DNA from: Phycisphaerales bacterium
GTDB taxonomy: Bacteria > Planctomycetota > Phycisphaerae > Phycisphaerales > SM1A02
Length of the DNA: 36,021 nt
Assembly: GCA_030748805.1 (NCBI GenBank)
Contig: JASMLG010000003.1
Span: forward strand, 1-36,021
Direction: 5' to 3'
In this document: positions 1-36,021 of the stretch, in pieces
Numbering within the stretch: the stretch's first letter is position 1
Layout of the letters: each line of letters starts with the position of its first letter
Notes under the pieces: model-generated
The model's input: only the letters and a program-made list of their open reading frames with translations
The model's database searches: none
What the model was told of the DNA's origin: nothing
Translations under genes and position numbers: made by a program

Positions 1-1102
1 CAAGTTCGTTATACGAAGTTGCTTGAGCGATTGCTGCTTCTGGAACAACTGGCATTACAAGCCAATAAATGTCAACGAAGAACATCAACAATAACCATCC
101 TGAGATTACTCTAAGTGGCCAAAGCCATCGTTTTGTCCATCTAGTAATTAATAAAACAAACGGAATAACGAAGTGACCAAAGAGAAGCAAAAGTGATATC
201 GCTCCCCACCCACCAAGTTGCCTCGCCATATACCAATTCGTTTCAACCGGAAGGTTAGCGTACCAAATTAGCATGTATTGACTAAAGGCAATATACGCCC
301 AAAAGACAACGCCAATACCAAATAGCCACTTACCCAAATCATGGTAGTGCTCGACAGTTATTGATTTTTGTATATGACCTGTTTGTTGCAAGAGACGAGC
401 AAGCAAAACCATAAGTGCAAAGAATCCGCACATACAAGATGCCCAAAAGTAGACAGCAAACATAGTACTGAACCACTTAGGCTGCAATGTCATTATCCAG
501 TCAATTGCAGCGTAACTTTGAGTAATGGCGAAAAGAATCATGCAAAGTGGAGCCCACTTCTGCATCTTATGTGTCCACTTGACATCTCCATCTTTATCTT
601 GGGCTGTTGACCATTTGAAATATAGTGTTCCAATAATTGCCCAAACAGCAAGGTAAAAGATTGCCCTAATAGCCCAGAATGTTGGTGACAAATAACCGGC
701 TTTTGCGTGGAGCATGTGGTCGTGTTCCATCAAATTCACATCACCCCATTGGTACAAAATTGCGCCATCACCCTTCAATACCAAAACAAGAACTGGAACG
801 AAAAGCATCCAAAGCCACGTGAGGTTCTTTGCCATGCCTTCCGCTAGCCGTCTAACAGTAATACTCCAGCCAGAACGAGTCATGTGTTGCAAGAGGATAA
901 AGAATAGTGCACCAAGGCAAAGACCAAGTCCAACCATCCAACCAACCAGATACGACTTCCAAAATGTCGCCCAGCCCTCGCCACTACCAAGTGCTGCGCT
1001 TAAGCCAAGAAGTGCAATGCCAATGATTGCAAGTACCGGTCCCGTTTTTGCAGCAACGCCACTTAGGCGAATATTGTCATTTTTTACTTCTGCAACTTTC
1101 AC
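1..1102 (-). CDS. actF: Alternative complex III subunit ActF (partial, cut by window edge)
   Basis: Translating the minus strand from 1102 gives an open frame to the window edge (about 367 codons, no stop), so the C-terminus is missing. It is a polytopic membrane protein with many hydrophobic helices and stretches such as LPVETNWYMARQLGGWG and WLVMPVVPE, typical of the ActF/ActC-type quinol-interacting membrane subunits of alternative complex III. The start is GTG at 1102: it overlaps the actE stop (GTGA), has GGGAG about 8 bases upstream, and the nearby ATG at 1080 is out of frame. As last visible gene of actABCDEF it should sit in the inner membrane and help oxidise quinol. Whether cytochrome oxidase genes or actG follow lies outside the window. 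Confidence 0.88.
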   Translation of the reverse strand, partial: MKVAEVKNDNIRLSGVAAKTGPVLAIIGIALLGLSAALGSGEGWATFWKSYLVGWMVGLGLCLGALFFILLQHMTRSGWSITVRRLAEGMAKNLTWLWMLFVPVLVLVLKGDGAILYQWGDVNLMEHDHMLHAKAGYLSPTFWAIRAIFYLAVWAIIGTLYFKWSTAQDKDGDVKWTHKMQKWAPLCMILFAITQSYAAIDWIMTLQPKWFSTMFAVYFWASCMCGFFALMVLLARLLQQTGHIQKSITVEHYHDLGKWLFGIGVVFWAYIAFSQYMLIWYANLPVETNWYMARQLGGWGAISLLLLFGHFVIPFVLLITRWTKRWLWPLRVISGWLLLMFFVDIYWLVMPVVPEAAIAQATSYNEL

Positions 1103-1851
1103 TCGTTGCTCCCTTCGCTTGATTTTGTTCGGGGAAGTGTTTGTGCGTTTGAAACCGTTGATGGGTCTGCGTCTTGCGACAACTGCAAGGCCTTAATGTA
1201 CGCAACAATCGCCCATCGATCTTTAGTTGAAATCTGTGAACCATATGCAGCCATCGTTCGAACGCCCTTTGTAATCGAATTAAACAATTGACCAACAGGT
1301 TGTTCTTTTATGACTTCTTCGTGCAGATTCTTTGGAGCGACCCAACTCGTACCATTTATTCCTGTCTCTACAAGTTGATTTGCTCGAGTGTGAATTAAAC
1401 CCTCGCCCTTTCCAACAGCGCCATGGCATGGAGAACAGTAGATATTAAACCGTTCTTGCCCGCGCAGGAGAAAATCATGATCGACCGTGAGCGAACTCGG
1501 GTATTCGGTAGACCAAGCCCCATCCGTAACACCCATAAAGAGGTGCGTGTCGCTAGCCATGCCATTTCTTGCAATCGTCCCTTCGACTCGTGGTCGCATC
1601 GCACGACCATCAAGGAACAGTGTGCTTGCTTCTTGAGAAACGAACTTTGGCTGATTATCCATGTTTTGGATGATGTGTATTCGTGGTTTATCACTATAGG
1701 AAGTTCTTGCCCTAAAAATAAGTGCAAGTGGAATAGTAGCAATACACGTAATGACAATAACTGTCCATTTAATCCATGCTGGTGTCTGTTTAATATCAGC
1801 ACAAATCGGTTTCATAATGTCGTCAATAATTTGTTTTATTAAATTGCCCAT
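1099..1851 (-). CDS. actE: Alternative complex III monoheme cytochrome c subunit ActE
   Basis: A 250-residue protein with one transmembrane anchor (about residues 28-47) followed by a periplasmic cytochrome c domain. The single heme-binding motif CSPCH lies at 139-143, followed by GAVGKGEG. A Met in the KGVRTMAAYG segment near residue 197 is the likely sixth heme ligand. In alternative complex III, ActE is the monoheme electron-transfer subunit that carries electrons out of the complex. The ATG overlaps the actD stop by one base (TAATG) and the stop overlaps the actF GTG start by four, so translation is coupled on both sides. Family assignment rests on the heme motif plus operon position and is strong. 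Confidence 0.92.
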   Translation of the reverse strand: MGNLIKQIIDDIMKPICADIKQTPAWIKWTVIVITCIATIPLALIFRARTSYSDKPRIHIIQNMDNQPKFVSQEASTLFLDGRAMRPRVEGTIARNGMASDTHLFMGVTDGAWSTEYPSSLTVDHDFLLRGQERFNIYCSPCHGAVGKGEGLIHTRANQLVETGINGTSWVAPKNLHEEVIKEQPVGQLFNSITKGVRTMAAYGSQISTKDRWAIVAYIKALQLSQDADPSTVSNAQTLPRTKSSEGSNE

Positions 1852-2444
1852 TATTTTTCCAACGCAATCACTGTTTCTGGGTCAAGTGTTTTTAAGAACG
1901 CTTCGACTTCGTCAAGGTTAAATTTAGGGTCACGCGCCTCGATGATGAGGTAGAACCTGTCATCGGTTGCACGAGTTAACGCCGGGTGCTTAAGTGTCGG
2001 GTGGTAAAACATCGGCAACTTGTTTAAGAAGAATGTTCCAAAGACAGCCGTCAGTGCCGAGAAGAGTACTGTCATCTCAAACGCAACTGGTACAAAAGCG
2101 GCGGGTCCAAGCAGTGGTTTGCCTGAAACGTCAAATTGATACCCAACAACTGGCAACAATGCCCAGATGTCAATCTGCAGTGAGTTTGTAAAGATTTGCA
2201 AAAAGCATGCTGCAATCAAACCAGTAAGCCCGCCAAAGAAAACAAGGATAGGCAGAATTGTCATCCTTACTCCCATAACCCTATCCAAACCATGAACAGG
2301 GAATGGGACATTACAATCGAACCATTTATATCCAGCGTCTTTTACCTTTTCTGCAGCATGGTAAATGCCTGGCGTGTCAATAAACTCAGCAGCAAGACCA
2401 AAAAGTTCTTCGCGTGCAACGGTATTTGATGTTACATCGCTCAT
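1851..2444 (-). CDS. actD: Alternative complex III subunit ActD (DUF3341)
   Basis: A 197-residue protein with two predicted transmembrane helices (roughly residues 58-85 and 117-140) between soluble ends. The segment [11 protein letters not shown] (about residues 44-54) matches the PFPxHGLD signature of DUF3341/ActD proteins. ActD is a small membrane subunit of alternative complex III without known cofactors. Its ATG overlaps the actC stop (ATGA) and has GGAGGA about 6 bases upstream. Length is usual for the family. No anomalies are seen. Confidence 0.92.
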
Positions 2445-3913
2445 TCGTCTTCCTCCAATGCTTTTGCCGTTTCTGCCGTTTCGCCTTCCATCTCGTAGTA
2501 ACTATGTCCATGCCCGTGCGGGTCAGCGATTGGCATGATTGCCTTCACTTCTGCAATCGCAAGTATTGGCAGGTAACGAATAAAGAGAAGGAAGAAGGTC
2601 ATGAACAAGCCAAATGAACCAAAGAGGGTCAATACATCAACCCATGTTGGTTCATAGATGCCCCAACTGCTTGGCAAGAAGTCGTTAGCAAGCGAAGTCA
2701 CAACAATGACGAATCTTTCAAACCACATTCCTACGTTTACTAGAAGAGATGCAGTAAACATAATTGCGATGCTATTTCGCGCCTTCTTAAACCAGAAAAT
2801 TTGTGGTGTAATAACATTGCAACTGACCATAATCCAGTACGCCCAACTGTAAGGACCAAAAGCACGGTTAATAAAGGCAAAGGACTCATATATTTCACCG
2901 CTATACCAAGCGATAAAGAACTCCATAGCGTACGCGTAGCCAACCATCGAGCCAGTAAGCAAGATAATTTTGCACATGTTCTCAAGGTGGCGCATCGTGA
3001 TGAAGTTTTTCAAACCCCACAATTGCCTTGCGGGAACTGCGAGAGTCATCACCATCGCAAAACCAGAGAAAATCGCACCAGCTACAAAGTATGGTGGGAA
3101 AATTGTTGTGTGCCAACCGGGAAGTTGTGCAACTGCAAAGTCAAACGAAACAACACTGTGCACCGAAAGTACAAGTGGGGTCGCTAGTGCTGCTAGCAAA
3201 AGATACGCTCGCTCGTATCGATGCCAGTGACGCATACTGCCACGCCATCCAAGAGATAAAATACCGTACGCAATTTGTTTTACTTTTGTTGTTGCACGAT
3301 CTCGCATCGTTGCAAGGTCTGGGATCATTCCCAAATACCAAAACAACAAAGAGACGGTGAAGTACGTACCGACAGCAAAGACGTCCCAAAGGAGTGGGCT
3401 TCTAAATTGTGGCCACATGTCCATTTGGTTTGGAATCGGGAAGAGCCAATATGCTAGCCAAATACGTCCAACATGAATGCCGGGGAAAGTGCCAGCACAG
3501 ATAACTGCAAATATTGTCATCGCTTCCGCAAAGCGGTTAATCGCTGTTCGCCACTTTTGTCTAAAGAGGAAAAGAATCGCAGAAATCAACGTACCAGCGT
3601 GACCAATACCAACCCAGAACACGAAGTTTACAATTGGGTAGCCCCAAGCAACTGGGTTATTGTTTCCCCAAACACCAACTCCAGTGAAGACAAGGTATCC
3701 AATCATCACCCCAAGAAGTGACATCGTGCAGAAGGAAATTGCTAGTGCGAAGTACCACGACTTCGGAGCTCTAGCTGTTTCGTTTGCCTTTAATATGTCG
3801 TCAGTGACTGATCCATAATCTTTATGGTTTAAGACAAGTTGCGCCCGTTGGCGAGGATCTTCGCCAGTGTTGACATTTGTGTCACCAAGTTCATTAACAG
3901 GAACGGTAGTCAT
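2441..3913 (-). CDS. actC: Alternative complex III NrfD-like membrane subunit ActC
   Basis: A 490-residue polytopic membrane protein of the NrfD/PsrC family, with about ten hydrophobic helices and conserved stretches such as [13 protein letters not shown] and [12 protein letters not shown]. ActC anchors the iron-sulfur protein ActB and forms a quinol-binding site in alternative complex III. The start ATG overlaps the actB stop by one base (TAATG), and the stop overlaps the actD start by four bases. The C-terminal tail is hydrophilic and acidic, ending EEDE. Assignment is secure from similarity to the family and from position between actB and actD. Confidence 0.94.
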
Positions 3914-6900
3914 TAGTGCTGACCCCCTTCCGTACTGATCGCACCATCAATAGGATTGGTCACTCTCGCAAGATATTTCGTGCGGGACTTAATGTTCAGT
4001 TCTTCGAGCATCTCGTAAGACCGTTTCTCATTATGAAGTTTTGACACGCGACTATTCTTGTCCATCAAATCACCAAACACAATGGCGCCTGCTGGACATG
4101 CTTGCTCACATGCCGTCACGATTGAGCCGTCAAGAACAGCAACACGCTGATCGGATTTCTTTTGTGCTTCTGTTTTCTTCACCCAAGCGTTTTTCGTAGC
4201 GATTTTCACGCGCTGAATTCGTTGTGTGCAGTAGGTGCATTTTTCCATCACACCGCGCATTCTTACCGTAACGTCTGGGTTAAATTGCATCGCTCGTAGG
4301 GTCTTGCCACCGGACTGTGCCTTCACGTAATAGTCGGGTTGCACTTGCAATAAGCCAGTCGAACGAAGTGGGTCGCGTCGGAAGTAATCGAAGTAATTAA
4401 AGCGTCGAACCTTAAACGGGCAGTTGTTGGAACAATAGCGAGTACCAATACAACGGTTGTAGACCATCGTGTTCAAGCCATCCGTATCGTGTACTGTTGC
4501 CGCAACAGGGCAAACCTCTTCACATGGAGCGTTTTCGCAATGCGTACAAGTCATTGGCTGAATCGCTACAGCCGAAAGGTTGTTTCCATCGTAGCCACCG
4601 TGCTCATCAGAACCAAACGCAAAATACCGATCGATTCGAAGCCAGTGCATTTCTCGACCCATGAGCACTTGATCTTTGCCAACGATTGGGATGTTGTTTT
4701 CCGCGTGGCAAGCAGCAACGCAAGCGTTGCAGCCGGTACAAGTTGAAAGGTCAAACGACATGCCCCACTTGTACTGAGCGCCCACAAATTGGTCTTCTGC
4801 AAAGATAGAAAGTGAATGCGAAGAATGACCAACGTGTTTTGCAAATGCAGGGTCAGCGTTGTACTGCTCGATAGTTCCTTCTCGGAACAAGAGTGGTAGA
4901 CGTTCTTGCGTGCTCTTTCCAGGAGTAGAGTTCACATCGAAGTGCATTTGGGTTGTTGCAAGCGGATACGTTTGCCCTGTCGCTGAAAGTTTTGCTGATG
5001 CAGACCATGTGTTCGTTGAAGAACGAAGCGGATACACGTCAACACCTGCACCAGTGCAAACTCGACCGTTAAATGTTCGTCCGTAACCAAGAGGTAAAAT
5101 CACGCAATCATCAGCAGTTCCAGGCACTGGAAGTGCTGCGACAGAAACACTTTTGCTTCCAACCGAAACCTTTAGCATGTCGCCTTGTTTCACGCCAAGA
5201 GTTTCAGCGGTTTTTGGCGAAATAAGAGCTGCATTATCCCATGTAAGTTTTGTAATAGTGTCGGGCATCTCTTGTAGCCAACCATTGTTTGCATGGCGAC
5301 CATCCCAAATAGTTCCAGAGGGAACAAAGCAGGCGGTATACCCAACACCGCCAACAATCGTTCCACCTTTTGGCGCTCTTCGATTCACAGGTGGTGTATC
5401 TAAAGAAGATGTGTTTGCAACAACTCCATCGTGAACCGCTGTTCGCCATGCAGGATTCCATTTGTCAGCGTTCTTGCTAAAAGTTGTTCTAACTAACGTT
5501 TGACCATCTGTAACCTCTTCACCCGATATGATCGCTAAGAATTCTGATGGTGACAAACCATTAAAAAGTGGTTCGATTAGCGGTTGCCCTATACATTTTG
5601 TTCCATCAATTGACCTTCCATCGCTCCACGACTCCAGCCAATGTGCTGCATTTACATGCCACTTGCAAACTTTTGATGTTTCATCTTCGTTATGAGATAG
5701 ATGAATAGAGAACGGCAATGCTTTTATTGCACTTGCCATGTTCAAGTCCGCTGGTGCATCAAAGGCTGGGTTGCCACCGAGAACAATAACACCTTCAATT
5801 GACTTGTTTTGAATCGCTTCTGCAAGATCTTTAAGCGATGCGTTATTACCAAAACTTCTAGCTCGATATGAAACAGTTGTTCCGACAGAACCTAGAACCT
5901 CATTCATCCTAGCAACTAAATAATGCACTGATGCTGGTTGGCTTGCTCCTGCAAGAACAAGTCCATGTTTGCCTGCATGTTGCAAGTCACCTACTAAATT
6001 ATCTGCCCATGCAACTTGTTCTGCTGTTAATGATGGTGTACCGTCAATCGACATGTCCACACCTGTTATCACTTTTGCGAGGTACGTTGCCACAGCAGCA
6101 ACAGCTGCAGGATTCATCGCCATACGTTCGTCTGCTTTTGCGCCAGTTATGGAAAGTCCTGGCTCTGCAATCCAAACACGACTCATCGTTCCATGATTCA
6201 CTTTACGACCGATTGACCACCCTCGGGTGTTTGGCACTTGCTTAGGCCCAGCACCCAGAAAATCATCGTCAAGTGAAACAATAACTGATGCATTTGACAT
6301 GTTGTGTACTGGAATCCAATTACCACCAAATGCACTTGACAAACCCTTGAATTGATTTGTATTGGCAAGTGGAGAGTACTCAACCCACATCGCTTGAGGG
6401 TTCTTCTTAATGAATGTTCTACGCATGCGGTCAAATGTTGGTGAACTTGATGGTTCCGTCACAACTGCAATGCCCTTACCTTCTTTTGGAAAGTATGAAC
6501 CAATCCAATCCTTAAATGCTGCAAGCGAAGATTCCTTGCCATCATAAGTTGGTTTACGACTTCGGTCTGGATCATAAACATCAAGTATCGATGCTTGTGT
6601 AAATGCATCGGTTGCACCCTTGCTATCTGGGTGTTCTGGGTTGCCTTCAATTTTTGTCGGACGCCCATCATTGCTTGTAACAAGAACACCTTGTGAAATA
6701 CCCTCAAAATCAAAACAACTTGCGTATTGCTCTGGGATACCAGGCATTGTGTTTTCGGGGCGGTGTGCGTAAGGAACGATGTTTTCTTTTGGCCAGCGAC
6801 GACATCCAGTTAGTCCTAATCCCGCGAGTGCCATCGAAGCGCCCATGATTTTCAAGAAATGTCGCCGATCTTCTCCAGTAGCAAGCAGTTCACTTGCACC

Positions 6901-7011
6901 TTCTGGAAACTCCTCATGCATTTTTGTTTGGAAGTCCTCACAAGCGACTACTTCATCAAGAGAACGCCACCAGGTCTTACCGTTTTTATTTGGTTCATTC
7001 AACGATGACAT
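3913..7011 (-). CDS. actB: Alternative complex III iron-sulfur subunit ActB (molybdopterin-oxidoreductase-like and ferredoxin domains fused)
   Basis: About 1032 residues. A twin-arginine signal ([11 protein letters not shown], arginines at 49-50, after a long N-region) implies Tat export to the periplasmic face. Residues of about 90-700 form the molybdopterin-oxidoreductase-like domain, which in this family carries no molybdenum cofactor. From about residue 750 on is a ferredoxin-like domain with four cysteine clusters: [38 protein letters not shown], and CTYC with CEQACP. In this family they bind three 4Fe-4S and one 3Fe-4S cluster. I chose ATG at 7011 (AGGA nine bases upstream) over the in-frame TTG at 7020. 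The start lies inside the 3' end of actA (13-base overlap); the stop overlaps actC. Confidence 0.95.
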
Positions 7012-7664
7012 GTAGAGCAATCCTGTGATGGGTTCAAGTTGTTAATTTCACGCCAGTTAATGCTATTTGCAATCTTCTCTGCGTCCGACATATCGATACC
7101 CCACTCTAACTGGGTGACTAAATCAGGGTTTCGCACGTGTGGGTCTGGGTTTCGGTGGCACTCAAGACACCAACTCATGCTCAAGGGTTTGTACTGATAA
7201 ACAACGTCCATTGTGTCAACTCGTCCATGACATTCAACGCAACTCACACCCCTTGTGACATGAGCACCATGATTAAAGTAAGAATATTGTGGAAGGTCAT
7301 GTACACGTACCCACTGAATTGGCATCCCTGTTTCGTAACTATCCCACAGCGGTTTTAATTTTTCGCTTTGAGGATGAATTTGTGCGTGGCAATTCATACA
7401 TGTTTGTGTAGGAGGGATAGCGGCGTGTTGTGTTTCTTCTACGGTGTTGTGACAGTAACGACAATCCAAACCAAGTTCACCAGCATGCAATCTGTGACTG
7501 AATGGTATTGGCTGCTCTGGCATGTAACCAACATCCGTTGCTTGTGGACTAAACCCATACGCAACGACAATTGCGAAATACAACGGCGCTGTTAAGCCAG
7601 CCACAATGATGGCTGGAAGCGCCAGATTTGTCCAGCGTGGAAATGTGTAACGTTGTTGTGTCAT
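6999..7664 (-). CDS. actA: Alternative complex III pentaheme cytochrome c subunit ActA
   Basis: About 221 residues. One N-terminal transmembrane helix (residues about 12-36) is followed by a periplasmic domain with five CxxCH motifs: CRYCH, CMNCH, CVECH, CLECH and CSTCH. The last lies at the very C-terminus, followed by one Arg. ActA is the multiheme cytochrome that passes electrons from ActB in alternative complex III. I prefer ATG at 7664, with AAGG about 11 bases upstream. An in-frame ATG at 7706 adds 14 polar residues but has no ribosome-binding site. It is the first gene of the operon, with a candidate promoter and an inverted repeat upstream (7735-7805). Confidence 0.93.
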   Translation of the reverse strand: MTQQRYTFPRWTNLALPAIIVAGLTAPLYFAIVVAYGFSPQATDVGYMPEQPIPFSHRLHAGELGLDCRYCHNTVEETQHAAIPPTQTCMNCHAQIHPQSEKLKPLWDSYETGMPIQWVRVHDLPQYSYFNHGAHVTRGVSCVECHGRVDTMDVVYQYKPLSMSWCLECHRNPDPHVRNPDLVTQLEWGIDMSDAEKIANSINWREINNLNPSQDCSTCHR

Positions 7665-7734
7665 ATATGTATCAGACCTTGTTTTATTTGGTCGAAATTC
7701 CGTCATAAATGAGGTAAGGGGGACGCAATAAATC

Positions 7735-7756
7735 TAGGTCAATCTAATCTGACCTA
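7735..7756. promoter_or_regulatory. Perfect inverted repeat upstream of actA (possible operator or leader hairpin)
   Basis: TAGGTCA at 7735-7741 and TGACCTA at 7750-7756 are exact reverse complements separated by 8 bases. The dyad lies between the candidate act promoter and the actA start. It could bind a dimeric regulator or fold as a 7-bp leader hairpin. No T-run follows it on the minus strand, so it is not a convincing terminator for tatD. The function is inference. Confidence 0.35.
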
Positions 7757-7777
7757 AAAGAAACAATGAAGCGGCAT

Positions 7778-7805
7778 ATGATAGTGGGACATGCGGTATC
7801 ATCAA
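7778..7805 (-). promoter_or_regulatory. Candidate sigma-70 type promoter for the act operon
   Basis: On the minus strand TTGATG (7805-7800) and TATCAT (7783-7778) are separated by 16 bases, matching four or five of six consensus positions in each box. It would start transcription near 7771 and place the 7735-7756 dyad just downstream. It is a pattern match only. Confidence 0.3.
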
Positions 7806-7863
7806 GTGAGATTGCTTCTCAATTCACAAACATATCTGTCCGAAAACGACCTTTTTGTCTTGT

Positions 7864-8640
7864 TTATGGCATAGGAAGAGAGAAAAATCTCTCCGCGTTT
7901 GAGTCCAACTGTTGCTCAAACTCTCTCTGTTCAACACCCTTTAGTTTTGCTAAAAACTCAGCAGTGTGAACAACGTTTTTAGGTTCATTCGGTCGCATTT
8001 TCCTAACTGGTTCTGGTGAAAGATATGGAGCGTCCGTTTCGACCATCATTCGCTCAACAGGCACAAGTTCCGCTGCAGCAACGACTTCCGAAGCATTCTT
8101 GTACGTTACAACTCCAGTAAAACTAATCATTGCGCCTAAATCAAGGATTAATTTTGCCTCCTCTGGGGTCTCGGTAAAACAGTGGAACACAAATCGATTC
8201 CCCGCAATAGAACTTGCCTCAAACACCGGCAACAAATCACCAACGGCGCGCCTACAATGCACGATTATCGGACGTTCATCCCCTTCTTCGCCCTCAATAA
8301 GGGCTAAATGTTCTTCAAGCAACGTTTTCTGCAAATCATAATCTGGCTTGTCGTAATGACGATCTAATCCAAGTTCTCCCCACGCAACACACCGCGTATC
8401 TTTCGCAGCGGCCCTGACGTAATCCCACTTCCATTCCCCATCCGCATGCAAAGGATGAATCCCAGATGAGAAAAAAACTCGATCATCAATGTTTGCTAAC
8501 TCTCTTGCAGCAATCGCATCATCTCCATCGGTTGCGACAGTAATCATTCTGTTTACACCTGACGCAACTGCTGCTTCTATGACATCTGGAACACGTTCAG
8601 CAAACTGAATACTTGTTAAATGGCAGTGTGTATCAATCAT
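7864..8640 (-). CDS. tatD: TatD family metal-dependent hydrolase (DNase)
   Basis: A 258-residue TIM-barrel amidohydrolase-like protein of usual TatD length. Metal-ligand motifs are in order: DTHCHL (His5, His7), GELGLD (Glu89), VHCRR (His128), FHCFTE (His153) and ETDAPYLSP (Asp203). The C-terminal NEPKNVVHTAEFLA is also typical. Family members are cytoplasmic Mg-dependent 3'-5' exonucleases linked to DNA and RNA turnover. Its ATG overlaps the stop of the upstream DUF1573 gene (TAATG), so the two are translationally coupled. About 200 bases separate its stop from the actA start. Confidence 0.92.
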   Translation of the reverse strand: MIDTHCHLTSIQFAERVPDVIEAAVASGVNRMITVATDGDDAIAARELANIDDRVFFSSGIHPLHADGEWKWDYVRAAAKDTRCVAWGELGLDRHYDKPDYDLQKTLLEEHLALIEGEEGDERPIIVHCRRAVGDLLPVFEASSIAGNRFVFHCFTETPEEAKLILDLGAMISFTGVVTYKNASEVVAAAELVPVERMMVETDAPYLSPEPVRKMRPNEPKNVVHTAEFLAKLKGVEQREFEQQLDSNAERFFSLPMP

Positions 8641-9371
8641 TACTCTTGTTCAATGTTATTACTTATTTCAATATTGACTGGAGTGACTAGAGGTGGATAC
8701 CCTTCTATCTCTACCTCTAATGAAATATCCCTTTGGGTTTTTTCAACTATTTCAAATTCCAAAACCCTAGTCCACTCATTTGGCGTTCCGTAGTGAGCAT
8801 TTGCACCCTTACCCCGCCGCCAATTACTGCTTTCTAACTTTATCTCGGGTGGATGTTTAAATCTAACTTCTGGCGGGACTCCATCTTCATACCAATCTAG
8901 TTTAAGAACTGCTCTATTTCTTCTATCGTTTATAACAATTGGATTTGGTGTCAACACTAGTGGTTGTTTAAATCTTCCTTTTCCTTCCACGTGGAGAACA
9001 ACCACTTCACCAGTTTTAAACTCTAGTCGAATTTCAGATCTTCTCAGTTGGCTTCTTCGTAATTTTAAATGTACTGGTATTACCAGGTCTTCACCCGATG
9101 GAACTGGTTCCTTAGGCCAATCTGTTGTTGTACATCCACAGGTGGGTGTTGCTTTTACTAACTGTAGTGTGTGATTTGTTTTGTTTGTTAAGCGAAAAGT
9201 ATGCTCAAGAGTAGACCAAGGTCTTTCTATGTACACAATCCCAAAATTGTGACTCAGATTCCCCTCGAACGGACTACCGAAAATAACACGACTAAAGTGC
9301 CAAATAATCAAGCCAAAAATAAACACCAATATGGCTATAAGTAGTAAAACATGCGTTTTTCGCTTTGTCAT
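8640..9371 (-). CDS. Membrane-anchored DUF1573 domain protein
   Basis: About 243 residues from ATG at 9371; an in-frame GTG at 9395 is possible, and neither has a clear ribosome-binding site. A basic start (MTKRK) leads into one hydrophobic segment (about residues 6-26), a membrane anchor or uncleaved signal. The DUF1573 signature TPTCGCTTTDW follows, within an immunoglobulin-like beta fold (LTNKTNHTLQLVKATPTCGC...). DUF1573 proteins are abundant in Planctomycetota and Bacteroidota; their role is not defined. The protein is expected outside the cytoplasm. It is coupled to tatD by a one-base overlap. Confidence 0.75.
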   Translation of the reverse strand: MTKRKTHVLLLIAILVFIFGLIIWHFSRVIFGSPFEGNLSHNFGIVYIERPWSTLEHTFRLTNKTNHTLQLVKATPTCGCTTTDWPKEPVPSGEDLVIPVHLKLRRSQLRRSEIRLEFKTGEVVVLHVEGKGRFKQPLVLTPNPIVINDRRNRAVLKLDWYEDGVPPEVRFKHPPEIKLESSNWRRGKGANAHYGTPNEWTRVLEFEIVEKTQRDISLEVEIEGYPPLVTPVNIEISNNIEQE

Positions 9372-9460
9372 GAAGTGAAATCGTACACCAAACACGAAGA
9401 AACCGCTTCTGCCAAAACGGCATTCTAATTATAAAAATCGTTGATTAATTCGAGATTACA

Positions 9461-9477
9461 TTGGCACGCTCATTGCG
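9461..9477 (+). promoter_or_regulatory. Candidate sigma-54 (RpoN) promoter of clpB
   Basis: The sequence TTGGCACGCTCATTGCG fits the sigma-54 consensus (TGGCACG-N4-TTGC) with GG at 9463-9464 and GC at 9475-9476, exactly ten bases apart. The start site would fall near 9487-9489, only a few bases before the clpB ATG at 9491, giving an almost leaderless mRNA. No CIRCE element was seen in the gap. The match is visible in the sequence; activity is inferred. Confidence 0.5.
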
Positions 9478-9490
9478 TCATAATCTAACT

Positions 9491-12118
9491 ATGAACATGG
9501 ATAAATTTACAACTCTCTCACAACAAGCTCTATCAGAAGCCCTTTCGATTGCAACTTCGATGCAGCACGCAGAACTAGCTCCCTTGCATTTGCTTTGTGC
9601 ATTACTAGCAGACGAAAGCAGTCCGTCTCGTTCGATTGTTAACAAGGCAGGAGGAAATGCTGGAAGAGTTTCTGAACTGGCAACTGCACAATTAAACAGA
9701 ATGCCAACGGTGTCTGGCACTCAACCACAAACTTCACAGCAAGTAATACAGATACTAAACGACGCACTTGCGATTGCTAAGAAAATGGGTGACACACATG
9801 CAACTGTTGAACATCTGATAATTGCTTTGGCTAAAAACAAAAGCGATGCAAAAGATGTGTTAGATCTTGGCGGAGTTAATGAAAACGAACTCACTCGTGC
9901 AATTGAATTAATCCGAAAGGACTCAGGAGTAACAAACATATCTGATGGGAATGCAGACGGACAACTTGAAGCCCTCTCAAAATATGGGATTGACCTAAAT
10001 GAACTTGCCAGAAATGGAAAGCTTGATCCTGTAATTGGTCGTGATGAAGAAATCCGTAGATGCATGCAGGTACTTAGTAGACGATCAAAAAACAACCCTG
10101 TATTAATAGGTGAACCAGGTGTTGGAAAAACTGCAATCGCAGAAGGTCTTGCGCAACGAATTGTCAATAGTGATTGCCCAACAAGCATGCGAAACTCAAG
10201 AGTTGTGGCGCTGGATGTTGGACAACTTCTAGCAGGAGCTAAATTTAGGGGAGAGTTTGAAGAACGACTAAAAGCAGTACTTCGTGAAGTAACTGCAAGT
10301 AATGGAAAAATCATTCTATTTATTGACGAACTGCACACAATTGTTGGTGCTGGAGCAGCTGAAGGTGCAGTAAGCGCCGGTAACTTATTAAAACCAGCGC
10401 TAGCTCGTGGCGAACTTAGGTGCATCGGAGCAACTACTCTTGATGAATACCGACTACACATCGAAAAGGACGCTGCCTTTGAAAGACGTTTTCAACCAGT
10501 CGTCGTTGATCAACCATCAGTAGAAGATACCGTTGCGATACTGCGTGGACTTAAACCAAGATACGAAGCACACCATGGAATCAGAATTCAAGATGGTGCT
10601 CTTGTAGCAGCAGCTAAACTTAGTTATCGATACATTTCTGATCGTTTTCTTCCAGACAAAGCTATCGACTTGTTAGATGAAGCATCGAGCAAATTGCGCA
10701 TAGAAATCGACTCTATGCCCGCACACTTAGATGAACTTCGTAGACGAATCATGCAACTTGAAATTGAACGAGAGGCACTAAAAATTGAAACTGACAGTGA
10801 TTCAAAAGACCGACTAGTAAAAGTAGAAAAGCAAATATCTCAGTTGCACGAAAGCAATACTGAAATAACAGCTCGTTGGGATATAGAAAAAGCAGAACTT
10901 GAAGAAATTCGTGAAATAAAAAGTGCCATTGATACTAAGCAAACTGAACTAGTTCAATCGCAGCGGATTGGTGACCTTGAAACTGCAGCGAGAATTCAAT
11001 ACGGTGAACTTCGCGATCTTGATGAACGTCTGCATAATGCTGAAGACAAACTTAAACATAGAAGAGAACAAGGGCTTAACATGGTTCGCGAAGAAGTAGA
11101 CGCAGAACAAATTGCTGATGTTGTCTCAAGATGGACTGGCATTCCTGCATCTCGACTTACCGAGGGTGAAAGAGAAAAATTATTGAGGATGGAGGACTCA
11201 CTAGCAACTAGAGTAGTTGGACAAAAAGAAGCAGTAACTGCTGTATCAGAAGCAGTACGCCGAAGTAGAGCTGGATTAGGAGATGAGTCAAGACCAATTG
11301 GTTCTTTCCTATTCCTTGGCCCAACAGGTGTTGGCAAGACCGAACTATGCAAAGCACTTGCAGAGTTCTTGTTTGATTCAGAAGAAGCAATCGTTCGGAT
11401 AGACATGAGCGAGTACATGGAACAGCATGCGGTTGCACGTTTAATCGGTGCACCTCCCGGTTATGTTGGGTATGAAGAAGGAGGAAGATTGACTGAAGAG
11501 GTGCGCCGAAGACCATACTCTGTTGTTCTTTTTGATGAAATGGAAAAAGCACATGAAGATGTTTCTAATATATTGCTTCAGTTATTAGATGAAGGTCATC
11601 TAACAGATGGACATGGACGCACTGTTGATTTCAAAAACACAATAATAGTAATGACCAGTAATCTTGGATCCGCAGAGTTAATAGCGATGTCTGAAAGCGG
11701 TGCTAAAGAAAACAAAATTAGAGAACGAGTACTTGAGATTCTAAAACACTCGTTAAGACCTGAACTAATAAACAGGATTGACGAAACGGTTGTCTTCCAT
11801 CAATTAACAAGAGAGCAACTTGGTGAGATTATAGAAATCCAAGTTGGTTTTTTAAGAACTCGCCTTGCGGATCGTGGTCTCTCTCTTTCTATTACAGATG
11901 AAGCGATTACTGCTTTATGTGATGAGGGATTTGACCCACAATTTGGGGCTAGGCCTCTCAAAAGAGTAATTCAACACCAGTTAGAAAACCCAATTGCTAC
12001 TGGAATCCTAAGTGGTGAATACGAGGGTGGTGATACCATTGAAGTTGGATATTCAAAAAACGATTTAATCTTTAGTAAAAAGAATGACTCCAACCGCTCA
12101 ACTGCAAAAGCAACGTAG
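9491..12118 (+). CDS. clpB: ATP-dependent disaggregase ClpB (Hsp100)
   Basis: About 875 residues, full-length for ClpB. The order is an N-terminal Clp repeat domain ([18 protein letters not shown] at the start), the first AAA+ domain with Walker A GEPGVGKT at 207-214, the coiled-coil middle domain (about 405-530), the second AAA+ domain with GPTGVGKT at 610-617, and a C-terminal ClpB small domain. It is a cytoplasmic hexamer that rescues aggregated proteins with DnaK. The ATG at 9491 (or 9497) is chosen because the family begins here; the upstream TTG at 9461 lies in the putative promoter. No ribosome-binding site is visible, consistent with a very short leader. aroC follows after 17 bases. 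Confidence 0.96.
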
Positions 12119-12135
12119 CAGGTACAATCAATAGC

Positions 12136-13305
12136 ATGACATTAACATGCCGAACTGCTGGAGAATCACATGGGCCATGTGGAATTGCTTTTATTGAAGG
12201 TATTCCGGCCGGACTTTCGTTAGACATTGACTTTATCAACAATGAACTTGCAAGAAGGCAAGGGGGTTACGGCAGAGGGGGCAGACAAGCAATCGAACAT
12301 GATGAAGTTGTATTCCTCTCTGGTGTCAGAGGCGGTGAAACAACCGGCGCTCCACTTGTATTACAAATTTCAAACGAAGATAGTCGGCTAGATAATCCTG
12401 ACTCAACACCACCAGTTCACAAACCAAGACCAGGACATGCTGATCTGGCTGGTTCAATTAAATGGTTAACGAATGATTGCAGAAATACACTTGAACGAGC
12501 AAGTGCTCGTGAAACGGCTGCAAGGACCGCAGGTGGGGCAATCGCAAGATGTTTACTTAAAGAATTTGATATTGATGTTTTTGGTTTTGTTCGTGGAATG
12601 TTGGATGCAAATGCTCCAACTTCAATAACACCAGACAACTGGACTGATGTTCGCGACTCTCGTAATGATTCGGCTGTTTATTGCCCAGATGATTCAACTT
12701 GTAAATCAATAATTGAACACATCAAAACGGCAAAACAAAACAAAGATACAGTTGGCGGTGTGTGCGAAACACATGTCTTTGGTTGTCCTCCCGGATTAGG
12801 ATCCTGCTCATCGTGGCAGGAAAAACTTGATGCAAAACTTGCTGGTGCTGTCATGGGTATTCAAGCATTTAAGTCCGTCGAAATTGGTATTGGATCAGAG
12901 TGTGGCAAACTATTTGGTTCACAGGTCCACGATCCAATTGTGTTTGACCGCGAGAATCGTAACCGTTGTCATTTTGGTTTTAATCGAACTTCAAATAATG
13001 CAGGGGGTATTGAGGGCGGCATGAGCAATGGCATGCCAATTGTAGTTCGCGGAACAATGAAGCCAATAGCAACTTTATTACAGGGAATGGACAGCGTTGA
13101 TTTACAGAGCGGTGAGTCAGCTCGCAGTGATTATGAGCGATCAGATGTGTGCGCATTACCTGCAGCAAGTGTAGTAATGGAAAACGTAGTTGGATTTGAA
13201 ATTGCTTCAGCCTTTCTTGATTCATTTGGTGGTGCAACAATGCGCATGGTTCGAGCATCTCATGATGCGTTTGCTGCAGATGCACGAAAGATTATTCCGT
13301 CATGA
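12136..13305 (+). CDS. aroC: Chorismate synthase
   Basis: A 389-residue FMN-dependent chorismate synthase that converts 5-enolpyruvylshikimate 3-phosphate to chorismate, the last shikimate-pathway step. Signatures include RTAGESHGP near the N-terminus, RRQGGYGRGGRQ, PRPGHADLAGSIKW, RASARETAARTAGGAIA and GGIEGGMSNGMPI. It follows clpB by 17 bases and may be co-transcribed. Its stop overlaps the start of aroDE by four bases (ATGA), which couples three shikimate-pathway activities in two genes. Length is ordinary for the family. Confidence 0.96.
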   Translation: MTLTCRTAGESHGPCGIAFIEGIPAGLSLDIDFINNELARRQGGYGRGGRQAIEHDEVVFLSGVRGGETTGAPLVLQISNEDSRLDNPDSTPPVHKPRPGHADLAGSIKWLTNDCRNTLERASARETAARTAGGAIARCLLKEFDIDVFGFVRGMLDANAPTSITPDNWTDVRDSRNDSAVYCPDDSTCKSIIEHIKTAKQNKDTVGGVCETHVFGCPPGLGSCSSWQEKLDAKLAGAVMGIQAFKSVEIGIGSECGKLFGSQVHDPIVFDRENRNRCHFGFNRTSNNAGGIEGGMSNGMPIVVRGTMKPIATLLQGMDSVDLQSGESARSDYERSDVCALPAASVVMENVVGFEIASAFLDSFGGATMRMVRASHDAFAADARKIIPS

Positions 13306-14741
13306 GTTTAATTATTGCATCTGTTCATGGAGAGGTTCCAGAGCAGATTCAAGGTGCAGATTTACTTGAAATTCGGATCGACTCAATGGAACGCGATGAT
13401 GCGATTGAACAACTACCAAAATTGCTCGCGAAATCTCCAATACCCACTGTTGTAACTTGCAGAAGCGTAAAAGAAGGAGGAATGTTTGATGGCGACGAGG
13501 AAGATCGAGTTGCGATGTATAGAGCAGCATTGGATTGTGATAATCCACCTCGTTACATCGATGTAGAACACAAAGCACTTACAAGGCATCCGTTATTACT
13601 TGATGCGCTAACTAGCGACAAAACTGGTGTAATTCTTTCATGGCACGATACGACTGGCCGCCCAAGAAATCTATTACAGCATGCTGCAGAAATGCAAGAT
13701 GTCGCTGGTATAAATATTGTCAAAATGGTCTGGCGAGCACGATCGTTGAGAGACAACCTAGAAGCGTTCTCTCTTTTAAAATCTAGACAACAACCAATGA
13801 TTGCCATCTGTATGGGCGAATTCGGCTTGATGAGCAGAATCCTAACTCCTAAATTTGGTGGCTTCGCTGTATTTGCTTCTATTGAGGGAAAAGAGGCAAC
13901 AGCACAAGGACAACCAACAACGAGCAATTTGCGTTCACTTTATCACTTTGATGAAATTAATAGTGACACAAAGGTATATGGAGTAATTGGTAACAATGTT
14001 GAAAACTCTGCAAGCCCAGCATTTCACAATGCCGCTTTTGAAGCAGCTGGCGAAAATTCCGTTTACATTCCACTTCCAATTCCAAGTGGCTGGGAACATT
14101 TAAAAGCAACTGTCCTAGAATTATTGAATTACCCTGAATTGAATCTTTTGGGTGCTAGTGTGACAATCCCTCATAAAGAAAATATGCTAAAACTTGTAGA
14201 CAGCGAAGATGAAAACTGTACGAAATCTGGTGCTACGAACACCGTAACGTTCAAGGACGGAAAAATCTACGGGAATAACACTGACATCGAAGCAATCAAA
14301 ACCATTGCTCAGAACGCGAAGCGTGTTTTGGTTCTCGGAGGTGGCGGCGTTGCTAGAGCTGCCGTAATTGCAGCTAATTCAATTGGTGCAAGGGTTTTTG
14401 TTGCAACACGAAGGCAAGAACAGGCACTGTCGCTTGCACAAGAGCTACCCTGTGAATTAGTTGCAGATAATCTTGAGAGCATTGACACGCTTATTAATTG
14501 CACACCAGTAGGTATGGAAGGCGGCAACAAACCCAATGGAGATCCTGCACTTGCACTAGTTCCATCTCTAGAACTTGCTCCACCGCTAATCGTTATAGAT
14601 ACAATCTATAAGCCAAAAGACACACCTCTTATTAAACGAGCGAAGGATGCTGGCTGTGTCACTTTCACCGGAGACAAGATGTTCCGACTTCAAGCAGTAG
14701 AGCAACAGAAGATTTGGGAATCTGCTGCACAAAGCAATTAG
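13302..14741 (+). CDS. aroDE: Bifunctional type I 3-dehydroquinate dehydratase / shikimate dehydrogenase
   Basis: A 479-residue fusion. Residues 1-215 are a type I dehydroquinase: catalytic His115 in SWHD and the Schiff-base lysine Lys141 in NIVKMVW. Residues 225-479 are shikimate dehydrogenase: SASPAFHN at 236-243, the catalytic lysine in TIPHKEN (Lys292), Asp328 in NNTD, and the NADP-binding loop VLGGGGVARA near 344-353. It converts 3-dehydroquinate to shikimate in two steps. The same domain order is known from plants and Chlamydia, and I believe from Planctomycetota. The ATG overlaps aroC by four bases. About 70 bases of gap separate it from the convergent neighbour; no terminator hairpin was recognised there. 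Confidence 0.95.
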   Translation: MSLIIASVHGEVPEQIQGADLLEIRIDSMERDDAIEQLPKLLAKSPIPTVVTCRSVKEGGMFDGDEEDRVAMYRAALDCDNPPRYIDVEHKALTRHPLLLDALTSDKTGVILSWHDTTGRPRNLLQHAAEMQDVAGINIVKMVWRARSLRDNLEAFSLLKSRQQPMIAICMGEFGLMSRILTPKFGGFAVFASIEGKEATAQGQPTTSNLRSLYHFDEINSDTKVYGVIGNNVENSASPAFHNAAFEAAGENSVYIPLPIPSGWEHLKATVLELLNYPELNLLGASVTIPHKENMLKLVDSEDENCTKSGATNTVTFKDGKIYGNNTDIEAIKTIAQNAKRVLVLGGGGVARAAVIAANSIGARVFVATRRQEQALSLAQELPCELVADNLESIDTLINCTPVGMEGGNKPNGDPALALVPSLELAPPLIVIDTIYKPKDTPLIKRAKDAGCVTFTGDKMFRLQAVEQQKIWESAAQSN

Positions 14742-14810
14742 TCAACTAAAGACAACTTGACAAAAAAACTAAACGCTATCTGGTGCTGTCGTTCCGTTTT
14801 CAAAATGACG

Positions 14811-15431
14811 TCACTTTGCATCGCGAAATATGGCAATAACCTCGTCTGCTGAGGTAAATGATTCGTTAGTTGGTATTCGAACTATGCCAAACGGTGCTCG
14901 AACATCTATCCCTAGAGAATCTACGCCAACTACAACTGGATTTGTCACTTCAACACTTGTTTCTTCTAGACAAATTGTGCGGACGTCATCAGTAAACTTT
15001 GCGTTGAGTTCTTTACAAAGTTCATGCTCTGAATCTGCGAGTGTGTTTTCTCGACAAAGACCTTCGCCATCAATAAACTTTTCGTGAAATCTTGCAGCAT
15101 CTATATCAACTAATGCCCACTGCACATCAGGCGGTTCACCATGATAAATCCGCCACCGATCAGCCAATTCTCCACCAGAACCATCTTCTGAAAATTGGTT
15201 AAGGGTAATATTAATCTCCATGCAATCATTTAAATATTCTGGAACAAACATGATTTTGTCACAGGGTTGTAGCATTGCAACCATCGCAGGAATAACGAGT
15301 TTGCCCTGATAACTAATGATGTAAGAAACATCACATGTATGTTCGCCAAACTGTACGGTTGATGTCGTGTTACTTCTAAGAAAAGACCACGCTGAATCAG
15401 CAAACTGTTGTTCGTCGTATGGCTCCACCAC
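14811..15431 (-). CDS. Hypothetical protein, possibly split-barrel / DUF2470-like
   Basis: A 206-residue soluble protein with no signal peptide or membrane segment. I do not recognise it firmly. The last 45 residues (PVVVGVDSLGIDVRAPFG, then IVRIP and a helix SADEVIAIFRDA) resemble the C-terminal part of DUF2470 domains that follow FMN-binding split barrels in heme-utilisation-like proteins. The middle (LVIPAMVAMLQPCDKIMFVP) could be a split-barrel strand set. The usual HxDH-type motif was not found. It is acidic. GTG at 15431 overlaps the stop of the upstream peptidase gene, so it is the last gene of the waaF-like to pepP run and probably co-expressed with it. Confidence 0.55.
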   Translation of the reverse strand: MVEPYDEQQFADSAWSFLRSNTTSTVQFGEHTCDVSYIISYQGKLVIPAMVAMLQPCDKIMFVPEYLNDCMEINITLNQFSEDGSGGELADRWRIYHGEPPDVQWALVDIDAARFHEKFIDGEGLCRENTLADSEHELCKELNAKFTDDVRTICLEETSVEVTNPVVVGVDSLGIDVRAPFGIVRIPTNESFTSADEVIAIFRDAK

Positions 15432-16636
15432 TAACTTGACATTGCCTTTTCGATTTCCGAAACTGTTTTAGGAATTGATTTAGAAAGATTCTTCCTGCCT
15501 TTTGCAGTCACAAGAATATCATCTTCAATGCGAACTCCGATCGCTTCGTCTGGCAAATAAATACCGGGTTCAATTGTGATTACCGAACCCTTTTTCAAAG
15601 GTGATACTGGTCCACAATCATCGTGCGTCTCTAAACCAAGATGGTGCCCTATGCTATGAATAAAATAATCTCCGTACCCCGCTTTAGTTATTATTTTACG
15701 AGCTATTGCATCAAGTTCGGAAAAAGTTACTCCTGGTTTAACTGATCGGATTGCGGCTTCCTCAGCCGCAAGTACTATTTCATAAATTTCTTTTTGACGT
15801 TTTGTAAATTTCCCAGAAACCGGAACAGTTCTTGAAATGTCTGCACCATAGCCAGCAAAAAATGCCCCTGAATCAATACATACTAGGTCTCCGCTAACCA
15901 GTTCTTGATTATTGTCTTTGTAATGTAGAACAGTGCTGTTCAGCCCGCTTCCAACAATTGTGGGAAATGCTGAACCACGACCCCCGCTCATCGCATATCC
16001 ATATTCAAGAGTTGCTTGGACTTTATACTCATTTACACCTGGTTGGATATATCTCATTGCATCAGCAAAACCACGTGCAGTAATATTAATTGCTTCTTGA
16101 ATAACCTTGATTTCATTTGCTGATTTAATTGATCGCAAAATTGGAATCGCTGAAGACATATCAATTATTTCACAACCAGAAGTTCGGTTAGACACTTCCT
16201 TCCATGTAACAATGTTTGGAGAAATTGACTGATTAATCATCCCTGTTGGCATGAGGGTTGCAAATGTCTTGCATCTAGACACAACATCAGAAAGCAATAG
16301 TGGTAAAACTCTGGTTCTTAGAGTTGCTCGGATTCCAGTTTCTTCTTTCAGTTCTGAGCCCAGTGGCTTCCTTAAACCGTCCCATTGTTCTTTTTCGGGA
16401 TCTCTTGATTCCAAAAATAAAATTTCTCTTCGAGATGGAGTTGGGTGAGTGGGATCTAGTAATAGAACTGCTGATGGTTCATTGGTAATACCAGTCAAAT
16501 ACTCAAAGTGCGGATGCGGCCTCCATATTGTGCCCAAGTGATTATCACAATCTCCTGCATAAACAAGTCCCGCAGCACCTTTTAGTTTTTTGATTAACTT
16601 TGCTCTTCTTGAAGCATATTCTTTATTGGTTATCAT
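15431..16636 (-). CDS. pepP: M24B family aminopeptidase (Xaa-Pro aminopeptidase type)
   Basis: About 401 residues. The N-terminal creatinase-like domain (about residues 1-170) includes WRPHPHFEYLTGITNEPS. The C-terminal pita-bread metallopeptidase domain carries all five dinuclear-metal ligands: Asp in CIDSGAFF, Asp in GADISRT, His in SIGHHLGLETHD, Glu in TIEPGIYLP and Glu in VRIEDDI. Such enzymes remove N-terminal residues preceding proline, in the cytoplasm. ATG at 16636 overlaps the hldE stop; a GTG one codon upstream is also possible. It lies inside an LPS-related run without an obvious functional link. Confidence 0.9.
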   Translation of the reverse strand: MITNKEYASRRAKLIKKLKGAAGLVYAGDCDNHLGTIWRPHPHFEYLTGITNEPSAVLLLDPTHPTPSRREILFLESRDPEKEQWDGLRKPLGSELKEETGIRATLRTRVLPLLLSDVVSRCKTFATLMPTGMINQSISPNIVTWKEVSNRTSGCEIIDMSSAIPILRSIKSANEIKVIQEAINITARGFADAMRYIQPGVNEYKVQATLEYGYAMSGGRGSAFPTIVGSGLNSTVLHYKDNNQELVSGDLVCIDSGAFFAGYGADISRTVPVSGKFTKRQKEIYEIVLAAEEAAIRSVKPGVTFSELDAIARKIITKAGYGDYFIHSIGHHLGLETHDDCGPVSPLKKGSVITIEPGIYLPDEAIGVRIEDDILVTAKGRKNLSKSIPKTVSEIEKAMSS

Positions 16637-18120
16637 CACTTTGCGCTTTTAAGTTGTTCAACCACTTCACTGCTACTTCTTCCGGGTCTTTCAGATAATA
16701 CTTGCAAAGTTATCCCTAATTTTTGTATTAAGTCGTATTCATTTATCTCTTGTGGTTCGTAATCTCCACCCTTGACGTATACATCAGGCAATACCACACG
16801 AATCAATTCTTTGGCTGTTGCTTCCTCAAACGATGTAACAAGTGTAACGCATTGGAGCTCGGCCAATATTTCCATCCGCTCGGTAAGTTCGTATATTGGT
16901 CTTCCTGCTCCTTTTTGCAAACCAACTTGGTTGTCAGTGTTTACTCCTACTACAAGTAAATCACCAAGCTCTGACGCCTCTCTTAAATATGCAACATGAC
17001 CGGCGTGAATCACATCAAAACAGCCATTAGTAAGAACTATTCTCTGACCCGAATCTTTTGCCGCTTTAATTTCAATTGCAAGTTCTTCAATCGAACGAAT
17101 TTTGCCGCATGCTTCCGATTGCATAGTCAATAATTCTTTTTTAACTTTTGACATTGGAATTGGTGTAGCTCCGAAAATTTCGACTTCCAATCCAGCTGCA
17201 ACATTAGCAAGTTCCACACATTCTCCCCAACTTAACCCAACTCCACGACCCACAGCAATTGCTGCAAGTACAACATCACCAGCTCCTGTTACATCATAAA
17301 CAGATCTCGCTCTTGTTGGAAAATGCTTGGGCAACTTTCCTCGCTCTTGCAAAATAGCACCATGCTTGTCAATTGTAATAATTGTTGCGTGTACTTGAAC
17401 CAAATCGCACATTATTGTTGCTAATTCCTCAGCCCCTTCAACTGGTTTATTTTCATCAATTCTTTTACCCGTAACTTTCTCTGCTTCGCTACGATTTGGA
17501 GTAATCGCTGTTGCGCCGGAATATCTTGAATAATCCTCAATCCCAGTGGGGTCAACAAGAACTTCAACTTCAGCATCTTTGCAATGTTCTATTATCCTCT
17601 TACAAGACAATTCAGATAATACACCCTTTCCGTAATCTTCTATACAAACCACATCTGTTGATGGAAGAAGTGTATTTAACGAAGACAGCAACTGATCAAC
17701 TTGGGCACTTGTCAATTCTTCGCGACTTTCATGATCCAGTCGAAACATTTTTTGAGGATGTCTATGTTGTGCAAGCCCTACAATCGATCTCTTAACTGTA
17801 GTAGGTCGAGAGGTGCATTCAATAATGTGGTCTATAGAAATACCACATTCAACCAACAATTGTTTTAGCAATTCTCCTTCTTTGTCTTTTCCAACAACTC
17901 CGATGCAATGAACTATTGCTCCTAGTTCCTTAATACACTTCACTACGTTGCCAGCACCTCCGGGTCTGGCTTGAACTGAACGCACTTCAAGAACCGGAAC
18001 TGGAGAATCTGGTGATAATCTCTCGGCATCACCGTAAACAATTTCATCAAGCATTAAATCACCGATTACCACAATCGATGGCGTTCTTGATTCATTTAAT
18101 CTTTCGAGAATACTGCTCAT
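16636..18120 (-). CDS. hldE: Bifunctional heptose-7-phosphate kinase / heptose-1-phosphate adenylyltransferase
   Basis: A 494-residue fusion. Residues 1-325 are a PfkB/ribokinase-type kinase with GGAGNV (54-59) and the catalytic signature DVTGAGD (276-282). Residues 350-494 are a nucleotidyltransferase with TNGCFDVIHAGHVAYL, where HAGH at 372-375 is the HxGH motif. It makes ADP-D-glycero-beta-D-manno-heptose precursors for LPS inner core in the cytoplasm. It lies 5 bases after lpxK and overlaps the following peptidase gene. With lpxK and the glycosyltransferase 9 gene upstream it forms a coherent LPS group. Confidence 0.95.
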   Translation of the reverse strand: MSSILERLNESRTPSIVVIGDLMLDEIVYGDAERLSPDSPVPVLEVRSVQARPGGAGNVVKCIKELGAIVHCIGVVGKDKEGELLKQLLVECGISIDHIIECTSRPTTVKRSIVGLAQHRHPQKMFRLDHESREELTSAQVDQLLSSLNTLLPSTDVVCIEDYGKGVLSELSCKRIIEHCKDAEVEVLVDPTGIEDYSRYSGATAITPNRSEAEKVTGKRIDENKPVEGAEELATIMCDLVQVHATIITIDKHGAILQERGKLPKHFPTRARSVYDVTGAGDVVLAAIAVGRGVGLSWGECVELANVAAGLEVEIFGATPIPMSKVKKELLTMQSEACGKIRSIEELAIEIKAAKDSGQRIVLTNGCFDVIHAGHVAYLREASELGDLLVVGVNTDNQVGLQKGAGRPIYELTERMEILAELQCVTLVTSFEEATAKELIRVVLPDVYVKGGDYEPQEINEYDLIQKLGITLQVLSERPGRSSSEVVEQLKSAK

Positions 18121-18125
18121 GTTGC

Positions 18126-19139
18126 CTATCGTATCTTGAATACCCCAAGAAGTAGTGATTCTAGTTCCTTATCCCCCTCTACGGTCTCTAATACAAGGTT
18201 CGGAACGACAATTGGACATTGCATCTTTGAAATGTCTATTACATCGCGTGCTTTGACCCAGTCCTTCAAGGTCATCACGATTGCATCAACTCCGAGAGAG
18301 GTTTCAATCAAATTTGATAATTCTGATGTTGAAAATGGCTGATGATCGCCTGCAGGAAGTTGCTTGGCAATCCTTGAGCCAAGTCGAACAAGTGCTTCAA
18401 TCACAGGTCTTGGATGACCAATTCCAAGTCGAACAGCAACAGATTTTCCAGTAAGCCAATTCAATTCCACATTTCTATCTCCATTCTCATCATGTATATG
18501 TAAATCCGTCCAGTGGTGAGATGTCCACGCAATAGGTTCCTTACTAGAAATTTGTTTTACTTCTCCTGCAAAGTGTGGCTCTGACTTCTGAGTATGGCTC
18601 ACCACGACCGCATCTGCCCTTTTGAGACCCGTAATTGGTTCGCGCAACCATCCTGCTGGTAGCATTCGTTGTGAAAAAGCGTCGCGTAGATAGTCCAGTA
18701 CTACGATGTCTAAATCTCTATGAAGTCGTCTGTGCTGAAACCCATCGTCCATCACCAAACAATTTGCACTGCCGCCATTTTCAATATAATTTGAAATTTG
18801 CAAGAATCTATCTGCTCCAACAATAATATCAATTTCACCAAGTCGTTCTCTGTACTCCACTGCTTCGTCTGCATTCTCAGGATTAACAGAAGCATAGCCA
18901 CGCATAACTACTGCGGGGCGGTATCCATGCTCCCTTAATTTTCTGACAATCCACGTAACTAGCGGTGTTTTTCCGGTACCACCAACTGTCAAGTTACCAA
19001 CAGAAATTACTGGTATAGGAACTTTTTTTACATTACGCACATTGTCGTAAAATTTATTTCGAATTATTACAATTCGACCATATAACCAAGAGCATGGGAT
19101 AGCGAAAAAGTCAAGCCAACTCGGAAGTGGTGTGTTCAT
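18126..19139 (-). CDS. lpxK: Tetraacyldisaccharide 4'-kinase (lipid A kinase)
   Basis: A 337-residue LpxK. The extended P-loop GNLTVGGTGKTP spans residues 48-59, followed by RPAVVMRGY, and DDGFQHRRLHRDLDIVVLD later. A hydrophobic N-terminal helix (about 8-26) fits peripheral association with the inner membrane. It phosphorylates the 4' position of the lipid A disaccharide. The start ATG lies three bases after the maf stop; hldE follows five bases later. Its presence indicates that this organism makes lipid A. Confidence 0.94.
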   Translation of the reverse strand: MNTPLPSWLDFFAIPCSWLYGRIVIIRNKFYDNVRNVKKVPIPVISVGNLTVGGTGKTPLVTWIVRKLREHGYRPAVVMRGYASVNPENADEAVEYRERLGEIDIIVGADRFLQISNYIENGGSANCLVMDDGFQHRRLHRDLDIVVLDYLRDAFSQRMLPAGWLREPITGLKRADAVVVSHTQKSEPHFAGEVKQISSKEPIAWTSHHWTDLHIHDENGDRNVELNWLTGKSVAVRLGIGHPRPVIEALVRLGSRIAKQLPAGDHQPFSTSELSNLIETSLGVDAIVMTLKDWVKARDVIDISKMQCPIVVPNLVLETVEGDKELESLLLGVFKIR

Positions 19140-19142
19140 AAA

Positions 19143-19733
19143 TTAGTTTTTCCAAGACAATGTCTTCTTCAAACGTTCCATTGGTAATCCCATCACACAT
19201 GTTGGATCGCCTTTGCACTTAACTTGCCATCCGGCGGCGATTCGTTCTGACAGATTGTAACCTCCTGCCTTGCCTTGCCAATTGCCTGTTGCAACATACT
19301 TTTCAATTTCTTCATCCTCAATAGATCCCATATTAATTTCAGCAACTTCGCATCCAACTTCTATTTGTTGCCCGTTTGTTGAAAGAAGGCACCAACCAGT
19401 ATAAACAAGGTGGCTCTTTTGAATCATCGATTTTATCATTGAGCATGCTTCATCTCCGTCCTCTGGCTGACCAAGGATTTTCGAGTCAACAACACAAACT
19501 GTGTCTGCGGAAAGGATTGTTCCCTTCTTAGGCAAAGTTCTACTTTCAACGTTTTGTGCCTTAAGGACGGCTAAAGCTTGAACCCAGTTACACACATCCA
19601 TTGTTCCACACTCATAAATACCATCATTAATTGAAGGTGGGGTTGTTATTATTTCATATCCTCTTTGCTCAAGCAGTTCTTTTCTACGAGACGATCCGCT
19701 TGCTAGGAATAGTGGTCCTTCCCAATTAGTCAT
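19143..19733 (-). CDS. maf: Maf family nucleotide pyrophosphatase
   Basis: About 196 residues. The Maf signature ASGSSRRKELLEQRG is near the N-terminus, ILSADTVCVVD carries the catalytic Asp, and KAGGYNLSER lies near the C-terminus. Maf proteins hydrolyse non-canonical or modified nucleoside triphosphates and were first linked to septum inhibition. I chose ATG at 19733, which has GAAGAG about 7 bases upstream and begins right before the conserved region. The further upstream frame start at 19763 would add ten residues inside the previous gene. The start overlaps the end of the glycosyltransferase gene by eight bases. Confidence 0.9.
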   Translation of the reverse strand: MTNWEGPLFLASGSSRRKELLEQRGYEIITTPPSINDGIYECGTMDVCNWVQALAVLKAQNVESRTLPKKGTILSADTVCVVDSKILGQPEDGDEACSMIKSMIQKSHLVYTGWCLLSTNGQQIEVGCEVAEINMGSIEDEEIEKYVATGNWQGKAGGYNLSERIAAGWQVKCKGDPTCVMGLPMERLKKTLSWKN

Positions 19734-20775
19734 GCGTGTTCTCTTCAATCTTGTGCAAAACATCCGATACTTCGATTTGCCTCATGATTTCGTCACCTAT
19801 CTTTTTATCTCGATATTTAACTTTGGAATAATCAACGTCTGCTGAAACAATTGAGTTGATTTGATTATATGGACCAACTTTTTCAGGATCGGTAGGACCG
19901 AACAATCCTACACATGGTCTACTGAATCCAATTGAGATGTGAAGTGCGGCTGAGTCATTCGCTACTACAATTTTTGCGTGTTCTATAACTGCAAGTAAAC
20001 GACCAATTGACATTTCATCCAGCAAACAAAGTGTATTTTGCTGTTTAGACAATAACTCAACTTGTGATTTTTCTTGGGGTGATCCAACTATAATCGGTTG
20101 GATGCCTTTTTTAAATAGAAACTCGGCGACTTTAACAAACCTCTCAATTGGCCACTGCTTACTTTTCCATCTGGAAGTTGGCGCAATAACTGCATAATTC
20201 TTAATTCCTAAACTAGTTCTTCTCTCAGACCACCAATCTTTGTCTTTGGCGTTTGTATAGAGTCGCATGTCGCGTAGAGGAGTTGCACCCGCCGCTTCGA
20301 CTAATTCCAACATTCGATCAACTGTATGGATACTTTTTGCATTAACTTGTTTTGTGTATCCATACTTTCCGCCTTCTCGGGCAGTAGCAAAACCTATTCT
20401 TATTGGTGACCTTGTCGCCAACGAAAACAAACCACTTCTTCCAAGCCCTTGACCATCTAGCACTAGGTCGTATTTATTTAATCTCAATTCTTTTAGGAAT
20501 CGCCTTGTCTTCAAAAAGCCATTAGGCAAATACCATCGCTTCAATTGTTGTCGAGGGAATCGCAATACATTTGACAATGCTGGATGGTCAGAAATGGCCG
20601 CTGCTAAGGAATCTTGAACAAGCCAGTCAATTGTCGAATTAGGCCACTTCTGTTTCAAACTAGCAATAACAGGTACGCTTCGACATACATCACCTAGAGC
20701 GCTTGGGCGAATGAATAGTATTCGCTGGGGGTCTAATTCGCTTTTCCAACCGTCTTTTTTCATAATAATGGGCAT
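19726..20775 (-). CDS. Glycosyltransferase family 9 protein (ADP-heptose:LPS heptosyltransferase-like)
   Basis: About 349 residues of a GT-B fold glycosyltransferase family 9. The N-terminal ILFIRPSALGDVCRSVPV is the family's signature, and the C-terminal VANDSAALHISIGFSRP with GLFGPTDPEKVGPY is the nucleotide-sugar site. It probably transfers heptose from ADP-heptose to LPS inner core, consistent with hldE three genes on. Specificity (WaaC, WaaF or WaaQ type) cannot be decided by eye. ATG at 20775 is chosen for the GAGGA seven bases upstream, rather than the frame start at 20850. It is the first gene of a six-gene minus-strand run and diverges from the kinase gene at 20877. Confidence 0.88.
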   Translation of the reverse strand: MPIIMKKDGWKSELDPQRILFIRPSALGDVCRSVPVIASLKQKWPNSTIDWLVQDSLAAAISDHPALSNVLRFPRQQLKRWYLPNGFLKTRRFLKELRLNKYDLVLDGQGLGRSGLFSLATRSPIRIGFATAREGGKYGYTKQVNAKSIHTVDRMLELVEAAGATPLRDMRLYTNAKDKDWWSERRTSLGIKNYAVIAPTSRWKSKQWPIERFVKVAEFLFKKGIQPIIVGSPQEKSQVELLSKQQNTLCLLDEMSIGRLLAVIEHAKIVVANDSAALHISIGFSRPCVGLFGPTDPEKVGPYNQINSIVSADVDYSKVKYRDKKIGDEIMRQIEVSDVLHKIEENTHD

Positions 20776-20876
20776 CGTAACGTCCTCACAAAATTTCGAA
20801 AAATGCGAATACCTTCTGTAATGACTTGACAGTTCGGCAATTCGAATCAATAGTTCTAATTGTGGCTTAATTAAAA

Positions 20877-22196
20877 ATGATAAATCAAGAAGAAAACAAC
20901 CAAGAAACAGACGTTTCAGAAGAAACGAAGCCAGTTGATAGTGGTAAAGAGCCTAATGGCAGCCCCGGTGCATCCACTTTCGGTTTTGAGACAATGCTTG
21001 GAAAACTTGTTCTTGAAAATGGTCTAGTCACTGCTGACGAGTTAAATGAGTGCAACAGTTTGCTTCAAGACACCGAAGGAAATGCAACTGGTCACACCCT
21101 AGGGGACATTCTTGTTAACCATCAATTTGTAACCCGAAGGCAACTTGATCGTCTTCAGTCAGATTTCGATACAAGAAAGTCAACACAAAGAATTCAGGGC
21201 TACAAAATAATTAAAAAACTTGGATCGGGTGCCATGGCTACTGTCTTTCTTGCAAAACAAGAAAGTTTAGATAGACCGGTGGCAATCAAAGTTCTTCCAA
21301 AAAAGTTTTCTGAAAACAAGGACTTCCTTGAACGTTTTTACAAAGAAGGTCGCGCCGCCGCCAAACTGAATCACGCAAACATAGTGCAAGCTTATGATGT
21401 TGGAAACTCTGGGGAATACCATTATTTTGTAATGGAATACGTTGACGGCGACACTGTCTATGAGCAAATAATTGACAAAAAGAAACTTTCAGAAAATGAA
21501 GCGCTGCCGATTATTCTGCAAGTTGCAGCAGCACTAAAACATGCTCATGAACGTGGATTCATTCACCGAGATATCAAACCGAAGAATATTATGATTGCAA
21601 AAAATGGCGAGGTAAAACTTGCTGACTTAGGTCTTGCAAGAGCGCTCGATGATATTGAGGCAGCAGAAGCTGAACAAGGACGCGCATACGGAACTCCATA
21701 CTACATCAGTCCAGAACAAATCCGAGGAAAGAAAAAAATCACTCCTGCAGCAGACATTTATGGTCTTGGAGCAACGCTATATCACATGGTTACAGGGAAC
21801 GTTCCCTTCCCAGGAAAAAATCCTTCTGATGTAATGCATCGTCATCTGAAACAAGAACTTGTTCCCCCAGATCATATAAACCATTCTTTATCTCCTGGTT
21901 TTTCACAAGTGATTGAGATGATGATGTCAAAAAGCGATTCTCAAAGATATCAAAATGCTTCTGATTTGATTGAGGATTTGGAAACAGTTTCTAGAGGTGG
22001 CTCTCCAAAGTTCGCCCAGCCAACTCTTGACTTCGCAAAACTAGCTGAAGTTGCGAAATCTACTTCAGCAAGCAGCCCGACGCCACAAGTCCCGACTGAT
22101 ACTTCAGGTGGAGAATTGTCTTCGATGTGGGTACCACTGCTAATCGCTAGTGTCATCATTAATATTATTTTGATTGTAGTTCTGCTTGTAAACTAG
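20877..22196 (+). CDS. Membrane-anchored Ser/Thr protein kinase with N-terminal MshEN-like repeats
   Basis: A 439-residue eukaryotic-type kinase. An acidic, low-complexity start (1-35) leads to two similar helical modules, LGKLVLENGLVTADELNEC (41-59) and LGDILVNHQFVTRRQLDRL (75-93), resembling MshEN/GspE N-terminal repeats. The kinase domain (about 108-375) has GSGAMATVF, AIKVL with Lys138, catalytic HRDIKPKN at 230-237, DLG instead of DFG at 250-252, and GTPYYISPE. A proline/serine-rich linker ends in one transmembrane helix (about 417-438) right at the C-terminus, so the kinase faces the cytoplasm. No ribosome-binding site is apparent at 20877. Its stop shares a CTAG with the convergent aldolase gene. 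The substrate is unknown. Confidence 0.9.
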   Translation: MINQEENNQETDVSEETKPVDSGKEPNGSPGASTFGFETMLGKLVLENGLVTADELNECNSLLQDTEGNATGHTLGDILVNHQFVTRRQLDRLQSDFDTRKSTQRIQGYKIIKKLGSGAMATVFLAKQESLDRPVAIKVLPKKFSENKDFLERFYKEGRAAAKLNHANIVQAYDVGNSGEYHYFVMEYVDGDTVYEQIIDKKKLSENEALPIILQVAAALKHAHERGFIHRDIKPKNIMIAKNGEVKLADLGLARALDDIEAAEAEQGRAYGTPYYISPEQIRGKKKITPAADIYGLGATLYHMVTGNVPFPGKNPSDVMHRHLKQELVPPDHINHSLSPGFSQVIEMMMSKSDSQRYQNASDLIEDLETVSRGGSPKFAQPTLDFAKLAEVAKSTSASSPTPQVPTDTSGGELSSMWVPLLIASVIINIILIVVLLVN

Positions 22197-22849
22197 CAAC
22201 ACTTGACTGCTTGGGATGATTTCCAGTCAGCCAAGAATCCTTCGAGACCCTTGTCAGTTAATGGGTGATTCATCATTTGTTTTATCACCTTGAACGGAAC
22301 AGTGGCGACATCTGACCCAACAAGTGCGCACTGAACAAGATGCAATGGATGACGAATTGAAGCGGCTAGTACCTTTGTTGTGTAACCATAATTGTCATAA
22401 ATTGTGCGTATTTGTTGAATAAGTTCCATCCCATCACCACCAATATCATCAATGCGACCAAGGAATGGGCTTATTAAAAATGCACCCGCTTTCGCTGCCA
22501 TCATCGCCTGAAGTGGTTGGAAACATAAAGTCATATTCACTTTAACTCCACGATCAGAAAGTGTTTTGCACGCCTTTAGTCCATCAACAGTACACGGCAG
22601 TTTGATAACAATGTTGTTTGCAATATTGAGCAATGGTTCTGATTCAGAAATCATGCCATCGTGTTCAAGCGATACAACCTCCGCACTAACTGGGCCAGTT
22701 ACAACTTCGCAAATTTCAGACATCCGATCATGAAAATCCACGCCCTCCTTTGCAATTAAACTTGGGTTGGTTGTCACTCCATCAAGTACGCCCAAGGCAG
22801 ATGCTTCACGGATGTCATTGATATTCGCTGTATCTATGTAGAGTTCCAT
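22193..22849 (-). CDS. Transaldolase-like fructose-6-phosphate aldolase family protein (TalC/FSA)
   Basis: About 218 residues, the length of the short TalC/FSA/MipB subfamily. It opens with MELYIDTANINDIREA and GVTTNPSLIAKEG. The Schiff-base lysine is Lys83 in NIVIKLPCT, and QAMMAAKAGAFLISPFLGRIDD follows. The enzyme either transfers a dihydroxyacetone unit (transaldolase, pentose phosphate pathway) or cleaves fructose 6-phosphate; sequence inspection does not separate the two. ATG at 22849 is chosen because the conserved family start begins there; ATG at 22873 would add eight residues. Its stop overlaps that of the opposite-strand kinase gene by four bases, with no terminator between. Confidence 0.88.
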   Translation of the reverse strand: MELYIDTANINDIREASALGVLDGVTTNPSLIAKEGVDFHDRMSEICEVVTGPVSAEVVSLEHDGMISESEPLLNIANNIVIKLPCTVDGLKACKTLSDRGVKVNMTLCFQPLQAMMAAKAGAFLISPFLGRIDDIGGDGMELIQQIRTIYDNYGYTTKVLAASIRHPLHLVQCALVGSDVATVPFKVIKQMMNHPLTDKGLEGFLADWKSSQAVKCC

Positions 22850-22896
22850 AGTGGAATGATACAAGGTGTCCATCGATTTGGCGCGATTAACTGGGT

Positions 22897-23376
22897 ATGA
22901 TGCAATTCATGGTTGAAGTAATACAGCGAATTAATGAACTTGGTCTTGAACTACCAACAGCACCTTCGCCTGTTGCGAATTATGTTCCAGCGAGAATATG
23001 TGGAAACGAATTAAGAACAAGTGGTCAAATACCAACTAAAGACGGAAAACTGGTTTACCGTGGTTCTGTTCCAAGCAGCCAGAGCGTGGAAGAAGCTGCA
23101 TCTGCAGCCAAACTTTGTGGCTTAAATGCAATATCAGTCGCAAGTTCAGCCCTTGAAGGAAACTTGGATAGGATTGATGGTGTACTACAACTCCGCGTTT
23201 TTGTGGCTTCTGATCTTGGCTTTGAAGATCATTCAATAGTTGCCAACGGTGTTAGCGATTTAATGGTGGACATCTTTGGTGATTGTGGAAGGCATACCAG
23301 AGTTGCAATGGGAACCACAGGGCTCCCTCTTGGTGCAACAGTAGAGGTAGAGGTAACCTTTTCCATAGGTGACTAA
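22897..23376 (+). CDS. RidA/YjgF/Endoribonuclease L-PSP family protein
   Basis: A 159-residue protein of the RidA superfamily, a little longer than classical RidA (about 130) and resembling the subgroup with an N-terminal extension (IQRINELGLELPTAP). The region GDCGRHTRVAMGTTGLPLGATVEVEV contains the family's arginine (Arg135) and downstream glutamate (about 150), which in RidA act in imine/enamine hydrolysis. Members deaminate reactive enamines from amino-acid dehydratases in the cytoplasm. The start at 22897 could also be ATG at 22909; no good ribosome-binding site discriminates. It diverges from the aldolase gene with under 50 bases between them. Confidence 0.82.
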   Translation: MMQFMVEVIQRINELGLELPTAPSPVANYVPARICGNELRTSGQIPTKDGKLVYRGSVPSSQSVEEAASAAKLCGLNAISVASSALEGNLDRIDGVLQLRVFVASDLGFEDHSIVANGVSDLMVDIFGDCGRHTRVAMGTTGLPLGATVEVEVTFSIGD

Positions 23377-23814
23377 TCGAATAGTTATCGGACGTTTGTT
23401 ATTTCTTTCATAAATCCGCTTATTTAGGGCTTGACTGAATGCCACACCTGCATAAAGATGTATATGACTAGAGCGGCAACTATATATATCATCGCGATTC
23501 AGTTGACCGCACTTATTGCCCGAAAGGGCGCATTATTCGCCGCACTGGTCGACATTTCTATGCCACAATTACCTCGTTGGTGTTGTTGGTACGTGCGGCG
23601 TTTTTCATCCTAAAATAATAGATGAAGACGCCACGGGTCTGCGTCGCAACGTAGTAACGCTTTCCCATAGGTTTCTCACGACTGATTCTCAATTGGTCAA
23701 AGTTGTTTTTGGTGCTACGTGTCAGGGTTGTATCAAAAAAACCTTACTTTGTTCAATCTGATATTCAGTCACTTAAATGTTCTAATTAATTTATAAAAAA
23801 TGGAGATTACACAA
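23377..23814 (+). promoter_or_regulatory. 438-base gap with competing hairpins before the prepilin genes (candidate leader or small RNA)
   Basis: The longest gene-free stretch in the window. No convincing protein is seen. It holds a GCCC-GAAA-GGGC tetraloop hairpin (23518-23529). Stem A pairs CGCCGCAC (23538-23545) with GTGCGGCG (23593-23600), followed by T5. Stem B pairs GGCGT (23597-23601) and TTCATC (23604-23609) with GATGAA (23621-23626) and ACGCC (23628-23632). Stem C pairs GACGC (23627-23631) with GCGTC (23641-23645). A excludes B, and B excludes C, the geometry of an attenuator. A weak TTGACT (23431) might begin a promoter. It matches no riboswitch class I can recall. Confidence 0.4.
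23538..23605 (+). terminator. Possible rho-independent terminator (stem A plus T5) within the gap
   Basis: An 8-bp perfect, GC-rich stem (23538-23545 with 23593-23600) encloses a 47-base loop region and is followed directly by five T. The long loop is unusual for a simple terminator and suggests an enclosed domain. It could end a small RNA starting upstream, or readthrough from ridA, or act conditionally. Confidence 0.3.
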
Positions 23815-24810
23815 ATGATAAAACGCAGAAACAAGGGTTTTACCCTAATTGAACTGCTCGTCGTAATCGCAATCATCGCATTGTTAATGGGTATGCTGTT
23901 ACCAGCACTTGCAAAAGCGCTTGATAACGCTCGTGTTAGAAAGGATCAATACCACCTCAGAGGTATTACAAATGCGTTTGCAATACATTCTGAATCAGAT
24001 GCCAATAAGAAGTTTCCACTTCCAGGTAGCATAGACAGACAATCTGTTGAAATGAACAATGCCGCTTATGGAAATAGTTACATCGGTATTTCAGGCAACC
24101 AAGAAGTCCCCGGCCTAGGAAATGAAGACCCAGAGGTTAATTTAAGCGCTTGGTTACATTCATACATGGTAGGTGCTCAATATTATGAACCACAAATTCT
24201 TATTAGTGCAAATGAATCAAATCCAATAGTTCAAATTAAAGGTAACACTGGAGATATGACAGAAACACCTTACGATTTTGATCAGATTGATACTTCAAAT
24301 GACCAATACTGGGATCCTATGTTCTCAGCTGATATTAGTGGTTGTGGTGAGGGTGGAGGTCCATCTGATGTCTGCCACGTGTCTTACGCAAATCTTGCTT
24401 TATGCGGACAGCGATTAAAGGACTGGCGAACTGGAAGCGACGAGACAATAGTTATGTCGAGCCGTGGCCCCAAAGATGGTGCAATCGAAGGTCCTGACTT
24501 TATTGACTCACCAACACTACAACTTTACGGACCTGAACGTCTCTGGGAAGGCGTGTATGTTAGCGCTGATGGTTCTTCACATTATGCTAAGTCAATGTGG
24601 TTTGAAGGAATTACATACAAGCCAGATGATGGTCTTAACGAAATTCGCGACAATGCATTCATGGCTGACTTCGCTGATTTTGATAACACCGACTCTCTTG
24701 GTAATGCTGGAGGAGCATCTGGTGATACGTGGATGATTCTTAATACTGAATCTACCGCAACAGATGTGAAAACAGTTTGGGATTTACTACCAGGCGAAAC
24801 TTGTCCGTAA
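23815..24810 (+). CDS. Prepilin-like protein with N-terminal cleavage/methylation signal (first of tandem pair)
   Basis: About 331 residues. A short basic leader ending in glycine (MIKRRNKG) precedes FTLIELLVVIAIIALL, the class III signal cut and methylated by PilD-type peptidase, then MLLPALAKAL. The rest is a secreted, acidic domain with cysteines (SGCGEG, SDVCHVS, GETCP). The motifs QYWDPMFSAD, MSSRGPKDG and GVYVSADGSSHY recur in the next gene. ATG at 23815 is chosen for GGAG nine bases upstream (23802-23805); ATG at 23800 lacks one. Such type II secretion/pilus-like proteins are highly expanded in Planctomycetota, and their substrates are unknown. No assembly ATPase or platform gene lies nearby. 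Confidence 0.85.
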   Translation: MIKRRNKGFTLIELLVVIAIIALLMGMLLPALAKALDNARVRKDQYHLRGITNAFAIHSESDANKKFPLPGSIDRQSVEMNNAAYGNSYIGISGNQEVPGLGNEDPEVNLSAWLHSYMVGAQYYEPQILISANESNPIVQIKGNTGDMTETPYDFDQIDTSNDQYWDPMFSADISGCGEGGGPSDVCHVSYANLALCGQRLKDWRTGSDETIVMSSRGPKDGAIEGPDFIDSPTLQLYGPERLWEGVYVSADGSSHYAKSMWFEGITYKPDDGLNEIRDNAFMADFADFDNTDSLGNAGGASGDTWMILNTESTATDVKTVWDLLPGETCP

Positions 24811-24818
24811 TTTACTGC

Positions 24819-24832
24819 GTGACAATTGTCAC
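24819..24832. promoter_or_regulatory. Perfect 14-base palindrome between the prepilin genes
   Basis: GTGACAATTGTCAC reads the same on both strands. It lies 8 bases after the first prepilin stop and 14 bases before the ribosome-binding site of the second. It can fold as a 5-bp hairpin with an AATT loop or serve as an operator. It lacks a T-run directly after, so it is at best a weak attenuator or mRNA-stabilising element. Confidence 0.35.
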
Positions 24833-24861
24833 TGATTTTAATTATTAGGAGGTTTCATTAT

Positions 24862-25752
24862 ATGAAACACAAAACAAAACAAAGCGGCTTCACTCTCATC
24901 GAGTTACTCGTTGTGATGTCGATTATTGCACTGCTACTGAGCGTTCTCATGCCAGCACTTGGTCGTGCAAAGGCTGAAGCCATGCTGACAAAGGAAGAGC
25001 ACCAGATAAAGGCTATTAACTCCGGTTTAGCTATTTATGCTCCTCATCACAATGGCCTTTACCCAATACCCGGCCTTAAACAAAGGGAACAATTTAACGG
25101 ATCATATGTCAATGGCAAAGGACCTGAAGACATGCTCTTAAATGACCATGCCTCGTTTCTTTCAATGTGTATCATGGAAAAATTGTTTCCTATAGGAACT
25201 TTAATTGGTCCAACAGAATCATCTGATACCGTTTTTGCAATGGAGAATTACAATTTCGATGCTTATGATGGCCGACCTACGGTTTGGCAGTTTTGGGATC
25301 CAGAATTCAGAAATGACCTAGAATCAGAATCTAACAATAGTTATGGTTTTAACCCAATTACTGGAAAACGAAAGCATGTAAGTTGGAGAGTTAGCGATTC
25401 TAGTTATGCAATGCTTGGTAACCGTGGACCACGTGATTCAGAAGAAGACCCTTATTCTCAAACCAACCTCTTACATGGCATTGACCGTGGTTGGAGTGGT
25501 GTAATATCCTTCGGAGATGGACACCAAGAATATCTTGAGGGTTTTTCTAATGACACTTCTACGTTCACTGACTATGAAGGTGACATTCATCTTGACACAT
25601 ACTTTAAAGAAGAATATCAAGATGCTGCGCTCGACCCAATCTACGGTAACGAAACAGGAAACGGAACCGATTCGATCTTAACTCATGTCAAGGCAGGAGA
25701 TGTCAACGATAATGGTAAGGGTGGGGGCTGCGAAGAGTTCTTACACAATTAA
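24862..25752 (+). CDS. Prepilin-like protein, paralogue of the preceding gene (second of tandem pair)
   Basis: About 296 residues. The leader MKHKTKQSG precedes FTLIELLVVMSIIALLLSVLMPALGRAKAEA, a prepilin signal with hydrophobic helix. The exported part repeats the upstream gene's order of motifs: QFWDPEFRNDL, HVSWRVSDSSYAMLGNRGPRD, then GWSGVISFGDGHQEYLEG. The tail is rich in Asp, Gly and Asn (GNGTDSIL, VNDNGKGGGCEEF), which might bind calcium. A consensus AGGAGGT at 24847-24853, eight bases before ATG 24862, fixes the start and predicts strong translation. It is followed by a strong terminator, so the pair forms its own transcription unit. The relation to the upstream gene is duplication with strong divergence. 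Confidence 0.85.
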   Translation: MKHKTKQSGFTLIELLVVMSIIALLLSVLMPALGRAKAEAMLTKEEHQIKAINSGLAIYAPHHNGLYPIPGLKQREQFNGSYVNGKGPEDMLLNDHASFLSMCIMEKLFPIGTLIGPTESSDTVFAMENYNFDAYDGRPTVWQFWDPEFRNDLESESNNSYGFNPITGKRKHVSWRVSDSSYAMLGNRGPRDSEEDPYSQTNLLHGIDRGWSGVISFGDGHQEYLEGFSNDTSTFTDYEGDIHLDTYFKEEYQDAALDPIYGNETGNGTDSILTHVKAGDVNDNGKGGGCEEFLHN

Positions 25753-25777
25753 TCATTATTTTTATGTGCCTTAATAG

Positions 25778-25810
25778 CCGACCGCAGCAATTGCTGCGGT
25801 CGGTTTTTTT
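25778..25810 (+). terminator. Strong rho-independent terminator after the prepilin pair
   Basis: A perfect 26-base palindrome (25778-25803; 13-base arms beginning CCGACCGCAGC) is followed by seven T (25804-25810). It lies 26 bases after the second prepilin stop and separates this unit from the nfeD-floA run. Confidence 0.93.
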
Positions 25811-25841
25811 GTAGTTTTCATTTAACGGGTATGATGTGTAT

Positions 25842-27434
25842 ATGTTGAGCATAATCGCAGGGATTATAGTTACACAGCAAGTTGCTCCTGTACCAAGTTA
25901 TAGACAAGCAACAGATATTTCTGTCATAACGATTGATGGTGTTGTGGACACCGTTACAGCACAATCATTCAAGCGCCGTCTTGCAGAATCTAGTAATGCC
26001 GATGCTCTAGTGATTGATCTCAATACACCTGGTGGTGATCTTATGTCAACTCTTGAGATTTGTTATGAACTCAAGAACAACGCCCCTCAAAACACTGTCG
26101 CTTGGATACACCCACACGCTTTCTCCGCTGGAACTATTATTGCGTTGGCTTGTAGAGAAATAGTTGTTGCTCCTGGATGTACATTTGGAGATGCTGCTCC
26201 AATTACCTCAACTGGGCACGCCATTCCAGCAACTGAAAGGGCTAAAATCGAGTCACCAGTTCTCGTTGAAGTAATTGATTCTGCAAGAAGAAACCACTAT
26301 GACGAACACCTTGTTGAGGCATTCGTCAGCGTCGGGGTGGAATTGTGGCTTCTGAAAAACAGAGAAACTGAAGAAATTATTTGCGTTAACTCTATTGAAT
26401 ACGAACAAATATTCGACAAGGAACCTCCAAGAAACTTTACTCCTATAGGGACAAGTATAGAAAAAATTAAAATTTCACCTTTTTTTGATTCAATTACAAA
26501 CATAACCTCTGGGATAAGAAAAAACGAACCAACTTGGGATCCAAGTTTTGCTCAACAACTACCTTCAAGCAGAAAACAACTCACCAGTCAAGATTCTGAT
26601 GAATGGGAATTAGTGAAACAGATCGTACCAAAAGATCGTTTGCTAACTCTCAAACCAGCAGAAGCAGAACAATATGGTTTAATTGTTGGTGTCATTGCTA
26701 ATGACAAAGAATTGAAACAATGGTTTGGTGCAACTTCACTTACTAGGCATGAAACAAACTGGTCAGAAGGTCTGGTTAGATTATTAATAAGTTGGCCAAT
26801 TAGACTTGTGTTAATTGCTGTGTTCCTTGTATGTATTTTTGTAGAATTCGTTTCTGGTTCTACCGGAGCTTTTAGTATTGGAGCAGTTGTTTCTATGTCA
26901 TTATTAGTTGGCGCTCCATGGCTTGCTGGACTTGCGCAGTGGTGGGACATATTGTTAGTGCTACTTGGATTATTCCTTATTTCAATAGAGATATTTGTAA
27001 TTCCCGGTACTGGCTTTACTGGACTTGCAGGAATTGCGTGTTTATTTGCTGGAATGGTTGGCAGTTTTATTTCTGGAGATCTACGTTCACCTGAAGGCCA
27101 AACTCAATTATTTACAGGGATTGCAGCAGTCATTGGTGGTTGTATTTTGGCGGTAGTTGGCGCTTGGGCTATAGCAAAACATTTTGGTGACTCATTTGCG
27201 ATGCAACGACTAGTACTCGCCAGTGAGAATCGAGGCAAATCAAGGAAAAAGCAATCTACCCCCAAAGTTGGAACAATTGGGGTTGCAACAACTGATTTAC
27301 GTCCTAGTGGAAGGATTAGCGTTGCTGACACCGTTTATGATGCTAATACTTCAGGTCAATGGATTTCTGAAGGTACAACAATCCGTATCATACGTACTGG
27401 ATTGACCATTGAAGTAGAGGAACACCACTCATGA
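25842..27434 (+). CDS. NfeD family membrane-bound serine protease (ClpP class, NfeD1b type)
   Basis: About 530 residues. A short hydrophobic N-terminus (about 1-16) looks like a signal. The ClpP/crotonase-like protease domain (about 25-190) has DLNTPGGD and HPHAFSAGTIIALA, with Ser95 as likely nucleophile and Lys135 (ERAKIES) as likely base, a Ser-Lys dyad as in NfeD proteases. Then come about five transmembrane helices (about 310-450) and a C-terminal OB-fold (GTIGVATTDLRPSGRISVADTVYDA). The start is ATG 25842 or GTG 25836; neither has a strong ribosome-binding site. It overlaps the short nfeD by four bases and precedes floA, the known NfeD-flotillin pairing thought to act in membrane quality control. 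Confidence 0.9.
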   Translation: MLSIIAGIIVTQQVAPVPSYRQATDISVITIDGVVDTVTAQSFKRRLAESSNADALVIDLNTPGGDLMSTLEICYELKNNAPQNTVAWIHPHAFSAGTIIALACREIVVAPGCTFGDAAPITSTGHAIPATERAKIESPVLVEVIDSARRNHYDEHLVEAFVSVGVELWLLKNRETEEIICVNSIEYEQIFDKEPPRNFTPIGTSIEKIKISPFFDSITNITSGIRKNEPTWDPSFAQQLPSSRKQLTSQDSDEWELVKQIVPKDRLLTLKPAEAEQYGLIVGVIANDKELKQWFGATSLTRHETNWSEGLVRLLISWPIRLVLIAVFLVCIFVEFVSGSTGAFSIGAVVSMSLLVGAPWLAGLAQWWDILLVLLGLFLISIEIFVIPGTGFTGLAGIACLFAGMVGSFISGDLRSPEGQTQLFTGIAAVIGGCILAVVGAWAIAKHFGDSFAMQRLVLASENRGKSRKKQSTPKVGTIGVATTDLRPSGRISVADTVYDANTSGQWISEGTTIRIIRTGLTIEVEEHHS

Positions 27435-27985
27435 TTGATTTACTTGCACAGACAGGAACCGCGGGAAGCGCCTCTCCGATTATCTGGGCGTTCATATTCA
27501 TTGGAATTGCAATTGTTCTTTTGTTTGTTGAGCTTTTTGTTCCATCTGGTGGTTTAATCGCCTTAGTTGGAGGTCTATCTGTCGTAGCATCTTTGATTGC
27601 TTTTTTCATGCACGATGCTAACACTGGATTAGTCGCAACAGGCATTTACATTGTATTTGGTCCAGTACTTGGTTGGATTGCATTCAAAATATGGACCGCT
27701 TCACCACTTGCAAAACGCATGATTCTAGGTGGTATTGTGACTGAAGATAATGAAGAAGCAACTCAAAAGATGCACGCCAGACAAGAGGCACAACTTTCTG
27801 AACTTCAGGCGCTAATTGGTAAACGAGGAGAGACCGTAACAGTCCTCAGACCAATTGGTGTTGTCACAATAGATGGCAAACGAGTTGATGCTATGGCTGA
27901 ATCAGGCACAATTGAACCAAACACCGCTGTTGAGGTCATAAACGTTTATGACAATCAAATAAAAGTCAGAGAACTAGAGGATTGA
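27431..27985 (+). CDS. Short NfeD family membrane protein (OB-fold)
   Basis: A 184-residue protein without a protease domain. Two to three transmembrane helices (about 18-40, 45-65, 68-88) are followed by a linker and a C-terminal OB-fold-like part (GKRGETVTVLRPIGVVTIDGKRVDAMAE, with VEVINVYDNQIKV). It corresponds to the NfeD1a/short form, which in many bacteria pairs with a flotillin. The start overlaps the long nfeD by four bases (ATGA), and floA begins 31 bases downstream. Having both a long and a short nfeD next to floA is common in this family of loci. Confidence 0.88.
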   Translation: MIDLLAQTGTAGSASPIIWAFIFIGIAIVLLFVELFVPSGGLIALVGGLSVVASLIAFFMHDANTGLVATGIYIVFGPVLGWIAFKIWTASPLAKRMILGGIVTEDNEEATQKMHARQEAQLSELQALIGKRGETVTVLRPIGVVTIDGKRVDAMAESGTIEPNTAVEVINVYDNQIKVRELED

Positions 27986-28016
27986 TACAATACGTATTTG
28001 AAGAGGAGGTTCGCTT

Positions 28017-29030
28017 ATGAATTCATTTTTAGCACTTTCACCATGGATGTTAGGTGGAGTAATAATTGGTGGCATTTTTTTGCTCATTCTCGTTGCATTT
28101 GCATTCCAATATGTAGGTCTATATTTACAAGCATGGGTCAGCGGTGCAAAGGTTGGATTTATTGACCTTGTCATGATGAGATTTCGTAAAGTAAACGCAA
28201 AGTCGGTAGTCATAAATCGCATTAGTGCTAAAAAAGCCGGAATCGAAGTTTCGACTGATCAACTTGAAGCACACTATCTTGCTGGCGGTCGAATTACAAA
28301 CGTGGTTCGAGCAATGATTGCTGCCGACAAGGCACGCATCGATTTGCAATGGGAAACCGCAACCGCTATTGACCTTGCTGGCCGTGACATTTTGGAAGCA
28401 GTTCACACAAGTGTTGATCCTAAGGTTATTGATTGCCCAAGTGATGGTGGAGGAAAACGGACAATTGATGCTGTCGCTGGAGATGGCATCCAATTGCGCG
28501 CACGCGCAAGGGTAACCGTTCGAACAAATATCGCGCGCCTTGTTGGCGGTGCAACTGAAGAAACAATTATCGCTCGTGTGGGCGAAGGGATTATTTCGAC
28601 GATTGGGTCAGCGCAAACCCACCTTGCCGTGCTTGAAAACCCTGACAACATTTCCAAGACAGTACTTGCAAAAGGACTCGACGCGGGTACTGCATTTGAA
28701 ATCCTTTCCATTGATATCGCTGATGTCGACGTTGGTGAAAACATCGGTGCAACGTTGCAAGCACACCAAGCAGAAGCAGACAAAGCAAGGTTCCAGGCGG
28801 AAGCAGAAAAACGGCGTGCAATGGCTGTCGCACAAGAGGCCGAATATCGTGCCGAAGAACAGAAAAACCGTGCCCTAGTTGTTCTTGCTGAGTCGGAAGT
28901 ACCAAAAGCAATGGCCGATGCATTTCGAAAAGGCAATTTCGGAGTAATGGACTATTACAACATGAAGAACGTCATTGCAGACACAGATATGCGTTCTTCT
29001 ATTGCTGGCGAACCAGAAGACATTAAGTAA
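28017..29030 (+). CDS. floA: Flotillin-like protein FloA
   Basis: A 337-residue SPFH/flotillin-like protein of the FloA (YqfA, UPF0365) family. An N-terminal hydrophobic hairpin (about 8-35) inserts in the membrane, followed by [22 protein letters not shown] and the SPFH region. An Ala/Glu-rich coiled coil lies near 240-290 ([30 protein letters not shown] is typical), then the C-terminal [20 protein letters not shown]. FloA organises functional membrane microdomains. AGAGGAGGT at 28002-28010 gives a near-ideal ribosome-binding site. Context with two nfeD genes upstream supports the call. Confidence 0.96.
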
Positions 29031-29043
29031 CAAGTAAAAGACA

Positions 29044-30306
29044 ATGACGACCACAGCAACAGTTCCCGCAATTTTGGGTGGCGCACCCGCCGTAACTCTC
29101 GACCAAACTAGAGCCAACCAGTGGCCAATGATTACTGGGCAAGACGAACAAGCCGTCTTGGATGTTCTTCGTAGTGGCAACCTTTCGCTGCACCCTATAG
29201 TTGGCAAACTTGAAGAGGACTACAAACAATTAACCGGAAGGAAGTTTGCGCTTACTCATAACAACGGCACTTCAGCAATCCTTGCGGGCTTACATGCACT
29301 GGGCATAAAACCATTTGACGAGGTTATTGTTCCATCAGCAACTTGGTGGTCAAGTGTTATGCCTGTTCTACATTGTGGAGGTGTTCCGGTCTTTGCAGAA
29401 CTTGAACCGGACTGTCTAGGTCTTGACCCTGCAGATATTGAAAGAAAAATAACTCACAAAACAAAGGCCATCGTTGTCGTACATTTGTTTGGTATGCCAT
29501 CCAAGATGGATGAAATTATTGAGATTGCAAACAAGCACAACCTGAAAATACTAGAAGACGCTTCACATGCTCATGGAGCAACGTATAAATGTAAACCTAT
29601 CGGTTCGTTCGGCGACGTTAGCATTTTTAGTATGCAAGGTAATAAACTCTGCCCTTCTGGAGAAGGAGGAATCTTGCTTTGTGATGAGCAGGAAGTTTTT
29701 GAATCAGCGATACGACTCGGGCACTACGAACGGTTACTAAACCTTGAGTCCAAAAACAAGTATTTTGCAGCAACTGGGTTTGGCTTCAAATTCAGAATGG
29801 CTCCTATGGCTGCTGCTCTCGCGCATTCACAGTTCAAAAAAATGAAAGAGAGAAACGATAGGAGAAATGCAAACTGCATTTATCTGTCAGAGAAATTACA
29901 GGCACTTGGAATAGAGACGTTCTTGGCTCCTAGTGAAATTGAACGCGTGTATTTTGAATTCCTAGTTAGATACGACGAATCAGTTACTGGTTTGCCTATC
30001 GACTATCTGGCGAATGCATTAAATGCAGAGGGAGCACTAGTCGCCGCACCAAGATATCCTCTTCTTCATCAACAACCCATCTTTACTCATGGGGTTTGGT
30101 CACAAATTGCACGGCTACCCGCAACTCCTGAAAATCCAATTCATACGTACGATCCATCTGACTTGCCTAATACAACTTTGGGCAATGGCTCATTGCTCAA
30201 GTTGCCATCTTTCCCATCAGCAAACTCCGAATTACTTGATCAATACGCTCTGGCATTTGAAAAGGTGTTAACTCATTCCAATGACATCCCAAGAACAGAA
30301 GGTTAA
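29044..30306 (+). CDS. DegT/DnrJ/EryC1/StrS family PLP-dependent aminotransferase
   Basis: A 420-residue fold-type I sugar aminotransferase-like protein. THNNGTSAILAGL (71-83) binds the PLP phosphate, EDASHAHGA holds Asp172, and FSMQGNKLCPSGEGG carries the PLP lysine (Lys201). Family members transaminate keto-sugars for LPS, glycan or antibiotic synthesis; the substrate here is unknown. The start lies 13 bases after floA. The 3' end overlaps plsC by 26 bases. Its place in a membrane-protein run suggests an envelope glycan or lipid role, but this is inference. Confidence 0.9.
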   Translation: MTTTATVPAILGGAPAVTLDQTRANQWPMITGQDEQAVLDVLRSGNLSLHPIVGKLEEDYKQLTGRKFALTHNNGTSAILAGLHALGIKPFDEVIVPSATWWSSVMPVLHCGGVPVFAELEPDCLGLDPADIERKITHKTKAIVVVHLFGMPSKMDEIIEIANKHNLKILEDASHAHGATYKCKPIGSFGDVSIFSMQGNKLCPSGEGGILLCDEQEVFESAIRLGHYERLLNLESKNKYFAATGFGFKFRMAPMAAALAHSQFKKMKERNDRRNANCIYLSEKLQALGIETFLAPSEIERVYFEFLVRYDESVTGLPIDYLANALNAEGALVAAPRYPLLHQQPIFTHGVWSQIARLPATPENPIHTYDPSDLPNTTLGNGSLLKLPSFPSANSELLDQYALAFEKVLTHSNDIPRTEG

Positions 30307-30997
30307 ACCACCGCCAGATGCCGAAGCAATACTGAAGCAATTTCGTTCACCATTAGTACGGCTTTGCCGATTCGTTTTGTTGACCGGTCTTATTTTTGTA
30401 AAATGGATTCGAAGAGTTAAATGGGAGACGACTGGTATTTCTCGACTTAACAACATTGAGTCGCCAGTCATTTTCGCTTCTAATCACCAGAGTCATGTTG
30501 ACACACATGTAATAACACACACTCTTCCAAAGAGTTTTCGTAAACGCACTGCTGTTGCCGCTGCTTTTGATCATTTTGCTGACAGTGACGGTACTTCCAA
30601 AAAAAAGCGAATTGTTCAATTTTTAGTTGCAGCACTTTGGTATGCATTTGGAATTGAGCGAATTAATTTCCCTCTACGTTCAATACGAACAATGCAAGAT
30701 TTGTTGCTTCGTGGATGGTCAATAGTCATCTACCCAGAGGGTACCAGAAGTAGAACGGGCAAAATTGCACAGTTTAAGGGTGGGCTAGCGCTCGTTGCAA
30801 AGAAAAGTGGCAGACCAGTAGTTCCTGTTTATGTAAAAGGAGGGCTTGGTGTGCTTCCTGAAGCAACATACATTCCACATCCCGGTGTTATTAGTGTTTC
30901 TTATGGAGAGCCGTTACACTTTCACCAAGATGAAACCTCAAAAGAATTCATGGAAAGGGTCGAAGCAGCAGTTCGGTATATGGCTAACAGAGAATGA
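30281..30997 (+). CDS. plsC: 1-acyl-sn-glycerol-3-phosphate acyltransferase family protein (PlsC-like)
   Basis: A 238-residue acyltransferase. Catalytic HX4D is His69-Asp74 within ASNHQSHVDTH; the second block IVIYPEGTRSRTGKI and the third PVVPVYVKGG follow. A hydrophobic segment (about 26-43) is a likely membrane contact. The enzyme acylates lysophosphatidic acid, or a related glycerol- or glycan-bound hydroxyl, at the inner membrane. ATG at 30281 lies within the 3' end of the aminotransferase gene (26-base overlap); no later start keeps the full domain. The stop overlaps the next gene by four bases (ATGA). Confidence 0.9.
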   Translation: MTSQEQKVKPPPDAEAILKQFRSPLVRLCRFVLLTGLIFVKWIRRVKWETTGISRLNNIESPVIFASNHQSHVDTHVITHTLPKSFRKRTAVAAAFDHFADSDGTSKKKRIVQFLVAALWYAFGIERINFPLRSIRTMQDLLLRGWSIVIYPEGTRSRTGKIAQFKGGLALVAKKSGRPVVPVYVKGGLGVLPEATYIPHPGVISVSYGEPLHFHQDETSKEFMERVEAAVRYMANRE

Positions 30998-32277
30998 TTG
31001 ACCAAGTCGAACCAATTGGCTGGACGAGTTTAGATATTGCACTTCTCGTCACTTTAGTTCCTCTGCTAATTCTTAGCGCGTTTTTTAGTTGCAGCGAGAC
31101 CGCTTTTTTCCGTTTAGGACAGTCGCAGTTAATTGAACTGCGTCAACGAAAAACCCAACCTGCAAATGCTGTTTTGTATTTGGTGCGCAACCGACGAAAC
31201 GTTTTGATTACCATTCTTATAGGCAACATGACTGCAAATGTTTTGTATTTTGTGGTTGGTTCTGTTCTTATGCTGCATACTCCTGGAAACATAGCCGTTG
31301 AAATTGGCATAGCATCTGGAACCTTGTTTTCGATAGTAATTTTTGGCGAGGTTCTACCAAAGATGGCGGCAACTGCTAGACCGATTGGCATTTCCTCTTT
31401 ACTAGCCCCACCACTTTTGTTGTTACATCGTCTAATAACACCAATTCGAAGATCTGTAGATTTCTTAATAATAACTCCCCTATCTAGATTAGCGTCAACT
31501 TCAAAACCAGAACCTCTTGACGCAAGAGAACTGGCTACTCTTGTTGAACTATCATCGAATGAGGGAATCATCGATCAAGATGAGCAACGCGTTCTGTATG
31601 AAGTTGTCGAGTTAAGCAGAATTAGGGTTAGAGAAGTCATGACTCCAAGAGTGCGGATGATTGCTGCTCCTTCAAGTGCCAGTGAAGATGAAATAAGAGC
31701 AATAATCTCAAAGACGCAACTTACTCAAATACCAATCTTTGGAGAAGACCTAGATGATATTCGCGGAATGTTACACTCTAAAAGATATCTACAGAGAAGT
31801 ATTGAAGGACAAACACAACTTCTTGCTAGTACAACTCGACCTCAATACATTCCTAAAGTAGCAACGCTTGATCAACTTTTAACACGTTTTAGAGAAAGCA
31901 AAACGCGACTTGCAATTGTAGTTGACGAGTTTGGCGGAACTGCTGGACTTGTTACTCTTGAAGATGTTCTTGAAGAATTAATTGGGGAAATTGGAGACAA
32001 AGATCATCATGAAATTATTCCACCCAAACAACTTGAAGATAACAAATGGTTGCTAGATGGAAATACCGGTGTACGCGGATGGGCTGTTGCTACGGGGTTG
32101 ATTCTTGACAACTGCCCAGCAGCAACAATGGGCGGTTTAATCGCTGCAACTTTGGGGAGAATCCCTGAAATCGGTGACTCTATTGAGCTTGGAAACTTGA
32201 ACATAGAAGTAAATTCAATGGATGAGTTTAGAGTTGCAACAGTTATTGTCTCGCTACAGCCAAGGGATAAAGAGTGA
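30994..32277 (+). CDS. CNNM/CorC-type DUF21 membrane protein with CBS pair and CorC_HlyC domain
   Basis: A 427-residue protein with full domain order. DUF21 with three to four transmembrane helices (about 12-190) carries SAFFSCSETAFFRL and IFGEVLPKMAA. A CBS pair (about 210-335) starts VMTPRVRMIAAP and includes VVDEFGGTAGLVTLEDVLEELIGEI. A C-terminal CorC_HlyC domain (about 345-425) is present. Such proteins take part in Mg2+ (and Co2+) efflux or homeostasis, although several are annotated as hemolysin-like. The gene overlaps plsC by four bases and is followed directly by a shorter paralogue, a frequent tandem arrangement. Confidence 0.92.
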   Translation: MIDQVEPIGWTSLDIALLVTLVPLLILSAFFSCSETAFFRLGQSQLIELRQRKTQPANAVLYLVRNRRNVLITILIGNMTANVLYFVVGSVLMLHTPGNIAVEIGIASGTLFSIVIFGEVLPKMAATARPIGISSLLAPPLLLLHRLITPIRRSVDFLIITPLSRLASTSKPEPLDARELATLVELSSNEGIIDQDEQRVLYEVVELSRIRVREVMTPRVRMIAAPSSASEDEIRAIISKTQLTQIPIFGEDLDDIRGMLHSKRYLQRSIEGQTQLLASTTRPQYIPKVATLDQLLTRFRESKTRLAIVVDEFGGTAGLVTLEDVLEELIGEIGDKDHHEIIPPKQLEDNKWLLDGNTGVRGWAVATGLILDNCPAATMGGLIAATLGRIPEIGDSIELGNLNIEVNSMDEFRVATVIVSLQPRDKE

Positions 32278-33254
32278 TGCCCGATTTATATATTGCTATA
32301 GGTGTTGCTGTTTTGGGTCTACTGCTAAGCGCTTTGTATTCTGGTCTTGAAACTGGGATTTATACAATCAATCAAATCAGGTTGGACGTCCGAGCAACTT
32401 CAAAATTATCGTCAGCAGTTCGCCTTCTTCGACTAGTTGATAATCCAACACGTATCCTTGCCGTCTTACTAGTTTGCAATAACATCGCTAATTATTTGGC
32501 AAGTTATGGTGCTGCTCGAATCCTTGAAGAGACATCCTTAGGTCCATGGATGGCGATACTTGTAAATGCTGCTGTAATGATTCCTCTTCTGTTTATTTTC
32601 GGAGAGGTCTTACCTAAAGACCTGTTCAGGACTCACAGCGACTCGTGGACATATAGATTTGGTGTTGCTTTGTCAATTTCCGACAAATTGTTATGGTGGA
32701 CTGGGGTTGTTCCGCTTGTCTCTTGCCTTGGGCAACTTGCCCGCAAGATTCTAGGAACAGAATCATCAATTGAACCATCTCCAAGAAGAAGGTTCGGGCT
32801 TTTATTCAAGGAAGGGCTTGAGGGTGGAGTTCTAAGCGATGAGCAAATCACATTGGCAGATAGAGTTCTTGGTATGCGATCTCTAACAGTTCGAAGTGAA
32901 ATGGTTCCTTGGCAAAGAGTTTCTTGCATCGGTCTAACGACCTCAACCGCGCTTAGGTCACTTTCTTTAAGTAATGCGAATCACACTCGCTTGCCTGTCA
33001 TTAATGAAAACGGGAACGTGTGTGGGGTGTTACCAGTAATAAGCGCACTTCTTAATCCAGAGAAACAAACAAGCGAATTGATAAACAAACCGATGTTTAT
33101 AGAGGCAGACACACCAGTTAGAGAAGCCCTGCATAAACTGAGAATAAGCAATAAATCAATTGCAATAGTTACATCTAACAGTAACAAACCAATTGGTGTT
33201 GTTACATTGAAAGATCTTGTAGAGCCAATTGTTGGCGAACTAGGTGCTTGGTAG
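32277..33254 (+). CDS. Second CNNM/CorC-type DUF21 protein with CBS pair, without CorC_HlyC domain
   Basis: About 325 residues. DUF21 with transmembrane helices (SALYSGLETGIYTINQIRL, then VLLVCNNIANYLASYGA and IFGEVLPKDLFR) precedes a CBS pair (RSEMVPWQRVSCIG, then IAIVTSNSNKPIGVVTLKDLVEPIVGELG). It ends right after the second CBS domain and so lacks the C-terminal CorC_HlyC domain of the upstream paralogue. The pair may form a heteromer for divalent-cation transport; this is inference. ATG at 32277 overlaps the previous stop (TGATG); a GTG one codon earlier is possible. The 3' end overlaps the opposite-strand recJ end by 15 bases. Confidence 0.9.
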   Translation: MPDLYIAIGVAVLGLLLSALYSGLETGIYTINQIRLDVRATSKLSSAVRLLRLVDNPTRILAVLLVCNNIANYLASYGAARILEETSLGPWMAILVNAAVMIPLLFIFGEVLPKDLFRTHSDSWTYRFGVALSISDKLLWWTGVVPLVSCLGQLARKILGTESSIEPSPRRRFGLLFKEGLEGGVLSDEQITLADRVLGMRSLTVRSEMVPWQRVSCIGLTTSTALRSLSLSNANHTRLPVINENGNVCGVLPVISALLNPEKQTSELINKPMFIEADTPVREALHKLRISNKSIAIVTSNSNKPIGVVTLKDLVEPIVGELGAW

Positions 33255-34949
33255 AGATATATCAAGCAAGTCGAGTTCTGCGCTTTTATATCCTCTAAAT
33301 TCATTGATTTTTAATCTCCCAACAACATCAATGATCATTCCTCTTGATAATAAATCACACTTATTTCCATTACCCCACCATACACATCGAACTCTCTGGG
33401 TTCCGCTTCCTATCCACAAACTTAAGTGTCTACCCTCGCCCCCAATCGCTTTAGCATCATCAACTTTTACGCTCATAATCTGTATTATTGGAGTCTTGTT
33501 TCCAATTCCAAATGGACCTAATTTTTCAACCTCTACCGCAGCGGTGTGAGTTATTTCAGACAAATCAGCAACGATATCTGGTTTTATTGAGGGTACTAGT
33601 TGTTCAGGAGAAATGTTTTTATTTGCGTATTCCGTCATTGCTTCAACAAATAAATCAAAGTTTTTTCGTTTTATACTTAACCCTGCTGCCATATCGTGAC
33701 CGCCAAACTGCTCTAGGTACTCTTTGCAAAAACAAAGTGCGTCAAATATTGAAAAACCAGAAATACTGCGTGCAGAACCAACGAGTTCGTCTTCTTCACC
33801 TGATAAAAGTATTGTTGGTCTGTAGTGTGTTTCGATGCATTTACCTGCTGCTACTCCTACAACACCCCTATTCCAACTGTTGTTTTGTAATATTATCACT
33901 GATTGATTTGTTAACTGATTTTCTTTTATTTGTTCAAGGGCTTCGTCAACGATTTGGCGCTGAACTTTTCTTCGATTGCGATTGTGCTCTGATAGTTCTC
34001 CTGCGGCGGCTTTTGCTAATTCGCCATCTAGGTGTGTCAACAAGTCAACAGCTGTTGCTGCATGAGAAAGTCGTCCAACAGCATTTATCAAGGGAGCAAT
34101 CCCAAAACTTATGTGAGAGGAGTTTAACTTTTTGGATGGCGTATCAAGCTCATCCATAATTGCTCGAAGACCGGGATTTGCTGACGAAGGGAGCAACTGC
34201 AATCCCCATCGAGCCAAAATCCTATTTCCCGAAATTAATGGAACCATATCAGCGATTGTTCCAATAGCAACAAGTGGTAAAACATCTAGAAGCGTTTTCT
34301 TAAGCTTCTCGTTAACCATGCGAGAACCAGACCATTCACGTGCGAAAGCCCACGCGAGTTGATAAGACACTCCTACTCCCGCAAATAAAGTTTTGGGTTC
34401 TGTGTCAATTCCGGGATGTACTATTGCAGCACAGTCAGGAAGTTTCCCATCATCTCTCTGTTTATGGTGGTCTGTAATAATTAATGTAATCCCAAGTTCT
34501 TTTGCTTTAATCGCTGCCTCAATAGCAGTAATGCCACAATCCACAGAAACTACTAAATCAATACCTGCAGAAGAAAATTTTTCCATTGCTTCAGGACGAA
34601 TACCATAACCTTCATCAACACGATTTGGAATGTAAATTGTTGGACCATCTTTTCCTGTTGCTGCAGAAATTACATGGTAGAGAACCGCTGAGGCGGTAAT
34701 TCCATCTGCATCATAATCACCAAAAATCAACACCTTTTTGCCCTCTAGTAAGGCACTGCATAGAACAGAGGCAGCTTTTTCAGCATTTGGCAATTCACAA
34801 GGATCTTCAAGATTACTTAATTTGGGATCTAAAAAAGTGATTCTTTCCTCACTATTTGAATATCCACGAGAATCAAGAATCCTCTCAGCAATTGACAGGG
34901 TTGGATTCGCCGCCTCTGGTGTTTCCCATCGTTTAGTCAATCCTTGCAT
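33240..34949 (-). CDS. recJ: Single-stranded-DNA-specific exonuclease RecJ
   Basis: A 569-residue DHH-family nuclease of usual RecJ length. Phosphoesterase motifs are GDYDADG (about 77-83), VSVDCG, and TDHH at 159-162, then the DHHA1 region with QFGGHDMAAGLSI and the C-terminal OB-fold (IDVVGRLKINEFRG). It degrades 5' to 3' single-stranded DNA in recombinational and mismatch repair, using Mn2+ or Mg2+. It is convergent with the DUF21 gene (15-base overlap) and divergent from adk across a 108-base gap that holds a long inverted repeat. Confidence 0.95.
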   Translation of the reverse strand: MQGLTKRWETPEAANPTLSIAERILDSRGYSNSEERITFLDPKLSNLEDPCELPNAEKAASVLCSALLEGKKVLIFGDYDADGITASAVLYHVISAATGKDGPTIYIPNRVDEGYGIRPEAMEKFSSAGIDLVVSVDCGITAIEAAIKAKELGITLIITDHHKQRDDGKLPDCAAIVHPGIDTEPKTLFAGVGVSYQLAWAFAREWSGSRMVNEKLKKTLLDVLPLVAIGTIADMVPLISGNRILARWGLQLLPSSANPGLRAIMDELDTPSKKLNSSHISFGIAPLINAVGRLSHAATAVDLLTHLDGELAKAAAGELSEHNRNRRKVQRQIVDEALEQIKENQLTNQSVIILQNNSWNRGVVGVAAGKCIETHYRPTILLSGEEDELVGSARSISGFSIFDALCFCKEYLEQFGGHDMAAGLSIKRKNFDLFVEAMTEYANKNISPEQLVPSIKPDIVADLSEITHTAAVEVEKLGPFGIGNKTPIIQIMSVKVDDAKAIGGEGRHLSLWIGSGTQRVRCVWWGNGNKCDLLSRGMIIDVVGRLKINEFRGYKSAELDLLDISLPST

Positions 34950-34966
34950 TTCATCATCCTATCAAT

Positions 34967-35025
34967 TAAATGACCCGGGGTCCTTTTTCATAACTTTTGT
35001 ATAAAAAAGGACCGCGGGTCATTTA
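34967..35025. repeat. Long near-perfect inverted repeat between divergent recJ and adk
   Basis: The left arm at 34967-34988 (beginning TAAATGACCCG, ending GGTCCTTTTT) and the right arm at 35004-35025 (AAAAAGGACC to CGGGTCATTTA) pair over 22 bases with one G-G mismatch (34977 against 35015). ATA/TAT in the 15-base spacer can extend the stem. It lies 17 bases upstream of the recJ start and 32 upstream of adk, so it would be in both 5' leaders. No T-run follows it on either strand, so it is not a conventional terminator. Its role is unknown. Confidence 0.8.
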
Positions 35026-35057
35026 TTGGTTATCATTCGCAAGTTATCAAATTCACA

Positions 35058-35666
35058 ATGTCACAGAAATATCCATCTATTCTTTTAATTGGACCTCCGG
35101 GGGTCGGAAAAGGGACTCAGGGAGTGATGCTTGGAGCAATCCCCGGATTCTTCCATCTAGCAACTGGAGACATGTTTCGATCATTAGATAAGGAATCAGA
35201 AATTGGGATGGAGTTCTCGCGATATTCAAGTCAAGGATTACTCGTTCCAGATTTTTTAACCGTTCGTTTGTGGCTGCAACATGTTGATCAATTGATCTCT
35301 AGAGATCTATACAACCCAACTAGTGATGTCCTACTTCTAGATGGCATTCCTAGAAGTGTTCCGCAGGCTGAGTCGATGGAAGAGCACATTGATCCGTTTA
35401 TGATTATTCACCTCGTTTGTGAAGATCTTGACGAAATGGTTGCCCGCATGCAAAAAAGGGCTACGCAGCAGGCTCGCCCTGACGATGCAGACGAGTCTGT
35501 CATTCGTAAACGGTTTGAAGTATACGAAGAGCAAACTGCACCATTGCTGGCGTGTTACGACCAAAAGATCATTGCAAATATTGACGCTCTTGGATCTCAG
35601 GCGGAAGTACTGTTGCGAGTACTTGAAGAAGTTGTTCCAGCTGTTCAAGCGTACAAAGACAAATAA
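35058..35666 (+). CDS. adk: Adenylate kinase
   Basis: A 202-residue nucleoside monophosphate kinase. The P-loop GPPGVGKGTQ lies at 12-21, FHLATGDMFRSL follows for AMP binding, LLLDGIPRSVPQAESME corresponds to the DGFPR region, and RMQKRATQQARPDDADESVIRKRF is a short lid without zinc cysteines. It interconverts ATP plus AMP with two ADP in the cytoplasm. DGIPR replaces the common DGFPR, a modest change. No ribosome-binding site is seen before ATG 35058. The gene is followed after about 5 bases by the promoter for the tmRNA-like repeat. Confidence 0.88.
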   Translation: MSQKYPSILLIGPPGVGKGTQGVMLGAIPGFFHLATGDMFRSLDKESEIGMEFSRYSSQGLLVPDFLTVRLWLQHVDQLISRDLYNPTSDVLLLDGIPRSVPQAESMEEHIDPFMIIHLVCEDLDEMVARMQKRATQQARPDDADESVIRKRFEVYEEQTAPLLACYDQKIIANIDALGSQAEVLLRVLEEVVPAVQAYKDK

Positions 35667-35670
35667 ACGA

Positions 35671-35697
35671 TTGACATTTTATGAGTGTGGGTATAAT
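35671..35697 (+). promoter_or_regulatory. Consensus-like sigma-70 promoter before the truncated tmRNA copy
   Basis: TTGACA (35671-35676) and TATAAT (35692-35697) match both hexamers perfectly. The spacer of 15 bases is shorter than the optimum of 17. Transcription would start near 35704 and cover the truncated ssrA copy and possibly read on into ssrA. Confidence 0.6.
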
Positions 35698-35712
35698 AAG
35701 TGAGCATTCGTG

Positions 35713-35807
35713 CACTGCTCTTTGAAAACTTAGGGGAGGGACCTGGTATCGACGGGCAGGAAACGCAATACATTGCGTAACGGGGAGCATCCTTGCCACG
35801 ATAAAAA
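35713..35807 (+). pseudogene. Truncated, diverged tandem copy of the tmRNA leader and 5' end
   Basis: This stretch repeats 35865-35958 with a period of 152 bases and roughly 85-90% identity: the shared leader TGCTCTTTGAAA, GGGG near the RNA start, CCTGGTATCGAC, the block GCAATACATTGCGTAACG, and GGAGCATCCTTGCCACG. Similarity stops where tmRNA continues with the second strand of pseudoknot 1 (AAGGATGC), so pk1, tag frame and tRNA-like 3' half are missing. The conserved TTCGAC is changed to ATCGAC, and the CGTGG/CCACG stem gains a mismatch. In contrast ACGCAA-TACA-TTGCGT is a better hairpin than in the full gene. It has its own promoter. It could be a dead remnant or a small RNA of about 100 bases. 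Confidence 0.8.
35716..35730 (+). promoter_or_regulatory. boxA-like element in the leader of the truncated tmRNA copy
   Basis: TGCTCTTTGAAAACT resembles the boxA antitermination element of rRNA leaders (TGYTCTTTGAAAACT type). It sits about 12 bases after the predicted transcription start. Confidence 0.45.
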
Positions 35808-35825
35808 TATAACTAATAAATAATT

Positions 35826-35851
35826 GAAAGTTTTGCTTTTACAAAAGTTTC
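35826..35851. repeat. AT-rich inverted repeat in the ssrA promoter region
   Basis: GAAAGTTTTG (35826-35835) pairs with CAAAAGTTTC (35842-35851) with one mismatch around a 6-base loop. It overlaps the likely -35 box of ssrA. It may be a weak terminator for the upstream copy or an operator; no T-run follows. Confidence 0.4.
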
Positions 35852-35860
35852 GCGTATACT
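35833..35860 (+). promoter_or_regulatory. Candidate promoter of ssrA
   Basis: TTGCTT (35833-35838) and TATACT (35855-35860) are 16 bases apart. Transcription would begin near 35867, giving a short precursor trimmed to the mature tmRNA 5' end near 35885. Confidence 0.45.
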
Positions 35861-35867
35861 GTGCCAC

Positions 35868-35882
35868 TGCTCTTTGAAATCT
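35868..35882 (+). promoter_or_regulatory. boxA-like element in the ssrA leader
   Basis: TGCTCTTTGAAATCT closely matches the boxA-type sequence of rRNA leaders and the copy at 35716-35730. It lies just before the mature tmRNA 5' end. Confidence 0.45.
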
Positions 35883-35884
35883 TA

Positions 35885-36021
35885 GGGGCCGACCTGGTTT
35901 CGACCGGACAGGGAAGGCAATACATTGCGTAACGTGGAGCATCCTTGCCACGTAAAAAGGATGCACAATTTTTAGTTGGCAACGCTAACTACGCACTCGC
36001 AGCATAACCTGCGACACACCG
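35885..36021 (+). ncRNA. ssrA: Transfer-messenger RNA (tmRNA), 5' part; runs off the window
   Basis: The start GGGGCCGACCTGGTTTCGAC fits the conserved tmRNA 5' end (GGGG, TGG, TTCGAC). The pseudoknot 1 stem CGTGG/CCACG encloses GCATCCTT, which pairs perfectly with AAGGATGC downstream. The tag frame begins with GGC at 35978, preceded by TTTAGTT with the conserved A at -4, and reads Gly-Asn-Ala-Asn-Tyr-Ala-Leu-Ala-Ala before TAA (36005-36007). The tag ends in YALAA like the E. coli degradation tag, so stalled products would be marked for ClpXP-type proteases. The downstream pseudoknots and tRNA-like 3' half lie outside the window. Tandem partial copy upstream. Confidence 0.93.

Follow-up and report, generated by a model that had tools for sequence, protein, structure and literature searches.

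In a contig from a marine Phycisphaerales bacterium, a partial and altered copy of the 5' end of the tmRNA gene ssrA lies between adk and ssrA, and the same altered copy recurs at this position in a relative whose silent sites are near saturation against this contig. Tentatively, and at a little less than an even chance, we read the copy as a retained, probably transcribed, tmRNA-derived non-coding RNA element. An earlier note, made from the sequence alone, had raised a small RNA derived from tmRNA as a possibility; the second, deeply diverged species with the same copy (85/87 positions, all eight changes) speaks for that idea, whereas the promoter, the hairpin and the core from which the note had argued fail to carry it. 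Overall, the observation stands, the idea is partly supported and, with two carriers, our confidence is no more than moderate.

The analyzed stretch, hereafter the window, is 36,021 nucleotides long. It belongs to a Phycisphaerae-type contig with the gene order recJ-adk-copy-ssrA and contains two beginnings of ssrA within its final 310 bases. The matches of its adk on three Phycisphaerae MAG contigs have 75-85% identity, and the one other match, on a distant Acidimicrobiia contig, reaches 34%. The features relevant to the locus are as follows.

35058..35666, + strand: adk (adenylate kinase), the upstream neighbour; open reading frame, Pfam ADK at 5.4e-27
35671..35697, + strand: candidate promoter of the copy, read from the sequence; TTGACA at 35671-35676, a 15-nt spacer and TATAAT at 35692-35697
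35714..35800, + strand: upstream partial ssrA copy with eight copy-specific changes, from repeat and alignment; 85/87 identical to positions 3311-3397 of contig L003 (genome G003)
35714..35782, + strand: run of 69 nt identical between the window and L003 copies, from sequence comparison
35716..35725, + strand: boxA-like motif TGCTCTTTGA of the copy; same motif in the 16S leaders of G030, G032 and G036
35763..35778, + strand: small hairpin ACGCAA-TACA-TTGCGT in the copy, from folding; at chance level among random mutants
35801..35864, + strand: AT-rich spacer with the ssrA promoter (TATACT at 35855-35860), from the sequence; no terminator found
35868..35877, + strand: boxA-like motif TGCTCTTTGA of the true ssrA, from the sequence and the family loci
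35885..36021, + strand: true ssrA (tmRNA), first 137 nt, the gene being cut by the contig end; Rfam RF00023, 56.6 bits

The claim that about 95 bases of the tmRNA 5' region are present twice, 152 bases apart, was confirmed by direct repeats at 35713-35736/35865-35888 and 35753-35806/35905-35958, spaced 152 from start to start. The upstream copy covers the boxA leader together with 68 nt from the start of ssrA, and 78 of its 88 columns aligned with the downstream copy are identical. Shared with the relative are six substitutions, an insertion and a deletion; two further differences are found in the window only. Of the two, the tmRNA covariance model matched the downstream copy (35885-36021) but left the upstream one unmatched. 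The window portion of ssrA includes the start of the tag frame GNANYALAA at 35978-36007 and is identical at 137/137 positions to the intact ssrA of G035, for which ARAGORN gives the tag GNANYALAA. Throughout the upstream stretch 35640-35884 no Rfam family was matched at E <= 10, and ARAGORN reported no gene in the window. By sequence the copy resembles tmRNA (RF00023) in its leader, 5' end and D region and in one strand each of helix 2 (the 5' one) and pseudoknot 1 (the first). It differs in having a re-coded acceptor strand and no 3' half, T arm or tag frame. It begins with GGGGAGG and finds no 3' partner before ssrA, the similarity to tmRNA extending over only 87 nt.

In L003 the partial copy sits at the same place as in the window, and the conserved stretch of both copies runs from the boxA motif to the first strand of pseudoknot 1. 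Over 87 positions the two copies agree at 85, with a longest run of 69 and all eight copy-specific changes in common, while the true ssrA genes agree at 86/87 over the same stretch. Residue identity between the two contigs is 152/202 for adk and 359/567 for recJ, and the four-fold synonymous sites of these genes agree at 88/239, near saturation. The left flanks of the copies show little similarity (17/40), and the right flanks, before the true genes, show a promoter-like one (29/40). Since the copies agree so closely despite the state of the four-fold sites, plain neutral decay appears very unlikely. With neutral agreement per site taken as 0.37, from the four-fold sites, the chance of sharing all eight changes is about 3 in 10,000, and that of the 69-nt run is negligible. 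The copy is a partial gene without one end, as in pseudogenes and fragments, and its conservation departs from the unconstrained drift of a pseudogene. Judged from these comparisons, what remains would be constraint or selection, or else a recent exchange between lineages confined to about 90 bp. With regard to a small RNA, the sequence is kept in two species, at differences too few for covariation. In the recJ tree the two carriers do not group as sisters; the adk tree has poor resolution and is compatible with a single origin of the copy. Recombination is expected to remove direct repeats of 87 nt lying 152 nt apart with ease, and their survival in two lineages therefore suggests that the copy is kept.

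The earlier note had regarded absence from close relatives as evidence against its idea, and on this point the picture is mixed. A pattern search found the copy in one of the 13 genomes of the genus (G003) and not in the other 12, which include G033 and G039, where a DNA search found no ssrA. In a pattern search across 400 genomes of the order, drawn from a larger group, the altered letters occurred in none beyond G003. A DNA search of 181 genomes of the family, blind to diverged copies, matched 19 at all and gave a double match only in G003 and G031. An ungapped 40-nt comparison detected no upstream copy at 30 family ssrA loci (L065-L094, the best 30 of 139 genomes above the Rfam cut-off), upstream sequence amounting to only 77 nt in one and 258 nt in another.

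The genus shares the gene order recJ, adk, ssrA. The adk-ssrA gap is without an extra gene or copy in G001, G002, G030, G032, G037 and G038, and holds a partial ssrA copy in G003 and the window. It is an insertion spot in G034, G035 and G036 (L051-L053): a 550-residue secreted-type ORF with a dockerin domain at its end (Pfam) occupies the gap of G035, an ORF similar in length and ending that of G034, and unrelated ORFs that of G036. The G031 locus is split over two contigs, the G033 contig stops within adk, and G039 is without an adk match. As a separate observation, G031 has a second ssrA-like gene on its contig C134 (L054, 1402-1680), placed behind a dockerin-like ORF and without pseudoknot 1 and tag frame; the tmRNA match is 260 nt long, and ARAGORN finds no gene in L025. 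Degeneration of a paralogue could account for this gene, as could an error in binning or assembly.

The eight changes fall in the acceptor strand, the D region and the start of helix 2, several of them at positions invariant in the intact tmRNAs examined. All 30 intact family ssrA loci contain GGGGCCGA and TCGACCGG (GGGGCCGA belonged to the search pattern for these loci, and no locus was lost by that), where the copy reads GGGGAGGG and TCGACGGG. With these replacements the copy escapes the long-range pairing of tmRNA, and because the eight changes are fixed and several hit invariant positions, it cannot supply a normal tmRNA with its 5' half. Other peculiarities proved less telling. The changed TTCGAC core, previously counted as damage, was rejected as evidence, since TATCGAC for TTTCGAC occurs naturally in intact tmRNAs (9/30 family loci). 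The hairpin described as improved does gain two pairs, but its best local 20-mer reaches only -6.0 versus -5.8 kcal/mol; random mutants of the true 5' end equal it in 938/2000 cases with eight changes and 927/2000 with ten, and it was likewise discarded. Folding of the window copy is not unusual (z -0.68 and -1.26), and that of the L003 copy is somewhat stable (z -2.15 over 90 nt, -0.85 over 70 nt). That the copy stops before the second strand of pseudoknot 1 is true of the window but not of L003, where this strand is present.

Both copy and gene are preceded by TGCTCTTTGA, which, from its consensus, we take to be boxA, the NusB-S10 site of rRNA antitermination. The genus has this motif in its rRNA leaders as well: it precedes 16S by 330-370 nt in G030, G032 and G036, which are 3/3 genomes with a 16S 5' end available (a 16S match of any kind was obtained in 4/13). 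At the 30 family loci, CTCTTTGA was found at 7 or 8 of its 8 letters, no more than 25 nt before ssrA, in 29 cases, versus 4/485 control windows further upstream; for a phylum sample (the best 30 of 53 loci above the cut-off) the counts were 2/30 versus 1/510, and a few other phylum loci have a similar motif farther upstream of ssrA. The boxA-like placement is therefore mainly a family trait. NusB-family proteins are encoded in all 13 genomes of the genus, in 12 of them by a reading frame as long as a stand-alone NusB (130-183 aa). The presence of boxA and NusB-S10 in rRNA leaders is described in PMC10931766; in the three genomes above the rRNA motif sits about 330-370 nt before 16S, whereas only a few nucleotides separate the putative boxA of ssrA from the 5' end of tmRNA. 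Among the matches listed from open-licence PMC full text, nothing concerned boxA before ssrA. By its sequence, then, the tmRNA of this family seems to carry an rRNA-type antitermination signal.

The -35/-10 pair of the copy had been called perfect, which holds for the hexamers; their spacer, however, is 15 nt, and a promoter scan requiring 16-18 nt finds no promoter at the copy. We regard this promoter as weak evidence. It is not conserved in L003, the promoter regions of the two carriers being alike at 17/40 positions. Within G003 the promoter regions of the copy and of its own ssrA are alike at 35/40. The window ssrA promoter is identical to that of G035 at 36/36 nt up to the end of TATACT, and gene plus promoter region are 97% identical over 209 nt; four-fold sites of the window and G035 agree at 104/247.

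If the copy is a retained RNA element, a partial tandem duplication of ssrA would have been followed by re-coding that left the local 5' elements of tmRNA in place, namely the D region, the 5' strand of helix 2 and the first strand of pseudoknot 1. The mechanism we consider most likely is an action on ssrA itself: the copy RNA, read through into ssrA or released, would compete with the true 5' half for the tmRNA 3' half, and this competition could tune tmRNA folding or maturation. Computed pairing of the copy's 5' strand with the 3' half of nine relatives' tmRNAs ranges from -43.8 to -49.8 kcal/mol, and that of the true strand from -42.3 to -47.6. Also in keeping with this mechanism, a terminator between copy and gene was looked for and not detected. 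As an antisense to the 3' half the copy is thus possible but unexceptional, its pairing being equalled by 344/4000 random mutants of the changed region (376/4000 for the window copy); 984/4000 do as well for the first 33 nt alone, and 90 and 100 of 4000 are as good when changes are allowed anywhere in the 52 nt. According to models of read-through transcripts, an unchanged duplicate would take over the 3' half with an advantage of 5.6 and 5.7 kcal/mol. Re-coding that serves to escape this capture would suit G003 but does not stand out in the window: with the G003 copy the true gene is favoured by 2.3 kcal/mol, and 0/60 simulated versions reach the actual copy; with the window copy the copy-paired state is favoured by 2.1 kcal/mol, and 25/60 simulated versions reach it. 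These models hint only weakly at a regulatory step on ssrA.

A non-functional stump kept alike by exchange is almost as likely as a function. It could stem from a partial duplication, or from an incoming ssrA that, together with its own promoter, replaced the native gene and left the old 5' end behind adk; by trading short stretches of tmRNA inside genomes and across lineages, homologous recombination would then mimic conservation. Partial tmRNA genes are known, PMC4131195 describing pseudogenes without one end and fragments made by islands; our copy resembles them as a partial gene without one end beside an intact gene start, and differs from those described there as a 5' fragment that is near-identical, with private changes, in two deeply diverged species. 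The adk-ssrA locus also seems, on sequence grounds, to recombine. Relatives have a remodelled gap with an extra gene (G034, G035, G036), the likeness of the window ssrA and promoter to G035 set against the four-fold sites looks as if a tract had been exchanged, the two promoter regions of G003 look as if converted, and the recJ tree separates the carriers. Conversion with ssrA, on the other hand, would wipe out the eight copy-specific changes, yet both carriers have all of them. Exchange from carrier to carrier would need both of them to have had a copy already, and its tract, about 90 bp long, would have to stop where flank divergence sets in. Moreover, the copy differs at letters invariant in 30 intact relatives, so it is not merely another working allele.

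We give little credence to the view that the copy matters only through its promoter and boxA, as a second upstream promoter with antitermination that boosts ssrA in the manner of rRNA tandem promoters, the rest being ballast. Such a role would suit the boxA-like motif shared by both copies and the rRNA leaders of the genus, as well as the lack of a detected terminator between copy and gene (35801-35864), but the body of the copy is kept as well as its leader, the window spacer is 15 nt, and the carriers' promoters differ. An assembly artefact in metagenome contigs is very improbable: the window, L003 and G031 C56 contigs all end inside ssrA, a locus evidently hard for assemblers, but two assemblies give the same altered sequence with different unique flanks and small differences of their own, and the altered letters were seen in no other genome of the 400 searched. 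We rejected a two-piece (permuted) tmRNA, which is likewise tmRNA in parts, because the copy adds a second 5' part to a gene that is itself unpermuted, and has no Rfam match. A viral origin was also discarded; one viral contig (L058) has GGACCTGGTATCGACGGG, with no ssrA around it by eye, and longer copy and gene patterns gave 0 matches. As regards an island-made fragment, no integrase family was found among the 24 window proteins scanned, a set that leaves small ORFs aside on a contig ending in ssrA, and the TniB/IstB-type ATPase matches in the window belong to a ClpB-like protein.

Elsewhere in the window, the minus strand of 1099-7706 carries a respiratory gene cluster of the kind found in Alternative Complex III, its products including ActD, NrfD, iron-sulphur and cytochrome proteins, and at 25836-29030 an NfeD-type membrane protein gene lies near a FloA (flotillin-like) gene, a single short ORF separating the two.

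We return to the copy as a retained, tmRNA-derived RNA element. This reading builds on its position and sequence, on the second diverged carrier and on the boxA-like motif, from which we infer transcription, function and target; counted against it are the restriction to two carriers, the missing second pseudoknot 1 strand in the window copy and a promoter unlike that of L003. In its full form, as a regulatory RNA consisting of a re-coded 5' half with its own boxA that controls tmRNA folding or maturation via the 3' half and is kept across deeply diverged species, we hold the proposal to be unlikely. No conserved tmRNA-derived RNA was described among the matches listed from open-licence PMC full text.

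Partial tmRNA copies are usually dismissed as pseudogenes. The same altered letters, kept between species with nearly saturated silent sites, would hint that a fragment of tmRNA can take on a role of its own and, if true, this would offer a simple route to regulating ribosome rescue. The boxA-like motif before ssrA further suggests that the tmRNA of this family is transcribed with the rRNA antitermination machinery, a prediction that is directly testable.
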